Source of the DNA: Variovorax terrae
GTDB taxonomy: Bacteria; Pseudomonadota; Gammaproteobacteria; Burkholderiales; Burkholderiaceae_C
DNA: 64,000 nt
Reading direction: 5' to 3'
Assembly (NCBI RefSeq): GCF_022809125.1
Contig: NZ_JALGBI010000001.1
Span: 2,790,001-2,854,000, forward strand
The notes under the pieces are model-generated. The model was not told where the DNA came from. It ran no database searches and worked only from the letters and a program-made list of their open reading frames with translations. Below, in pieces: positions 1 to 64,000 of this stretch; the stretch's first letter is position 1; every line of letters begins with the position of its first letter. Position numbers and translations under genes: made by a program.

Positions 1-307
1 CCTTAATAACAAAAGGGCGCGACACGTTCAGCATCGCGGCGGCCTCCTGCGTCGTGAGCTCAGTGTGCTGAGGCATCAGCAACATGGGCTCGCGCCGGGC
101 CATCTGCCTTAACACGTCCGCGAAAAAACGCAGGGCGCGCGGGGGCAGCAGTAGTTCAGGGCAATCACCTTGCCCGTCGTCAAAAAGCATGGTCATCCGA
201 ATCGTTTTTGCCTTCGAGTGATCCAGTGCTTTCACGAGGCACGCGGTGGCTACGGCAGCCATCTCGGCCTCGGCTTCATTTGCCGGCTCCAGTACTTGGT
301 TGGTCAT
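1..307 (-). CDS. HTH (excisionase-type) antitoxin, partial
   Basis: The reading frame starts at ATG 305-307 behind a strong AAGGAGA ribosome site and runs off the window, with 102 codons visible. The visible C-terminal part has an excisionase-like helix-turn-helix (ELTTQEAAAMLNVSRPFVI) after a segment containing LLLPPRALRFFADVLRQMA. This pattern is known from antitoxins encoded upstream of PIN-domain toxins, where the HTH protein neutralises the RNase and represses the operon. The toxin would lie to the left, outside the window. It sits downstream of the giant phage-type gene and probably has its own promoter next to the palindrome at 350-367. The antitoxin role is inferred from family resemblance; the HTH is seen directly. 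Confidence 0.7.
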   Translation of the reverse strand, partial: MTNQVLEPANEAEAEMAAVATACLVKALDHSKAKTIRMTMLFDDGQGDCPELLLPPRALRFFADVLRQMARREPMLLMPQHTELTTQEAAAMLNVSRPFVIK

Positions 308-349
308 GTTTCTCCTTGATCGTTTCGCAGTTGCCAGTGGTGGCCTCTT

Positions 350-367
350 GTTTAGGCGGGCCTAAAC
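350..367. promoter_or_regulatory. Perfect palindrome upstream of the antitoxin gene
   Basis: GTTTAGGC and GCCTAAAC are separated by two G, 43 bases before the antitoxin start. No T-run follows on the minus strand, so it does not look like a terminator for the giant gene. An autoregulatory operator of the toxin-antitoxin module is the simplest reading. Confidence 0.45.
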
Positions 368-369
368 GA

Positions 370-443
370 ATTATGCGCAACAAACGCAGTAAACGCAACA
401 ACGAACAACGAAACACAAACACGCACAACAAACAACCGCAACG
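370..443. repeat. C/A-rich low-complexity tract
   Basis: The plus strand here is almost entirely A and C with few G and T, built from degenerate AACAACGC/AACAAACGC units. It lies between the stop of the giant gene and the antitoxin promoter. I see no reading frame with a ribosome site in it. On the minus strand it would form a long G/T-rich untranslated segment. Confidence 0.5.
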
Positions 444-481
444 CGATGCGCACTTATGTTAGTGACCACTCATCTACGCCG

Positions 482-3400
482 TCACCGCGCTACTTGATAC
501 CCGAACGCAAGCGCGGCTGGGTTCGTTGTTTTGCCGTCCCGCAGGGCTTCGATGCCCGTCACGGTGCGGTTGATCTGCACCGCCGGGATACCGGCAAGGT
601 CGCCCATCAGGTTCACGAACGCCTTGCGGAATGCGTCGTCCAGCTCGCCCTGGTGGGCCAGCTTGAACGTATCCGGGATCATGCGCAGGCCGGCGGGCCC
701 GGTGTAGCCAACCCCCTTGTCTTCGCCCACCAGCGCTTTTGCAGCCGTAGTGAACTCGCGGCCAAAGGCCACCATGCCCAGCAGATTGGACATGGCCTCC
801 ACGCCCATTTTCTTGAGCGCCTTCTCCCAGTCGTCCCAGTCGCCGGAATCGCCGGGCGTCAACGCGTCCTTGAGTGCGGCGGCCAGGATCGGCGTGATGA
901 CGCCCACCAGCGCGAAGTGCATGAAGGTGCTGGCTTTGGACTCGCTCGTGGCGGCCTTGCCGTACAGCACGTTGGCCTGGGTGTTCATGAAGTCGTAGAA
1001 GACGGTGAACAGCTTGACTAACGGCCCGCCGCGCGTGATGCCCGCCTGGTCCACCTCCTCGCCGCCGCCCTGCGAGTCCTTCACTGACTGGTCGGCCAAG
1101 GCGATAGCCGTGGCCTCGTCGTGGCCGGCGGCTGTGGCCTTCTCGTAGGCGCCAATCCAGGTCGGGATGTCCACCCCCATCTGCAGGTGCATGGTCAGGA
1201 AGTAGCCGTACCGGCCCATCAGCTCGCGGCCGGTGGTCTGCCCGGCGACGCGGTTGCGCAGTTCGTTCAGGTCGCGGAACATCGTGCGCGTCCGGTTGGC
1301 CATGAAGTCGGATTTCTCCTTGACCATCCGCGTCGCTTCCACTGGGCCGGCCGCGTACTGGCCGATGCCCTTTGCCACCCAGCCCGTGCCTACGCGCGTG
1401 AATGACTGGGTGATGCCCAGGGGCTGCATCATCGCGCTCATGACGTTGTAGGTCAGCGCGCCAGCACTGACGAACTTGCGCATCCAACCCGCGGCGTTCT
1501 CGATGCCGTGGTCAAGCCGCTTGCTGCCCGCCACGATGTCATCGCGCCACTTCGTCAGCTCGCGCTTGACGTTGGGCCCGTAGTGCTCGCGGATAGCGGT
1601 GTCAATAGTATTGCTCTTCATCAGCCGGTTCATGTCGATGACCCACTCGTGCCAGGCCAAGTCGTGAATGACGTCGTTCACACCGGAATACAGACCGCGC
1701 AGATTCAGCAGCAGCGCCCGGCCGGTGACCTCCTCGACGCGCGCCTTGGTGAAACTGCGCTGCGTGGTGGCCACGCTGTAGGCCGCCTTCATCGCGTTCT
1801 TGGCCGCTTCGGCGTCACTGTGCTGCTGGGCCTTCATGTTGGTCTTGGGGTCGTACACCACCGGGAAGTAGCCCCCGCGCAGCGCGACCACCTGGCCGTC
1901 GGCCGTCCGCACGCTGAAGGGGCGCGGCGCGATCCATTCGGGCTCAACGCCGTTGACGCGCAGCTCCTTGGCCGCGATCTCGGGCCGGTAGCTCTCGAAG
2001 TGGTCCCAGACCTTCTGCACGGCATGCCACTCAGCCGCCGTGAGCGTGCGGAGCACGGATTGGATCTGCGCCTCGCTCAGTGTCTTGGTGGCGCCCTCGA
2101 TGCCGCCGCCCATGAGCCGCTGCAGGTTCGACTCATTGCCGTAGTTCGCCGCGATGGCGAACCTCTCCTCCCAGTTGAGGCTGGTGCCCAGCTCGGGGAA
2201 ATACTGCCCCTTCCCGATCTGGTCTATCACGGACACGTCCTTGAGCACCGGGCCCATGATCTCCATCAGCTCGCTGGTGGCCTTCGCGCGCCGCGTCGAT
2301 TCAAAGGTGGCGCGTTCATTGGCGGGCCGGATCACCGCCGACCACCAGGGCCCGTTGTCCTTGCCCCCGTCGAAGATGCGCGTCCACGTGGCAACCTTGA
2401 TGTGGCTGGCACCGAACTCCTTGACCTTGTCGAGGGCCTTGCCGGTGAGCGTGTTGCTCGTGCGGACGTTCTTGCCGCTTTTCTTGGCGTTGTCCACCAC
2501 GGTCTGCGCGAGCAGGTCGCGCGTTGCTGCGTAGGTAGCGCCGTCGCGCGCGGTCAGCATCTTTTCCTTGAGGCGGCCCAGGTGCTCGATCTGCTTGATC
2601 GTGTCGCGCAAGCCCCGGATTTCCTCCACCGTCATCTCTTTGTACGGCCGGCGCGCGCCGCGCTCGATGGCGTCGGCCAGCAGCTTGATCCGCTCCTCGT
2701 CGTCCGGGTAGACCAGATTGCCCTCCTCGTCGCGCGCCTCGATCGCGGCGGTGTACGCGCGGCGCTCGGCCGGCGCCAGCAGCGACTCGGAAATGGCGGG
2801 GATCTCGCCGGCGTTCAACCGCGACTGCACCCAGGTGCGCAGCGCCACCGTGCGGTCGATCTCCGCGCCCGACTGCTCGCGCAGTTCGTATTTCTCGCGC
2901 AGCATGTCGATCTGCGCCAAGTACTCACCGGGCAGCGCCTGGCGCGTCGCGGACGCATCGAACTTCCGCAGGTACTTGACGATGGCACCGACCTCGTCTT
3001 GCGCAGCGTAGGCGGCCTTGGCGGCGTACATGTTGATCAACTGGTTGCGCTTGTGCATCGTGGCCTTCGCCACGTCACCGATGGCCTTGGCGGCTGCCTT
3101 CGCCGCGCGCACCTCAGCCGCGGCGTACTGGCCGGGCCGGATGTCGCGCACCTTCAACCGGGCAATGGTGGCGCTGGCGTACTCCCGAGCGGCGCGCGCC
3201 AGCACGTCCACCGTGTTCTTCTGGCCGGGCACCTTCTCGCGCACGCTCATGGCCTTCTGCAGGGCGCGCAGTTCGGTGGCCACGAACCGGGCGCGGGCCT
3301 CGTTGTGGATGGCCTCGTCCGCCGCGCGCTCGATGCCGGCCGGACTGGACAGGTCGCCGTGCTCCTCAAGCATGCGCTGATTGATCATGCCCTGGATCAC

Positions 3401-6400
3401 CGAGGCCGGGGGCTCCGCCGCGACCAGCTTGCGCACCAGTTCGTCGCCCGAGGTGAAGCCGAACATCTCGGCCGCAATGTCAGGGTGCGAACCCACCTCG
3501 TCGCTGGTCATGTGCAGCGCCGACAGCTTGCGCCAGATGGCGTCGTCCTCGATGCCGTACGCGTCGCGCAGCGCCTGGGTGCGCAGCTTGCCCGACGCCT
3601 GCGACAGATCCGCCGTGGCCGTGTCGGTGACACCCGGCACCACCTTGGATTCGCTGCGGCTGGTCAGGAACGCCCACGCCTGATAGATCGGCTGGGCCAT
3701 GACCTCGGCGCGCACCTCGCGCGTGATTTCCGCGCGCAGCGCATCGTGCTGCTTCTGCAACTCTTTCAGCTTGCGGCTGCGCGCGTTCTGCAGCCACTGC
3801 ATGTCTTTGAGTCCACGACTTTGCAACTGGTCGATGGCGTCGGCGGTGGCCTGCACGCCCTGGTCGTGATAGGCCTTGAACTCGTCCAGCGTCATGCCCG
3901 CTTCTTCGGCGGTCTTGAACAACGGGCCCATATCGCGCGCGGCTTCCGCCTCAGCGATCTGGTCGCTGGTGGCCAGCATGCGGTCCATGACGCTGCGCAC
4001 CTCGGGCGTCAGCTCCACGTCCATCGCGCTGGCCACGTCGGTGGGCGTGGCACTGACGGACCTGAGCAGCGAGCGGTACACGTTCACCAGCCAGGCGCGG
4101 AAGGTCTGGAACGTCCTGGTGAGGTCCTGGCTGGGTGCCTTGCCCTCGAAGGCGTAGGCCTCGAAGCCGCGCGCAAACTTCTCATGGAAGGGGCGTTTTT
4201 CGGCGCCGGTCATGGCTGCCCAGTGATCCAGCGCCGACAGCTCGGGGGTGGCTTTGACGCCCATCCAGTCCAGCAGCTTGCTGAAGTCATCGACGATGCC
4301 CTGCTCACCCGGGGTCAGTTGCTCGCCGGCTGCCACGCGCTGTGCTATGCGTGCGGCCAGATCAGCCTGGACTTGCAGGTAGAAATGGCCGCTTTCGTGA
4401 ATGAACGTCGACAGATCGGCGCCCTTGAACAGGCTGATGATGCTGGCCTGCCGCGTGATGTCGTCCGCAAAGGCGATCTGGCCGCGCGCGTCTTGAGGTA
4501 AAATACTGCTACCCCCGCCGGACGGCTGGTATCCCAACGCATCGGAAAATTCGCCCGATGAAGCGGACCCAGAAGCACCAAGCGGGGGTGCGTTTTTGTG
4601 GGCTGGATTCTTGACGATGAACTGGTCATAAAACATCTGCCCATTGGCCTTCTCGTGCACCACGATGCCAACGGTCAAAGACTCCCCGGCCAACACCACT
4701 TCCGTACTCAAAAAGTGCGTCTGCTTGACAGTGACCGCCGCGCCCGGCTTGGCAGGCTCGGTACGCGTGAACCGCGCCGCACGCAAGATGTCCGGGATGT
4801 GGGGGACCAAGCGTAGCTCCGGCTCGTTGGCGCCCGCGAGCGCATGCTTTGCGCCCTGCCAGGTGATAACGACCTCCTTGCCGAACGCCGGGTCGGCATT
4901 GCGCACTGCCTCGGGCGCGCCGCCGCTGGCTTCGCTCCATCGTTGCTTGGCCCACGCCGTGACTTTTTCCCGCACCTGGGCGGGCGTCGCGCTCGTGGGC
5001 ACCACTTCGTCGCCCTGCAGTGGCATTCCGGCTACCGCCGACTGCTCCAACACCTTGCCCGGTGCCGGGCGATACATTGACTCGGTGGTTTTGAAAGCCC
5101 GGTTCTTGCCCTTGTTCTCGATGAAGCCAAAGCGCTTGTAGAACTCTGCCAGCCGCGCCTTGTTACCGCCGAAGTCGGCCGAGGGACTGAGCGCGATGTG
5201 CTGCCCTGTCGCATCGGCGTATTTCACCAGGGCCTGCATCGCGCGCGTGCCGGCGCCCCGGCCGCGTGAGGCCTGCGACACCACGATCTTGGAGAGCGTG
5301 ATCACGCCATTCTTTTCCGCTACGGCGTGGTCCAGCCCGGCGGCATCGAAGTCTGCACGTAGCTGATCGAGAGTAGGAGCCTGATCCAGCACGGTTGAGC
5401 CCTTGGCCTCGCCCGCGGCAAACCCCAATTTGTAGGTGTCGGCAAACTGCTGAACCGTCATGCCGGTGCGCGCGGCCATGACGGCGTAGAAGTTGGCCGC
5501 CAGCGTCGCGTACTGCTCATTCACCTTGGCGGTGAATCGCTTGATCTCGTTTAGTTGCTGCACCAGCTGGGCCTGCACCTGGTCGCGCCCGGCCTTGAAC
5601 TCGGCGTCGTCAGCCTCGGTGGCCAACACGCGCTCCACCTCTGCGGTCAGCCGGTCGCCGTGCTCCTGCATGTAGGCTTTGGCTTCCTCACGGCTCATGC
5701 CGTCGGGCGCCGTTCGGGCGTGGTCGATCAGGGGCTGGGCAAATTCCGTGCCGATGGTCTGGGTCAGCAGTTCGCCGGTGGGGATGGCGAAATCGCCGCC
5801 AGTCTCCGCCTGGGGCAGCTGGGCTGCCACGGCGGGCACGGCCTGCGCCAACGCATTCAGGTCCACGCCCGCCTCCACCAGCTTGGCAGAATCCACGTAC
5901 ACCACGGGGGCGCCCTGGTCGGCCAGGTCCTGCATGTAGCTGGTCAGGGTCTCGGGGCTGCGTTCGAGCAACTTGCTGGCCTCGGCCGTCTTCTGCATCG
6001 CCTCCAGCACGGTGGCGTTGTGCTCGGCCTGCTGGGCGAATGTGTCCGCTTTGGCTGTGCGCGCCGCCAAATGGCCCATAGCGCCCCCGGTGAGCCCGCC
6101 GACGGCAAGACCTTGGAGGGCGCTCTCGAGAAGCCCCTCGGTCAGATCCTGGCCGGGGTTCATGTTCTGCTGGATAGCCATGTTCTGGCCCAGTTGCTCA
6201 CCGGGGCTCTGCACGAACTCGGTGGCGCCTTCGGTCGCGGCGGCTTTCGCGGCAGCGACACCGGGGCGGCCGCCTTCACCAACAATGCGGCCGAGGAACT
6301 TCCCGCCAACCAAATTCACCGCCGCGTCTACGATGCCCGCGATGACGCCAGCCTGTTCGGCGGCGTTGGCGGACACCAGGACGCGTGCCACTTTGGGGTG

Positions 6401-7408
6401 GTAGCCGTCTGCGAGCAGCTTTTGATACGCCGGCGAGGTCGCCAGCACTTCGTCGCTGACTTTGTCCGCGTCCTCGCGCGTCTGGTTCGCCTGCTGCGCA
6501 TACCCCACCGCACCCTCGGTCACGGCGCCCATACGTGCCATGGTCTCCCCGGCTGCCAATACCGCAGCGGCTTGCGCGGCTTGGGGCGTCAAACCGGCGG
6601 CGAGGGCATCGGCCTTCGCTGCGCCGCCAGCCCCCTTCGTGAGGTACACGCTCACCGCCGTGGCGAGGGCAGAAGGAATCGACTGCAGCGCGTCCCCCAC
6701 AATCTTGAGCGGACTGCGCCAAGCGGACTCATTTTCCTCGAGAGTGCCGTATCGCAGGCCGCCGTATTGGGCCTTGGTTTCCGGCGACAGCTCCGCCATG
6801 ACCTGTTCGCTACGTTGTTGCTGGCTGCGAATGAAGCGCAACGGTGCCGCGGCAGCGCTTTCGTTCATGGTCCGCTGAAAGGCCAGCGGGTCATCTTTGT
6901 AGACCACAGCCAATTCGGCTTCAGTCAGGCCGCCGGTGGCAGCATTGAGCAGTTTTGCCCCCGTCCCAGTCAAGCTGAGGAACCCCGCGTGCGCAGAACG
7001 GCGAAGGTACTCGCCGGCATTCGCCAGATTGCGGTCTGTGCCAGGGGCGCTCACCATCCATTTGGCGGCGCCCTCCAAACCGGACAACACACCGACGTCG
7101 TCGTGGGCGATTGCGGCCTTGTCCTGGTCCGCCAGGAACTTGGTGGCGAGGGGAAACTGGGCCGCCATCGAATCAAAATCGTAAGCGCCCAACGTGGCCT
7201 GGCGCTTCATCTCCTCGGGCAAGCTACGGACGGTGTCCACCGGCACGCCAGTCCGTCTCGCGACAGCGCGGAGCTCCGCCTCGTAGTCCGGACGGTTGCC
7301 GATGACGGCGTTCATTGAGAGCCGGGCTTGCGCACCGAGTGCGGCCGGCGTGGCCATTTCACCCAGGTACGCGTCAACCGCGCCTTGGGTGTCTAGTTTT
7401 TCTGCCAT
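482..7408 (-). CDS. Giant polyvalent / internal virion-type protein
   Basis: This 2308-residue protein has the make-up of phage polyvalent proteins, which are delivered with the DNA into the new host. The first ~450 residues are rich in Ala and Gly and may interact with membranes. A GNAT acetyltransferase-like domain (SRGRGAGTRAM) lies near residues 690-770. A domain near 820-950 (WQGAKHALAG) resembles the Barnase/EndoU/ColicinE5-RelE-like nuclease-fold domains of such proteins. A zincin motif HESGH lies near residue 1003 with a downstream Glu-rich partner (FARGFEAY). The middle is helical, and the C-terminal 350 residues resemble other large polyvalent-associated domains and include a hydrophobic segment near 2170. 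ATG 7408 directly follows the transglycosylase stop. Domain names are by recall, without a profile search. Confidence 0.75.
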   Translation of the reverse strand: MAEKLDTQGAVDAYLGEMATPAALGAQARLSMNAVIGNRPDYEAELRAVARRTGVPVDTVRSLPEEMKRQATLGAYDFDSMAAQFPLATKFLADQDKAAIAHDDVGVLSGLEGAAKWMVSAPGTDRNLANAGEYLRRSAHAGFLSLTGTGAKLLNAATGGLTEAELAVVYKDDPLAFQRTMNESAAAAPLRFIRSQQQRSEQVMAELSPETKAQYGGLRYGTLEENESAWRSPLKIVGDALQSIPSALATAVSVYLTKGAGGAAKADALAAGLTPQAAQAAAVLAAGETMARMGAVTEGAVGYAQQANQTREDADKVSDEVLATSPAYQKLLADGYHPKVARVLVSANAAEQAGVIAGIVDAAVNLVGGKFLGRIVGEGGRPGVAAAKAAATEGATEFVQSPGEQLGQNMAIQQNMNPGQDLTEGLLESALQGLAVGGLTGGAMGHLAARTAKADTFAQQAEHNATVLEAMQKTAEASKLLERSPETLTSYMQDLADQGAPVVYVDSAKLVEAGVDLNALAQAVPAVAAQLPQAETGGDFAIPTGELLTQTIGTEFAQPLIDHARTAPDGMSREEAKAYMQEHGDRLTAEVERVLATEADDAEFKAGRDQVQAQLVQQLNEIKRFTAKVNEQYATLAANFYAVMAARTGMTVQQFADTYKLGFAAGEAKGSTVLDQAPTLDQLRADFDAAGLDHAVAEKNGVITLSKIVVSQASRGRGAGTRAMQALVKYADATGQHIALSPSADFGGNKARLAEFYKRFGFIENKGKNRAFKTTESMYRPAPGKVLEQSAVAGMPLQGDEVVPTSATPAQVREKVTAWAKQRWSEASGGAPEAVRNADPAFGKEVVITWQGAKHALAGANEPELRLVPHIPDILRAARFTRTEPAKPGAAVTVKQTHFLSTEVVLAGESLTVGIVVHEKANGQMFYDQFIVKNPAHKNAPPLGASGSASSGEFSDALGYQPSGGGSSILPQDARGQIAFADDITRQASIISLFKGADLSTFIHESGHFYLQVQADLAARIAQRVAAGEQLTPGEQGIVDDFSKLLDWMGVKATPELSALDHWAAMTGAEKRPFHEKFARGFEAYAFEGKAPSQDLTRTFQTFRAWLVNVYRSLLRSVSATPTDVASAMDVELTPEVRSVMDRMLATSDQIAEAEAARDMGPLFKTAEEAGMTLDEFKAYHDQGVQATADAIDQLQSRGLKDMQWLQNARSRKLKELQKQHDALRAEITREVRAEVMAQPIYQAWAFLTSRSESKVVPGVTDTATADLSQASGKLRTQALRDAYGIEDDAIWRKLSALHMTSDEVGSHPDIAAEMFGFTSGDELVRKLVAAEPPASVIQGMINQRMLEEHGDLSSPAGIERAADEAIHNEARARFVATELRALQKAMSVREKVPGQKNTVDVLARAAREYASATIARLKVRDIRPGQYAAAEVRAAKAAAKAIGDVAKATMHKRNQLINMYAAKAAYAAQDEVGAIVKYLRKFDASATRQALPGEYLAQIDMLREKYELREQSGAEIDRTVALRTWVQSRLNAGEIPAISESLLAPAERRAYTAAIEARDEEGNLVYPDDEERIKLLADAIERGARRPYKEMTVEEIRGLRDTIKQIEHLGRLKEKMLTARDGATYAATRDLLAQTVVDNAKKSGKNVRTSNTLTGKALDKVKEFGASHIKVATWTRIFDGGKDNGPWWSAVIRPANERATFESTRRAKATSELMEIMGPVLKDVSVIDQIGKGQYFPELGTSLNWEERFAIAANYGNESNLQRLMGGGIEGATKTLSEAQIQSVLRTLTAAEWHAVQKVWDHFESYRPEIAAKELRVNGVEPEWIAPRPFSVRTADGQVVALRGGYFPVVYDPKTNMKAQQHSDAEAAKNAMKAAYSVATTQRSFTKARVEEVTGRALLLNLRGLYSGVNDVIHDLAWHEWVIDMNRLMKSNTIDTAIREHYGPNVKRELTKWRDDIVAGSKRLDHGIENAAGWMRKFVSAGALTYNVMSAMMQPLGITQSFTRVGTGWVAKGIGQYAAGPVEATRMVKEKSDFMANRTRTMFRDLNELRNRVAGQTTGRELMGRYGYFLTMHLQMGVDIPTWIGAYEKATAAGHDEATAIALADQSVKDSQGGGEEVDQAGITRGGPLVKLFTVFYDFMNTQANVLYGKAATSESKASTFMHFALVGVITPILAAALKDALTPGDSGDWDDWEKALKKMGVEAMSNLLGMVAFGREFTTAAKALVGEDKGVGYTGPAGLRMIPDTFKLAHQGELDDAFRKAFVNLMGDLAGIPAVQINRTVTGIEALRDGKTTNPAALAFGYQVAR

Positions 7409-9640
7409 CTATTTCGCTCCGGTGTTGCTGCGCGGCTGAGGCGCGTGGCGTTTGAGGTAGAGGTACGCGCCCAGATAGTCGGCGTCTGAGGGGTTGGAGT
7501 TACCGCGCGCAGCGAAGTCTTTTTTCAGAGCCTGTTTGACGTCGCCAGGTATGTCATCTGGCTTGAGCGCGAGCAGTGACTTGCTGCTACTGCCCACAGC
7601 AACCCCCATCACCGTGTTCTTGAATTGCACGTTCGACGCAAACAGGCCGTCGATGAACTTGGCTGTTTCCACGTCGGAAAATGCCTTGCCTGCGGCGCGC
7701 TGAGCGGTGGCAATCTCATCGCGCACAAACTTGTGTAGGGAACCCACATAGACCGCGTCGTCGCTACCCTCTTTGGGGGTGGGATCAATTTTCAAACTGC
7801 GCAGCCGGGAGCTCATCGTGTCGTTAATAGCTTGGGTGTTGAGATTGCCCCAGCCACCCGCACCCGTTCCAGTGCGCTGCGCCATCCGCGTTTTGTTGAA
7901 CTCGACAAAATCCTTTTCGGCGAGCATGGGACGGAGCAGAAAAAACTGCGCGTCGGTGAGTCCGCCCAGATACTGCGGATCTGATGCCAGCTTGAGATAA
8001 ACCGCCGTGTTGGTCGTCGTGTCCCCGGTCTTCAGCTGTTTGCTGAACTTGTCCAAATCGTCAACTTTGCCGGGGGCAAACCGACGTAGGTCGTCGAGCA
8101 GCTTGGGAGGAAGCATCGAAACCGGTGTGTCCTTGTTGTCGATCACCCACCGCTGCGCCGCGGCGAGTGCGTTTTCCCCCTGCTCGGTGATAGAGCGGTT
8201 GATCATGTTGAACTTTGCAACCGCGGCTTCGCGGGTAATCCTCACCGTCTGCGCCGGCGCGCCAGGGGGCAGTTGTGCAAGTACCGAGTCGACGAACTCC
8301 AACTCGGTCGGCCGCGGCGCGACGGGCCGCCCCTTCTCGAGCGCGCTCATGTTCTTGGCGACATACGCCTGTGTTTCCTTCGGCATGTAGCTCAGCCAAT
8401 CGGGTGAGCCGCTGCGTCCCGCTGCGGCCTGGCTCAGGGCTTTGTCGAGCGCACCAGGGCCCGCGTTGTACGCCGCCCATGCTTTTGCGGGGTCACCGTA
8501 TTTCTGCAGCATGCTTTGCAGGTAGTCGCGGCCGACGCGGGCGCGTTCGCCGGGGCTGTCGTCGCGCGCAGGCGTGACGCCAAAACCAGGGTCTTTATTC
8601 GTGGTTGGCATCACCTGCATCACACCTTGTGCACCCTTGGGGCTGGTGACAGTTGAGCCGTCGCGGTTCGTCTCTCGCCCGCCGCTCTCCGACATCGCCG
8701 TGATCTGCACCATCGTGTCAAAGCTGGAGGGTGCAATTGCTGGCAATACCCGCGTGGTCGCCACCGTGACGGCGGCCTGAGCAAGGTTGTTTGAGACAGC
8801 CAGGTCGACGTGTCCTTGCAGCTTCAGCACGTCATCCGCAGACAGCTCGCCGCGCTTGCGGGCACCGTCAAGGTACTGCAGCGCGTATTGCGGGTTTCCC
8901 TTGGCGAGCGCGGTCAGCACGACCCCACTTTGCGCTTTGCTGACGGCTGCAAGCATTGCCTCCTCGGCCGGAGTCCCCGTCAGCCCTGCGCGCTGAGCCT
9001 TGTTCATGACGGCTGCCTTGATCGCTGCGATCACGCCAGGTCCCCTTGACCCCGTTGCTGGGTCAAGCCGCCCGTTGATGTAGTCGGGGTCGTCCCAGTG
9101 CACCATTGCGTCGTTCGTGCCCAGATCTACCGTACCGTCGTCTACCTTGTCGTTGTAGACGCCGAACTCTTTCGTCATGTGCCGGCCAACCTCGCCGTGA
9201 AACTGCGTGACGAGCGTACCGGCGTGCATGTTGAATGCCCGCTTCTGTGCCTCGTTGCCCAATGACATCGCAAGCTCGGATGCCCGTGTTTTCAGGCGGT
9301 CACCGTAAACTTGATCAAGTGGCCGCCCGTCGACGTCCGGATCGAGCGCAGCCTTGCCGCGGCGCTGTGTGTAGCCGTTCTGCGTGTCGTATGCAAGGCT
9401 CTGCGCTGCGGCGTGCAACTGGTTCATCGCGTCATTGACGCGGACCTGGTTCGCTTGTTCATCTGCATCCAGGGCGAGTCGGGCCACCGCGCCCCCGGTG
9501 CGCGAAAGAGCCGCGCCCATGTTGCTGGCCTGGTCGGCGGCGATGGCGCCTGCCGCTGGGCCCGTGGGTGCCGACAGCAAGGGCGCCGGCTGCGCGGATA
9601 CCTGGCTCTGGAAGTTGTCGTAGCTGGGAACCTTAGGCAT
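7409..9640 (-). CDS. Phage-type lytic transglycosylase (SLT domain) internal virion protein
   Basis: A 743-residue protein with a soluble lytic transglycosylase domain near residues 305-410: catalytic-type Glu in SESGGRETN, then SPKGAQGVMQVMPTT and AWAAYNAGPGAL, the usual ES-GxxQxMP-AYNAGP order. Such proteins locally open peptidoglycan during phage DNA entry. The long helical regions on both sides suggest a structural ejection protein rather than a housekeeping murein enzyme, and there is no signal peptide. The start MPKVPSYDN at 9640 is preferred over a longer in-frame start because it overlaps the stop of the preceding 74-aa gene by 8 bases. The stop abuts the start of the giant gene, so the two are probably one translational unit. 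Confidence 0.85.
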   Translation of the reverse strand: MPKVPSYDNFQSQVSAQPAPLLSAPTGPAAGAIAADQASNMGAALSRTGGAVARLALDADEQANQVRVNDAMNQLHAAAQSLAYDTQNGYTQRRGKAALDPDVDGRPLDQVYGDRLKTRASELAMSLGNEAQKRAFNMHAGTLVTQFHGEVGRHMTKEFGVYNDKVDDGTVDLGTNDAMVHWDDPDYINGRLDPATGSRGPGVIAAIKAAVMNKAQRAGLTGTPAEEAMLAAVSKAQSGVVLTALAKGNPQYALQYLDGARKRGELSADDVLKLQGHVDLAVSNNLAQAAVTVATTRVLPAIAPSSFDTMVQITAMSESGGRETNRDGSTVTSPKGAQGVMQVMPTTNKDPGFGVTPARDDSPGERARVGRDYLQSMLQKYGDPAKAWAAYNAGPGALDKALSQAAAGRSGSPDWLSYMPKETQAYVAKNMSALEKGRPVAPRPTELEFVDSVLAQLPPGAPAQTVRITREAAVAKFNMINRSITEQGENALAAAQRWVIDNKDTPVSMLPPKLLDDLRRFAPGKVDDLDKFSKQLKTGDTTTNTAVYLKLASDPQYLGGLTDAQFFLLRPMLAEKDFVEFNKTRMAQRTGTGAGGWGNLNTQAINDTMSSRLRSLKIDPTPKEGSDDAVYVGSLHKFVRDEIATAQRAAGKAFSDVETAKFIDGLFASNVQFKNTVMGVAVGSSSKSLLALKPDDIPGDVKQALKKDFAARGNSNPSDADYLGAYLYLKRHAPQPRSNTGAK

Positions 9641-9857
9641 TGCGGGCTCCAGCAATGCGATCGATTGCAGCTCGCGCCTCGAGGTGAGCATCCAGCTCCG
9701 GTTGCGGTACGCTCAATGGCGCACCGGGCCTCGCGCCGAACGTCGCGCGCACTGCGTCTGCGGTGGCGCGGGCTTGGGCATCTGCCAGGATTTCAGATCG
9801 GCTGGGCGCTCGCTGCCATTGCCAGGCAGTTTTGATGGGGGGAGAGTTATCGTTCAC
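9633..9857 (-). CDS. Small unknown protein between AlpA-like gene and transglycosylase
   Basis: A 74-residue frame opens with GTG in a 4-base GTGA overlap with the stop of the AlpA-like gene and closes 8 bases inside the transglycosylase gene. The overlaps on both sides argue that it is real and translationally coupled. It is polar and helical (SRSEILADAQARATADAVRA), with an Ala-rich C-terminus. I do not recognise a family. It may be a small structural or scaffolding partner of the next two proteins, but nothing in the sequence proves this. Confidence 0.55.
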   Translation of the reverse strand: MNDNSPPIKTAWQWQRAPSRSEILADAQARATADAVRATFGARPGAPLSVPQPELDAHLEARAAIDRIAGARNA

Positions 9858-10072
9858 GGTTGCGCGTCTCGTTGTTTTGCCGCGAGGAATGATTCGAGTG
9901 TGGATTGCCGCCAGCCCTGGGTGCATTGCGAAAGGCGGATGCACGGCGGCAGAACTCCAGAGGCTTCCCACTTGCGCAGCGTCGTGCGCGAGATGCCACC
10001 AAGGAACTTCGCTCGTGCAACGGCGCGCGGAATGAATGGGTCGATGTGCGTTTCTGTTTTGACCATGGGCAT
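9854..10072 (-). CDS. AlpA-like HTH regulator (distal copy)
   Basis: A protein of about 72 residues with the AlpA/MerR-type fold: FLGGISRTTLRKWEASG is the helix-turn-helix, and IRLSQCTQGWRQSTLESFL is the wing and trailing helix. AlpA proteins activate excision or early promoters in P4-like satellites and phage-inducible islands. The start is uncertain: ATG 10072, ATG 10066, or a GTG at 10147, none with a strong ribosome site. It heads the unit AlpA - 74-aa protein - transglycosylase - giant protein through overlapping stops and starts, which is unusual because AlpA is normally next to rep or int. Confidence 0.7.
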   Translation of the reverse strand: MPMVKTETHIDPFIPRAVARAKFLGGISRTTLRKWEASGVLPPCIRLSQCTQGWRQSTLESFLAAKQRDAQP

Positions 10073-10290
10073 GATGTTCGGTTGGATGGGGCCGCTTACC
10101 TGCACCCCTTCGGCAACTGTCGCAGCGGTGTGCGCTGTTACGTGCACCCCGGCTCACTATCGCCCGCCCTCGCACACTTACGCGCACCCCTCGCACAACG
10201 ACAGCCCCCTGAGGTGACTCATGCACCAGCGGGAGCGCATAGGGGGCGGGGGTGGTCCGCCTGAACCGTCCGCAATGGCACGGCTTAAAC

Positions 10291-10317
10291 TTGACGGCCG
10301 TATCGTTTCCGCGTCAA
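10291..10317. promoter_or_regulatory. Inverted repeat TTGACG...CGTCAA before the HEPN-like gene
   Basis: TTGACG (10291-10296) and CGTCAA (10312-10317) are inverted with 15 bases between them, ending 19 bases before the ATG. The left arm could also serve as a -35 box, but no convincing -10 follows. It may be an operator for the plus-strand gene. Confidence 0.3.
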
Positions 10318-10336
10318 CAACTTTTGAGGTGGCTGG

Positions 10337-10990
10337 ATGTCCGTTGAGCAATCGGTTTTAGACAGAGCACACGCGTTGATCGAGCGCGGCAAAGTAATCG
10401 GCGCCTCAACGCCGCAATACCTGGACCATTCGGGCCGCCAGATGATCCAAGAGTGCTCAGGGTGGATTGCTTCAGCAACGAATTTGATTAAGGTCATCTA
10501 TCCGGACCCGACGTCGTCGTATCAGCAAATGGCCATCTTTGCTCTCGCAACCAACGGTGAGGCCGACAAAGTGGGGAAGCTCACGGCAATTTTGGTCGCC
10601 TTACTCATTGACGTAAAAGCAGGAGTTGTGAACAAGGTTGCGGACGCTGTTCGGGCTGAGGTCTTTGACGACTTTCTCGATCAGGCTGAGCACTACCTCC
10701 AAGGGAACAAGACAGCCCAGGCTGGAGTCATTGCCGGCGTGGTGTTTGAGGACACGATTCGGAAGGCATGCGAAAAGAGGCAGATCCCGCAAAAAGGAGT
10801 GGAACTTGAACAGTTGATTTCCACACTCGTTAAGACTGGCGTGTTGATTGAAATCAAAGCTAAGCGTGCCCGTGCAGCCGCTGGCGTAAGGACGAAAGCT
10901 ACACACGCTCAGTGGGATGAGTTCGGCCGTGATGATGTGGCCGCCGCCATAAAGCTTACGCGCGAGTTGATCGACAGTCTTTTGATTTGA
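10337..10990 (+). CDS. HEPN-like protein, possible anti-phage cargo gene
   Basis: A 217-residue protein with good ribosome site GAGGTG 6 bases before ATG. It is mostly helical. The C-terminus carries RTKATH (residues 185-190), an Rx4H motif of HEPN ribonucleases, followed by AQWDEFGRDDV, as in Abi/Swt1-type C-terminal domains. HEPN proteins act in abortive infection and toxin-antitoxin systems, so an RNase or RNA-binding role is plausible, but the central region is unfamiliar. It is the only well supported plus-strand gene between the satellite's replication and transglycosylase parts, and it is visibly AT-richer than its neighbours, both signs of a separately acquired cargo gene. No partner gene (MNT or other antitoxin) is next to it. 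Confidence 0.6.
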   Translation: MSVEQSVLDRAHALIERGKVIGASTPQYLDHSGRQMIQECSGWIASATNLIKVIYPDPTSSYQQMAIFALATNGEADKVGKLTAILVALLIDVKAGVVNKVADAVRAEVFDDFLDQAEHYLQGNKTAQAGVIAGVVFEDTIRKACEKRQIPQKGVELEQLISTLVKTGVLIEIKAKRARAAAGVRTKATHAQWDEFGRDDVAAAIKLTRELIDSLLI

Positions 10991-11115
10991 GCCTGTCAAG
11001 CGGACGTGCCTCACTCCTCCACGGGCGGCCATGGCAACGCCCAATCTGCCGCCGGTGGAGCACTACCTGCACCAGGCCGAGGACCCCACGCGGCTGGTGA
11101 AGCTGCCTATCGACA

Positions 11116-11610
11116 CTACTGCTTGAGCCCTTGAACGAGGCCGAGCACCATGCGCTCGCCGTGCTCGATAGCGAAGCCAATGGCGCGATCGCGCTGGGCG
11201 AACTGGTTGGCGGCGAAGGGCGACCCCTCCCCACCGACGTGCTGCACGTCACCTTGCCTTGGCGGCTCAAGCTTTTTGATCTCGAGCCGCCCCTGCCACT
11301 TCATCGTCCCGATGTCGTACAGGGCATGGGCACGCAGCCGGTAGCCCTCGAATTTTTTCTGTGCGTATTGAGCTGGCACTGTGACCTCGCCTCGACTGAT
11401 GGGCAATACGAGGTCTTCCGCGGCTTGCTTCGCTGCTCGCTCGGACGCGTGCAGACCTGGAGCATCGAAGCGCTGAGCGAACCTACTGTATCGCCCGTCC
11501 TCGCCGCGGCGCCGGGCCACGACAAAGCCTACGAACCGCGCACCCGCAGCTGGCTCCACGCAGGTTCGCAAATCTGCCAGCAGCGGTGCTGGCGGGTTGA
11601 CATCGTCCAT
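11116..11610 (-). CDS. Unknown element protein, 164 aa
   Basis: The start ATG 11610 (MDDVNPPAPLLADL) has an AAGGGG ribosome site 5 bases upstream, which favours it over a longer frame from 11688. The sequence is acidic/basic mixed and looks coding (KFEGYRLRAHALYDIG, FAIEHGERMVLGL), with no transmembrane segment or known motif. It is divergent from the gene at 11706, with a palindromic operator-like site between them. I do not recognise the family, and no function is proposed. Confidence 0.55.
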   Translation of the reverse strand: MDDVNPPAPLLADLRTCVEPAAGARFVGFVVARRRGEDGRYSRFAQRFDAPGLHASERAAKQAAEDLVLPISRGEVTVPAQYAQKKFEGYRLRAHALYDIGTMKWQGRLEIKKLEPPRQGDVQHVGGEGSPFAANQFAQRDRAIGFAIEHGERMVLGLVQGLKQ

Positions 11611-11674
11611 ACATCCCCTTTCGAGTGTGCACACCGCAGTCTCCTGCAGTAAAGGCCTGCCGATTGTCGTAGTG

Positions 11675-11694
11675 TACTGGGTATACATCCAGTA
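11675..11694. promoter_or_regulatory. Inverted repeat between divergent small genes
   Basis: TACTGG and CCAGTA are separated by GTATACAT, which itself contains the self-complementary GTATAC. It lies between the minus-strand gene starting at 11610 and the plus-strand frame at 11706. The symmetry suggests a repressor operator covering two divergent promoters. Confidence 0.4.
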
Positions 11695-11705
11695 TCCTTC
11701 CGTCG

Positions 11706-12080
11706 ATGGAAAAAGTGTTGATCTGGGACATGATGCGGGCGCGCCAAGGGGGCAAAACAGTGCCCAGGTGGCAGGCGGGGCGCCTACGGGCGGTCCGCGG
11801 CATCCTGAGGATCGGCACGTTGAACTCCATGTCTCTGTGCCGGCCCAGCTTGACTGCTAGGTTTGAGTGCACGCCCCCGCTCACCGAGCATGACGATCCT
11901 GCGCCGCTGGAGGACGCTCACGTCATCTTTTGCGATGAAAACCGGATGGTGATCACTGGCGTGGAAGTCGTCGAGGGATTTGCTGAAAACGACGAGCTGC
12001 GGTACGGCCATACGTGGGTGCTACACCTCTACGATGGCCCTGAGCCCGTGGGCACGCGGGGCCCGCCGCTGCCGCAATGA
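11706..12080 (+). CDS. Unknown element protein, up to 124 aa
   Basis: The C-terminal two thirds look coding (EDAHVIFCDENRMVITGVEV, ENDELRYGHTWVLHLYDG). The N-terminus is doubtful: ATG 11706 has no clear ribosome site, and an internal ATG near 11829 is possible. It resembles small unnamed proteins of phages and islands that carry a short beta-rich domain, but I cannot name a family. It is transcribed away from the gene at 11116-11610 and converges on the gene at 12107-12322. Confidence 0.4.
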   Translation: MEKVLIWDMMRARQGGKTVPRWQAGRLRAVRGILRIGTLNSMSLCRPSLTARFECTPPLTEHDDPAPLEDAHVIFCDENRMVITGVEVVEGFAENDELRYGHTWVLHLYDGPEPVGTRGPPLPQ

Positions 12081-12106
12081 AAGTCGCGCCCCCGCGCGAT
12101 CTACCC

Positions 12107-12322
12107 TCACTCCTCCAAAGGTGGCGCTTGGAAAAACTCCGAATGCAGCAGCTTCACACGTGCTGTCACCGCCTCGATCGCCTTCACCCTGGCCATCGGG
12201 TCGCCGTCAATCGGTGTATTGGCGGCGCGCACCAGGGCCGCCCTTGCGTCCGGTGGCAGAAATGAACAAACCGGAGGGTTGGGTGTACGGATCACGGGAA
12301 TGTCGTCGAGAGCTACAGGCAT
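12107..12322 (-). CDS. Small unknown element protein, 71 aa
   Basis: ATG 12322 follows a near-perfect AAAGGAGG ribosome site, strong evidence of translation. The product is soluble with a helical C-terminal half (RVKAIEAVTARVKLLHSEFF). No family is recognised. It is the first gene downstream (on the minus strand) of the repeat-rich noncoding region 12323-12708, whose promoter probably drives it. Confidence 0.6.
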   Translation of the reverse strand: MPVALDDIPVIRTPNPPVCSFLPPDARAALVRAANTPIDGDPMARVKAIEAVTARVKLLHSEFFQAPPLEE

Positions 12323-12443
12323 GGAAAGTGCCTCCTTTTAGGTGTACGGATTGAACTGTCGTGCGTGGACCGGGCGTTATGCACACCCCTCTCGAGGGGC
12401 TCACGCGCGATGCTTGCGGAAACTCAGCGGTGATCGAGCCGGC

Positions 12444-12478
12444 GCCTCGCGTGCGCGTGTACGCGCGCCCGGGCGATG
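12444..12478 (+). repeat. 35-bp GC-rich repeat, copy A
   Basis: Copy A of a direct repeat that begins GCCTCGCG and ends GCGCGCCCGGGCGATG. It matches copy B (12659-12693) at 29 of 35 positions by hand alignment. The inner part is nearly palindromic. It lies in the 386-bp noncoding region between the genes at 12107-12322 and 12709-12930, which holds nothing else I can support. Confidence 0.65.
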
Positions 12479-12658
12479 TGTCAGAAAACCAGCTATCAGT
12501 GTCAAATTTGCGCGCCGCACTAGGCTCGGTGAACGACGGAAAACTGCAGTGCTTGTCAGGTGTCAGTTTTGTGCACGACGTGTCGCCATCGAGTACGCTC
12601 CTCGCGTGCGTATGCGAGCGCGCGTAATGCGTACTGTTCGGTAAACGGCGAAGCTCAA

Positions 12659-12693
12659 GCCTCGCGCGCGTGCACGCGCGCGCCCGGGCGATG
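12659..12693 (+). repeat. 35-bp GC-rich repeat, copy B
   Basis: Copy B of the same repeat, 215 bases downstream. Its core GCGCGCGTGCACGCGCGC is an exact palindrome. The conserved end CCCGGGCGATG is shared with copy A. Confidence 0.65.
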
Positions 12694-12708
12694 GCATCGG
12701 AAATGCGA

Positions 12709-12930
12709 TCAGGCCAGGTCACACGGCTCCTCAGGCGGGCGAAACACTCGCGGAAGGCCCTCGCGCACCATGAAGGTCTCGACCTCTGCTCGGCTCTTGC
12801 CAGCCGTCAACATTTCGCGCGCTTGCTTTTGAAGGTCAGCACGCACCGCGGCAAAGGCTTGCGTCACCAAGGCCTGCGCCGTGCGGTTGATGGCTTTGGT
12901 CAACTCTGGCCCAAACGTAATTTTTTGCAT
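12709..12930 (-). CDS. Small unknown element protein, 73 aa
   Basis: ATG 12930 (MQKITFGPELTKAINRT) has AGGA six bases upstream and is preferred; ATG 12984 would add 18 residues (MSEFQPANDNRF...). The protein is helical (ALVTQAFAAVRADLQKQARE) with a proline-rich C-terminus. It follows the RepA-like gene and the large hairpin at 12987-13045. The family is unknown; small helical proteins next to rep genes are sometimes replication accessory or regulatory factors, which is only a guess here. Confidence 0.55.
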   Translation of the reverse strand: MQKITFGPELTKAINRTAQALVTQAFAAVRADLQKQAREMLTAGKSRAEVETFMVREGLPRVFRPPEEPCDLA

Positions 12931-12986
12931 GTTCGTTCCTGTGGGTATGAATCTGTTGTCATTTGCAGGTTGGAATTCGGACATGT

Positions 12987-13045
12987 TGTCTGCCTGTCGT
13001 GTCCGATGTGTCCGCTCACTGGAGACGGACACGACAAGGCAGACA
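12987..13045. repeat. 19/20-bp inverted repeat after the RepA-like gene
   Basis: The arms 12987-13005 and 13026-13045 are exact complements apart from one extra base, around a 20-base loop. The hexamer TGTCCG or its complement occurs four times in about 90 bases, and GTGTCCGATGT recurs at about 13075 inside the end of the RepA-like gene. No T-run follows on the minus strand. It could be an origin or iteron cluster, or an RNA hairpin near the start of the next gene. Confidence 0.6.
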
Positions 13046-13059
13046 GACACGCCCTCTTT

Positions 13060-14370
13060 CTACGAAAGGGGGTGGTGTCCGATGTCTGAAGCTGGGAGGT
13101 CGACACCTTCAGCGAGCGCGATCAGCCCATCCGCTTGCTCCGCAATGACGCCTTCATCTTTGAGGTTTTGGAGTCCGCGCAAAAAATTGCGCGCTGCGGT
13201 GGCCGGGTTTTTCCCTGCGTTGGCACCGTGGGCGAGGAAGTGCCTTTTCAGCGTGTCCTTGCCACACGGCCCGGCGCTGGTGAGAACGGTGAGAACAACG
13301 GCAGCCGACGTATCCTTATCGGCGCCGGCGACGGCGCGCACCTTGTGCGACTGCTCGCCGTCGGTGACCACTAGGCTGGTGAGCGGCCGGCCCAGCGCAT
13401 CGGTGAACCCATCGAGCGCGACCGGCTTCATGTCCAGGTGGATCGGCGCGAAGGGGATGCCCCCCTTCATCTTTGCGCACTTGACTGTCACCGAGTAGCC
13501 GTCGCCCGGCCTGTCCACCTCGATCATGGTGTCGCTGTCGCCTTCTTTGGCCAAGCTGCCCATGTAGCTGTCGCCCGACTTTGTGGTGTGGTCCACGACT
13601 AGGACCGTCACGGTCCCGCCTAGCGCGGTCGCCTTGTCCTGAAGATCGCGCAGGGTCTTGATGTACCGTGAGACTGTGCCCTTGGCATCGTCGGCGCTGG
13701 TCTGGCTGTACGTGTCGACGACGAGAAACACATTTGTCGCGAACTGCCCCCAGTGGGCACAATTTTCGTAAGCGAGGGTAATCGCCTCGTCCCATGCGTT
13801 GTAACGCGGCCGGCCAACCTTCTCGATGAAATCATAGGCATCGTCGAAAGTGACCTCGTCCGCCTCAAGTTCATCGACGTGCGCAATCTCATCTGGGGTG
13901 AGGTACTTCCGGCCGAGGTCACCGCTCACGCCATGCATTTCCGGAAACGGCAGACCGCCCAGAGGGCCGCCTGCGGCACCGTTGACGTAGCCGAGCAGTG
14001 AGGCAAGCCCGTGAGCTTCATCTAGCCGTGGACGGCATTGAACGATCGCCAGGGGCCCGGTGTCGCCCGCAGCCAAGTCAATAGCGGCTCTCCGCACGTG
14101 GATGTCGTTGCCACCCTCCGCTGCGAGGTAGACCACGACCGCCTGATCTGTCTCACGCCCGTGCCACGCTCGGCCGCCCGCCACGCAGGAGGCCATGTCC
14201 AAGGCAAGAAACGTTTTGAACGAACCGGGGGCGGCCACCATCCAGTTGATCGAGCCTGCGGGAACGATGCCGTCGACAAGCCACTTGGTCTCGCCAACGC
14301 GTTTCAGCGCAGCCAAGGGGCTCCAGGCGCCCAGCCCGGCCCATTTCTCGGTGAGGGTAGGGGTGAGCAT
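13060..14370 (-). CDS. RepA-like AAA ATPase / replicative helicase
   Basis: A 436-residue protein of the AAA_25/RepA type. The Walker A-like loop APGSFKTFLALD lies near residue 47; NVFLVVDTYSQTSADD near 225 fits the Walker B/DnaB-like strand, and TVLVVDHTTKSGDS is the following conserved strand with His. The C-terminal third looks like a winged-helix region. Such proteins unwind the origin of phages, satellites and plasmids. ATG 14370 shares one base with the AlpA stop (TGATG); a GTG three bases upstream is possible. Translational coupling with AlpA and the hairpin directly downstream support a replication module. Confidence 0.8.
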   Translation of the reverse strand: MLTPTLTEKWAGLGAWSPLAALKRVGETKWLVDGIVPAGSINWMVAAPGSFKTFLALDMASCVAGGRAWHGRETDQAVVVYLAAEGGNDIHVRRAAIDLAAGDTGPLAIVQCRPRLDEAHGLASLLGYVNGAAGGPLGGLPFPEMHGVSGDLGRKYLTPDEIAHVDELEADEVTFDDAYDFIEKVGRPRYNAWDEAITLAYENCAHWGQFATNVFLVVDTYSQTSADDAKGTVSRYIKTLRDLQDKATALGGTVTVLVVDHTTKSGDSYMGSLAKEGDSDTMIEVDRPGDGYSVTVKCAKMKGGIPFAPIHLDMKPVALDGFTDALGRPLTSLVVTDGEQSHKVRAVAGADKDTSAAVVLTVLTSAGPCGKDTLKRHFLAHGANAGKNPATAARNFLRGLQNLKDEGVIAEQADGLIALAEGVDLPASDIGHHPLS

Positions 14371-14612
14371 CACGCCACCTCCTGCGTGCGCTTTTCGTGG
14401 AGCGCTGTGACGAGGATGCGTAGCTCCTCGTTCGACTTGCCCGCGATGCGTGCGGCGTTGATCGAGCGCACTTCACTCGATGGCCATCCCACCGACCGCG
14501 GCCCGATGTGCACGGGCTTCGTGAACGTGCCGGCGGCGACGGCGTTGTAGATGCTGGTGCGGCTACGGTACCCCGTCTCCGCCTGCACGGCCGACATTCT
14601 GAGTATGGACAT
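14370..14612 (-). CDS. alpA: AlpA family transcriptional regulator (proximal copy)
   Basis: An 80-residue AlpA-type protein: the HTH is in MSAVQAETGYRSRTSIYNAV, followed by FTKPVHIGPRSVGWPSSEV, the typical wing with the GW pair. The start ATG 14612 has AGGAG nine bases upstream. AlpA activates excision and early genes in P4-like and inducible-island elements. It overlaps the RepA-like gene, forming a regulator-replication unit usual for satellites. Confidence 0.8.
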   Translation of the reverse strand: MSILRMSAVQAETGYRSRTSIYNAVAAGTFTKPVHIGPRSVGWPSSEVRSINAARIAGKSNEELRILVTALHEKRTQEVA

Positions 14613-14720
14613 TCTTGGTCACTCCTGTACGTCCTTGGACGCTGTTGCAATGGAGTGAATGTCGTGGCGACAGGGAGTAAGCGCACTGCAATTGCCCCGT
14701 TGCCGAGTGCAATTGCAGAA

Positions 14721-15386
14721 TCAATCGGCGCGCAGGCTCTGCTTAGCTTTGCCGAATTTCTCAGCAAGGGTGCGAGTGGAGATGCCTTGCTTGTCCGGGT
14801 AGTTGTTCACCATCTCCGCGATGACCGCGGCCTCGCTGTCACGCCCTGGGCGGGGGCTCAGGACCATCTCCAGCAGGACCGCGATGGTGTTCAGGTAGGT
14901 GGTGTGCTGGCGGGGGCCCAGGTCCTTTGCGGCTACCGGGGCCGGCGCGGCCAGCCCGATGAAGTCGGCTGGCATCACCCAGTCCATCGCCCGCGCCCAC
15001 CGGATAAAGTCCACCACGCGCACTACCGCGGCGGGCCCGAGCGCGGCCGCGTCGACTGCGGTCAGCGCGCCCAGTGGTGCGGTGTTCATCACAGCCACGC
15101 GCAGCCTGTGGTTAGCTTCGTCCACGCGTGCATCCTCCATCAGGCCGTCGGCCAAGAACTCATTGAGCTCCTCGGCCGTCATAGAAGGATCGAGCGCGTT
15201 CCAGTCGTTGACCTGCGCGACGTACAGGGGCGACAGGCCGACTGACAGCGCGGCGAGCTGTCTCAAGGTCAGCGCCGGGAAGTTGCGCACCGCGGGCCAG
15301 ACGACCGGCGTTTCGAACATCGCGCGCATCCGCGCCAGGCGGTCCGCGCTTTGCCCTGTTATCTGAACATTTTCGGTTGGTGCCAT
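14721..15386 (-). CDS. Unknown element protein, 221 aa
   Basis: The protein starts three bases after the stop of the excisionase-like gene, so it is probably co-transcribed with it. The first half includes FPALTLRQLAALSVGLSPLYV; the end (EKFGKAKQSLRAD) looks like a short helical nucleic-acid-binding tail with ISTRTLAEKFGKA resembling an HTH. Proteins of this kind occur beside AlpA and integrase genes in betaproteobacterial islands, but I know no function. A regulatory role is inferred from place only. Confidence 0.6.
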   Translation of the reverse strand: MAPTENVQITGQSADRLARMRAMFETPVVWPAVRNFPALTLRQLAALSVGLSPLYVAQVNDWNALDPSMTAEELNEFLADGLMEDARVDEANHRLRVAVMNTAPLGALTAVDAAALGPAAVVRVVDFIRWARAMDWVMPADFIGLAAPAPVAAKDLGPRQHTTYLNTIAVLLEMVLSPRPGRDSEAAVIAEMVNNYPDKQGISTRTLAEKFGKAKQSLRAD

Positions 15387-15389
15387 GGC

Positions 15390-15632
15390 TCACCCCGCCC
15401 GGTGTGAGGGTGTGCGCTTTTGCTTGGGCGGTCCGCCCTCCTCGAGCGCGGCGAGCGCTTCGCGAACACGGGTGAGGTTGTACCGGATGGCACCGCCGAC
15501 CTTGTAAAACGGAATGAGCCGTTTTGTCCGGCGGTCCATACGAAGCCAGTGGACCGACAGGCTGATCGCTTTGGCGGCCTGTACTTCGTCGACGGCGATG
15601 GGGGCAGCTTCAACTGCAAATGCTTCGGGCAT
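15390..15632 (-). CDS. Excisionase-like HTH protein
   Basis: An 80-residue protein starting at ATG 15632 (MPEAFAVEAAPIAVDEVQAA), with AAGG eight bases upstream; a longer frame would need a TTG start. The segment AKAISLSVHWLRMDRRTKRL followed by IPFYKVGGAIRYNL is the HTH_17/MerR-like fold used by excisionases and AlpA relatives. It follows the integrase gene in the same direction, the normal place for a recombination directionality factor. A repressor role is also possible. Confidence 0.65.
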   Translation of the reverse strand: MPEAFAVEAAPIAVDEVQAAKAISLSVHWLRMDRRTKRLIPFYKVGGAIRYNLTRVREALAALEEGGPPKQKRTPSHRAG

Positions 15633-15867
15633 GGGAAGGCCTTTGTGGTTTGCGCTGAAAAAGATCAACGCTCAAAGGCCGACTCGCCACCCCAGCCGTT
15701 AGGCTGTTCTCAGAAACTGATCTGTACCTGGCCGGGACGTAGGCTATGCCCCGGCGGGTCCTCAAATCAATCAGGCATTGCTGCCCACAAGTTCCCTCCC
15801 GTGTGCTGGGTTGTCCAGGCGATCTCGGAAGGTGGCGTAGCTGGAATATAGCAAGGTTTCTAGAAAT

Positions 15868-17124
15868 TTATGCAGTCTTGCTGCTCTCTTCTATGAAATC
15901 TGCCACGGTTTGCCATGCGGCGCGAAGCTGATTTTCGCTTTTGCCTATGTAGCTGTTTGCCGTCACATCGCCCGCGGTGGCGTGGTTAAGCATGCGTTTG
16001 ACCGAGCTGGCGGACACGAGATCATCAGCAATGGATGCAAACGTGTGGCGCAGTTTGTGAGGCGTGATGCCTTTGACTTCGGCGACTAGATTTATCTTTG
16101 CGAGTACGTTCTTGGCAGTGCTGGTCTTGAAAACCTTTTGCCCCTGCTTTTTTCCCTCGCAATGGCGAGCCGCAATTGCAGCTGCCTGCTTCGACAGCAT
16201 GATGGTGTGGTTCGTTCGGTTCTTCGTGTCCTCAAGAAAAACACGGCCTTTGGCGAGGTCGACGTCTCGCACTAGCAGCCCGTCAGGGTCATGCTTAGTT
16301 CCGAAAAGCTCGCCGGGCCTGGTGCCCGTAAGCAGCTGGAAGCGCAAGGCGTCAGCCGTCACGTCACCGTCAAGGCTCGATGCGGCGGCCCACCACGCGC
16401 CCAGACTCTCGGGCGGAATGGGTGTGGGATTGCCCTTATTTTGTGGAATCGCGATCCGATCCCGACCCGCGGTGTCCTTGTCCAGCGGCGAGTCCGGGAT
16501 CTTGACTCCGTGCCACCGAAGGACGGCGCGCAGAACTTGCAACGCGTAAAGGCGTCCCCGCTCGCCGCGCGTTGCGGCCAAGCGCGTATTCAGCTCGCGG
16601 ATCTGCGTGGCAGTGATTTTGGTCAGCGGCTTTTGAGCCATCGTGTACAGGTAGCCATCCATGAAAGGCTCGCCGCTCTTGTTCGTCCCACCCTTCTTGA
16701 CCATGTCGAGATAGTCCGCCTTGGTGCGAGCCGAAAGCTGCAGCCCATCCTTGGCGCGCCGTTTGTCGCGCACGTAAACTTTGACAGCCTCGGCCAACGT
16801 GGTCGCCTCGGCCGGCGCCACTTTGCGAGCAGCCTTGGCGTCTACAACGCGATCCACACCCGACTGCAATTCGCTCGAGAACGTGATCTGGAGCTTGCGC
16901 GCCGTATCCGCCGAGATGGCCGCCGCGCCCACAGCGCGGCCGAGCGTGCGGCGCTTGTTTTTGCCGGCGATGTATCGCTCCATGATGTACGACTTGACGC
17001 CCGTGGCAGAGACCCGCAGCCCCAGCCCAGGTGTCTCTGGACACCACCAAAGCACCTCGCCCGCTGTTGGCAGTTTGACGCCACGCGCGACAGAGTCAGT
17101 CAGTTTTTTCTCAAGAAAGGCCAT
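15868..17124 (-). CDS. int: Tyrosine recombinase integrase (P4 type)
   Basis: A 418-residue site-specific recombinase. The N-terminal ~90 residues form the DUF4102 arm-binding domain (ETPGLGLRVSATGVKSYIM). The catalytic domain shows the conserved Arg in LLTGTRPGEL, HKLRHTFAS for the HxxR box, LNHATAGDV for the second His position, and Tyr in ANSYIGKSENQLR. ATG 17124 has GGAGGAG upstream. The gene is divergent from the attachment site and starts about 150 bases from it, as expected for integration into the 3' end of tRNA-Lys. Confidence 0.95.
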   Translation of the reverse strand: MAFLEKKLTDSVARGVKLPTAGEVLWWCPETPGLGLRVSATGVKSYIMERYIAGKNKRRTLGRAVGAAAISADTARKLQITFSSELQSGVDRVVDAKAARKVAPAEATTLAEAVKVYVRDKRRAKDGLQLSARTKADYLDMVKKGGTNKSGEPFMDGYLYTMAQKPLTKITATQIRELNTRLAATRGERGRLYALQVLRAVLRWHGVKIPDSPLDKDTAGRDRIAIPQNKGNPTPIPPESLGAWWAAASSLDGDVTADALRFQLLTGTRPGELFGTKHDPDGLLVRDVDLAKGRVFLEDTKNRTNHTIMLSKQAAAIAARHCEGKKQGQKVFKTSTAKNVLAKINLVAEVKGITPHKLRHTFASIADDLVSASSVKRMLNHATAGDVTANSYIGKSENQLRAAWQTVADFIEESSKTA

Positions 17125-17202
17125 GTTTGCTCCTCCGCCGCGCCTCCTTCGCGCTGATCGGCGAAGTGGCTGGCGTAGGAGTGAAGCTTACCGGTAATTA
17201 TC

Positions 17203-17219
17203 AAAACTTGCGAAAACTT
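17203..17219 (+). promoter_or_regulatory. Direct repeats AAAACTT, likely integrase arm sites
   Basis: Two copies of AAAACTT (17203-17209 and 17213-17219) lie ten bases apart, on the same helical face, between the integrase start and the tRNA core. Short direct repeats in this place are typical arm-type binding sites of tyrosine recombinases. Confidence 0.4.
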
Positions 17220-17276
17220 CAACAGGCTCCCGCTGAAGGACGAGAAAATCAACCAGCATCACCCGTGGAAAATTCT

Positions 17277-17323
17277 GACTCTTAATCCGTAGGTCGTAGG
17301 TTCGAATCCTACAGGACCCACCA
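17277..17323 (+). other. Attachment site: 3' half of tRNA-Lys(CTT)
   Basis: The sequence runs from GACTCTTAATCC (anticodon loop with CTT) through the T-arm GTAGG-TTCGAAT-CCTAC to the acceptor strand AGGACCC, discriminator A and encoded CCA. The D-arm and 5' acceptor strand are missing, and the 5' side of the anticodon stem pairs only partly. This is the fragment left on the far side after insertion into the tRNA 3' end. The intact gene should stand at the other end of the element, outside the window. Confidence 0.9.
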
Positions 17324-17330
17324 CCTTCAC

Positions 17331-17366
17331 AGGGACTTGGCCGCGAGGTCAAGTCCCTTTCGTTTT
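17331..17366 (+). terminator. Intrinsic terminator of the tRNA-Lys unit
   Basis: AGGGACTTG pairs with CAAGTCCCT around a 10-base loop and is followed by TTCGTTTT. It lies just after the encoded CCA and now also insulates the element from the efflux gene. Confidence 0.75.
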
Positions 17367-17376
17367 GGGAGGCTTC

Positions 17377-18606
17377 ATGAATCCTGATGCCGACACCCTG
17401 TGGCGTGCGCCCCGCTGGGCCCTGGCCGCCCTGCTGGCCGTGCTGGGCATGCTCGGGCCGTTCTCGATCGACACCTACATCCCCGCCTTCTCGGGCATCG
17501 CGCACTCGCTCGGCGCCACGCCGGTGGAGATGCAGCAGACACTGTCGGCCTACCTGTTCGGCTTTGCCTTCATGAACCTGTTCCACGGCGCGCTGGCGGA
17601 CAGCTTCGGCCGCCGCCCCGTGGTGCTGTGGGGCATCGCGGTGTTCACGCTGGCCTCGGCCGGCTGCGCGCTGTCGCAGAGCGTGGGCCAGCTGGTGTTC
17701 TTCCGCGCGCTGCAGGGCCTGTCGACCGGCGCGGGCATCGTGGTGTCGCGCGCCGTGATCCGCGACATGTTCCCGCCGGCGCAGGCGCAGCAGGTGATGA
17801 GCCAGGTCACGATCTATTTCGGCGTGGCGCCCGCCATCGCGCCCATCGTGGGCGGCTGGCTGCTGGTGCACACCGGCTGGCACAGCATCTTCTGGTTCCT
17901 CACCGGCGTGGGCGTGCTGCTGTGGAGCGCCAACTACAAGCTGCTGCCGGAAACCCTGCACCCTGACCAGCGCCAGCCCTTCGAGGTGCGGCACCTGATG
18001 CGGGGCTACTGGCAGCTGGGCTCCAGCCCGCGCTTTCTGCTGCTGGCGCTGGCCAGCGGCGTGCCGTTCAACGGCATGTTCCTGTACGTGCTGGCCGCGC
18101 CGGCCTTCCTCGGCGACCACCTCGCCTTGCAGCCCACGCAGTTCTTCTGGTTCTTCCTGCTCACCATCGCGGGCATCATGGCGGGCGCCTGGGCCAGCGG
18201 CCGCATGGCGGGCCGGGTCGTGCCCAAGCAGCAGATCCGCCATGGCTTCGTGATCATGCTGTCGGTCTCGCTGGTCAACGTGGTGGCCAACCTGCTGCTG
18301 CCACCGCACCCGGCCTGGTCGCTGCTGCCGATCGCGGTGTTCGCGTTCGGCTGGGCGCTGATGGTGCCCGTGGTCACGCTGCTGGTGCTGGACCTCTACC
18401 CCGAGCGGCGCGGCATGGCCTCGTCGCTGCAGGCCTTCATCGGCTCCACCGCCAACGGCGTGGTGGCCGGCGTGGTGGCGCCGCTGATCATGCACTCCAC
18501 GCTCTGGCTGGCACTCGGGTCGCTGCTGATGATGTGCATCGGCCTGGTGGCCTGGGTCTGGCTGCATCGCCGCTGGCCGGACATCGGCCGGGCCATCGCG
18601 CAGTAG
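17377..18606 (+). CDS. Bcr/CflA family multidrug efflux MFS transporter
   Basis: A 409-residue inner-membrane protein with 12 predicted hydrophobic segments. The family motifs are clear: GPFSIDTYIPAF in TM1, the loop 2-3 motif GALADSFGRRPVVLWG, and RALQGLSTGAGIVVSRAVIRD for the drug/H+ antiporter motif. Bcr/CflA transporters export compounds such as bicyclomycin, chloramphenicol or sulfonamides using the proton gradient; the substrate here is unknown. ATG 17377 follows GGGAGG. It is the first chromosomal gene after the tRNA-Lys scar and is followed by the hairpin at 18631. Confidence 0.9.
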   Translation: MNPDADTLWRAPRWALAALLAVLGMLGPFSIDTYIPAFSGIAHSLGATPVEMQQTLSAYLFGFAFMNLFHGALADSFGRRPVVLWGIAVFTLASAGCALSQSVGQLVFFRALQGLSTGAGIVVSRAVIRDMFPPAQAQQVMSQVTIYFGVAPAIAPIVGGWLLVHTGWHSIFWFLTGVGVLLWSANYKLLPETLHPDQRQPFEVRHLMRGYWQLGSSPRFLLLALASGVPFNGMFLYVLAAPAFLGDHLALQPTQFFWFFLLTIAGIMAGAWASGRMAGRVVPKQQIRHGFVIMLSVSLVNVVANLLLPPHPAWSLLPIAVFAFGWALMVPVVTLLVLDLYPERRGMASSLQAFIGSTANGVVAGVVAPLIMHSTLWLALGSLLMMCIGLVAWVWLHRRWPDIGRAIAQ

Positions 18607-18630
18607 GCCGAACCGGCCTCCTCAAAAGCA

Positions 18631-18666
18631 CAACGCCCGCCAAGCCTGAGGGCTGGGCGGGCGTTG
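18631..18666 (-). terminator. Terminator between the convergent efflux and helicase genes
   Basis: CAACGCCCGCC and GGCGGGCGTTG form an 11-bp stem. On the minus strand it is followed by TGCTTTTG, serving the DEAD-box gene; it may also act on the plus strand. Confidence 0.7.
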
Positions 18667-18699
18667 CCGTCGCCGGCGGGCAGCCGGCGGCGTGATCGG

Positions 18700-20553
<1,854 letters not shown>

Positions 20554-20757
20554 GAGAAGTACTCACACGCGAGCGCCGCAACAGGGTGTGCGGCCGCTCC
20601 GTCAATGGTTAAAAAACATCAACCATCAAACGGAGCCGGCGCCTTGGGCCGGCGCGGTGGACTCGAATCGTGGAGTCCGGTGTGTGAAGGGAGATGTGCA
20701 AATGTGCCGCCCCTTGGCAGCGCAGCCTGCGATTATCGCATGGATTCGGGTTTTTAC

Positions 20758-21330
20758 CTAATTCCCCAGTTTGAGGAAGTGCTCCCGGTAGTGCGCCATC
20801 TCGTCGATGGACTCATGGACATCGGCCAGCGCCGTGTGCTTCTGCTGCTTCTTGAAGGCGTTGTAGACCTCGGGCCGCCAGCGCTTGGCCAGTTCCTTGA
20901 GGGTGCTGACGTCGAGATTGCGGTAGTGGAAGAAGGCTTCGAGCCTGGGCATGTACTTCACCAGGAAGCGCCGGTCCTGGCTGATGGTGTTGCCGCACAT
21001 GGGCGAGCCGTTCTTCGGCACGTACTGCTTGATGAAGTCGAGCAGCTGCTGCTCGGCGTCGGCCTCGGTCAGCGTGGACGCCTTCACCTTGCCGATCAGG
21101 CCGCTGCGGCCGTGCGTGCCCTTGTTCCAGGCGTCCATCCTGTCGAGCTGCTCGTCGCTCTGGTGGATCACCAGCACCGGGCCCTCGATGCGCGGCGTGA
21201 GGTCGGGGCCGGTCACGATCACGGCGATCTCGATCAGGCGTTCCTTCTCGGGATCGAGGCCGGTCATTTCGCAGTCGAGCCAGACCAGGTTCTGGTCGGA
21301 TTTGGGGAGAGTGGCAATGGCATCAGGCAT
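20758..21330 (-). CDS. orn: Oligoribonuclease
   Basis: A 190-residue DEDDh exonuclease that degrades 2-5-nt RNA and pGpG to mononucleotides in the cytosol. It shows [12 protein letters not shown] (first D-E), a central NTISQDRRF with Asp, and [10 protein letters not shown] with the catalytic His and last Asp. Length fits Orn. The start [12 protein letters not shown] at 21330 is chosen because homologues begin near it; the upstream extension looks noncoding. It is divergent from the M48 protease gene with 58 bases between. Confidence 0.97.
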
Positions 21331-21388
21331 GCGAGGGATTGTCGCCCATGCCGCGGCAGCCCCCTGAATTGCGCCTAAACTTGGCCGT

Positions 21389-22645
21389 ATGTCTTCCCCC
21401 GATGTCCTGACGCTGGCGTTCGCTGCTTTCCTGGTGGTCGGCATGGCCCTCAAGTTCTGGCTGGCCACGCGCCAGATCCGCCATGTGGCGCGCCACCGCG
21501 ATACCGTGCCCGCCGCGTTCGCCGACACCATCACCCTGGCGGCACACCAGAAAGCCGCCGACTACACCGTGGTCAAGTCGCGCTTCGGCCTGCTGGAGCT
21601 GGCCCTGGGCACGGCCGTGCTGCTGGGCTGGACGCTGCTGGGCGGCCTGGACGCGCTGAACCAGGCGCTGCTGGCGTGGCTCGGCGGCGGCATGGTGCAG
21701 CAGCTCGCCCTGCTGGCCGCCTTCGCGCTGATCGGCGGCCTGATCGACCTGCCGTTCACGCTCTACCAGACCTTCGTGATCGAGCAGCGCTTCGGCTTCA
21801 ACAAGATGACGCTGCGGCTGTGGCTGGCCGACCTGCTCAAGTCCACGCTGGTCGGTGCCGCCATCGGCCTGCCGATCGCCGCGCTGATTCTCTGGCTGAT
21901 GGGCGCCACGGGCGGCCTCTGGTGGCTGTGGGCCTGGGGTGTCTGGATGGGCTTCAACCTTTTGCTGCTGCTGATCTACCCCACGTTCATCGCGCCGCTG
22001 TTCAACAAGTTCCAGCCGCTGGAAGACGAATCGCTGAAAGCCCGCGTGACGGCGCTGATGCAGCGCTGCGGCTTCGCGGCCAAGGGCCTGTTCGTGATGG
22101 ACGGCAGCAAGCGCAGCGCGCACGCCAATGCCTATTTCACCGGCTTCGGCGCGGCCAAGCGCGTGGTGTTCTACGACACGCTGCTGGCCAAGCTCTCGCC
22201 CGGCGAAGTGGATGCGGTGCTCGCGCACGAACTCGGCCACTTCAAGCACAGGCACATCATCAAGCGCATCGTGAGCCTGTTCGCGATGAGCCTGGCGGGC
22301 TTCGCGCTGCTGGGCTGGCTGTCCACGCAGACCTGGTTCTACACCGGCCTGGGCGTGCGGCCCAACATGGGCGCGCCCAACGATGCGCTGGCGCTGCTGC
22401 TGTTCCTGCTGGCCGTGCCGGTGTTCTCGTTCTTCGTCTCGCCGCTGTTCGCGCAGCTCTCGCGCCGCCACGAGTTCGAGGCCGACGCCTATGCCGTGGC
22501 GCAGACCAGCGGGCGCGACCTGTCCACCGCCCTGCTCAAGCTGTACGAGGACAACGCCTCGACGCTGACGCCCGACCCCCTGTTCGTCAAGTTCTACTAC
22601 TCGCACCCGCCGGCCTCGGAACGGCTGGCAAGGATGGCCCCATGA
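21389..22645 (+). CDS. M48 family (Ste24-type) membrane metalloprotease
   Basis: A 418-residue inner-membrane protease with a multi-pass N-terminal half. The zinc site is HELGH at residues 280-284, with the third ligand Glu in [11 protein letters not shown] near residue 362. Bacterial Ste24 homologues degrade misfolded membrane proteins. The stop overlaps the start of the dehydratase gene (ATGA), so the two are co-translated. Confidence 0.93.
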
Positions 22646-22977
22646 GCACCATGCTGAAGACAAAAGACTGGTCCACCCAGACGCGGCGGGCCCTGAGCGC
22701 GCCCGAGGTCGTTGCGGCCCTGGCCCGGCTGGAGGGCTGGACGCTCAGCGGCGACGGCGCCGACGTCGCCATCGAGAAAACCTATCGCTTCGCCAACTAC
22801 TACGAGACCATCTCGTTCGTGAACGCCGTGGCCTTCATCGCCAACGCGCAGGACCACCACCCCGACCTCTCGGTGCACTACAACCGCTGCGTGGTGCGCT
22901 TCAACACGCACGACGTGAAGGGCATCTCCGTGACCGATATCGACTGCGCCTCGCACATCGATGCGCTGCTGGCCTGA
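22642..22977 (+). CDS. phhB: Pterin-4-alpha-carbinolamine dehydratase
   Basis: A 111-residue protein that dehydrates 4a-hydroxytetrahydropterin, recycling the cofactor of phenylalanine hydroxylase. The signature is FIANAQDHHPDLSVHYNRC with the His pair and HDVKGIS. No phhA is present nearby, so it may serve an unlinked hydroxylase. It overlaps the protease gene by ATGA and is followed by rsgA after 24 bases. Confidence 0.93.
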   Translation: MSTMLKTKDWSTQTRRALSAPEVVAALARLEGWTLSGDGADVAIEKTYRFANYYETISFVNAVAFIANAQDHHPDLSVHYNRCVVRFNTHDVKGISVTDIDCASHIDALLA

Positions 22978-23001
22978 TGCCGCTGAGCCCGGGGCGGCCG
23001 C

Positions 23002-23922
23002 TTGACTGAGCGCGCCACGCTCGACCCTGGCCTGGTGGTCGCCAGCCACGGCCGCCACTGCCTGGTGGAGACGCCCGAAGGCCAGCGCGTGATCTGCCAT
23101 CCGCGCGGCAAGAAAAGCCAGGTGGTGGTGGGCGACCGGGTGCTGTGGCAGGCCTCGCAGGACGAAGGCACGATCGAGAAGATCGAGGAGCGGCGCAACC
23201 TGTTCTACCGGCAGGACGAGATCCGCACCAAGTCGTTCGCGGCCAACCTGGACCTGGTGCTGATCCTGATCGCGGCCGAGCCCGAATTCTCCGAAAGCCA
23301 GCTCTCTCGCGCGCTGATCGCGGCCGAGGCCGAACGCATCACGCCGCTGATCGCGCTCAACAAGAGCGACCTGGTCGAGCCCTTCGAGCGCGCCTGGGAA
23401 CGCCTGCTGCCCTACCAGCGCATGGGCTACGGCGTGCTGCCGCTGTCGCTGCGCCTGTCCAGGGACGTGGACCACGCCCACCTGCTGCAGCACCTGCAGG
23501 GCAAAACCACGCTGGTGCTCGGCCCCTCGGGCGCCGGCAAGAGCACGCTGATCAACCTGCTGGTGCCGGGCGCCACGGCGCAGACCGGCGAGATTTCGCA
23601 GGCGCTCAATTCGGGCAAGCACACCACCACCAGCACCACCTGGTACTGGGTGGACGCGGCGCGCAGCACGGCGTTGATCGACTCGCCCGGCTTCCAGGAG
23701 TTCGGCCTGCACCACATCGACCCGATGCAGCTCGCCGCCTGCATGCCCGACCTGCGGCCCCATGTGGCGAATTGCAGGTTCTACAACTGCACCCACCTGC
23801 ACGAGCCGGGCTGCGGCGTCAGGGCCGAGGTTCAGTCTGCCGACAGTCCGGGCAGCATCAGCGCCAGGCGCTACAAGATCTACAGCGACCTGTTCGCCGA
23901 GCTGTCGCGCCCCGCGTACTGA
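23002..23922 (+). CDS. rsgA: Ribosome small subunit-dependent GTPase A
   Basis: A 306-residue circularly permuted GTPase that checks late 30S maturation. After the N-terminal OB fold come G4 (ALNKSDLV), G1 (GPSGAGKST, residues 174-182) and G3 (IDSPGFQEFG). The C-terminal zinc knuckle is CRFYNCTHLHEPGC. The start appears to be TTG 23002 behind GGGGCGG; the ATG just upstream is in a frame that stops at once. The unit follows phhB closely. Confidence 0.95.
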   Translation: MTERATLDPGLVVASHGRHCLVETPEGQRVICHPRGKKSQVVVGDRVLWQASQDEGTIEKIEERRNLFYRQDEIRTKSFAANLDLVLILIAAEPEFSESQLSRALIAAEAERITPLIALNKSDLVEPFERAWERLLPYQRMGYGVLPLSLRLSRDVDHAHLLQHLQGKTTLVLGPSGAGKSTLINLLVPGATAQTGEISQALNSGKHTTTSTTWYWVDAARSTALIDSPGFQEFGLHHIDPMQLAACMPDLRPHVANCRFYNCTHLHEPGCGVRAEVQSADSPGSISARRYKIYSDLFAELSRPAY

Positions 23923-24097
23923 TGCCGCCGGCGGCAGCCAGTGCCGCGAGAACGAGGGCATCGGGTCTTGTCAAGACCGATCGGCATCGCGCGGGCCCCA
24001 TTTGTGGCAAATACCGCAAATTCCTGCATACACCCCCATGAAGACACAGCGCCCTTCCATAATCCGCTGTCGTTTTTTACATAAAGTTTCCAACCAT

Positions 24098-25558
24098 ATG
24101 AAACTCTCTTTCCTTCGCAGGCACTCTGCCTTCCTCCTCCTCAACCTGTCTCTCGCCGCGGCGCTGACCGCCTGCGGCGGGAGCGACGGCACGCTGCTGG
24201 CGCCCGGCAACCCCATCCCGCCGGGCCCGACCACCCCCACCGTGACCACCCCGACCATCACCGTCAGCGCACCGGCGCGCGTGGTGGCCAACACGGTCCA
24301 CAGCAACAGCGCCTCCCTGAGCAGCGGCACGGCCACCTCGATCACCTGGAACTGGGGCGACGGCAGCGCAGCGGGCACCACCAACCCGGCCACGCATGTC
24401 TGGTCCAAGGCCGGCAGCTTCAACAGCAGCCTGAGCGCCGTGGTGAATGGCACCGCCCTCACCGGCACGCGGACCACCGTGGTCGTGAGCGAGCCGGTGA
24501 GCAGCACGAATGACCACGCCTGCGCCCTGAAGCCCGACGGCACTGTGGCGTGCTGGGGCAACAACTACCGCGGGCAACTCGGCGACGGCACGAACACCAA
24601 CAACAACAGCACCCCGGTGGCCGTCGCAGGCCTCACGAACGTGACGGCCCTGGCGGCCGGCTTCGTCCACAGCTGCGCCCTGAAGAGCGACGGCAGCGTG
24701 GCCTGCTGGGGCGCGGGAACCCAAGGCCAGCTCGGCAATGGCTCGGTGGTGGACCGGACCAGCACCGTGGCCGTCACCGGCCTGACCGATGCCGTGGCGC
24801 TGGACGCCAACGGCAACCACACCTGCGCCCTGAAGTCCGATGCGACCGTGGTCTGCTGGGGCAGCAACGGCAACGGTGAGCTGGGCGACGGCACGCAGGT
24901 GCTCAAGTCCGCGCCGGTCGCCGTGACCGGCCTGAGCGGCGTCGTGTCGCTGCGCGTGGGCAGTTCGCACAGCTGCGCACTCAAGTCCGACGGCACCGTC
25001 GCCTGCTGGGGCACCACCCTGTATGGCCGGCTGGGCAATGGCGTCACCGGCTCGACCACCGCCTCGACCCCCGTGGCCGTCACCGGCTTGAGCAACGCCA
25101 TCGCGCTGGCGCTGGGCGACTCCCACAGCTGCGCGCTGAAGGCCGACGGCAGCATCGCCTGCTGGGGCTACAACCGCAACGGCGAGCTCGGCAACGGCAC
25201 CACCACCAACAGCGGCACGCCGGTGGCGGTGTCCAGCCTGAGCGGTGCCATCGCCCTGAGCAGCGGCTACTCCCACAGCTGCGCCCTGAAGTCCGACAAC
25301 ACGCTGGCCTGCTGGGGCTTCAACTTCAATGGCCAGCTTGGCAATGGCAACACCGCGAACCAGACCGCCCCCGTCGCGGTAGCCGGCGTGAGCGGCGTGG
25401 CGGCCGTGGCCACCGGCGCCAGCCACACCTGCGCCCTCAAGGCCGACGGCTCCGCGGCCTGCTGGGGCGGCAACGGTGCCGGCCAGCTCGGCGACGGCAC
25501 CACGACCAGCCGGCCCGCCCCCACGGCCGTCCTCGGCGGCAGCGTCTACTGGAAGTAA
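24098..25558 (+). CDS. RCC1-repeat lipoprotein
   Basis: A 486-residue predicted lipoprotein. The signal peptide ends in the lipobox LTAC with Cys-26, then comes a Pro/Thr linker and a PKD-like beta domain (ITWNWGDGS, residues ~60-130). Seven RCC1 repeats follow, each close to HSCALKSDGTVACWG-N-GQLGDG, enough for a full seven-blade propeller. Every repeat keeps two Cys nine residues apart. RCC1 domains bind proteins or nucleic acids; in bacteria such lipoproteins have no fixed role. ATG 24098 is chosen because it starts the signal peptide; an upstream in-frame ATG at 24038 is possible. It stands alone between rsgA and hisC. Confidence 0.85.
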   Translation: MKLSFLRRHSAFLLLNLSLAAALTACGGSDGTLLAPGNPIPPGPTTPTVTTPTITVSAPARVVANTVHSNSASLSSGTATSITWNWGDGSAAGTTNPATHVWSKAGSFNSSLSAVVNGTALTGTRTTVVVSEPVSSTNDHACALKPDGTVACWGNNYRGQLGDGTNTNNNSTPVAVAGLTNVTALAAGFVHSCALKSDGSVACWGAGTQGQLGNGSVVDRTSTVAVTGLTDAVALDANGNHTCALKSDATVVCWGSNGNGELGDGTQVLKSAPVAVTGLSGVVSLRVGSSHSCALKSDGTVACWGTTLYGRLGNGVTGSTTASTPVAVTGLSNAIALALGDSHSCALKADGSIACWGYNRNGELGNGTTTNSGTPVAVSSLSGAIALSSGYSHSCALKSDNTLACWGFNFNGQLGNGNTANQTAPVAVAGVSGVAAVATGASHTCALKADGSAACWGGNGAGQLGDGTTTSRPAPTAVLGGSVYWK

Positions 25559-25604
25559 GACGCGGGCGAACGGCGGCGGCGCCGCGCCGCCGCCAGCGCT
25601 CTGC

Positions 25605-26702
25605 TCAGGCCGGCCCGGCGCCGGCTTGAGCCACCAGCGGCCCCAGCGCCTGCACCAGCGCCTCGCACTGCGCCGGCGTGCCCACGCTGATGCGCAGGAA
25701 CTGCGCAATGCGCGCCGGCTGGCGGAAATGCCGCACCAGCACGCCGCGCTCGCGCAGGGCCGCGGCCAGCGCCGCCGCGTCATGCCGCGGGTGACGTGCA
25801 AACACGAAGTTGGCCTGCGAAGGCAGCACCTCGAAACCCAGGTCTTCCAGCGCCAGCGCCAGGCCCTCGCGGCTGTGCATCACGGCGCGGCGGGTTTCGT
25901 CGAAGTAGGCGCGGTCCTCATAGGCCGCCACCGCGCCGGCCTGCGCGAGGCGGTCCAGCGGGTAGGAGTTGAAGCTGTTCTTGACCCGCGCCAGCGCCTC
26001 GATCAGGTGCGGCTGGCCGCAGGCCACGCCCACGCGCAAGCCGGCCAGCGAGCGCGACTTGGACAGGGTGTGCACCACCAGCAGGTTCGGATGGCGGCCG
26101 ATCAGGCCGATGGCGCTGTCGCCGCCAAAGTCCACATAGGCCTCATCCACCAGCACCACCTGGCGCGGATGCAGGCGCAGCAGCTGCTCGATGGCGGCCA
26201 GCGGCAGGCCGACGCCGGTGGGCGCGTTCGGGTTGGCCACCACCACGCCACCAGCGGGGCGCGCATAGGCCGCCACGTCGATGCGCAGCGCCGCATCCAG
26301 CGGCACCGGCTCGCAGCGGATCTCATACAGCGCGCAGTACACCTGGTAGAAGCTGTAGCTGATGTCGGGCATCAGGAGCGGCCGGTCCTGCCGGAAGAAC
26401 GCGAAGAAGGCATGCGCCAGCACCTCGTCGGAGCCGTTGCCCACGAACACCTGCGCCGCGTCGAGGCCATGGTGCGCGGCCACCGCCTCGCGCAGCGCCG
26501 TGGATTCGGGATCGGGGTAGAGCTGCAGCCCCTGCTGCGCCGCGGCCGCGATGGCCTGCACCACGCGCGGCGACGGCGGGTACGGGTTCTCGTTGGTGTT
26601 GAGCTTGACCAGGTGGGGGATCTTCGGCTGCTCGCCGGGCACATAGGGCACCAGCTGGCGGACCTGCGGGCTCCAGAAGGATTCATCCGAGCGCAACGTC
26701 AT
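25605..26702 (-). CDS. hisC: Histidinol-phosphate aminotransferase
   Basis: A 365-residue class I/II PLP aminotransferase of histidine synthesis, converting imidazole-acetol phosphate and Glu to histidinol phosphate. [13 protein letters not shown] at the N-terminus is the HisC hallmark, with [10 protein letters not shown] before the PLP site and [15 protein letters not shown] with the Schiff-base Lys near residue 214. It is separate from a his operon, so it may be a second HisC or a broad aromatic aminotransferase. Its upstream region carries a dispersed repeat copy. Confidence 0.93.
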
Positions 26703-26708
26703 GCTCCT

Positions 26709-26768
26709 GAATAGATAGCGCCCAATGACCGCTGCACGCGGACATCAGCCGCTTTTGATTGAAAATTT
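26709..26768 (+). repeat. Dispersed repeat copy between hisC and the CobD-like gene
   Basis: Contains ATAGATAGC, CAATGACCGC, GCGGACATC and GCTTTTGATTGAAAATTT in the family order. It fills the gap upstream of hisC. Confidence 0.6.
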
Positions 26769-27754
26769 CAGCCCAGCAGGCGGGCCAGCGTGAGCAGTGC
26801 CAGCAGCACCATCCACATCACCACCGAGCGCCAGACCAGGCCGACGATCTGCGCCAGATGCGCCAGCTCGGGCTCGCGCCCCGGGGTGGACTCGCTGTCC
26901 TGCCCGATCACGCCGGCCTGGAAGCTCTGCGAGGTGTTGGGCGTGTAGGCCGCCTTCAGCGCCTCGCCGCCCAGGCGCACGTTCACCGCGCCCGAGGTGG
27001 CAGCGAGGATCACGCCGTCGTTGTCATTGGGAAAGCGCTGCGCGTGGTTGCGCCAGCAGTCGATCGCTTCCTCGAAGCTGCCCACCACCGCGAAGCCCAG
27101 CGCCGTGATGCGCGCGGGCAGCCAGTCGATCACGGTCCAGGCGCTGGCCGCGGCGCCCTGCAGCGCGGCGCTGGCCGGGTGGTTCTTGGCCTTGCTGCGG
27201 TACTTCCAGTAGCGCGCCACGAACTCGCTCATGCGGTAGAGCACCGCGCCCGCCGGGCCGAAGCCGAACGCCGCCAGCACCGAGAACCAGGCCAGCACGC
27301 CGAACACATGGCGGTGCGCCGCCAGCACCGAATACTCGATGACGTGGCGCACGATCTCGCTGCGCGGCAGCTCGCTCGCGTCGACCTGCTGCCACTCGGC
27401 CAGCAGCTCGCGCGCCTGGGCCTCGTCGCCGGCGTTGAGCGCATCGCGGATGTCGGTGAAATGGTGGCTGAACTGCCGGAAGCCCAGCGTGACGTAGAGC
27501 ACGGCCACGCTCCACAGCACCGCGAACGGCCAGCCCAGCGTCAGCGCCAGCGTCCAGTGGATGGCCAGCGCGCCGAGCGAGGGCACGCCCACGGCCAGCA
27601 CCCACGCCACCCAGCCGTGGTGCGCCCGGCCGGCGTCGAAATTGCTGCTGACCCAGCGCGCCCAGGCACGCAGCGAGGCATGGATCGGGTTGCTGCGGGC
27701 CAGCGGACGGGCCTGCTCGATCAGCAGGGCGAACAGGATCGCTAGAAAGCTCAT
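26768..27754 (-). CDS. CobD/CbiB family membrane protein
   Basis: A 328-residue inner-membrane protein starting MSFLAILFALLIEQARPL, with several hydrophobic segments and a cytosolic middle (LNAGDEAQARELLAEWQQ). It is related to cobalamin-biosynthesis CobD/CbiB and to AmpE-like proteins. No other cobalamin genes are near, and the betaproteobacterial members of this group are often outside cobalamin clusters, so a true adenosylcobinamide synthase role is doubtful. Homologous genes often lie beside the NUDIX gene that follows on the same strand upstream. Confidence 0.8.
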   Translation of the reverse strand: MSFLAILFALLIEQARPLARSNPIHASLRAWARWVSSNFDAGRAHHGWVAWVLAVGVPSLGALAIHWTLALTLGWPFAVLWSVAVLYVTLGFRQFSHHFTDIRDALNAGDEAQARELLAEWQQVDASELPRSEIVRHVIEYSVLAAHRHVFGVLAWFSVLAAFGFGPAGAVLYRMSEFVARYWKYRSKAKNHPASAALQGAAASAWTVIDWLPARITALGFAVVGSFEEAIDCWRNHAQRFPNDNDGVILAATSGAVNVRLGGEALKAAYTPNTSQSFQAGVIGQDSESTPGREPELAHLAQIVGLVWRSVVMWMVLLALLTLARLLG

Positions 27755-27812
27755 CCCGTGATGATAGCGGCCACGCCCCGGCTCGCTCCACCCGGTGGCC
27801 GGCCGGGCCCGC

Positions 27813-28523
27813 TCAGCGGGCCGAAAGAAAGCGGTAGAAATTGCGCAGCATGCCGGCCGTGGCGCCCCAGATGAAGCGCTCCCGGCCATGGTCGAGGTAG
27901 GGCATGGAGAACCATTCGCGCCGCATGCCGTCCCACTCGAACGCATGGCGGTGGTGGTTGGCCGGGTCCATCAGGAACGCCAGCGGCACCTCGAAGGCGT
28001 CGGCCACCTCGTCGGGGTTGGGGTGCAGCTCGAACCCCGGCGTCACCAGCGCCACCACCGGCGTGACGATGAAGGCGGTGCCGGTGACGTAGATCGGCAA
28101 GGTGCCGATCACCTCGATGAAGCGCTCGTCCAGCCCCACCTCCTCCTGCGTCTCGCGCAGCGCGGTGGCGGCGTCGTCGGCATCGCTCTCGTCGGCCTTG
28201 CCACCGGGAAAGGCGATCTGCCCGGAATGGGTGGACAGGTGGGCGGTGCGCTCGGTCAGCAGCACCGTCGGCTGCTCGCGCATCACCAGCGGCACCAGCA
28301 CCGAGGCGTGGGCGGGCTGGCGGTCGGCGAATTTCTTCTCCAGCACCACCTCGGGCTGCCAGCGCGGCGGGTGGGCGAAGCGCTGGCGCAGCGCCTCGGC
28401 CCCGAGCGCCTCGCGCTCCACCTTCGGCAGGTGCGCGTCGGTGCCGATCACCGGAATCCGGCGCGGATCGAAATTCGGCAGCTTCGACAGCGAGACGACG
28501 GGTTGGGAAGGCGAAGAAGTCAT
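27813..28523 (-). CDS. CoA pyrophosphatase (NUDIX hydrolase)
   Basis: A 236-residue NUDIX enzyme. The Nudix box GGKADESDADDAATALRE continues into TQEEVGL, preceded by STHSGQIAFPGG, the UPF0035/NudL-type signature for coenzyme A pyrophosphatases. It would split CoA into 3',5'-ADP and phosphopantetheine. ATG 28523 has GGAG before it; a GTG three codons upstream is possible. It lies 72 bases after rplS in the same direction. Confidence 0.92.
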   Translation of the reverse strand: MTSSPSQPVVSLSKLPNFDPRRIPVIGTDAHLPKVEREALGAEALRQRFAHPPRWQPEVVLEKKFADRQPAHASVLVPLVMREQPTVLLTERTAHLSTHSGQIAFPGGKADESDADDAATALRETQEEVGLDERFIEVIGTLPIYVTGTAFIVTPVVALVTPGFELHPNPDEVADAFEVPLAFLMDPANHHRHAFEWDGMRREWFSMPYLDHGRERFIWGATAGMLRNFYRFLSAR

Positions 28524-28595
28524 GGGCTCCACAACGAAAAAACCGCCACGAGCATCAAGCTGTGGCGGTCTGCGGACAGGGGCTGGCAGCGTGGA

Positions 28596-28976
28596 TTACT
28601 GGGCTGCCGGCGCCGTGGCCTTGAGGGTCAGTTTTTCCTTGATGCGGGCCGACTTACCGCTGCGCTCACGCAGGTAGTACAGCTTGGCGCGGCGAACATC
28701 GCCGCGGCGCTTGACTTCGATGCTGGCGATCAGCGGGCTGTAGGTCTGGAACGTACGCTCCACGCCTTCGCCGCTGGAAATCTTGCGCACGGTGAAGCCA
28801 CTGTTCAGGCCACGGTTGCGCTTGGCGATCACCACGCCTTCGTAGGCCTGCACGCGCTTGCGCGTGCCTTCGACCACGTTGACGTTCACGATGACCGTGT
28901 CGCCGGGTGCGAATTCGGGGATTTTCTTGCCGAGCTTGGCGATTTCTTCCTGCTCGAGGGTCTGGATCAGGTTCAT
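28596..28976 (-). CDS. rplS: 50S ribosomal protein L19
   Basis: A 126-residue L19 ([20 protein letters not shown], then [20 protein letters not shown]), located at the subunit interface. The C-terminal tail after SARIKEKL is slightly longer than in E. coli. It is the last gene of rpsP-rimM-trmD-rplS and is separated from trmD by 98 bases that contain a promoter-like TATAAT and a hairpin. Confidence 0.98.
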
Positions 28977-29009
28977 GGTTTCCTCAGATGATCATGTCCG
29001 CGCTACGCA

Positions 29010-29069
29010 AAAGGCCTGCACCCAGAGGTGCCGGCGGCCGGCCAGAGGATCGAAAAGCCTTTGATTATA
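29010..29069 (-). promoter_or_regulatory. Internal promoter and structured leader of rplS
   Basis: On the minus strand TATAAT (complement of 29064-29069) lies between trmD and rplS. It is followed by a long stem closed by AAAGGC (29010-29015) and GCCTTT (29057-29062) with a GGCCGGCCGCCGGC-rich interior. L19 may have its own promoter and a regulatory leader. Confidence 0.45.
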
Positions 29070-29074
29070 ACAAG

Positions 29075-29842
29075 TTACGCGCGCTCGTGGCCAGCCGTGC
29101 CGGCGCGGGCCAGTGTGGCCTCGTCGGCGCGGTCGAGCCGGCCGGCGGCCCGCGCGGCCGCGATCAGGTCCGGTCGGTGGCGCGCCGTGAGCTCCAGCCG
29201 CCGGTCGCGCCGCCAGCGCTCGATCTGGGCATGGTGGCCCGACAGCAGCGCCTCGGGCACCTTCTGGCCTTTCCAGGTTTCCGGGCGCGTGTAGTGCGGG
29301 CAGTCCAGCAGGCCGTCGAGGGCCGGGTTGAAGCTGTCGAGCTGGTGGCTGCCCTCGTCGTTGAGCACGCCGGGCTGCAGCCGCGCCACCGCGTCGAGCA
29401 GCGCCATGGCGGCGATCTCGCCGCCCGACAGCACGAAATCGCCGAGGCTGATCTGCAGGTCCACATGGGCGTCGATGAACCGCTGGTCAATACCCTCGTA
29501 GCGGCCGCACACCAGCACGGCGCCGGCGCTGGCCGACCAGCCCGCCACGCCCGCATGGTCCAGCGCGCGGCCGATCGGCGAGAACAGCACCACGGGCGCT
29601 GCGTCGCCCCGCTCGGCGCGGATCGCCTGCAGGCACAGCGCCAGCGGCTCGGCCATCATCACCATGCCCGGCCCGCCGCCGAAGGGGCGGTCGTCGACGC
29701 GACGGTAGTTGCCTTGGGCGAAGTTGCGCGGGTTCCACAGCCGCACCTGCACCAGGCCGGTCTCGTAGGCGCGGCGCGTCACGCCGCTTGCGAGGAACGG
29801 CTCGAACAGTTCAGGAAACAGGGTGACGACGTCGAAGCGCAT
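29075..29842 (-). CDS. trmD: tRNA (guanine37-N1)-methyltransferase
   Basis: A 255-residue SPOUT methyltransferase that makes m1G37 and prevents +1 frameshifting. [46 protein letters not shown] and [11 protein letters not shown] form the AdoMet trefoil knot. It follows rimM after 45 bases in the standard operon. Confidence 0.98.
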
Positions 29843-29887
29843 GGCGCAATGGTAAACAGGGCGCGGGCCGGCTGGGCCGGCTGCGGC

Positions 29888-30454
29888 TCAGTAGTCGGCC
29901 TGCCAGTCGACCGTGATGCGGCGGGCAGCGAGGTCCACGCCGTCCACGTAGGCGGACACGAACGGGATCATGCGCTCCAGCGCCTTGCCGTCCTCGCCCG
30001 CATAGTCGAGCACCAGCACGGTCTGCGGGCCGGTGGACAGCAGGTCCCGGACCCGGCCCAGCGCCACGCCTTCGCGGTTGACCACGTCCAGGCCGAGCAG
30101 GTCGACCCAGTAGTACTCGTCCGGCGCTGCCGTGGGAAAGCTCGAACGGGGAATGAAGATGCGCGCGCCCTTCAGGGCTTCGGCCGCGGCGCGGTCGTCC
30201 ACCTCATGGGCGCTGGCGACCACGGTGTCGGAATGCGTCTTGGCTTCGCGCACGCGCAACAGGGCCGTGCCGGCGAAGGTCTTGGCGCCCTTCTCGGCCG
30301 GCAGCAGGTACCAGCGCTTGGATGAAAAAAGCGCCTCGGGATCGGCGCTGTAGGGCAGGACCTTGAACCAGCCCTTGATGCCCCAGGCATCGGCGATGCG
30401 CCCGACTTCGATGGCATCCGCCGGCAATGCGGCGGCTTCGAGGCCGGGCAGCAT
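29888..30454 (-). CDS. rimM: 16S rRNA processing protein RimM
   Basis: A 188-residue assembly factor for the 30S head that binds S19. The N-terminal RimM barrel begins IEVGRIADAWGIKGWFKVLP, and the C-terminal PRC barrel includes EYYWVDLLGLDVVN and PFVSAYVDGVDLAARRITVD. It lies 8 bases after rpsP. Confidence 0.96.
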   Translation of the reverse strand: MLPGLEAAALPADAIEVGRIADAWGIKGWFKVLPYSADPEALFSSKRWYLLPAEKGAKTFAGTALLRVREAKTHSDTVVASAHEVDDRAAAEALKGARIFIPRSSFPTAAPDEYYWVDLLGLDVVNREGVALGRVRDLLSTGPQTVLVLDYAGEDGKALERMIPFVSAYVDGVDLAARRITVDWQADY

Positions 30455-30462
30455 CAGTGCAG

Positions 30463-30714
30463 TCAGGCGGCCTTGGCGGCGGCTTGCTTGATCAGGCGGT
30501 CCACCGTGGGGGAGGCCTGGGCGCCCACGCCCTTCCAGTAGGTCAGGCGGTCCTGGGCGATGCGGATGCTTTCCTCGTTGTCCTTGGCGATCGGGTTGTA
30601 GAAACCGATGCGCTCGATGAAGCGGCCGTCACGGCGCACGCGCTTGTCGGACACAACGATGTTGAAGAACGGACGACCTTTGGAGCCGCCGCGGGAGAGT
30701 CGAATGACGACCAT
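30463..30714 (-). CDS. rpsP: 30S ribosomal protein S16
   Basis: An 83-residue S16 ([31 protein letters not shown] middle). It is first in the operon, with a leader of about 95 bases and a TATAAT box on the minus strand at 30815-30820. Confidence 0.98.
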
Positions 30715-30814
30715 GATTTATCCTTCGGGTGGTGGAATTTCTTCCAGCAGTTTTCTTCCAACGTTGAGACACGCGACATGGCCACCCGGCCAGCGACACG
30801 CTGAAAAGCTTTCC

Positions 30815-30820
30815 ATTATA
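30815..30820 (-). promoter_or_regulatory. -10 box of the rpsP operon
   Basis: The minus strand reads GATATAATGG here, about 100 bases before the rpsP start, in the short divergent gap to the acetyltransferase gene. No clear -35 consensus is seen. Confidence 0.5.
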
Positions 30821-30835
30821 TCGTTTTAAGTCTTT

Positions 30836-31360
30836 ATGACCATCATCCGCCCCAGTCGCGACGAAGATATTGCCGCCATCGCCGCCATTTACGCCGACCA
30901 CGTGCTGCATGGCACGGGTTCTTTCGAAACCGAAGCGCCCTCCCCCGAGGACATGGCCGCCCGCCGCGCCGACGTGCTGTCCAAGGGCCTGCCCTACCTC
31001 GTGGCCGAGGACGGCGGCCGGCTGCTGGGCTTTGCCTACTGCAACTGGTTCAAGCCGCGCCCGGCCTACCGCTTCTCGGCCGAAGACTCGATCTACCTCG
31101 CGCCCGACGCGCATGGCCGCGGCCTGGGCCGCGCGCTGCTGGCCGAACTGTCGGCCCGCGCCGAGGCGGCCGGCATCCGCAAGCTGATCGCCGTGATCGG
31201 CGACTCGGCCAACGCGGGCTCGATCGGCGTGCACCGCTCGGCGGGCTTCACCTCGGTGGGCGTGCTCAAGTCCTGCGGCTGGAAATTCGGCCAGTGGCGC
31301 GACGTGGTGCTGATGGAAAAAGCGCTGGGCGCCGGCGACAGCCGCCCGCCGCTGCAATAA
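30836..31360 (+). CDS. GNAT acetyltransferase (PAT/MnaT-like)
   Basis: A 174-residue acetyltransferase close to phosphinothricin/methionine-sulfoximine N-acetyltransferases. IAAIYADHVLHGTGSFETE at the N-terminus and YLAPDAHGRGLGRALL (acetyl-CoA loop, Q/R-x-x-G-x-G/A) are diagnostic, with SIGVHRSAGFTSVG and WKFGQWRDVVLME at the end. It detoxifies amino-acid analogues. The ATG lies directly after the divergent rpsP promoter. Confidence 0.9.
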   Translation: MTIIRPSRDEDIAAIAAIYADHVLHGTGSFETEAPSPEDMAARRADVLSKGLPYLVAEDGGRLLGFAYCNWFKPRPAYRFSAEDSIYLAPDAHGRGLGRALLAELSARAEAAGIRKLIAVIGDSANAGSIGVHRSAGFTSVGVLKSCGWKFGQWRDVVLMEKALGAGDSRPPLQ

Positions 31361-31376
31361 CCCGGGAATCCCTCTC

Positions 31377-31823
31377 ATGAAAAACAAGACCGTCGCCGCC
31401 TGGCTGGCATTTCTCGGCGGCCCGCTGGGCCTGCACCGCTTCTACCTCTACGGCCTGGGCGACCTGCCGGGCTGGCTGCTGCCGATCCCCACCGCGCTGG
31501 GGGTGTATGGCATCCAGCGCGTGCAGCAGTTCGGGCTGGACGACCAGTTCAGCTGGGTGCTGATCCCCCTGCTGGGCTTCACCTTCGCAGGCTGCGCGCT
31601 CACGGCCATCCTCTACGGGCTCATGACGCCCGAGAAATGGAACGCGAAATTCAATCCCACCGCGGCGCCGGACGCGGCACCGGGCCAAACCAACTGGCTC
31701 ACCGTCGGCGCGCTCGTGCTCGCCCTGATGGTCGGCGCAGGCGTGCTGATGGCCAGCATCGTGTTCAGCTTCCAGCGCTATTTCGAATACCAGATCGAGG
31801 AAGCGCGCAAGATCTCACAATAA
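31377..31823 (+). CDS. TM2-domain membrane protein
   Basis: A 148-residue protein with four hydrophobic segments. KTVAAWLAFLGGPLGLHRFY is the TM2 motif (glycine-rich hairpin with H-R-F-Y), and a C-terminal single helix (LTVGALVLALMVGAGVLMAS) ends in a charged tail. The function of this family is unknown. It starts 16 bases after the acetyltransferase stop. Confidence 0.8.
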   Translation: MKNKTVAAWLAFLGGPLGLHRFYLYGLGDLPGWLLPIPTALGVYGIQRVQQFGLDDQFSWVLIPLLGFTFAGCALTAILYGLMTPEKWNAKFNPTAAPDAAPGQTNWLTVGALVLALMVGAGVLMASIVFSFQRYFEYQIEEARKISQ

Positions 31824-31862
31824 GGGCCACCGCCCGCCCCTGACCTGCCCCGAAGGACCGAC

Positions 31863-32408
31863 ATGGAGAAGACCGCCCACCCGGCAAGCACCCCGGCATG
31901 GCTGATCCGCAGCGCCGAACCGGCCGATGCGGCGGCGATGTCCGCGCTGCTGGGCCAGCCCGGCACCTTCGAGGGCACGCTGCAGCTGCCCGACATGCCC
32001 ATCGCCTCGCGCCTGGAGATGCTGCAGCGGGTTGACTCCTCAGGCTGCAGGCTCGTGGCGGTGGCTAGCGACCAGGTGATCGGCATGGCCAGCCTGCATT
32101 CGCCGCAACCGAGCCTGCGGCGCGCCCATGTGCGCAGCCTGGCCATTGGCCTGGCGCCCGGCTGGCAGGGCCGGGGCCTGGGCCGCGAGCTCATCGTGCG
32201 GCTGCTGGACTGGGCCGACCACTGGGCCGGCGTGCTGCGCATCGAGTTGCAGGTGCATGCCGACAACGAGCGCGCGGCGGCCCTCTACCGCAGCCTGGGC
32301 TTCGTCGAGGAAGGCCGCCACAGGGGCTATGCGCTCAAGCATGGCCGCTACGTGGACAGCCTCTCGATGGCGCGCCTGCACCCGAACCCGCCGACGCTGG
32401 CGGGCTGA
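31863..32408 (+). CDS. GNAT family N-acetyltransferase
   Basis: A 181-residue acetyltransferase of the PhnO/YhhY-like type. LAIGLAPGWQGRGLGRELIV is the acetyl-CoA pyrophosphate loop; ELQVHADNERAAALYRSLGF and EEGRHRGYALKHGRYVDSL follow in the usual order. The substrate is unknown. It is third in a short plus-strand row (GNAT, TM2, GNAT) and converges on pit. Confidence 0.88.
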   Translation: MEKTAHPASTPAWLIRSAEPADAAAMSALLGQPGTFEGTLQLPDMPIASRLEMLQRVDSSGCRLVAVASDQVIGMASLHSPQPSLRRAHVRSLAIGLAPGWQGRGLGRELIVRLLDWADHWAGVLRIELQVHADNERAAALYRSLGFVEEGRHRGYALKHGRYVDSLSMARLHPNPPTLAG

Positions 32409-32417
32409 GGCTGCGCC

Positions 32418-33428
32418 TCAGAACACCTGCAGGCTGACCCAGTAGGCGATCGCCGCCACGAAGGCGCTGGCGGGGATCGTGAAGATCCAGGCCCAGACGA
32501 TGTTGCCGGCCACACCCCAGCGCACCGCGCTGGCGCGCTGCGTGGAGCCGACGCCGACGATGGCGCCCGTGATGGTGTGGGTGGTGGACACCGGAATGCC
32601 CAGCGCCGTGGCCAGGAACAGCGTGAGCGCCCCGCCGGTCTCGGCGCAGAAGCCGCCCACTGGCTTGAGCTTGGTGATCTTCTGGCCCATGGTCTTGACG
32701 ATGCGCCAGCCGCCGAACATGGTGCCGGCGGCGATGGCGATGTAGCAGCTCACGATGGTCCACAGCGGCGGCGTGCTCTCGCCCGCGGCCGCGTAGCCGG
32801 TGGCGATCAGCAGCATCCAGATGATGCCGATGGTCTTCTGCGCGTCGTTGCCGCCGTGGCCCAGGCTGTAGGCGCCGGCGGACACCAGCTGCAGCCGGCG
32901 GAACCAGCGGTCCACCCGCGAGGGCGTGGCGCTGCGAAAGGCCCAGGACACGGCCACCATCATCACGGAGCCGAGCAGAAAGCCGAGCAGCGGCGACACG
33001 AAGATGAAGGCCACGGTCTTCCAGATGCCCCCGGCGACCAGCGCCCCGGCGCCCGCCTTGGCGATCACCGCGCCCACGATGCCGCCGATCAGCGCGTGCG
33101 ACGAGCTGCTCGGGATGCCGTAGTACCAGGTCACCACGTTCCAGGTGATGGCGCCCACCAGCGCGCCGAACACCACGTGCACGTCCACCACGCCCGGGTG
33201 CACGATGCCCTTGCCCACGGTGGCGGCCACGCTCAGGTGGAAGATGAAGATGGCGATGAAATTGAAACAGGCCGCGAACAGCACGGCCTGGGTGGGTTTG
33301 AGAACGCCGGTCGAGACCACGGTGGCGATCGAGTTCGCCGCGTCGTGGAAACCGTTCATGAAATCGAAGGCCAGCGCCAGGAACACCAGCACCACCACAA
33401 CCCACAGGGCGACTTGCACAGTTTGCAT
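32418..33428 (-). CDS. pit: Inorganic phosphate transporter (Pit family)
   Basis: A 336-residue inner-membrane phosphate/metal symporter. The duplicated PHO-4 signature is seen as FDFMNGFHDAANSIATVVST near the N-terminus and LGHGGNDAQKTIGIIWM in the second half; TTHTITGAIVGVG follows. It forms the usual pair with the DUF47 gene upstream (107 bases). Confidence 0.95.
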   Translation of the reverse strand: MQTVQVALWVVVVLVFLALAFDFMNGFHDAANSIATVVSTGVLKPTQAVLFAACFNFIAIFIFHLSVAATVGKGIVHPGVVDVHVVFGALVGAITWNVVTWYYGIPSSSSHALIGGIVGAVIAKAGAGALVAGGIWKTVAFIFVSPLLGFLLGSVMMVAVSWAFRSATPSRVDRWFRRLQLVSAGAYSLGHGGNDAQKTIGIIWMLLIATGYAAAGESTPPLWTIVSCYIAIAAGTMFGGWRIVKTMGQKITKLKPVGGFCAETGGALTLFLATALGIPVSTTHTITGAIVGVGSTQRASAVRWGVAGNIVWAWIFTIPASAFVAAIAYWVSLQVF

Positions 33429-33535
33429 AGGAATTCAGCCTCGCTCGAACGCCGCGCCGGGCCGCCCCAGGCCATGCGCGGCCCCAACGGGGATCCGCGA
33501 AGGCCGCGCAGCGGCGGGCGCCCAAGCCATGTTCT

Positions 33536-34183
33536 TCAGGAATTCTCGAGGACGATGCCCTCGATCTGGTTGGCCACGTCCTCGCACTTGTCGGTGATGG
33601 TTTCCAGCAGCTCGTAGATCGCCTTGAGCTTGATGACCTCGCGCACGTCCGGCTCCTCGCGGAACAGCTTGCTCATGGCCGCGCGCATCACGCGGTCGGC
33701 GTCGGATTCGAGCCGGTCGATCTCCTCGCAGGTCTTGAGCGCGGCCTCGGCCGTGCTCGGATCGGCGATCTTGTCGAGCAGTCGCACGGCATCCTTCACG
33801 CGCTCGCAGCACTTGACGCTGAGGTCGGTCAGGCGCGTGATCTCGTCGGTCATGTGGCGCACGTCGTACAGCGCCATGGTCTCGGCCGAGTCCTGGATCA
33901 GGTCGGCCACGTCGTCCATGGTGTTGATCAGCGAGTGGATCTGCTCGCGGTCGATCGGCGTGATGAAGGTCTTGTGCAGCAGGCGGTTGACCTCCTGCGT
34001 CACGCGGTCGGCGGCGCGCTCGGCGTTGTCCACATCGCGGTTGTACTGCTCGCGCAGATGGGCGTCGTTGTAGTTCGCCACCAGTTGGGAGAAGGCTCGC
34101 GCCGCCTCCACGATGCGGTCGGCGTGCTGGTTGAACATCTCGAAAAAATTGCCTTCGCGCGGCAACAGCTTGCCAAACAGCAT
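33536..34183 (-). CDS. DUF47 family (PhoU-like) protein, Pit accessory
   Basis: A 215-residue all-helical protein similar to PhoU. It shows FFEMFNQHADRIVEAARAF, the charged DNAERAADRVTQEV and a second such repeat IDRLESDADRVM, the two metal-binding E/DxxxD motifs. In operon with pit it probably regulates phosphate uptake. ATG 34183 has AGGAG seven bases upstream. Confidence 0.92.
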   Translation of the reverse strand: MLFGKLLPREGNFFEMFNQHADRIVEAARAFSQLVANYNDAHLREQYNRDVDNAERAADRVTQEVNRLLHKTFITPIDREQIHSLINTMDDVADLIQDSAETMALYDVRHMTDEITRLTDLSVKCCERVKDAVRLLDKIADPSTAEAALKTCEEIDRLESDADRVMRAAMSKLFREEPDVREVIKLKAIYELLETITDKCEDVANQIEGIVLENS

Positions 34184-34280
34184 CAATCGCTCCTGGGGGA
34201 GTTATGTCGGGAATGTGACGTTTTTGTGACAGGCGGGAGTTTAACCGCCCGCTTTGCGGCGAGCCCCGCGCCGGAAAAAT

Positions 34281-34643
34281 TCAGGCGCCGCGGAAGATGA
34301 AGTACACCGCGCCCACCATGCACAGCCCGGCCCACAGGTAGTCCCACTTGAGCGGCTGGTCGAGGTAGAACACCGCGAACGGCACGAACACGCTCAGTGT
34401 GATCACCTCCTGCAGGATCTTGAGCTGGCCCACGTTGAAGTGCGTGTAGCCGATGCGGTTGCCCGGCACCTGCAGCAGGTACTCGAACAGCGCGATGCCC
34501 CAGCTCACCAGCGCCGCCACGTACCAGGGCGAGGCCGCCAGGTTCTTCAGGTGGCCGTACCAGGCGAACGTCATGAACACGTTGCTGGCGATCAGCAGGA
34601 GAACGGTCTGCAGCAGGACCGGCAGGGACTGGAGGGCTTGCAT
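34281..34643 (-). CDS. DMT-type small membrane protein (DUF486)
   Basis: A 120-residue protein with four transmembrane segments; SNVFMTFAWYGHLKN, EYLLQVPGNRIGY and FAVFYL are characteristic of the DUF486 group of the drug/metabolite transporter fold. No substrate is known. It sits alone between the DUF47 gene and the deacetylase. Confidence 0.85.
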   Translation of the reverse strand: MQALQSLPVLLQTVLLLIASNVFMTFAWYGHLKNLAASPWYVAALVSWGIALFEYLLQVPGNRIGYTHFNVGQLKILQEVITLSVFVPFAVFYLDQPLKWDYLWAGLCMVGAVYFIFRGA

Positions 34644-34675
34644 GGTGGCTCGATTATCCGCCGCCCCCGGCGCGG

Positions 34676-35623
34676 CTACTCGCGCCCCTCGGCCACGGCG
34701 CCGACCCAGTCAGGCGCCTCGGGCTCGTCGCGCAGCCGGTTCTTCAGGCCCATCGCCATGCGCCAGCGGTGCAGCCACGAGAAGCCCCATTTGCCGGCAT
34801 AGCCGTCGGTGCTGGCATAGGCCGGGTCCGACAGCGCGTCCTGCAGCGTCACGAAGCGGTAGCCGCGCGCGCGCAGCCAGGCCAGCATGACGTCCAGGTA
34901 GTCGGCGTTGAGGCGGTTCGCATGGATCAGCAGCACCTGCGGCACATGGCGCTGGAAGGTATCGCCCGACAGCGTTTCGGCGAACGCCAGCGCCGCGTCG
35001 AGCTGGGCCAGGTAGGCGGCGGCAATGCGCTTGGCCAGCGCCTCGTCCTGCCGGCCCAGGGCGCGCTGGTAGGCCTGATCGAACAGCCAGTCCTGGTGCT
35101 CCACGGTGAAGGGCGCAAGCCGCACGCCGTCCGCCGCCAGGACGTGGAGCAGGGCCTTGCGGTCGTCGGCCGTCTGCCCCAGGTCGTTGTAGGGCGCGCG
35201 GAAGAAGCCGTCATAGGCCACCCCGCCCGCGCCGGCCCGGCGCAGCTCGGCCACCACGGCCTGGCCGCGGCGCACGTCCGCGAGGTAGTCGGCCGCCGGC
35301 ATGGCGCTGAAACGCGAGTGGCCGTAGCCATGGTTGTGCAGGCGGTGCCCGGCGTCGGCCCAGGCCTGGAGCAGCGCGCGCCGCGCCGGCGCCTCGCCCT
35401 CGACCTCCACCAGGCTGCCGGTGATGAAGATGTCTGCCGGCACCTTGTTGCGCGAGAGCGCCGCCAGCAGCGCCTGCGTTGCGCTGCCGGCCTGCGCCAG
35501 CGAGCCGGCCGGCGCGGCCGTGGCAAAGGGCAGGTCGTCGATGGTGACCGACACCACGCGGTCCTGCGCGGCGGCCGGCGCGGCGAGCTGCCAGGCGAGG
35601 AGAAAGGCAAGAACGAATCGCAT
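34676..35623 (-). CDS. Secreted polysaccharide deacetylase (NodB fold)
   Basis: A 315-residue protein with a signal peptide (cleavage after APAAAQ). The NodB motifs are VTIDDLPF (two Asp), HRLHNHGYGHSRFS (metal His pair) and GFFRAPYN. A late QVLLIHANRLNADYLD fits the catalytic His strand. It would act in the periplasm on peptidoglycan or an exopolysaccharide, the substrate being unknown. Confidence 0.88.
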   Translation of the reverse strand: MRFVLAFLLAWQLAAPAAAQDRVVSVTIDDLPFATAAPAGSLAQAGSATQALLAALSRNKVPADIFITGSLVEVEGEAPARRALLQAWADAGHRLHNHGYGHSRFSAMPAADYLADVRRGQAVVAELRRAGAGGVAYDGFFRAPYNDLGQTADDRKALLHVLAADGVRLAPFTVEHQDWLFDQAYQRALGRQDEALAKRIAAAYLAQLDAALAFAETLSGDTFQRHVPQVLLIHANRLNADYLDVMLAWLRARGYRFVTLQDALSDPAYASTDGYAGKWGFSWLHRWRMAMGLKNRLRDEPEAPDWVGAVAEGRE

Positions 35624-35738
35624 GCGCGCGGCAAATCTTGGGACGGGGGTGAAGGCAGGCGGCCGGCACGCGGCCAGGGCGTCTGTGTTTATACCATCCG
35701 CTCGCGACGGGGCCAGACTCGGGGCGGTACACCCATCG

Positions 35739-35815
35739 CTACAAAATCAATAGCAAACAATGACCACCCGACAAGGACATCGGGGCTATTTGATTCAAAA
35801 AAAGGAGAAAAAGCC
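35739..35815 (+). repeat. Dispersed repeat copy upstream of the deacetylase
   Basis: GCTACAAAATCAATAGC, CAATGACCACCCGACAAG, GACATCGGGGC and GATTCAAAAAA follow the family consensus. It lies in the 239-base gap between the deacetylase and folK, in which I see nothing else. Confidence 0.7.
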
Positions 35816-35862
35816 GCCGGACGGCGCCCGGAGCCGCCGCAGCACCGGCTGCGGCCGCCGGA

Positions 35863-36375
35863 TCAGAGCCGCTCGATGCGCTGGCCGGCCAGCGCCGGAT
35901 CGCGGGCCGCCGCCCGCCAGTGCGGCGCGATCTCGGCCAGCGGCACCATCACGAAGGCGCGCTGGCCCATGCGCGGGTGCGGCAGCGTGAGCGCGGGGCT
36001 GTCGATGCGGCCGTCGCCGTACAGCAGCAGGTCGAGGTCCAGCGTGCGCGGCGCGTGGCGGTAGGGCCGCTCGCGGCCCGCGTCCTGCTCCAGCGCCTGC
36101 AGCGCGCGCAGCAGCTCGGGCGCGCTCAGGCCGGTGGACACCTCGGCCACGGCGTTGATGAAATCGGGGCCGCCGGCATCGACCGGCGCCGTGCGGTAGA
36201 GCGACGAGCACCGCGTGCATTGCGTGGCCGGCAGCGTGCCAAGGGCCTGCAGCGCCTGCCGCACCGCGGCGGCGGCGTCGCCCAGGTTGGCCCCCAGGGC
36301 GACGTAGGCGGTGACGGGAACGCGCGGCGGCATGCGGGTCATGGAGGGAATGGGCGGCGGGTCCGGCCGATGCAC
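35863..36375 (-). CDS. folK: HPPK, 6-hydroxymethyl-dihydropterin pyrophosphokinase
   Basis: A protein of 159-170 residues for folate synthesis. VTAYVALGANLGD at the start and RYRHAPRTLDLDLLLYGD-like PRTLDLDLLLYGD at the ATP/Mg site are diagnostic. The start is uncertain: GTG 36375 has GAGGG seven bases upstream; ATG 36342 and ATG 36333 are closer to the usual N-terminus. It follows pcnB by 27 bases, the common proteobacterial pair. Confidence 0.93.
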   Translation of the reverse strand: MHRPDPPPIPSMTRMPPRVPVTAYVALGANLGDAAAAVRQALQALGTLPATQCTRCSSLYRTAPVDAGGPDFINAVAEVSTGLSAPELLRALQALEQDAGRERPYRHAPRTLDLDLLLYGDGRIDSPALTLPHPRMGQRAFVMVPLAEIAPHWRAAARDPALAGQRIERL

Positions 36376-36402
36376 GGCACCGCCCTCGCCCGGCTTCTGG
36401 CG

Positions 36403-37983
36403 TCAGGCCGGCTCGCTGCCGGCGCCTGCGCCCTCGCCGCCGCCCGGCTTGCGCCGGCGGCGGCGGCGCTTGCGGGCCGGTGCGTCACCTTCGGTGGCGG
36501 GCGGCTCGCCGGCCTCTGGCGCCGGGCCGGCAGCGGGGTCGGCAGGCACACGGTGCACGCGGGGTTCACGCGGCTCGCGAGGTTCGCGCGCCGCCCTGGC
36601 CGGCGCCCGGGGCTGCCCGGCCTTGGCCTGCTGCACCAGGTCCTCGCGCCCGGCGTCGCTGGCGGTGCTGAACTCCTGCCACCAGTCGGCCAGCGCCTCG
36701 TCCACTTCGCCGGCATCGGCGCGCAGGCGCATGAAGTCGAAGCCGGCGCGAAAGCGCGGCTGATCCACCAGGCTGAACGGCGTGCTGCCGGTGCGCTTCT
36801 CGAAGCGCGGCTGCATCATCCAGATTTCGCGCATGTCGGCGGCCAGCTTGCCTCGGCCCGAGACGTCGCCGATGCGGGCGTTGAACACGTCGTCGATCGC
36901 GTCCTGCAGCGCGGGGAACGAATGCTGGCGCTGCTTGAGGCGCGCCGCCCAGCCGTCGCGCACGTCGGCCCACAGCACGCAGGCCAGCAGGAAGCTCGGC
37001 GCCACCGGCTTGCCCTCGCCGACGCGGCGGTCGGTGTCCTGCAGCGCGGCCTTCACGAAGGTCTGCTCGGCACGCTCCACCACCACGTCCAGCAGCGGGT
37101 AGATGCCGCGCGCCAGGCCCAGCTTCTTGAGCTGCTCGATGGTGGCCAGCGCATGGCCGGTCTGCAGCAGCTTGAGCATCTCGTCGAACAGCCGGCTCTG
37201 CGGCACATCGGCCAGCAGCGCCTGCGACTCGACCAGCGGCGCGGCGGTCTTGGCCTCGAGCTTGAAGCCCAGCGGGCTGAGCTTGGCGGCGAAGCGCACG
37301 GCGCGGATGATGCGCACCGGGTCTTCACGGTAGCGCGCCACCGGGTCGCCGATCATGCGCAGCGTCTTCTTCTTGGCGTCCTTGATGCCGCCGTGGTAGT
37401 CGACCACGATCTGCGTCTCGGGGTCGTAGTACATGGCATTGATGGTGAAGTCGCGCCGCGTGGCGTCTTCGTCCTGCGGGCCCCAGACGTTGTCGCGCAG
37501 CACGCGGCCGCTCGAATCCACCGCGTGCTTCATGCCGGCGAGTTCGCTCTTGCTGGTCTTCTCGTTGCCGGCCACCTGCTCGGCCGCCGCATTGTCGAGG
37601 TAGGCGCGGAAGGTGGACACCTCGATCACCTCGTGCTCGCGGCCGCGGCCGTAGACCACGTGCACGATGCGAAAGCGCCGCCCGATGATGAAGGCGCGGC
37701 GGAACAGGCCCTTGACCTGCTCGGGCGTGGCCTTGGTGGCCACGTCGAAATCCTTGGGCTTCAGGCCCAGCAGCAGGTCGCGCACGGCGCCGCCGACGAT
37801 GTAGGCCTCATGGCCGGCCTGCTTGAGGGTGTGCACCACGTTGAGCGCGCGTTCGTCCACCAGCGCCGGGTCGATGCCGTGCACGTCGGGGCCGATTTCC
37901 TCGCGCTTGCCGAACCTGGGCGCCTTGCCCCTGGAAGCCGCTGCGGTCTTGCCCAGCAGCTTGTCGATGAATTTTTTGATCAT
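36403..37983 (-). CDS. pcnB: Poly(A) polymerase I
   Basis: A 526-residue nucleotidyltransferase that adds 3' poly(A) tails to promote RNA decay. VGGAVRDLLLGLKPKDFDVA is the NTP-binding head with the D-x-D pair, TRRDFTINAMYYDP holds the next conserved residues, and VRIIRAVRFAAKL follows. The C-terminus ends in an Arg-rich tail (KRRRRRRKPGGGEG), probably for RNA binding. Confidence 0.95.
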   Translation of the reverse strand: MIKKFIDKLLGKTAAASRGKAPRFGKREEIGPDVHGIDPALVDERALNVVHTLKQAGHEAYIVGGAVRDLLLGLKPKDFDVATKATPEQVKGLFRRAFIIGRRFRIVHVVYGRGREHEVIEVSTFRAYLDNAAAEQVAGNEKTSKSELAGMKHAVDSSGRVLRDNVWGPQDEDATRRDFTINAMYYDPETQIVVDYHGGIKDAKKKTLRMIGDPVARYREDPVRIIRAVRFAAKLSPLGFKLEAKTAAPLVESQALLADVPQSRLFDEMLKLLQTGHALATIEQLKKLGLARGIYPLLDVVVERAEQTFVKAALQDTDRRVGEGKPVAPSFLLACVLWADVRDGWAARLKQRQHSFPALQDAIDDVFNARIGDVSGRGKLAADMREIWMMQPRFEKRTGSTPFSLVDQPRFRAGFDFMRLRADAGEVDEALADWWQEFSTASDAGREDLVQQAKAGQPRAPARAAREPREPREPRVHRVPADPAAGPAPEAGEPPATEGDAPARKRRRRRRKPGGGEGAGAGSEPA

Positions 37984-38039
37984 GAAACTTTGAAAGGCTG
38001 GCTGCCATGGGCCCGGGCAGGTCCGGACAGGCCGCGTCC

Positions 38040-38729
38040 TCAGCTGATTTTAGGAAACAGGTCCAGTATGCGCCATCCGCGCCCGGCGGCCACGGCGCGC
38101 AGCCGGTCGTCGGGGTTGGTGGCCACCGGATGGTCCACCTTCTCCATCAGGGCCAGGTCGTTGATGGAATCGGTGTAGAAAGTGCTCTCCACGTCGCGCC
38201 AGCCCAGGCCGCGCGCCGCCAGCCATTGTTCCACGCGGGCCACCTTCCCCTCGCGGGCCGAGGGAACGCCCCGGATTTCGCCGTTGATCCAGCCGTCGGG
38301 GCCGCGCTCCAGCTCCACGGCGATCAGTTCGTCCACGCCGAAGGCGCCGGCGATCGGGCGGGTGACGAATTCGTTGGTGGCGGTGACGATCACCACCGCG
38401 TCGCCGGCCTGCTGGTGCCGGCGCACCAGCGCCAGCGCCTCGGGCCGGATGGCAGGCCGCACCACCGTGTCCATGAAGCGGTCGTGCGCCTGGGCCGCGT
38501 TGGCAGCGCCCTGCTGGCGCAGCGCGTCCGTGGCAAAGCGCACATAGTCGTGGATGTCGAGGGTGCCGGCCTTGTAGTGGGCAAAGAACTCGTCGTTGCG
38601 CTGCGCGAACGCCACCGGGTCGGTCCAGCCGATGGTGGTGGTGAACACGCCCCAGGCGTAGTCGGAATCGATCGGCAGCAGCGTGTGGTCGAGGTCGAAC
38701 AGCGCCAGTGTCAGTTTGCCTTGGCTCAC
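38040..38729 (-). CDS. HAD-IB family phosphatase (SerB-like)
   Basis: A 229-residue HAD hydrolase. Motif I is LFDLDHTLLPIDSD, motif II VVIVTATNEF, and motif IV FYTDSINDLALMEKV. Such proteins dephosphorylate phosphoserine, histidinol phosphate or phospholipid heads; the substrate is open. The GTG start overlaps the hda stop (GTGA), so translation is coupled to hda. Homologues often lie next to hda in Burkholderiales. Confidence 0.9.
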   Translation of the reverse strand: MSQGKLTLALFDLDHTLLPIDSDYAWGVFTTTIGWTDPVAFAQRNDEFFAHYKAGTLDIHDYVRFATDALRQQGAANAAQAHDRFMDTVVRPAIRPEALALVRRHQQAGDAVVIVTATNEFVTRPIAGAFGVDELIAVELERGPDGWINGEIRGVPSAREGKVARVEQWLAARGLGWRDVESTFYTDSINDLALMEKVDHPVATNPDDRLRAVAAGRGWRILDLFPKIS

Positions 38730-39400
38730 TCGTTCTCCAGCATCGATTTGATCAACGGAATGGTGATGGCGCGCTTGGTCTGCAGCGCATAGCCGTCGAG
38801 CTGGTCCAGCAGCTGCATCAGGCTGCCCAGGTCGCGCGAGAAGCGCGTGAGCATGAAATCCATCACCTCGTCGCCCAGGAACACGCCGCGCGCATCGGCC
38901 TCCTGGCGCAGCACCGCGCGGCGCTCGGGCTCGCTGAGCACCTGCAGGTGGAACACATGGCCCCAGCCCAGCCGGGTGCGCAGGTCCTCGCGCAGCCTGA
39001 GGTCGGCCGGCGGCAGCTCGCCCGCGGCCAGCACCCAGCGCTGGTGCGTCTGCGCGTTGACGAACCAGTTGAAGGCGGTGTGCTGCTGCACGGCGGTGTA
39101 CAGGTGCACCTCGTCCAGCAGCACGGCGGCCCAGGCCTCGTTGAACTCGGGCGGCTCGTGCGTGCCGGCGTCCAGCCAGCCCACCGTGGCGCCCTGCTCG
39201 CGCAGGGCCTCGCGGGCGGCCTTGAGCAGGTGCGTCTTGCCGCTGCCGCCGGCGCCCCACAGGTAGGTGGGCACCGGCGAGCGCGTCGGATTGCCCGCCC
39301 ACAGCTGCAGGTGCTTCAGGGCGGCCTCGTTCGGGCCGGCGAAAAAACGGGACAGCGTCGGCCCCGTGGCCAGCCCGATGTCGAGTGCGATCTGTTTCAT
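38726..39400 (-). CDS. hda: DnaA regulatory inactivator Hda
   Basis: A 224-residue DnaA-like AAA protein that with the sliding clamp converts DnaA-ATP to DnaA-ADP. The N-terminus MKQIALDIGLATGPTLSRF contains the clamp-binding motif; WGAGGSGKTHLLKA is Walker A and VLLDEVHLY Walker B. Start ATG 39400 is chosen because it opens the family N-terminus. It follows the AI-2E family gene on the same strand. Confidence 0.94.
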   Translation of the reverse strand: MKQIALDIGLATGPTLSRFFAGPNEAALKHLQLWAGNPTRSPVPTYLWGAGGSGKTHLLKAAREALREQGATVGWLDAGTHEPPEFNEAWAAVLLDEVHLYTAVQQHTAFNWFVNAQTHQRWVLAAGELPPADLRLREDLRTRLGWGHVFHLQVLSEPERRAVLRQEADARGVFLGDEVMDFMLTRFSRDLGSLMQLLDQLDGYALQTKRAITIPLIKSMLENE

Positions 39401-39433
39401 GCCCGCCAACGTCGTCTTCCAGTCACCCTGCAC

Positions 39434-40504
39434 TCAGCCCTGGTACAGCCGGCTGGCCATGTAGCCGGCCTGCAGGCGGCGCACCGCCACCAGTAGCACG
39501 GCGCTGGCCGGCAGCGCCACCAGCACGCCGACGAAGCCGAACAGCTGGCCGAAGGCCAGCAGGGCAAAAATCACCACCAGCGGGTGCAGGCCGATGCGCT
39601 CACCCACCAGGCGCGGCGTGAGGTAAAGGCTCTCGATCACCTGGCCCAGGCCGTAGACCACGGCCACCATGACCACCGCCTTGAGCGAGGCGAACTGCAG
39701 CAGCCCGGCCAGCGTGGCCAGCGTCAGGCCCAGCCCGAAGCCCAGGTACGGCACGAACACCGCCAGGCCCGTGAAAACGCCGACCGGCAGGGCCACGTCC
39801 AGCCCGAACAGGGCCAGGCCGACGCTGTAGAACACCGCCAGCGTGAGCATCACCAGCAACTGGCCGCGCAGGTACTGGCCGAGCACCAGGTCCGCTTCCT
39901 GGGTGAAATTCTCGTAAGGCCCGCGCAGGCGCACCGGCACCAGCGCCTGCACGCGGCCGACGAACGAGTCCCAGTCCATCAGCAGGTAGAACAGCGCCAC
40001 CGGAATCAGCACCGCGTTGCCGATCACGGCCAGCGCCACGCTGCCGCCGAGCTTGAGCGAGGACATCAGCGAGCCGAAGGCGTCCTCGAAATTGGCATTG
40101 AGGTACTTGAGCACGAACGTCTTGATGCTGGCCACGTCGAGCGACACCTTGAAGCCGTACTGCGCCAGCCACGGCGACAGCCAGGCGTTGAGCCGGTCGG
40201 CCAGGATCGGCACCTGCTCGCGCATCAGCGGCAGCTCCTTGGCCAGGATGGGCACGATCAGCAGCAGCACGCTCAGCAGCGCCACGATGAACAGCAGCTC
40301 GACCAGCAGCACGGCCACCACGCGCGGTATCCGCCCGCGGCCCAGGTCGTCCAGCCAGTTGACCAGCGGCGTGAGCGCATAGGCCAGCACTGCCGCCACC
40401 ACGAAGGGCGTGAGCACCGGCCCGAGCAGCCACAGCACGAGCGCCACCAGCATGGCGATCAGGCCCCAGGCGGCGGCGCGTTTTTGAGCGGTGGTGAATT
40501 CCAT
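39434..40504 (-). CDS. AI-2E family transporter
   Basis: A 356-residue membrane protein with about eight transmembrane helices and a large periplasmic loop in the first half (WLSPWLAQYGFKVSLDVAS). FLYLTPRLVGERIGLHP-like LYLTPRLVGERIGLHPL and VFVPYLGFG are hallmarks of the PerM/TqsA family. The name does not prove autoinducer transport; members include Na+/H+ antiporters. ATG 40504 is chosen at MEFTTAQKRAAAW. Confidence 0.9.
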   Translation of the reverse strand: MEFTTAQKRAAAWGLIAMLVALVLWLLGPVLTPFVVAAVLAYALTPLVNWLDDLGRGRIPRVVAVLLVELLFIVALLSVLLLIVPILAKELPLMREQVPILADRLNAWLSPWLAQYGFKVSLDVASIKTFVLKYLNANFEDAFGSLMSSLKLGGSVALAVIGNAVLIPVALFYLLMDWDSFVGRVQALVPVRLRGPYENFTQEADLVLGQYLRGQLLVMLTLAVFYSVGLALFGLDVALPVGVFTGLAVFVPYLGFGLGLTLATLAGLLQFASLKAVVMVAVVYGLGQVIESLYLTPRLVGERIGLHPLVVIFALLAFGQLFGFVGVLVALPASAVLLVAVRRLQAGYMASRLYQG

Positions 40505-40694
40505 GCGGTGGTTGGGGGGCGGCCCTTGAAGCCAAGGGGCAAATTCTATCGGGCCGGGCGGCCTCATCCGGCCGGCCAGACGCCGGGAACCCTTCCATCG
40601 CCCCGATTCCGCCGGTGCGGACACCGGCCTCGGCGGTTTTGAGGCGCACCGCGCGCCCGGCCAGCTCCGTCCGGTGAGGCGAAAAGGCCGGGCC

Positions 40695-40740
40695 GGCGGG
40701 CCGTCAGGCGGGCCGTCAGGCGGGCCGTCAGGCGGGCCGC
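40695..40740 (+). repeat. 12-bp tandem repeat across a stop codon
   Basis: GGCGGGCCGTCA is repeated almost four times. On the minus strand each unit reads CGG CCC GCC TGA, that is Arg-Pro-Ala-stop, so the last three codons and the stop of the FAH gene are repeated. Confidence 0.9.
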
Positions 40741-41636
40741 ATCACCGTATTGACCAGCTTGCCGATGTTCTCGATCTCGCATTCGACCACGTCGCCCGGC
40801 TGCAGGTAGCGGCCGTCGGCCACGCCGCAGCCCGAGGGCGTGCCGGTGGCGATGACGTCGCCGGGGTACAGCGTCATGGCGCGCGAGATGTTGGCGATGA
40901 GTTCGGGAATCCTGAAGATCATCTGCTGCGTCGACGCGTTCTGCCGCACTTCGCCGTTGACCCGGCAGACGATCTGCAGCGGATAGGGATCGGGCAACTC
41001 GTCGGCCAGGGCGATGGCCGGGCCCAGCGGGCAGGAGCGGTCCAGGCTCTTACCCTGCAGCCAGTTCTGGCCGTAGCGCCCGGTCAGGGTCGGCGCGGCC
41101 TCGTTGGCCTGCAGCTCGCGGTAGCTGATGTCGTTGCAGATGGTGTAGCCGGCCACATGGCCGTAGGCGTCGGCTGCCGGGATGTCGCGGCCCTCGCGGC
41201 CGATGATGACGGCCAGCTCCACCTCGTAGTCCAGCTTGTGCGAGAAATCGTGGCCGCAGATCGGGTCGCCGTGGGCCACGGTCGTGCCGGGCAGCTTGGT
41301 GAAGAAAAAGGGCTGCTCGGGCGGGATGAGCTTGCCCTCGGCGCCATGGTCGGCATAGTTGACGACATGGGCCAGGATCTTGGAGCCGGGCTCGATGGGC
41401 GCCAGCAGCTTCACCGCCTCCAGCGGCAGGCTGCGGGCCCGGCCGGCCACGGCCAGTTGCCTGGCGGCGCGCTGCGCCGGGTCGCCGCCGGCCAGGAACA
41501 GCCGCAGGTCGCGGAACCAGGGCGCCATCCAGTCCAGGCCGCTTTCGCAGGCCGCGACCGCGAGGTCGACGACGCGGTCCTGTTCGATCACGCAGACGTG
41601 AGGGCCGGCCACCGTGGCCATGCGCGCTATTTTCAT
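40728..41636 (-). CDS. Fumarylacetoacetate hydrolase (FAH) family protein
   Basis: A 302-residue FAH-fold protein. The C-terminal catalytic domain shows DYEVELAVIIGREGRDI (metal Glu pair), YTICNDISYRELQ (metal Asp) and ATGTPSGCGV. Members hydrolyse acylpyruvates, isomerise 2-hydroxyhepta-dienedioates or decarboxylate oxaloacetate. Next to a tartrate dehydratase-like gene, whose product would be oxaloacetate, an oxaloacetate decarboxylase role is attractive but unproven. It lies 82 bases after the enolase gene on the same strand. Confidence 0.88.
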   Translation of the reverse strand: MKIARMATVAGPHVCVIEQDRVVDLAVAACESGLDWMAPWFRDLRLFLAGGDPAQRAARQLAVAGRARSLPLEAVKLLAPIEPGSKILAHVVNYADHGAEGKLIPPEQPFFFTKLPGTTVAHGDPICGHDFSHKLDYEVELAVIIGREGRDIPAADAYGHVAGYTICNDISYRELQANEAAPTLTGRYGQNWLQGKSLDRSCPLGPAIALADELPDPYPLQIVCRVNGEVRQNASTQQMIFRIPELIANISRAMTLYPGDVIATGTPSGCGVADGRYLQPGDVVECEIENIGKLVNTVMRPA

Positions 41637-41718
41637 ACCCGTTCCTTGAGTTGTTGGATGGTTGGTTGGATGGAGAGCGGCCCGGGGCCGGGGCCGCGAC
41701 AGGGGCGCCGGGCCGCCC

Positions 41719-42885
41719 TCAGGCGGCGAGGTCCCGCATCACCTCGTACAGGGCCGGCTGCCGCTCGAAGCCGATGCCCGGGGTCTCGGGCAGGCTGGCC
41801 TGGCCGTCGGCGATCCGGACTTCGTCGCTGAAGCCGCTGAAGAGGCCGAAGGTGTCCGGATACGACTCGCAGGCCCCCAGCCCGAGGCCGCCCGCGAGAT
41901 GCAGGCACATCATGTTGCCGCCGTGCGGGTACAGGGACTGGCGCGTGAAGCCGTGCGCCTCGGCCACGGCGACCACCTTCAGGTACTCGGTGATGCCGAA
42001 GGCCAGCGGCGGGTCGATCTGGATGATGTCGCGGTCGGGGCGAAAGCCGCCGTAGGTGAGGAAATGATCGAGTTCGAGCGCGCAGGCCATGTTCTCGCCG
42101 GTGGCCAGCGGCCCCTCGTAGGCCTGCGCCAGCGCGGCATAGGTTCCGTACTCGAGCGAATCGCAGGGCTCCTCGAACCAGCGCAGGCCGTAGGGCGAGA
42201 TGGCCCGGGCGTAGGCGTGCGCCGCCTCGTGACCGAAGGAGCAGCTGGCGTCGACGGCCAGGTTGCGACCCTCCCCCATCACGCTCAGGATGGCCTCGAT
42301 GCGCCGGCAATCCTGGGCCACCGGCAGGCCGCCGACCTTCATCTTGACCATGGTGTAGCCGGCCTCGCGGTGGCGCGCCATCTCGGCCCTGAGATCGTCC
42401 GCGGTCTGCCCGGGAAAGTACCAGCCACCGCCGACATAGGTGGGAACGCGCTCGCGCACCGCCCCGCCGCTGTAGCGCTCGGCCAGCAGCCGGTGCAGGG
42501 GCTGCTGCGCGACCTTGGCCACGAGATCCCACACGGCCACGTCGACCGTGCCCATCGGGATCGCGCGCTCGGCATAGCCGCCGCGCCGCTCGCGGTGCTG
42601 GCCGCAGGCCATGATGGCGGCCGGATCGAAATTCTCGCCCGCCTCGTCCAGCAGGCTGTCCGGATCGGCCGCCAGGATGCGCGGCGCGATGCGCTCGCGG
42701 ATCTGCTCGCCGCAGGCGTAGCGCCCGAAGGAGTTGAAGGCGTAGCCCACCAGGGGCCGGCCCTCGTGGATCACGTCCGACACCACCGCGACCACGGTGG
42801 TGGTCATCTGGCTGAAATCGGACCGGGCGTTGGACAGCCGCGTCTGCAAGGGGACGGCGCGCTCGACGATGCGGGTGATGCGCAT
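41719..42885 (-). CDS. Enolase-superfamily dehydratase, D-tartrate dehydratase-like
   Basis: A 388-residue mandelate-racemase type enzyme. The barrel carries TMVKMKVGG (KxK base), NLAVDAS, WFEEP and ATGEN as metal ligands, and YPHGGNMM with the second catalytic His. The N-terminal capping domain SDFSQMTTTVVAVVSDV and FNSFGRYACGEQIRERIAPR is, as I recall it, very close to Bradyrhizobium D(-)-tartrate dehydratase. It would convert D-tartrate to oxaloacetate. It starts 3 bases after the stop of the binding protein gene and is thus co-transcribed with it. Confidence 0.85.
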   Translation of the reverse strand: MRITRIVERAVPLQTRLSNARSDFSQMTTTVVAVVSDVIHEGRPLVGYAFNSFGRYACGEQIRERIAPRILAADPDSLLDEAGENFDPAAIMACGQHRERRGGYAERAIPMGTVDVAVWDLVAKVAQQPLHRLLAERYSGGAVRERVPTYVGGGWYFPGQTADDLRAEMARHREAGYTMVKMKVGGLPVAQDCRRIEAILSVMGEGRNLAVDASCSFGHEAAHAYARAISPYGLRWFEEPCDSLEYGTYAALAQAYEGPLATGENMACALELDHFLTYGGFRPDRDIIQIDPPLAFGITEYLKVVAVAEAHGFTRQSLYPHGGNMMCLHLAGGLGLGACESYPDTFGLFSGFSDEVRIADGQASLPETPGIGFERQPALYEVMRDLAA

Positions 42886-42888
42886 GGC

Positions 42889-43869
42889 TTATTCGGCGGT
42901 GGCGCCCGAGGCCTTGACCGCGGCCGCGAACTTGTTCATCTGCTGCTGCACGAACACCACGCTCTGCGGATGCGGCACGACCGTGCGCTCGAAGGCGCTC
43001 TCGGCCAGCCTGGCCTGCATGTCCGGCCCCTCCAGGGCCTTGCCGATCGCCTCGACCAGCCGGTCGTGGCGCTCCTTCGGCAAGCCCTTGGGCGCCGCGA
43101 CCACCCACAGCGAGACCGCGTCGACACTGGGGTAGCCGGCCTCGGCGAACGAGGGCACCTCGGGCATCAGCGGCGAGCGGCGGTTGCCCGTCACGGCGAT
43201 CGGCGCGAGCACGCCGGTGCGCACCTGCTGGACCACCAGCCCCGGCAGCGAGAACATCATGTCGACCTGGCCGCCCAGCAGGTCGGCGGTGGCCGGGCCG
43301 GCCCCCTTGTAGGGAACGTGCAACAGCTTGATGCCGGCGGCCGTCTTGAAGGTCTCGCCGTGCAGGTGGATGACGGTGCCGGCGCCGGCCGAAGCGAAGT
43401 TGAGCTGGTCGGGATTGGCCTTGGCCTGGGCCACGATCTCGGCCACCGTTCTCGCCTTGACGCGCCGGGCATTCACCACCAGCACGCCCGTGGCCGTGGC
43501 CACCACCGAGAGGAAGTCGAAGTCGCGCAGGCTGTCATAGGGCAGCTTGGCGTACAGGCTCGGATTGATCGCGAAGGCGGTGTCCAGCAGGCCCAGGGTG
43601 TAGCCGTCGGGCTGGGCCCGCGCCACCACGCCGGTGCCGATGGTGCTGCCGGCGCCGCCGTTGTTCTCGATGACGACCTGCTGCCCGAGCACCGTGCCCA
43701 GGCGCTGCGCCAGCATGCGGCCGAGCAGGTCGGTGCTGCCCCCCGGCCCGTAGGGCACGATCATGCGTATCGGCCGGCTCGGGTAGTCGTCGGCGGCGAA
43801 GGCCCCGGTTGCCGCACCGCACATGGCGATGCACAGGGCGGCCCCCAGGCGGCGCAGCAAAGAGTCCAT
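42889..43869 (-). CDS. Bug/TctC family periplasmic binding protein
   Basis: A 326-residue protein with a signal peptide (cleavage after GAFA). PSRPIRMIVPYGPGGSTDLL and PDGYTLGLLDTAFAINPSLY are the Bug family signatures that bind carboxylate ligands. It probably captures a dicarboxylic or hydroxy acid, likely tartrate by context. No TctA/TctB membrane genes are near, so it would need transport partners elsewhere, as is common for Bug proteins in this family. Confidence 0.92.
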   Translation of the reverse strand: MDSLLRRLGAALCIAMCGAATGAFAADDYPSRPIRMIVPYGPGGSTDLLGRMLAQRLGTVLGQQVVIENNGGAGSTIGTGVVARAQPDGYTLGLLDTAFAINPSLYAKLPYDSLRDFDFLSVVATATGVLVVNARRVKARTVAEIVAQAKANPDQLNFASAGAGTVIHLHGETFKTAAGIKLLHVPYKGAGPATADLLGGQVDMMFSLPGLVVQQVRTGVLAPIAVTGNRRSPLMPEVPSFAEAGYPSVDAVSLWVVAAPKGLPKERHDRLVEAIGKALEGPDMQARLAESAFERTVVPHPQSVVFVQQQMNKFAAAVKASGATAE

Positions 43870-43994
43870 GGAATCCCCTTGTCAAATGGCCGGCAGGAGC
43901 GGTTCGTTCGCGGGCCGGTGCTGAAAAGTATAGGAAGCGGGCCGCGCGAAGAACATGGACTGGATTGGCCGCAATTTGGATTTTTTTGGTGCGC

Positions 43995-44972
43995 CTATGC
44001 GGGGGGCGGCGCGCCGCCGCCTTTCGCCCCGGCGCTGCGGTAGCCGCTCGGGCTCATGCCCTGCAGCCGGCGGAAGCGCCGGGCGAAATAGGCCTCGTCC
44101 TGGAAGCCGACGCGGGCGGCGATCTCGGCGATCGGCCGGCTCGAGCCCAGCAGCAGCCGGCAGGCCAGGTCCATGCGCTGGTCGGTCAGGATGTCCACGA
44201 AGGTGCGGCCCGTTTCCTTCTTCAGCAGATGGGCCAGGTAGTTCGTCGAGAGGAAGGCGGCCGCGGCGGCATCGGCCAGCGTGATCGGCTCGCCCAGGTG
44301 CTCGCGCATGTAGCGGCTCACCCGCGCCAGCGAAGCGCGGCGGCTGCCGCGCAGCGTGTTGGCCTGCGCCAGCGCCTGCAGTTCGTCCTGGTGGCGCCGG
44401 CACACCAGGCCGATCAGGCGGAACAGGTCGGCGCGGATGAATTCCGTGGCGTAGAAGCCGCCGCCGCGGTGCTCGGCCTGCAGGCGCAGGCACAGCTCGC
44501 GCACCGCCGCGAGATCGGCGCCGCCGAGCACGAAATCCAGGTGCTCCTGGAACAGGAAGGGCGCCAGCTCGGGCATCGCGCTGATCGGCACCTCCTCGAG
44601 TTCCAGCGCGTCCACGCGCGAGCCGGGCCTCAGGAAGTCATGCCTGAAATTGATGACGAAGAATTCGGCGGGCTCGGCATGGCGCAGGCAATGGACCCGG
44701 AACGGCATGATGAAGCTCAGCGTGCCGGGAACGATCGGCCGGGTCACGGCGCCGAGCACATGCTCGGTGCGGCCTGCGAAGTTCACGTAGATCTGGAAAT
44801 ACTCGTGGCGGTGCAGCGGCGGCTGGCCGACGGCGGTCGCCTGGTCGCGGATCCAGAATGGACTGCGCGGCAGGAAGTCGTCGTTGCGGTTGATCAGTGC
44901 GGCAGACACCGGTGGTCGAGAGCCCGTGGCAAGGAGAATGGCGCACGCGCGGCGCGGGCGGCGGGCCAGCAT
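43995..44972 (-). CDS. AraC family transcriptional regulator
   Basis: A regulator of about 325 residues with an N-terminal cupin-like sensor domain (PLHRHEYFQIYVNFAGRTEH) and a C-terminal double HTH: ITLADAAAAAFLSTNYLAHL and PIAEIAARVGFQDEAYFARR, ending SPSGYR. It lies 125 bases upstream of the binding protein gene in the same direction and most likely activates the tartrate cluster. The start is uncertain (ATG 44972 or GTG 44909, neither with a good ribosome site). Confidence 0.9.
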   Translation of the reverse strand: MLARRPRRACAILLATGSRPPVSAALINRNDDFLPRSPFWIRDQATAVGQPPLHRHEYFQIYVNFAGRTEHVLGAVTRPIVPGTLSFIMPFRVHCLRHAEPAEFFVINFRHDFLRPGSRVDALELEEVPISAMPELAPFLFQEHLDFVLGGADLAAVRELCLRLQAEHRGGGFYATEFIRADLFRLIGLVCRRHQDELQALAQANTLRGSRRASLARVSRYMREHLGEPITLADAAAAAFLSTNYLAHLLKKETGRTFVDILTDQRMDLACRLLLGSSRPIAEIAARVGFQDEAYFARRFRRLQGMSPSGYRSAGAKGGGAPPPA

Positions 44973-45037
44973 AGCGCATCGCGCGCCCACTCCGCAACGG
45001 ATCGGGCCCGCGGCGCGCCGCGGCCTCCGCACTGGTT

Positions 45038-45112
45038 TGCTACAAAAATACTAGCACCCGATGACCGCAGGACCTGGACTTCCGGCCCTTTTTGCATCAA
45101 ACTGCAACTCTC
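45038..45112 (+). repeat. Dispersed repeat copy between the AraC and ParA genes
   Basis: GCTACAAAAATACTAGC, GATGACCGC, ACCTGGAC and TTTTTGCATCAAA follow the family consensus. It lies in the divergent gap of 159 bases and probably overlaps the ParA promoter. Confidence 0.6.
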
Positions 45113-45131
45113 CCCAGGTTTTGGAGCCCTC

Positions 45132-46001
45132 ATGCCGGTGATCGCAGTCGTCAACCGCAAGGGCGGCAGTGGCAAGAGCACGCTGGCCGCCCACGTTGCG
45201 GCCTGGTGCGCCCGCAACGGCAGCGCCGTGATGCTGGGCGACGTGGACCGCCAGCAATCCACCCGCGCCTGGCTGCGCCGGCGCGATCCGGCCCTGCCCG
45301 CCATCGCCCCCTGGGCGCTCGACCAGAAGAACATGCTGCGCGTGCCCACCGGCATCACCCATGTGGTGCTGGACACACCCGGCGGCCTGCAGGGCTTCGA
45401 GCTGGCCCGCGTGGTGATGTTCGCCGACGCCATCCTGATGCCGGTGTGCCATTCGATGTTCGACTGCGAATCCGCCGCGGCCTGCCACGCCGAGCTGATG
45501 ACGCTGCCGCGCGTGGCCAGCGGCCGCTGCCGCCTCGCCACAGTGGGCATGCGCATCGACGCGCGCACCCATGCCGCGCAGGCGCTGCGCAGTTGGAGCG
45601 AGGCGCTGAACCTGCCCTTTCTGGGCGTGCTGCGCGAAACGCAGCTCTACGTGCGCAGCCTGGAGCGCGGCCTGACGGTCTTCGACCTGCCGGCCTCGCA
45701 GGCCGCGGCCGACCTCGCGCAGTGGCAGCCCATCCTGGCGTGGCTGGCGCCGCTGCTCTCTGCGGCCCAGGCCGCCAACGACCCGTCGCCCGCCGAGCCG
45801 GTCCCGCCCGGCCGGCTCGGCAGCTCACGCCCGAACAGCCTGATGCCGGCGCAGGAATCGCTGGTGCATGGCGGGCGCCTGGCCGTGCCTGCGGCGGCGA
45901 GCGCGCCACCCGCCACCACCACGAGGGCGGCGCTCCCGCGCAGCCTGCTGCCGGGCGGCGCAGGGCCGGGCATTCCGCACTTCCTCAGGCGCGGCGCCTG
46001 A
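45132..46001 (+). CDS. Orphan ParA-like ATPase
   Basis: A 289-residue MinD/ParA ATPase. The deviant P-loop NRKGGSGKSTLAAH, VMLGDVDRQQSTRAWL (Walker A', switch I) and VVLDTPGGLQGF (Walker B) are clear. The last ~80 residues are a Pro/Ala-rich, probably disordered tail. No ParB or cargo gene is next to it, so it may position a protein complex rather than DNA. ATG 45132 opens MPVIAVVNRKGG. Confidence 0.85.
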   Translation: MPVIAVVNRKGGSGKSTLAAHVAAWCARNGSAVMLGDVDRQQSTRAWLRRRDPALPAIAPWALDQKNMLRVPTGITHVVLDTPGGLQGFELARVVMFADAILMPVCHSMFDCESAAACHAELMTLPRVASGRCRLATVGMRIDARTHAAQALRSWSEALNLPFLGVLRETQLYVRSLERGLTVFDLPASQAAADLAQWQPILAWLAPLLSAAQAANDPSPAEPVPPGRLGSSRPNSLMPAQESLVHGGRLAVPAAASAPPATTTRAALPRSLLPGGAGPGIPHFLRRGA

Positions 46002-46029
46002 GGCGCCTCTTCAGGCCACCGACAGGCTC

Positions 46030-46881
46030 TCAGTTCTTGGCGCGGCGCAGTTCGGCCACGCGGTCGGCCATGGCGTCGATGTCCAGCGCGTCTTCCGCGT
46101 GCGCGAGATAGGTTTCCAGGTCGGGTACCGCCAGCGCGGCGCTGCCCTGCTCCGCGTGGGCCAGACCGCGGTCCCGGTACTCGGGCCAGGCTTCGGGCAG
46201 CAGCACGATCAGGCGGTTCTGCACCGCGATCAGGCGCTGCCAGTCTTCCTGCGTGCGATGGATTTCCTTGAGGTTGCGCAGCATGCGGGCGATGATGTCG
46301 CGCGGCGGCGCGGCCTGCAGGTACAGGCCCATCGGCACATCGAATTCATCCACCAGCCCGCTGCGCCGCTTGTAGGGCTCCAGCCGCTCGCCCAGCTCCT
46401 CGCGGCTCAGCGACTGGCCGTTGAACGGATCGATCACCACCTGGCCCTTGGGCAGGTTGACCTTGACCATGAAATGCCCCGGAAACCCCACGCCGCGGGC
46501 GTTCAGCCCCAGGCCCTGGGCCAGCTCGATCCACAGCACGGCCAGCGAGATCGGAATGCCGCGGCGGGTGCGCAGCACGGCATTGAGGTAGCTGTTGTCG
46601 GGATCGTAGTAGTCGTTGATGTTGCCGCCGAAGCTCAGGTCGCGGAAGAAGAACTGGTTGAGCATGCGCAGCCGGTGCAGCGGCGTGGCGTCGCCCGGCA
46701 GACGGCGCTTCAGGCGCGCCAGCAGCTGGTCCACGTCCCCCAGCACCTGCTGCATGTCGAGCTCGGGGTACTCGTCCTGGGCCAGGCTGGCGGCGGCCTC
46801 CAGCAAGGGAAAGTGCTCGTCGCTCTGGACCAGCGAGGCGAAGTATTCGAGCGGGGTGGAGGCACGAAAACTGAACTGCAT
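46030..46881 (-). CDS. SirB1 family protein (transglutaminase-like/TPR)
   Basis: A 283-residue protein. FFRDLSFGGNINDYYDPDNS and RRGIPISLAVLWIELAQGLG with a following GVGFPGHFMVK form the transglutaminase-like SirB1 core, and the C-terminal third has TPR-like helices (AWPEYRDRGLAHAEQGSAAL). The biochemical role is unknown. It is transcribed convergently with ParA and downstream of murJ. Confidence 0.9.
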   Translation of the reverse strand: MQFSFRASTPLEYFASLVQSDEHFPLLEAAASLAQDEYPELDMQQVLGDVDQLLARLKRRLPGDATPLHRLRMLNQFFFRDLSFGGNINDYYDPDNSYLNAVLRTRRGIPISLAVLWIELAQGLGLNARGVGFPGHFMVKVNLPKGQVVIDPFNGQSLSREELGERLEPYKRRSGLVDEFDVPMGLYLQAAPPRDIIARMLRNLKEIHRTQEDWQRLIAVQNRLIVLLPEAWPEYRDRGLAHAEQGSAALAVPDLETYLAHAEDALDIDAMADRVAELRRAKN

Positions 46882-46926
46882 GAAGCTTTGTAATGGACGT
46901 CCGCCCGGGCGTCAAGCAGGCCCGGC

Positions 46927-48495
46927 TCAGCGCCGCACAAACTGCCGGAGCTTGACACCCGCGGCCCACAATGCTACGAAATAGATAGCAGCCGAAGCCG
47001 CCAGCACCAGGGCCAGCATCCCGATGCGCGTGAAACCTTGGCCGCGCATCGCGAGCCAGGGCACCGCGCCGGCCGCCCACATCAGAAACACCGCCAGCAG
47101 CGCGCTGGCGGCCACCACCTGCAGCAGGAATGCCCACCAGCCCGGCGCCGGCCTGAAGCTGCCGCGGCGCACCAGCCCGACCAGCAGCCACAGGGCGTTG
47201 ACCAGCGCGCCGATGCTGATCGACAGCGTCAGCGCCGCATGCTGGAACAGCGGCACCAGGAAGTAGTTGAGCACCTGCGTGAACACCAGCACGCAGACCG
47301 CGATGCGCATCGGCGTGCGCATGTCGTGCCGGGCGTAGAAGCCCGGCGCCAGCACCTTGACCGCCACGATGCCCAGCAGCCCCACGCCATAGCCCACCAG
47401 CGCCGCGGTGGTGCGCTGCACGTCGAGGTCGCTGAAGGCGCCGTAGTGGTAGAGCACCGCCACCAGCGGCTGCGAGAACACCAGCAGCGCCACCGCGCAC
47501 GGCACCGACAGCAGCACCACCAGGCGCAGCCCCCAGTCCAGCATGGCCGAGTAGCGCGCATCGTCCTGCCCGGCGCGCGCCGCGGCAAGCTGCGGCATCA
47601 GCACCACGCCCAGGGCCACGCCCAGCAGGGCGGTGGGGAACTCCATCAGGCGGTCGGCATAGGCGATCCAGCTCACGCTGCCGGAGGCCAGGTGCGAGGC
47701 GATCTGGGTGTTGATGAGCAGCGAGATCTGCGCCACGCTGACGCCCAGCAGCGCCGGCAGCATCAGCCGCGTGACCTGGCGCGTGGTGGGGTCGGCCCAG
47801 GCCCGGCGCAGGGCCGACAGGCTGTGGCCGATGCGCGGCAGCAGGCCCAGCCGCTTCAGCGCGGGCAGCTGCAGGCCCAGTTGCAGGACGCCGCCGACCA
47901 TCACGCCCACGCACTGGGCATAGATCGGCTCGATGCCCCAGCGCGCGAACCAGGGCGCGCCCAGCACGATGGACACGATCAGCGCCAGGTTCAACAGCAC
48001 CGGCGAGGCCGCCGGCACGGCGAACTGGCGCCAGGTGTTGAGGATGCCCCCGGCCAGCGCGACCAGCGACATGAAGCCGATGTAGGGGAACATCCAGCGC
48101 GTCATGACGACCGCCGCGTCATACCCGCCCTGCGGCGTCTGCTGCAGGCCGCTGGCCATGGCCCAGACCATCAGCGGCGCGGCGGCGACGCCTGCCACGC
48201 ACAGCAGCACCAGCGTCCAGGTCAGCAGGGTGCCGACATGGTCGATCAGCGCCCGGGCGCCCTCCTCGCCGCGCTCCGTGCGGCAGGCCGCGAGCACCGG
48301 CACGAAGGCCTGGCTGAACGCGCCCTCCCCGAACACCCGCCGGAACAGGTTGGGAATGCGGAAGGCGACGTTGAAGGCGTCGGTCATCGCGCTGACGCCG
48401 AACACCGAGGCCATCAGCAGCTCGCGCACGAGGCCGGTGATGCGCGAGGCCAGCGTCAGCAGGGAGACCGTGGAAGCAGATTTGAACAGGGACAC
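46927..48495 (-). CDS. murJ: Lipid II flippase MurJ
   Basis: A 522-residue MOP-superfamily membrane protein with 14 predicted helices. STVSLLTLASRITGLVRELL, AMTDAFNVAFRIPNLFRRVF and GEGAFSQAFVPVL are typical of MurJ, which moves lipid II to the periplasm. The start is GTG 48495 (VSLFKSAS); the upstream extension is not conserved-looking. Codons for AAIYFVA near the C-terminus coincide with a dispersed repeat core (46973-47000). It is divergent from rpsT, the classical arrangement. Confidence 0.95.
   Translation of the reverse strand: MSLFKSASTVSLLTLASRITGLVRELLMASVFGVSAMTDAFNVAFRIPNLFRRVFGEGAFSQAFVPVLAACRTERGEEGARALIDHVGTLLTWTLVLLCVAGVAAAPLMVWAMASGLQQTPQGGYDAAVVMTRWMFPYIGFMSLVALAGGILNTWRQFAVPAASPVLLNLALIVSIVLGAPWFARWGIEPIYAQCVGVMVGGVLQLGLQLPALKRLGLLPRIGHSLSALRRAWADPTTRQVTRLMLPALLGVSVAQISLLINTQIASHLASGSVSWIAYADRLMEFPTALLGVALGVVLMPQLAAARAGQDDARYSAMLDWGLRLVVLLSVPCAVALLVFSQPLVAVLYHYGAFSDLDVQRTTAALVGYGVGLLGIVAVKVLAPGFYARHDMRTPMRIAVCVLVFTQVLNYFLVPLFQHAALTLSISIGALVNALWLLVGLVRRGSFRPAPGWWAFLLQVVAASALLAVFLMWAAGAVPWLAMRGQGFTRIGMLALVLAASAAIYFVALWAAGVKLRQFVRR
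46973..47000 (+). repeat. Possible dispersed repeat core inside murJ
   Basis: GCTACGAAATAGATAGC followed by AGCCGAA matches only the core of the repeat family. It is in frame in the last membrane helix of MurJ. A chance match cannot be excluded. Confidence 0.3.
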
Positions 48496-48708
48496 GCCGC
48501 GAGTGTAGTGGCAGCCGAACCCCACCTTCCGGCCCCGCGCCCACCCGAACCCATCAGGCCATGCCTCCCCAAAAGCACGGCGGACCCGGCCACGCCGGTC
48601 CGCCGTGCCCCGCCAGGGATGCCATGGAACCGGCTCCGCCGGCCCATCGGCATCGCCCCCGGCCGGGGGAGGCGCAGCGCACAAAGTGCGCGCAGCCTGG
48701 GGGCGAGC

Positions 48709-48714
48709 TATAAT
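48709..48714 (+). promoter_or_regulatory. -10 box of rpsT
   Basis: TATAAT lies about 45 bases before the rpsT start, in the divergent gap to murJ. Confidence 0.6.
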
Positions 48715-48759
48715 ATTCGGCTTTGCTGACAACATCCTCAGACACCAAGGAACACGAAC

Positions 48760-49062
48760 ATGGCCTCAGCCAAACCCAAGAAAAAGAACCCGCGCCTCGC
48801 GTCGGGCCGTAAACGCGCACGCCAGGACGTCAAGCTGAATGCAGCCAACACGTCCCTGCGCTCCAAGTACCGCACCGCTGTGAAGAACGTCGAGAAGGCC
48901 GTCGCAGCCGGTGACAAGACCAAAGCCGCCGAACTGTTCGGCAAGATGCAGGCCGTCGTCGACACCGTCGCCGACAAGGGCATCTTCCACAAGAACAAGG
49001 CCGCTCGCGACAAGAGCCGCCTGTCCGCCAAGGTGAAAGCCCTGGCCACCGCAGCCGCCTGA
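48760..49062 (+). CDS. rpsT: 30S ribosomal protein S20
   Basis: A 100-residue, strongly basic S20 ([55 protein letters not shown]) that binds the 5' domain of 16S rRNA. It is slightly longer than the E. coli protein at the N-terminus. It has its own promoter and terminator. Confidence 0.98.
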
Positions 49063-49146
49063 CCGAGTCAGGCAAACCGCCCGGGCTGATTCGTCCAACG
49101 AACCAACCCGCCGTTTGCAACGGGTGCGCTGTCAGCAAAAAGCGAG

Positions 49147-49169
49147 AAACCGCCTTCGGGCGGTTTTTT
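49147..49169 (+). terminator. Intrinsic terminator of rpsT
   Basis: AAACCGCC-TTCG-GGCGGTTT is a classic stable tetraloop hairpin followed by further T residues. Confidence 0.9.
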
Positions 49170-49208
49170 CGTTTCTGCGCGGCTGCTGCGCGCCGGCATT
49201 GAATTGCG

Positions 49209-49214
49209 TACAAT
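49209..49214 (+). promoter_or_regulatory. Putative -10 box of the EF-G paralogue leader
   Basis: TACAAT lies 10 bases before the first short ORF, so the transcript could start almost at its ATG. A good -35 is not seen. Confidence 0.4.
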
Positions 49215-49224
49215 CCAACCCCAC

Positions 49225-49305
49225 ATGAACCGACAGATCCGCCAGACCGACATGCGCGCCCGCAGCCCCAGGGGCAGGCACGCGCTGCTGGCGTTCCGCC
49301 GCTGA
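49225..49305 (+). CDS. Arg-rich short leader ORF, 26 aa
   Basis: ATG 49225 to TGA 49305 encodes 26 residues, 8 of them Arg (MNRQIRQTDMRARSPRGRHA, then LLAFRR). There is no Shine-Dalgarno, but the putative -10 box is so close that the mRNA would be nearly leaderless. It is followed by the terminator at 49351-49400, the layout of a transcription attenuator with a leader peptide. Whether it is translated cannot be told from sequence. Confidence 0.4.
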   Translation: MNRQIRQTDMRARSPRGRHALLAFRR

Positions 49306-49350
49306 CCTTCCGGACTCACCCTCCGGGAGGCCACTGCCTTCCGGGGACCG

Positions 49351-49400
49351 CAATCAAACCCCGCTGGGCAGGCCCCCACCGGGGTTTTGTTTTTTGATTG
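49351..49400 (+). terminator. First attenuator-like terminator in the EF-G paralogue leader
   Basis: CAATCAAACCCCG pairs with CGGGGTTTT...GATTG; the T-run TTTTGTTTTTT follows the GC stem. It lies 45 bases after the first short ORF and more than 200 bases before the EF-G gene. Confidence 0.65.
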
Positions 49401-49418
49401 CCCGTGCAGGAGCCTGCC

Positions 49419-49559
49419 ATGCGTACCTACGACAAGCTGATCGCCACGATTCACTCCGGCCAGGGGAACGGGGGCTTGCGCCCGTCCTTTGGCGGAGTTG
49501 CGGTGTCCGGCCCGCGTGCGCTGCATGCGTCCCGCACCGCCTCGCAAGATTCGGCATAG
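49419..49559 (+). CDS. Second short leader ORF, 46 aa
   Basis: ATG 49419 has AGGAG seven bases upstream, so translation is likely. The 46-residue product begins MRTYDKLIATIHSGQGNGG and has no known motif. It ends 28 bases before the second terminator. A role as a leader peptide that senses ribosome stalling is inferred from position. Confidence 0.5.
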   Translation: MRTYDKLIATIHSGQGNGGLRPSFGGVAVSGPRALHASRTASQDSA

Positions 49560-49587
49560 CCTTTTCGAAGGGTTCACGTCACGACGA

Positions 49588-49624
49588 CCCTGGCCGGCTT
49601 GCCCGCGCCAGGGTTTTGTCTTTT
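49588..49624 (+). terminator. Second attenuator-like terminator before the EF-G paralogue
   Basis: CCCTGGC (49588-49594) pairs with GCCAGGG (49607-49613), followed by TTTTGTCTTTT. It ends 13 bases before the EF-G paralogue start, so it must be read through for expression. Confidence 0.65.
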
Positions 49625-49637
49625 GGGGCAGCACATC

Positions 49638-51662
49638 ATGGAAACAAGAAAACTCAGAAACATCGGCATCATTGCGCACGTGGATGCAGGCAAGACCACG
49701 ACCAGCGAACGCATCCTCTTCTATACCGGCGAGAACTACCGGCTCGGCGAGGTGCACGAGGGCACCGCGACGATGGATTTCGACCCGCAGGAGCAGGCGC
49801 GCGGCATCACCATCAACAGCGCGGCCACCACGGTGTTCTGGCGCGGCACGCAGATCAACCTGATCGACACGCCCGGCCACATCGACTTCAACATCGAGGT
49901 CAACCGCTCGCTGCGCGTGCTCGACGGCGCGGTGGTGGTGTTCGACGGCGTGGCCGGCGTGGAGCCGCAGACCGAAACCAACTGGCGCATGGCCGACAAG
50001 TACGGCGTGCCGCGCCTGTGCTTCGTCAACAAGATGGACCGCGTGGGCGCGGACTTCCTGCGCGTGGTGGAGATGATCCGCCAGCGCTTGGGCATCGCGC
50101 CGCTGGTGCTGCAGCTGCCCATCGGGGCCGAAGGCGGGTTCACGGGCCTCGTGGACCTGCTGGAGATGCACGCCCTGGTCTGGCACAACGGCGAGACCAG
50201 CCCCCCCGCGGTGCTGCCGATCCCGGCCGAGCTGCAGGCCCAGGCCGAAGCCTGGCGCCAGCGGCTGGCCGAGGCCGCGGCCGAGCAGGACGACACCCTG
50301 CTCGGCAAATACCTCGAAGGCCAGCCGCTGTCGGCCGCCGAACTGCGCCCGGCGATCCGCCGCGGCACCCTGGCCGGCGCCTTCGTGCCCGTGCTGCTGG
50401 GCTCCGCGTTCAAGAACAAGGGCGTGGAGCCCCTGCTGGATGCGGTCGTGGCCTACCTGCCGGCGCCCGAGGAGGTGCCCCGCCAGGACGTCGAGGCCGA
50501 CCCCGCCGGCCCGTTCGCGGCGCTGGCCTTCAAGGTGGTGCATGACGACCACGGGATGCTGACCTTCCTGCGCGTCTACCGCGGGCGCCTGGAAACCGGC
50601 GACACCGTGCTCAACACCATCACCGGCAAGCGCGAGCGGGTCTCGCGGCTGTACGAGATGCACGCCAACCGCAAGCAGGAGCGCGAGGTGGCCGTGGCCG
50701 GCGACATCGTCGCGGTGGCGGGCCTCAAGGCCACGGTGACGGGCCAGACCCTGGCCGACCCGGCGCATCCGCTGGTGCTGGAGCAGATCGTGGCGCCCGA
50801 GCCGGTAATCGACGTCGCGGTCGAGCCGCTCACGCAGGCCGATCAGCAGAACCTGCTCAAGGGCCTGCACGCGCTGCTCGAGGAAGACCCGAGCCTGCAT
50901 CTGCGCCAGGACGCCGAAGCCGGCCAGACCATCCTGTCCGGCATGGGCGAACTGCAGCTGGAAGTCACGCTGGAGAAGCTGCGCACGCGCTACAAGGTCG
51001 AGGTCCATGTGGGCAAGCCGCAGGTCGCCTACCGCGAGACGCTGACGCGGCCCGCCCGCGTGCGCTACCTGCACAAGAAGCAGAGCGGCGGCCCCGGCCA
51101 ATTCGCCGAGGTGGTTCTGCTGCTGGAGCCGCTGGAGCGCGGCGCGGGCTTCGTGTTCGAGAGCCGCATCACGGGCGGCGCCGTGCCGCGCGAGTACATC
51201 CCCTCGGTCGAGACCGGCATCCGCCGGGCCGCCCAGGCCGGCGTGCTGGCGGGCTTCCCCTGCGTGGACTTCAAGGCCACGCTGGAGGACGGCAGCTTCC
51301 ACGAGCGCGACTCGTCCACCATGGCGTTCGAGTACGCCGCGGCCGCCGCCTTCCGCGAGGCCGCGGGCGAGGCCGCGCCGGCGCTGATCGAGCCGGTGAT
51401 GGCGGTCGAGGTGATCACGCCCACCGAGCATGTGGGCGACTGCATCGGCGACATCAACCGCCGGCGCGGCCATGTGCGGCACCAGGAGCTGCGCGGCAGC
51501 GGCTCCGTGATCGAGGCCCATGTGCCGCTGCAGGAGATGTTCGGCTACATCGGCCAGCTGCGCGCCATGACCTCGGGCCGCGCCAGCTTCACGATGCAGT
51601 TCGACCACTATGCGGTCGTGCCTGCGCGCATGGCCGAGGCGATGGGGGGACGTGTGGCCTGA
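49638..51662 (+). CDS. Elongation factor G paralogue (FusA2/TetM-like GTPase)
   Basis: A 674-residue translational GTPase. G1 is [15 protein letters not shown]3 DTPGHIDF and G4 [10 protein letters not shown]; domain IV has [12 protein letters not shown] and domain [15 protein letters not shown], ending in [15 protein letters not shown]. It is shorter than EF-G and lies outside the str operon. It may be a second EF-G, a ribosome-recycling form, or a ribosome-protection type factor. ATG 49638 ([10 protein letters not shown]) is chosen because it opens the G domain. The long leader with two short ORFs and two terminators suggests control by attenuation. Confidence 0.9.
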
Positions 51663-51701
51663 ACGAATAAGCCGGGAGCTGGCCGAGGGCTGGCTTCCGG
51701 C

Positions 51702-51776
51702 TGGTTTCTAGCTTGGATCGGGCAGATGTCCTTGTCCTGCGGTCGTTTCTTGCTATCGATTCAGGAGTTTCCTGCT
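51702..51776 (-). repeat. Dispersed repeat copy, inverted arm
   Basis: On the minus strand it reads GAATCGATAGCAAGAAACGA, CCGCAGGACAAGGACATC and TGCCCGATCC. It is the only copy in the minus orientation and is complementary over about 70 bases to the copy at 51827-51900. Confidence 0.75.
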
Positions 51777-51793
51777 GCTTGAATGGCCGGGTC

Positions 51794-51817
51794 GGATGGC
51801 CTGCAAGCCAGCCATCC
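51794..51817. terminator. Hairpin in the centre of the inverted repeat pair
   Basis: GGATGGC and GCCATCC pair around a 10-base loop. It lies at the apex of the large inverted repeat, 130 bases after the EF-G paralogue. There is no T-run, so a terminator role is uncertain. Confidence 0.3.
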
Positions 51818-51826
51818 AGGCCAAAG

Positions 51827-51900
51827 AGCAGGAACTCCTAAGTTGATAGCAGGGAAAGACCACCCGACAAGGACATCCGCCCGATTTCTCTTGGAAATCA
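51827..51900 (+). repeat. Dispersed repeat copy, direct arm
   Basis: TTGATAGC, AAAGACCACCCGACAAGGAC and CATCCGCCCGATTTCTCTTG follow the consensus. Together with 51702-51776 it forms a ~200-base stem-loop between the EF-G paralogue and the DUF3579 gene, and it reaches the 3' end of the latter. Confidence 0.75.
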
Positions 51901-52218
51901 CCCCTGCCGAGGCAGTTCAGGCAGCAGGCAGGCCTCGGCCACCTGCAAGTCGTTGTCCTTGGCGAAATTGATGCAGAAATCCCAGGCCATGGGCTCGTAG
52001 TCGCGCAGCTCGCGGTTCACCACCACGCACTTGACGCCGTTGAGCGTGGTCGGGATGCACCAGGGCGAATAGCCCAGGTGGCTGCCGGGCTGGGGCCCGC
52101 CGGGGCGAAAGGAGCTCATCACCCCGGCCAGCCGCTCGGCCCAGTCGCTGGGGCGGAAGGTCCTGCCGTCCCGGGTGATGCCCTGGATGAAGACTTCTTT
52201 AGCAGTGGATGAAACCAT
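51898..52218 (-). CDS. DUF3579 domain protein
   Basis: A 106-residue protein; ITRDGRTFRPSDWAERLAGV, LNGVKCVVVNRELRDYEPMA and FCINFAKDNDLQV match the DUF3579 family of betaproteobacteria. The function is unknown; family members are regularly found beside argD/argF, as here, divergently. The start MVSSTAKEVF at 52218 is plausible. Confidence 0.85.
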   Translation of the reverse strand: MVSSTAKEVFIQGITRDGRTFRPSDWAERLAGVMSSFRPGGPQPGSHLGYSPWCIPTTLNGVKCVVVNRELRDYEPMAWDFCINFAKDNDLQVAEACLLPELPRQG

Positions 52219-52383
52219 CGGATGGCGGTGCTTTCAGGGTGGCTGCGCATCAGGATCACTGATTGCTGCATTGCACAAGTATTCTATCTTATATAAGACC
52301 TGGCCTCGGCCATCCGGGGGCATTGCAGTGATGCGGAATTGTCAAAAAACCGGGCTGGCTCTGCGCCTAAAATCGTACTTCAA

Positions 52384-52415
52384 CGGCTCAACCTTTCGTT
52401 GGGCCGCTTTGTTTT
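52384..52415 (+). terminator. Attenuator-like hairpin in the argD leader
   Basis: CGGCTCAAC pairs with GTTGGGCCG (one G-T pair) around a five-base loop, followed by CTTTGTTTTG, 20 bases before argD. A TAAAAT box lies at 52368-52373, so the hairpin is inside the transcript. Confidence 0.5.
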
Positions 52416-52435
52416 GAGTTCTCAGGAGAGAGTGT

Positions 52436-53650
52436 ATGAACGCTGCCGTGTCCCCCTTCATCGAAGCCGCCTCGCCGCACACCATGAACACCTATGGGCG
52501 CTTGCCCATTGCGCTGTCGCGTGGCCAGGGGGTGCGCGTGTGGGACGTCAACGGCAAGCCCTACCTGGACGCGCTGGCCGGCATCGCGGTCAACACGCTG
52601 GGGCACAACCACCCCCGCCTGGTGCCCGCGCTGCAGGACCAGGTGGCCCAGATCATCCACAGCTGCAACTACTACCACGTGCCCAACCAGGAAAAGCTGG
52701 CCGCCAAGCTGGTGGAGCTGTCGGGCATGAGCAACGTGTTCTTCTGCTGCACCGGGCTCGAAGCCAACGAGGCCGCGCTCAAGCTGGCGCGCAAGTTCGG
52801 CCATGACAAGGGCATCGAGCGGCCCGAGATCGTGGTCTACGAGCATGCCTTCCACGGCCGCAGCATCGCCACCCTGTCGGCCACCGGCAACGAGAAGGTG
52901 CAAAAGGGCTTCGGCCCGCTGGTCGAGGGCTTCATCCGCGTGCCGCTCAACGACATCGAGGCCCTCAAGAAGGCGACGCAGGGCAACCCCAACGTGGTGG
53001 CCGTGTTCTTCGAGACCATCCAGGGCGAAGGCGGCATCAACCCGATGCGCGTGGACTACCTGCAGCAGGTGCGTGCGCTGTGCGACGCCAACGACTGGCT
53101 GATGATGATCGACGAAGTGCAGTGCGGCATGGGCCGCACCGGCAAGTGGTTCGCCCACCAGTGGGCCGGCATCGTGCCCGACGTGATGCCGCTGGCCAAG
53201 GGCCTGGGCTCGGGCGTGCCGATCGGCGCGGTGGTGGCCGGCCCCAGGGCCGCCAGCATCTTCCAGCCGGGCAACCACGGCACCACCTTCGGCGGCAACC
53301 CGCTGGCCATGCGCGCCGGGGTGGAAACCATCCGCATCATGGAAGAAGACGGCCTGCTGGCCAATGCCGCCGCGGTGGGCGCGCACCTGCGCACCGCGCT
53401 CGAGCGCGAGCTGGCGGGCCTGGCCGGCGTCAAGGAAATCCGCGGCCAGGGGCTGATGATCGGCATCGAGCTGGCGCGCCCCTGCAACGTGCTGACGCAG
53501 CGCGCCGCCGACGCGGGCCTGCTCATCAGCGTGACGGCCGACAGCGTGGTGCGCCTGCTGCCGCCGCTGATCATGACGGCCGCCGAGGCCGACGAGGTGG
53601 TGGCCCTGCTGGCGCCGCTGATCCGGCAGTTCCTCGCAGAAGCGGCATGA
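52436..53650 (+). CDS. argD: Acetylornithine aminotransferase
   Basis: A 404-residue class III PLP aminotransferase for arginine synthesis. HTMNTYGRLPIALSRGQGVR at the N-terminus, FFCCTGLEANEAALKLARKF, LMMIDEVQCGMGRTGKWF and PLAKGLGSGVPIGA with the PLP Lys are clear. SD AGGAGAG precedes the ATG. Its stop overlaps the argF start (ATGA). Confidence 0.95.
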   Translation: MNAAVSPFIEAASPHTMNTYGRLPIALSRGQGVRVWDVNGKPYLDALAGIAVNTLGHNHPRLVPALQDQVAQIIHSCNYYHVPNQEKLAAKLVELSGMSNVFFCCTGLEANEAALKLARKFGHDKGIERPEIVVYEHAFHGRSIATLSATGNEKVQKGFGPLVEGFIRVPLNDIEALKKATQGNPNVVAVFFETIQGEGGINPMRVDYLQQVRALCDANDWLMMIDEVQCGMGRTGKWFAHQWAGIVPDVMPLAKGLGSGVPIGAVVAGPRAASIFQPGNHGTTFGGNPLAMRAGVETIRIMEEDGLLANAAAVGAHLRTALERELAGLAGVKEIRGQGLMIGIELARPCNVLTQRAADAGLLISVTADSVVRLLPPLIMTAAEADEVVALLAPLIRQFLAEAA

Positions 53651-54597
53651 CCATGGCACTCCGGCATTACCTCCAGTTCAGCGACTTCAGCGCCGACGAA
53701 TACGCCTACCTGTTCGAGCGCGCGGCCCTCATCAAGAAGAAGTTCAAGGCCTACGAGAAGCACCACCCGCTGGCCGACCGCACGCTGGCGATGATCTTCG
53801 AGAAGGCCAGCACGCGCACGCGCGTGAGCTTCGAGGCCGGCATGTACCAGCTCGGCGGCTCGGTGGTGCACCTGACCACCGGCGACAGCCAGCTCGGCCG
53901 CGCCGAGCCGATCGAGGACAGCGCCAAGGTGATCAGCCGCATGGTCGACCTCGTGATGATCCGCACCTACGGGCAGGACAAGATCGAGCGCTTCGCCGAG
54001 CATTCGCGCGTGCCGGTGATCAACGGCCTCACGAACGAGTTCCACCCGTGCCAGATCCTGGCCGACATCTTCACCTTTCTCGAGCACCGCGGCACGAACT
54101 CGGAAGGGAAGCCGGACCCGGCTTCCCTGAAGGGCAAGGTCGTGGCCTGGGTCGGCGACGGCAACAACATGGCCAACACCTGGCTGCAGGCCGCCGAGCT
54201 GCTGGGCTTCACGGTGCACCTGAGCACGCCCAGCGGCTACGAGGTCGACCAGGCCGTGGCCGGCCTGCGCTCGGGCGACAGCTACAAGGTGTTCAAGGAC
54301 CCGATGGCGGCCTGCGCCGGTGCCGACCTCGTGACCACCGACGTCTGGACCAGCATGGGCTACGAGGCCGAGAACGAGGCGCGCAAAAAAGCCTTCGCCG
54401 ACTGGTGCGTGGACGCCGACATGATGAAGGCCGCCCGGCCCGATGCGCTGTTCATGCACTGCCTGCCCGCCCACCGCGGCGAGGAGGTCGAGGCCGACGT
54501 GATCGACGGCCCGCAGTCGGTGGTGTGGGACGAGGCGGAGAACCGCATGCATGTGCAGAAGGCGTTGATGGAGTACCTGCTGCTGGGACGGCTCTGA
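53647..54597 (+). CDS. argF: Ornithine carbamoyltransferase
   Basis: A 316-residue enzyme making citrulline. EKASTRTRVSFEAGM is the carbamoyl-phosphate motif, NEFHPCQILAD and HCLPAHRGEEV the ornithine/Cys-Leu-Pro motif. The ATG in ATGA with argD is taken as start; ATG 53653 is an alternative. An argD-argF operon, with the gene at 54608 likely co-transcribed. Confidence 0.96.
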   Translation: MTMALRHYLQFSDFSADEYAYLFERAALIKKKFKAYEKHHPLADRTLAMIFEKASTRTRVSFEAGMYQLGGSVVHLTTGDSQLGRAEPIEDSAKVISRMVDLVMIRTYGQDKIERFAEHSRVPVINGLTNEFHPCQILADIFTFLEHRGTNSEGKPDPASLKGKVVAWVGDGNNMANTWLQAAELLGFTVHLSTPSGYEVDQAVAGLRSGDSYKVFKDPMAACAGADLVTTDVWTSMGYEAENEARKKAFADWCVDADMMKAARPDALFMHCLPAHRGEEVEADVIDGPQSVVWDEAENRMHVQKALMEYLLLGRL

Positions 54598-54607
54598 CCG
54601 CCGCTCC

Positions 54608-55162
54608 ATGGCGCTGATCGACAGCTACCTGCCGCACTACCAGTTCGCCGAGCGGCACGCCATCGAGGTGCCCGTGCCGCCGGCACAGGTGCTGGACGCC
54701 ATCGCACCCGCGCTGCTCGCCTCCGACCCGCTGGCCCGTTTCTTCATCGCGCTGCGCGAACTCCCCGCACGCCTGCTGGCCCGCCTGGGAGGGCGGTCCC
54801 GGCTGCCCAAACGCGCCTTCAGCCCGGCCGACCTTGTCGCGTTGGGCCGCGATGGCGACCGCGAAATCGCGTTCGGCTTGGCGGGCTGCTTCTGGCAGGC
54901 CGACTACGGACTGGTGCACCTGCCCGACGCCCAGGCCTTTCGCGACAGGAACGATCAGCCCCGCCTGGTAATGAATTTCACGGCCAGCCCCCGCGGCGCG
55001 GGCTGCTGGCTCGAAACCCAGACCCGCGTGCATTGCCCCGATGCGGCCATGCTGCGGCGCTTCACGCCCTACTGGTACCTGATACGGCCCGTCAGCGGGC
55101 TGATCCGCCTGCGGCTGCTGAGGCGCATCCGGCAAACCGCGCTGGCAAGAGCCGCCCGCTGA
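54608..55162 (+). CDS. Unknown protein, 184 aa (SRPBCC-like)
   Basis: The sequence HAIEVPVPPAQVLDAIAPAL, REIAFGLAGCFWQADYGLVH and LVMNFTASPRGAGCWLETQT suggests a helix-grip (START/polyketide cyclase-like) fold that binds a hydrophobic ligand. It lies 10 bases after argF but has no evident link to arginine. The C-terminus is rich in Arg. No catalytic motif is visible. Confidence 0.6.
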   Translation: MALIDSYLPHYQFAERHAIEVPVPPAQVLDAIAPALLASDPLARFFIALRELPARLLARLGGRSRLPKRAFSPADLVALGRDGDREIAFGLAGCFWQADYGLVHLPDAQAFRDRNDQPRLVMNFTASPRGAGCWLETQTRVHCPDAAMLRRFTPYWYLIRPVSGLIRLRLLRRIRQTALARAAR

Positions 55163-55200
55163 GGGCCGGCGCACCCGTGCCCCGGGCGGCCACGGTGATT

Positions 55201-55270
55201 GCTTCAAATTTGATAGCAAACAATGACCGCCTTACCTGGACATTGGCGCGATTCTTCTTGAAAAACTGCT
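55201..55270 (+). repeat. Dispersed repeat copy after the argF unit
   Basis: GCTTCAAATTTGATAGC, AAACAATGACCGCC, CTGGACATT, GCGCGATTCTTCTTGAAAA follow the consensus closely. It fills the gap before the convergent TonB receptor gene. Confidence 0.75.
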
Positions 55271-55310
55271 GAAACCCGCTCAAGAGAACGCCGGGCCGGG
55301 CCCAGGACGC

Positions 55311-57716
55311 TCAGAACTGAGTCCCCACCGTCAGGTACACGCGCGGCGTCAGGGTCATGACCGAGCTGTTCTGCGCGAAGCCGCCGGCACCGTCCGGGTA
55401 GCTGCGCTCGCGGTCGTAGCGGGCGTTGCCGATGTTGTAGACACCGATGCGCCAGTAGCCGAGCTTGGGCACCACGCCGCCCAGGTACACATCCAGCATC
55501 GCGCGCGCGTTGTCGCGCCCCGTGATGCCCGGCGAAGTGTTGAGCTGCGCGGGGCCGGTCAGCGACAGCGCCACGCCGCCGAACAGGCCGCCGGTGCGGC
55601 GCATCGGCTTGGCCACGTTCATGCTCGCGGTGTAGCGGGCCTGGCCGGGAATGCGGCTGCCCTGGTTCGGGCCGCTGGTCATGCGCGACTGCAGCAGGCT
55701 GGCGTTGGTGGACAGCGTCCAGTCGCTGCCCAGGCCCAGCCAGCCCAGGCCGGTCTTGGCGTCCGCCTCCAGGCCCCACACCGTGGCGTCACCCACGTTG
55801 CTGCGCTGCTCGACCCAGCGGTTGCCCACCAGCGTCGTCAGGGCCGCGATGGTGTCCTTCACGCTGCGCACGAACAGGTTCACGCCCACCTGGCCCTGGG
55901 GCGCCAGGCGGCGCTCGAAGCCCGCGTCCAGCGTCCAGGCCACCTCGGAGCGCAGGTTCGGGTTGCCGATCGTGTCGGGGTTGCTGATGCTGTTGCTGCC
56001 CTGGCTCGGCGTGCTGCGGTCGATCAGGCTCCAGATGCTCGGGTTGCGCGTCACGCGGGCCAGGTTGACGCGAAACTGCAGGTCGTCGTTGATCGGCGTG
56101 CGCGTGTGCAGCGAGGGCTGCAGGAAGCTCATGCGCCGGCCGTCCGGCAGGCCGGCATCGGCGCCCTGGATCAGCAGCGTCTCCGCGCGCAGGCCCGCGG
56201 TCAGCGTGGTGTTGGCCGGCAGCTCCCATTCGTTCTGGCCCCAGACCACATGGCGCTTCATGTCGACATTCAGGCTCACCGGCGCCGCGCCGCTGCTGAG
56301 CGTGTTCACGCCCAGGCTGCGGTACTCGGCCTGCGCGCCCAGGCTCCATAGGAGGGCGCTGCTGGTGCCGGTGAGCTTGCTGCTGAGCGACCAGAGGTCT
56401 TCCTGGCGGTTGTCCAGGAAGCTGTAGGGGCTGGTGGCCGAGGCCGCGCCGTAGCTCTGGGTGAAGCTACCCGCGCGGTCGACCTCGTCCCGGGACTGGC
56501 TGCCCGACAGCGTGGTCTCCAGCTTGCTGTCCGCGAAGCGGTGCGTCCAGTCCGCGCCGGCCTGCAGGTAGCGCCGCTCGTACCCGTAGGATTCGGCCGT
56601 CAGCGCGTTGTAGGCGCCGCCGGCATCGACGCCCGTGCCCTGGCTGTCGTAGCGCCCGGAGAAGCGCCCACGCGTGATGGTGGCGCGCAGCGCCAGCTGG
56701 TCCGAGGCGCTCAGGCGGCCGTTGAGCCGCGGCACCAGCGAGAAGTCCGAGCGCCGGTAGCGCCCGCTGGCGTCGGACTCGGCCACCACGCTGCCGCCAT
56801 CCACGGTGCGCCGGTGCGTGTCGGAGCCCACCACGTAGCCCGTGCTGGACACCGCCAGGAAGTACGACCAGGGCTGCGCATCGGCCGGCAGCGACGGCAG
56901 GGCTGCCGCCGGCGCCGTGTCCGTTGCGGCCGGGGCGCGCTCCTCGGCCTGGGCCGTGGCCGGTGCGCCGGAATCGGCAGCAGCAGCCGGCGCCTCGGCG
57001 GCCTTCGGCGCGGGTGCTGCGGGCGCTGGGGCCGCCGGTGCCGCCCGCAACGCAGGCACAGCGCCGCCGCCACCCAGCGGCCCGGTTTTCGAGAAGAAAG
57101 CCTGGCCCGCATTGCGGCCCCAGACATGGTTGTCGGTCAGGCGGATCACGGTTTCGCGCTGGATGGTGGCCTGGCGCAGCACGATGTTGAGCGTGCCGCC
57201 AGTGGCGCCCGAGAACTCGGCCGTCGGGGCGCGAACCACCTCGATGCGCTCGATCAGCTCCGACGGCAGTTGGTCGATGGGCAGCTGCGACTTGCCGCTG
57301 GCGACGCGCTGGCCATCGATCAAGAGCTGCGTCGCATTGCGGTCCATGCCGCGCATGCGGATCTCCACGCCGCCGTCGGCGGTGGGCGTCACCTGCACGC
57401 CCGGCAGCTGGCGCAGCACGTCGGCCACCGAGAAGGCGCCCAGGTTCTCGATGTCCTTGCGGTCCACCACCACCAGCGAACCGGTCGCGAAGAAGCGCTG
57501 CTCGATCGAGCGCCGCGCCGTGACCGTCACCGCCTCGAGCTGCGGCGCATCGGAAGCCCCGCGCTCATCGGGCATGCCCTGCGCCGAGGCCGCGACCGCG
57601 TGCGTCAGCACGGTGGTGACCAGCATCTCGCGCAGCGGCCACTCGGCGCGCCGCGCAGCCGGCCGCTCGCCCGCCGCCCCGCTTCGGGCCGGCGAAAACA
57701 GAAACTCCAAACGCAT
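55311..57716 (-). CDS. TonB-dependent outer membrane receptor
   Basis: An 801-residue receptor with a plug domain (RRSIEQRFFATGSLVVVDRK, LRQLPGVQVTPTADGGVEIR, GMDRNATQLLIDGQR) and a beta-barrel to the C-terminal aromatic residue (YLTVGTQF). The N-terminus has an unusually long signal-like region with the cleavage-type site AVAASAQ. Between plug and barrel is an Ala/Pro-rich insert of ~65 residues (APAAPAPAAPAPKAAEAPAA). Ligand (siderophore or other) unknown; no regulator or transport gene adjoins. ATG 57716 is chosen near the signal; an ATG 33 bases upstream is possible. Confidence 0.9.
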   Translation of the reverse strand: MRLEFLFSPARSGAAGERPAARRAEWPLREMLVTTVLTHAVAASAQGMPDERGASDAPQLEAVTVTARRSIEQRFFATGSLVVVDRKDIENLGAFSVADVLRQLPGVQVTPTADGGVEIRMRGMDRNATQLLIDGQRVASGKSQLPIDQLPSELIERIEVVRAPTAEFSGATGGTLNIVLRQATIQRETVIRLTDNHVWGRNAGQAFFSKTGPLGGGGAVPALRAAPAAPAPAAPAPKAAEAPAAAADSGAPATAQAEERAPAATDTAPAAALPSLPADAQPWSYFLAVSSTGYVVGSDTHRRTVDGGSVVAESDASGRYRRSDFSLVPRLNGRLSASDQLALRATITRGRFSGRYDSQGTGVDAGGAYNALTAESYGYERRYLQAGADWTHRFADSKLETTLSGSQSRDEVDRAGSFTQSYGAASATSPYSFLDNRQEDLWSLSSKLTGTSSALLWSLGAQAEYRSLGVNTLSSGAAPVSLNVDMKRHVVWGQNEWELPANTTLTAGLRAETLLIQGADAGLPDGRRMSFLQPSLHTRTPINDDLQFRVNLARVTRNPSIWSLIDRSTPSQGSNSISNPDTIGNPNLRSEVAWTLDAGFERRLAPQGQVGVNLFVRSVKDTIAALTTLVGNRWVEQRSNVGDATVWGLEADAKTGLGWLGLGSDWTLSTNASLLQSRMTSGPNQGSRIPGQARYTASMNVAKPMRRTGGLFGGVALSLTGPAQLNTSPGITGRDNARAMLDVYLGGVVPKLGYWRIGVYNIGNARYDRERSYPDGAGGFAQNSSVMTLTPRVYLTVGTQF

Positions 57717-57865
57717 GAAAAAGCCTCCCTCGACGTTCATGCCATGCATGCAGAAAGCAGCGCATTGTGGCGCATCCCTGCTCCAGCGCCGCCAAAGAAG
57801 GCCTGGGATTGGGATTTCTCGTTAGCATTCCGGCTCCTGCCCAACCCGCCCGCTTGAACCCACGC

Positions 57866-58192
57866 ATGCCCGCCCTCTCCCCCTGCCAGCATTGCGGCGC
57901 CTGTTGCGCCAGCTTTCGCGTCGACTTCTCGGTGCATGAGCTCGACGACCGGGGCGGCGCCGTGCCGGCCGGGCTGGCCGTGGCGCTCAACGACAGCCTC
58001 TGCCGCATGCGGGGCACGGACCACGCGCCGGCCCGCTGCGCGGCCCTGACCGGCCGGATCGGCCAGCCGGTGGCCTGCGGCATCTACGAATGGCGCCCGT
58101 CGCCCTGCCGCGAATTCGAAGCCGGCAGCGATGCCTGCGGCGTTGCGCGCCGCCGCCACGGGCTGCCGCCGCTGGACGACAAAATTCTTTAG
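57866..58192 (+). CDS. YkgJ family cysteine-cluster protein
   Basis: A 108-residue protein with CQHCGACC (residues 6-13) and further Cys at CRMRGTDHAPARCAAL, GQPVACGIYEWRPSPCREF, the metal/iron-sulfur cluster pattern of YkgJ/UPF0153. Function unknown. It is divergent from the receptor gene and 71 bases before kynB, separated by the hairpin at 58207-58243. Confidence 0.85.
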   Translation: MPALSPCQHCGACCASFRVDFSVHELDDRGGAVPAGLAVALNDSLCRMRGTDHAPARCAALTGRIGQPVACGIYEWRPSPCREFEAGSDACGVARRRHGLPPLDDKIL

Positions 58193-58206
58193 GTTTCAAG
58201 TATTTT

Positions 58207-58243
58207 CATGGGTGTTGGAAATAACCGACACCATGGCTTTTTT
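58207..58243 (+). terminator. Hairpin before the kyn operon
   Basis: GGTGTTGG and CCGACACC pair (one G-U) around AAATAA, extended by CAT/ATG, and CTTTTTT follows. It probably ends the ykgJ transcript, but the symmetric DNA could also be an operator for kynB. Confidence 0.55.
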
Positions 58244-58263
58244 CGCGGTGCTACCTTTGCGTC

Positions 58264-58905
58264 ATGCCAAGCACCGCCCTCACCGTCTGGGACATCTCGC
58301 CGCCTGTGCTGGCGGGCAGCCCCGTCTTTCCCGGTGACACTCCGTACACGCAGCGATGGAGCGCCACCCTCGGCCCCGGCTGCCCCGTCAACGTCAGCGC
58401 GCTCACGCTGTCGCCCCATGTCGGCGCCCACGCCGATGCGCCGCTGCACTACGACCCGCAGGGCGCCGCCATCGGCAGCGTGGACCTGTCGCCCTACCTC
58501 GGCCGCTGCCGCGTGATCCACGCCATCGGCTGCGGCCCGCTGGTGCGCTGGGTGCACCTGGCCCACGCGCTGCACCAGCTGCCGCCGCGCGTGCTGGTGC
58601 GCACCTACGACCGCATGCCGGTGGACCGCTGGGACCCGCAGCTCGCGGCCTACGCGCCCGACACCGTGGCGCGGCTGGCCGCGCTGGGCGTGACGCTGAT
58701 CGGCATCGACACCGCCAGCATCGACCCGGCCGACAGCAAGACGCTGGACAGCCACCAGGTGATCCGGCGCCACGGCCTGCGCGTGCTCGAGAACCTGGTG
58801 CTCGACGACGTGCCCGAGGGCGACTACGAGCTGATCGCCCTGCCCCTGAAACTGATGACGGCCGACGCCTCGCCGGTGCGCGCCGTGCTGCGCGCCCTCG
58901 CCTGA
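58264..58905 (+). CDS. kynB: Kynurenine formamidase
   Basis: A 213-residue cyclase-family metal enzyme hydrolysing N-formylkynurenine. [27 protein letters not shown] (metal His and Asp) and [13 protein letters not shown] with [17 protein letters not shown] are the family motifs. First gene of kynB-kynU-kynA. Confidence 0.96.
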
Positions 58906-58942
58906 GCGCCGCGCCACCGAACCCTCCTTTTCGCCCCACGCC

Positions 58943-60244
58943 ATGACCACCCTGCAAGACTGCCGCGCCCTCGATGCGCAAGACCCGCTGCGCGAGTTGC
59001 GCCAGCTGTTCGCCCTGCCCGAAGGGGTGATCTATCTTGACGGCAACTCGCTCGGCGTGCTGCCCCGGGCCACGCCGCAGCGCGTGGCCGAGGTGGTGCA
59101 GCGCGAATGGGGCGAAGGCCTGATCCGCTCGTGGAACACGGCCGGCTGGTTCGAGCTGCCGCAGCGCGTGGGCGACAAGATCGCCGGCCTGATCGGGGCA
59201 CGGCCCGGCGAGGTGGTGGCCACCGACTCCACTTCGGTCAACCTCTTCAAGGTGCTCAGCGCTGCAATTTTGATAGCAAGAGAAGACCACCCGGCGCGGA
59301 CCTGCGTGCTCTCCGAGCGCTCAAACTTCCCGACCGACCTGTACATCGCCCAGGCCCTGTGCCGCCAGCACGGCCTGACGCTCAGGCTGGTCGAGCCCGA
59401 GGAGATCGCCGGCGCCCTGACGCCCGAGGTGGCCGTGCTGATGCTCACCCATGTCAACTACCGCACCGGCGCCATGCACGACATGGCGGCCGTCACGGCG
59501 GCGGCCCATGCGGCCGGCGTGCTCACGGTGTGGGACCTCGCGCACAGCGCCGGCGCCGTGCCGGTGGACCTGCACGGCGCCGATGCCGACTTCTCCGTTG
59601 GCTGCGGCTACAAGTACCTCAACGGCGGCCCCGGCGCGCCGGCCTTCGTCTGGGTGCACCCGCGCCATGCCGACCGCTTCTGGCAGCCGCTGGCCGGCTG
59701 GTGGGGCCATGCCGCGCCGTTCGAGTTCACGCCCGACTACCGGCCCGCGCCGGGCATCGCGCGCTACCTGTGCGGCACCCAGCCCATCATGAGCCTGGCG
59801 GCGCTCGACTGCGGGCTGGACACGCTGCTGGCCGCCGCGCCACTGGGCGGCATGGCCGCGCTGCGCAGCAAGTCGCTGGCCCTGGCCGACCTGTTCATCC
59901 GCCTCGTCGAGGAACGCTGCGCCGGCCACGGCCTGGGCCTGGCCACGCCGCGCGACCCGGCCCGGCGCGGCTCGCAGGCCTGCCTCACGCGCGAGCCCGG
60001 CGCGGGCGTGGACGGCGCCGGCAGCGGCGCCTATGCCATCGTGCAGACGCTGATCGCGCGCGGCGTGATCGGCGACTTTCGCGCGGGCGACGGCGGCCGC
60101 CACAAGGACATCCTGCGCTTCGGCTTCACGCCGCTGTACATCGGCTTCGAGGACATGTGGCACGCGGTGGAGCACCTGCGCCAGGTGCTCGAAACCGGCG
60201 AGTGGCGCCAACCTGAATTCAACCAACAACAGGCGGTGACCTGA
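58943..60244 (+). CDS. kynU: Kynureninase
   Basis: A 433-residue PLP enzyme cutting kynurenine to anthranilate and alanine. [45 protein letters not shown] and [18 protein letters not shown] with the PLP Lys are clear. Codons for about [15 protein letters not shown] (near residue 110) coincide with a copy of the dispersed repeat, with no visible frame damage. It starts 37 bases after kynB and ends one base before kynA. Confidence 0.95.
59261..59312 (+). repeat. Dispersed repeat copy inside kynU
   Basis: GCTGCAATTTTGATAGCAAG, then AAGACCACCCGGCGCGGACC, matches the consensus nearly as well as the intergenic copies and is read in frame. Confidence 0.65.
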
Positions 60245-60245
60245 C

Positions 60246-61091
60246 ATGACATCGCCAAAACCCGAGGACATCGTCCGCGACGAAAAGGCCCAGCTCGACT
60301 TCAGCCGCTCGATGAGCTATGGCGACTACCTGCACCTGGACGCGATCCTGAACGCCCAGCAGCCGCTCTCGCCCGACCACAACGAGATGCTGTTCATCAT
60401 TCAGCACCAGACCAGCGAGCTCTGGATGAAGCTGATGCTGCACGAGCTGCATGCCGCCGTCCGCTGCGTGGCGCAGGACGAGCTGGGCAGCGCCTTCAAG
60501 ATGCTGGCGCGCGTGAGCCGGATCATGGAGCAGCTCGTGCACGCCTGGGACGTGCTGGCCACCATGACGCCGCCCGAGTACAGCGCCATCCGGCCCTACC
60601 TCGCCAACTCCAGCGGCTTCCAGAGCGCGCAGTACCGCTGCATCGAGTTCGCCCTGGGCAACAAGAACGCGGCCATGCTCAAGCCGCATGCGCACCGCTC
60701 CGACCTGCTGGCCCAGGTGCAGGCCGCCTACGAGGCCCCCTCGCTCTACGACGAGGCGCTGCGCCTGCTGGCGCGTCGCGGCCTGCCCGTGCCCGCCAGC
60801 CACACGCAGCGCGACTGGACCCGGCCCTATGAGAGCAGCGATGCGGTGGAGCAGGCCTGGCTCGTGGCCTACCGCAACCCGCAGCAGTACTGGGACCTGT
60901 ACCAGCTCGGCGAGGAACTCACCGACCTCGAGGACGCCTTCCGCCTCTGGCGCTTTCGCCACGTGACCACGGTGGAGCGCGTGATCGGCTTCAAGCGCGG
61001 CACCGGCGGCACCAGCGGCGTGGGCTACCTGCGCAAGATGCTCGACGTGGTGCTGTTCCCGGAAATATGGAAGCTGCGCACGGATCTGTGA
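60246..61091 (+). CDS. kynA: Tryptophan 2,3-dioxygenase
   Basis: A 281-residue heme dioxygenase opening the indole ring. [35 protein letters not shown], and [20 protein letters not shown] with the heme-ligand His, followed by GVGYLRKM, identify it. With kynB and kynU it completes the pathway from tryptophan to anthranilate. Confidence 0.97.
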
Positions 61092-61112
61092 CTCGGAAGC
61101 TCCGAGCACCCT

Positions 61113-61532
61113 CTACAACGCCAGTGGCCGCACCAGCAGCTGGGTCTTGATTCTGATGCCGCCTTTGAGCGCCAGCGTGACCGGGGTGCGCTCGCACACC
61201 GCGGCCAGCCGCGCGCATTGCGCGTCGGTCAACGCGCCGAGGATGTGGATCTCCCGGGCGATGTGCGCCGAACGCGGCGCGCCCCGCAGCTCGAGCGTGA
61301 CCATCAGGCGCTCGAGCGGCCAGGCCCTCCGCTCGCAATGCCTGCGAAGCGCGATGGCCGTGCACGCCCCCAGGCTCGACAGCAGCAAGGCGAACGGCGA
61401 GGGCCCGGCATCGAGACCGCCACGATCCACCGGCTCGTCCGCGACCAGCGCGTGGCGGCCGCACTGGATTTCCTGGTAATACGGCGGCCGGGAGCTGTCG
61501 CTGACGATGACGACGCGAGTGGCTTGCCTCAT
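61113..61532 (-). CDS. OsmC family protein
   Basis: A 139-residue OsmC/Ohr-fold protein: GPSPFALLLSSLGACTAIAL carries the first Cys region and a second Cys lies nearby (RRHCERRAWPLE). Members reduce organic peroxides; this one is closer to the YhfA-type than to Ohr. It is last in the minus-strand cluster 63612-61113. Confidence 0.88.
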   Translation of the reverse strand: MRQATRVVIVSDSSRPPYYQEIQCGRHALVADEPVDRGGLDAGPSPFALLLSSLGACTAIALRRHCERRAWPLERLMVTLELRGAPRSAHIAREIHILGALTDAQCARLAAVCERTPVTLALKGGIRIKTQLLVRPLAL

Positions 61533-61567
61533 CGCCTGCGCCTGTCAGCGGCCGCCGCTGTGCGCCC

Positions 61568-62341
61568 TCAGAACTCGAAGCCGCCAATGGTCATGCCGCC
61601 GTCGACGACCAGCATCTGCCCCAGGACGTAGCTGGCCTCCGGCGAGCACAGCCACACCGCGGCGGCCGCCGCCTCTTCCGCGCGCGCACCGCGTCGGGCC
61701 GGAATCGCCGACAGCGCCAGCCTGGCAAAGGCCGGGTTCTGCGCGCTGTTGGCGGCGACCATGGGCGTCTCGGTCCAGCCCGGTGCCAGTGCGTTGACCC
61801 GCACGCCGTGGGCTGCGTTTTCCATCGCCGCCACGCGGGTCAGGCCCAGCACCCCGTGCTTGGAGGCGGCGTAGGCGCACATGCCGCCCGGCCCCGTGAG
61901 CGCGGCGACCGAAGCGGTGTTGCAGATCGCACCGCCACCGGTCTTCTTCATGAGCGGCAGCTCGTACTTCATGCCGAGAAAGACGCTCGTGAGGTTCACG
62001 CGCATCACCTCGTCGAAGTCCGGCACCGGGTAGTCCTCGACGCGATGCGCGCCGCCGGTGATGCCGGCATTGTTGAAGGCGACGTCGAGCCGGGCCTGTT
62101 CGCGGTCGATGCGCGCAAGCAGTGCGGCAACCTCCTCTTCGCGGGAGACATCGGCCGCCGCAATGCGTGCCAGGCCGCCGGCGGCCTCGATCATCGCCTG
62201 CGTCTGTGCCAGCTTCGCCTGCTGCCGCCCGGCGCAATAGACGAGCGCGCCGCGCGCGGCGAATAGCTGCGCCGCCGCGCGCCCGATGCCGGATCCTGCC
62301 CCCGTGACCAGGACCACCTTGCCTTCGAATGGGGTGGGCAT
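61568..62341 (-). CDS. SDR family oxidoreductase
   Basis: A 257-residue classical short-chain dehydrogenase: TGAGSGIGRAA (NAD(P) loop), NNAGITG, Ser region NTASVAALTGPG, and YAASKHGVL (YxxxK). It ends VDGGMTIGGFEF. Substrate unknown. It lies 15 bases after the F420-type reductase gene. Confidence 0.93.
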   Translation of the reverse strand: MPTPFEGKVVLVTGAGSGIGRAAAQLFAARGALVYCAGRQQAKLAQTQAMIEAAGGLARIAAADVSREEEVAALLARIDREQARLDVAFNNAGITGGAHRVEDYPVPDFDEVMRVNLTSVFLGMKYELPLMKKTGGGAICNTASVAALTGPGGMCAYAASKHGVLGLTRVAAMENAAHGVRVNALAPGWTETPMVAANSAQNPAFARLALSAIPARRGARAEEAAAAAVWLCSPEASYVLGQMLVVDGGMTIGGFEF

Positions 62342-62356
62342 GTGCCTGCTCCGCCT

Positions 62357-62949
62357 TCAGCCCAGCTTGACCAGATTCAAGGTGGGCAGCACGCCCCCCG
62401 GAAACTGCTGAAGCGGGCTGCCACTGGCCAGGGTTCCGAGGTCGATGGTGGCGAAGCCGCAGCGGCCGAGGATCTCGCCGACGGCCTGTTTTGCCGCAAC
62501 GTCGTCGCCACAGAGGAAGAGCACGCGGCGCCCGCCGGCCACCTGCGGGTCGGCAGCCAGCATGGCGCGCACCAGCGTATTGCCCGCTTTCACGACGCGC
62601 GCGCCGGGCGCGTGCGAGGCGACGACCTCGCTCGAATTCTTGCCGCCCAGGTCCAGGGTGGAGAACCCCGGGCCGACGGCATTCGTCGCGTCGATCAGCA
62701 CACGCCCGTTCCAGGCCGGCAGGCCGGCCAGGGCTTCCGGCACCTGCGGCCATTGCACCGCCAGGAACACCACGTCGGCCGCAGCGGCTTCCTCGCGCGT
62801 GCCGGCCCGGGCGTTCGGCCCCATCTCGCGCGCGGCAGCGGCCAGCGATTCGGGGCCCCGGCTGTTGCTGAGGATCACCTCGTAGCCGGCCCTCGCGGCA
62901 TGGCCCGCAAAGGCCTGTCCGATGCCGCCCGCCCCCATGACGCCGATCT

Positions 62950-62953
<4 letters not shown>
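62357..62953 (-). CDS. NADP-oxidoreductase F420-dependent type protein
   Basis: A 198-residue Rossmann protein beginning MKIGVMGAGGIGQAFAGHAA, with ADVVFLAVQWPQVPEAL and NTLVRAML typical of the F420-dependent NADP reductase family; in proteobacteria the hydride partner is probably NAD(P)H with another substrate. The start overlaps the stop of the hydrolase gene (ATGA). Confidence 0.88.
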
Positions 62954-63612
<659 letters not shown>

Positions 63613-63688
63613 GGGCTTGTCTCCGTTGGGGGGTTGAGGTGAGGCCGAGAATGCGCCCTCGATTCCATAGCCGGAAGCCGATATCATT

Positions 63689-63703
63689 CGATGGATTCCA
63701 TCG
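63689..63703. promoter_or_regulatory. Palindromic LysR-type operator
   Basis: CGATGGA-T-TCCATCG is a perfect 15-base palindrome between the LysR gene and the divergent hydrolase gene, the usual place for a LysR recognition site. Confidence 0.6.
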
Positions 63704-63716
63704 TCAGGATTGATAG

Positions 63717-64000
63717 ATGCTCGACGGCCTCACCCTGGACCAGCTGCGCACTTTCATCGCCGCCGCCGAAGAAGGCAGCTTCTCCGCGGCCGGCCGCAAG
63801 CTCAGGCGGGCGCAGTCGGTGGTGAGCCACACGCTCGCGAACCTCGAGGCGCAGATCGGCGTGCCCCTGTTCGACCGGAGTTCGCGCTATCCGCGCCTGA
63901 CCGCGCAGGGCAAGGAGCTTCTGCTCGCGGCGCGCGGCGTGGCCGACCACATCGACACCTTCAAGGCGCGCGCCCGCACCATGCGCGAGGGACTGGAGCC
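63717..64000 (+). CDS. LysR family transcriptional regulator, partial
   Basis: The first 94 residues are visible: MLDGLTLDQLRTFIAAAEEG, SFSAAGRKLRRAQSVVSHTL and VPLFDRSSRYPRLTAQGKEL form the LysR winged HTH and linker helix. The effector domain is beyond the window. It is divergent from the hydrolase/reductase/SDR/OsmC cluster. Confidence 0.93.
   Translation, partial: MLDGLTLDQLRTFIAAAEEGSFSAAGRKLRRAQSVVSHTLANLEAQIGVPLFDRSSRYPRLTAQGKELLLAARGVADHIDTFKARARTMREGLE

Follow-up and report, generated by a model that had tools for sequence, protein, structure and literature searches.

A tandem leader upstream of a second elongation factor G gene in Variovorax terrae and its relatives, read as a putative two-step ribosome-operated attenuator

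There is precedent for a translation factor under ribosome-mediated attenuation. The Bacillus subtilis vmlR leader, as described in PMC9226507, combines an upstream open reading frame (uORF), an anti-antiterminator, an antiterminator and a terminator with a layer of translation attenuation, and it answers ribosome stress. The leader analyzed here is built alike and also precedes a translation factor. The vmlR leader differs in having one uORF and encoding an ABC-F protein, whereas our locus has two ORF-plus-switch units in tandem, an elongation factor G (EF-G) as the target, and a hairpin within the second ORF. A further parallel is the TrpRS of Streptomyces coelicolor, reported to be an auxiliary drug-resistant translation enzyme under ribosome-mediated attenuation (Vecchione and Sello 2010). 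Pseudomonas aeruginosa likewise has a second EFG I-type EF-G, and its copies, EF-G1A and EF-G1B, differ in fusidic acid sensitivity; these copies are 84% identical to each other, however, and neither "leader" nor "upstream" occurs in the text of PMC3832671. A literature search on fusA2, EF-G2 and EF-G paralogues with a leader peptide or attenuation, in which subscription journals were thinly covered, gave no such leader among the matches listed. What seems to be new is that two units stand in tandem, that the target is an EF-G and that a hairpin lies within an ORF.

The window is a stretch of 64,000 nucleotides from the Variovorax terrae genome, and the parts of the leader and its gene lie on the plus strand. 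A stem-loop with a T-run at about 49147-49169 is the terminator of the upstream rpsT and insulates the unit; a scan reports its palindrome on the minus strand (49166-49147). Downstream follow, in order, a −10-like hexamer TACAAT (49209..49214) 10 nt 5′ of the ORF1 AUG, the 26-amino-acid leader ORF1 (49225..49305) with an unconserved peptide, terminator 1, the 46-amino-acid leader ORF2 (49419..49559) with a Shine-Dalgarno sequence AGGAG (49408..49412) and a conserved N terminus MRTYDKLIATI, terminator 2 (a stem at 49587-49614 and a T-rich stretch reaching 49624), and the 674-amino-acid EF-G paralogue (49638..51662). This order had been described in an initial annotation of the window, and all of its parts were located in place, among them the second terminator 13 bases before the gene. 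That spacing, merely 13 nt from the end of terminator 2 to the EF-G ATG at 49638, argues against a separate promoter for the gene after 49624. The rpsT terminator, the RNA strands A, B and C after ORF1, and the hairpin within ORF2 (49459..49493) are additions of the present analysis. Compared with shuffled sequences, attenuator 1 folded with a z score of −2.5, attenuator 2 with −3.0, and the in-ORF2 hairpin with −2.9. At gathering scores, no known Rfam leader family matched the window (0 matches). We conclude that the leader elements of the window exceed chance, as confirmed both by their better folds and by their recurrence before the same gene in other genera. Just 3′ of the paralogue lies a 53-nt inverted repeat (51717-51885; 81% complementary, arms 63 nt apart), possibly a small mobile element or a pair of terminators, together with a weaker outer repeat pair at 51677-51703/51918-51944.

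Carriers of the EF-G paralogue numbered 18 of 200 genomes in a sample of the family and 11 of 300 in a sample of the order, with the window's genome in both, giving 28. Identity ranged from 64 to 100% in the family sample; the 11 places of the order sample lay at 68 to 100%, and the next matches came only at 55%, the level of canonical fusA. The initial annotation had proposed looking for the leader upstream of orthologues, and ORF2 was found just upstream of the paralogue in 27 of the 28 genomes, the conserved position of a leader ORF, with translation predicted. The exception, G196 (L176), has an in-frame TAG in the paralogue gene and lacks a leader in the 500 nt that were read. One in-frame stop (TGA) also interrupts the paralogue of G016 (L172), where ORF2 is kept and attenuator 1 was not found. 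ORF2 was read before nine relatives of at least 68% identity, from Andreprevotia, Chitinimonas (2), Chitinolyticbacter, Cupriavidus (2), Chitiniphilus, Amantichitinum and Acidovorax, and it lies likewise upstream of the paralogue in G528 and G568. An ORF2 profile search gave matches in 14 of 399 order genomes, 13 of which (the window's included) precede an EF-G paralogue; the match in G442 (L135) was false, having neither an ATG-start ORF2 nor an EF-G. When a single ORF2 sequence was used as the query, 158 of 200 genomes matched at E up to 1, nearly all of it noise past the first dozen and not a count. The protein database held eight ORF2 relatives at E up to 1, the named ones being "hypothetical" or "uncharacterized." A tree built from the 28 paralogues with 16 canonical EF-Gs placed all paralogues together on one side of a branch with full support. 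Among them, the copy from the window clustered with copies from other families (G443 and G212), outside the main group of its own family; this suggests that the gene moves together with its leader. No member of the paralogue clade was seen among 87 PLSDB plasmid records with an EF-G match (E 1e-100), all of which were below 60% identity.

The TIGR00484 equivalog model identifies the encoded protein as a true EF-G (907.5 bits against a cutoff of 659.4). It is 52% identical to the other EF-G of the genome, on contig C3, and it falls below the cutoff of the tetracycline ribosomal protection protein model NF012153 (369.3 versus 775 bits). The EF-G2 of Bacteroides is an alternative EF-G under special control that reportedly lacks the GTPase motifs. 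The window protein differs from it, scoring under the NF058620 cutoff (450.8 versus 1000 bits) and keeping the P-loop, DTPGH and NKMD motifs intact. Residues at the fusidic acid pocket were compared at position 457, in what we take to be Staphylococcus aureus numbering mapped via the GMGELH motif. Glutamine occupied this position in every paralogue with the motif (119/119 from the database and 34/34 locus copies, two overlapping sets in which the motif is absent from 1/120 and 1/35, respectively), and histidine occupied it in 91/91 canonical EF-Gs. Residue 464 was arginine in no paralogue with the motif and either arginine (42/91) or isoleucine (49/91) in canonical EF-Gs, and position 89 was asparagine in 34/35 locus copies versus threonine in 89/91 canonical proteins. 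In PMC13295663 and PMC3993491, H457Q, L461K/S and changes at R464 are listed for fusidic acid resistance in staphylococci, H457Q with a moderate MIC. The paralogue is perhaps insensitive to fusidic acid, judging from these residues. The pocket changes may also be without meaning for drugs, because canonical EF-Gs too vary at 461 and 464. A comparison at position 417, presumably the argyrin site, was discarded: the position had been located only by counting residues, and canonical EF-Gs vary there.

Downstream of ORF1, five RNA strands can pair in two ways. Strand A (49306..49314) abuts the ORF1 stop codon and pairs with strand B (49322..49331), B pairs with either A or C (49334..49346), and C pairs with either B or D. 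Strands D and E (49356..49388) constitute terminator 1, with a T-run to about 49396. The antiterminator, A:B plus C:D, excludes the terminator, B:C plus D:E; thus, the leader has the mutually exclusive RNA structures, one of them an intrinsic terminator, that characterize a ribosome-mediated attenuator. Covariation in the stems had been proposed as a check on the initial annotation, and both alternative pairings were found to covary. The alignment comprised 23 loci (25 were cut out), some of them close relatives. The antiterminator pairs were paired in 80.1% of cells (shuffled, 74.7; slid, 34 to 57) and the terminator pairs in 91.2% (shuffled, 87.1; slid, 34 to 67), with the pair columns defined from the single row L103, which favors the unslid structure. 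Cells changed on both sides numbered 23 for the antiterminator, against 10.8 in shuffles (reached by 0 of 500), and 11 for the terminator, against 2.5. Two-sided change occurred in eight antiterminator pairs, a number also attained by 66 of 500 shuffles, and in seven terminator pairs, attained by 1 of 500. A covariance model, R1, trained on attenuator 1 only, found that attenuator in 31 of 35 loci, eight of them outside the training set, and missed it in four (L010, L096, L176 and L177). In L128, an insertion with a repeat-like stretch lies between attenuator 1 (1187-1284) and ORF2 (1501).

The direction of this first switch was read from geometry and folding. When the RNA was folded up to D with A free, A:B (at least four pairs) formed in 18 of 23 loci, C:D (at least three) in 19, and B:C in none. 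When the stop codon and the following 12 nt were masked, B:C formed in 16 of 23 and C:D in 4. Because masking shifts the fold from C:D to B:C, a ribosome on the ORF1 stop should favor termination, and its absence should favor read-through. In the window, the free RNA folds in the ON form; therefore, the OFF state would rely on an active ribosome.

In the window, 8 of the 26 residues of ORF1 are arginine, as the initial annotation had noted, yet the other ORF1s read have fewer arginines or none. Arginine-specific attenuation of the amino acid biosynthetic kind was therefore rejected, there being neither a conserved regulatory codon run nor a kept arginine content. The Trp-codon leader of the S. 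coelicolor TrpRS reportedly senses tRNA charging; in contrast, no regulatory codon is conserved among the ORF1s. A sigma70 promoter scan around TACAAT returned no passing pair, the −35 being poor. With ORF1 start codons chosen by hand, 13 of the 16 loci that belong to the window's family type had a −10-like hexamer at a distance of 5 to 12 nt upstream of the ORF1 AUG; the corresponding figures were 27 of 1,004 for ATGs in these loci and 0 of 14 for the remaining loci. Because of this spacing, the ORF1 mRNA is probably leaderless, or nearly so, in the window's family type.

ORF2 is conserved in two different manners. Over its first 11 codons the peptide is conserved and synonymous changes are allowed, except at codon 11: all 28 loci share the same residues at positions 5, 6, 8 and 11, with synonymous changes at 5, 6 and 8, and codon 11 (49449-49451) is ATT in all 28, whereas the Ile codon 8 alternates between ATC and ATT. 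The N terminus is two codons longer in G030, G155 and G018. Codons 14 to 25 form a hairpin in which 84.5% of cells are paired, against 37 to 50 when slid, and in which two-sided change affected 37 cells, compared with 13.8 in shuffles (0 of 500); the count covers 30 ungapped rows, 29 of them distinct, and leaves out L175, L177, L178 and L180. The loop region UUGCGC is nearly invariant, with codon 21 CGC in 27 of 28 loci and codon 20 TTG, GTG or CTG in 28 of 28. Only 15 of 30 hairpins beat synonymous-codon controls at 5%. RNA seems to be selected here, because the peptide changes where the stem changes. Optical tweezers have linked hairpin unwinding to EF-G binding (PMC12775393), so the ORF2 hairpin would be a plausible test of EF-G action.

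Model R1 also recognized a second copy of the switch after ORF2 in 14 of 35 loci (E < 0.01), the window included. Thirteen of these copies started with the ORF2 stop codon itself, and the one in L004 started six bases later. In the window the copy is shortened and runs from the ORF2 stop onward (49557..49624; 29.5 bits, fold z score −2.97); it is the second-best R1 place in its own genome. The best other place, C1:467846-467931, lies at the 3′ end of a 497-amino-acid ORF and was set aside as probably an ordinary terminator. The 34 loci with ORF2 divide into 14 of the terminator type, 14 of a start-hairpin type, chosen by eye for absence of a terminator, and 6 in neither class (L006, L009, L106, L126, L127 and L128). 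The attenuation proposed in the initial annotation is thus supported by a conserved, covarying leader, but the second block of 14 relatives looks by eye like a start-covering hairpin and not a terminator.

In the start-hairpin loci, an arm able to pair with the EF-G start region begins 5 to 12 nt past the ORF2 stop. Mean duplex energy was −16.5 kcal/mol, versus −12.4 for arms swapped between species; only 4 of 14 arms beat every swap, because many arms are alike, and shuffled arms did as well in 0 to 19 of 500 trials. Folded alone, the RNA hides the EF-G start; with a ribosome placed on the ORF2 stop, this start becomes accessible in 13 of the 14 loci (L100 is unchanged), so that step 2 in these loci looks like coupling, opposite in sign to switch 1. 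Among the 14 loci of the terminator type, only L008 and L133 shifted, by eye, to a B:C-type pair once the ORF2 stop was masked, the cut point having been missed for L003 and L010; kinetics would have to produce that shift in such loci. An antiterminator between the 5′ arm of the ORF2 hairpin and terminator 2 (8 bp in the window, by eye) was absent in most relatives inspected and was rejected.

We propose, as a moderately probable reading, that the leader is a two-step ribosome-operated attenuator that induces an auxiliary EF-G when translation is slow. The proposal builds on what comparison of sequences provides: the leader is conserved, its strands have alternative pairings, its layout is repeated, ORF2 contains a hairpin, and the protein has altered pocket residues with its GTPase motifs intact. 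From these we infer that the switches depend on the ribosome, which sign each of them has, what signal induces them and that the protein is insensitive to the drug. At step 1, a ribosome moving at normal speed would park on the ORF1 stop and cover A, so that B:C and D:E form and transcription terminates; a late ribosome, stalled in ORF1 or never loaded, would leave A free to form A:B, C would capture D, and read-through would follow. Step 2 would repeat this layout at ORF2, where the hairpin must unwind just after the conserved eleven-residue N terminus, and in some relatives it seems to act at the EF-G start region. Slow translocation, caused for example by a drug that acts on the main EF-G or by too little of that EF-G, would thereby call up a second EF-G with a differing fusidic acid pocket, and the leader would sense ribosome or EF-G activity. 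A narrower version, possible but doubtful, makes the ORF2 hairpin a load cell for EF-G: weak EF-G action would stall the ribosome there and induce a drug-insensitive replacement. If the helicase site of the ribosome is situated some 11 nt in front of the P site, the hairpin base would be met with the invariant codon 11 in the P site. If true, a translational GTPase would be subject to inducible target replacement, with the target's own reaction acting as the sensor.

The same features can be read otherwise. MRTYDKLIATI could be a drug- or metabolite-dependent arrest peptide that stalls the ribosome with a specific ligand, as in the erm and msr leaders, with the hairpin only fixing the stall site. 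Such a role would fit residues 5, 6, 8 and 11, invariant despite synonymous changes at the first three, and the fixed ATT at codon 11, but a conserved stretch that is N-terminal and about 11 residues long is short for arrest in the tunnel, and we recognize no known arrest motif in it; we regard this alternative as rather unlikely. Nothing need be sensed at all if ORF2 simply opens the EF-G start by coupling or reinitiation and the terminators give low constitutive expression. The arms 5 to 12 nt after the ORF2 stop and the starts exposed by a ribosome in 13 of the 14 eye-chosen loci are what such coupling would produce, yet it leaves unexplained both the covarying alternative strands A to E at ORF1 and the hairpin in ORF2, and we think it improbable. 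That hairpin, with its covarying stem and a loop conserved at codons 20 and 21, could instead be bound by EF-G or a ribosomal protein in autoregulation. Its place within a translated ORF speaks against this, to our knowledge it contains no known protein-binding site, and such autoregulation appears very unlikely.

If the two-step attenuator operates as proposed, a core translational GTPase would be controlled by ribosome movement, through two serial checks with an mRNA hairpin as the test piece. The leader would then offer a natural in-cell reporter of EF-G activity. Moreover, the proposal predicts that Burkholderiales-type genomes in which the second copy bears no annotation beyond "elongation factor G" conceal an inducible tolerance of EF-G inhibitors.
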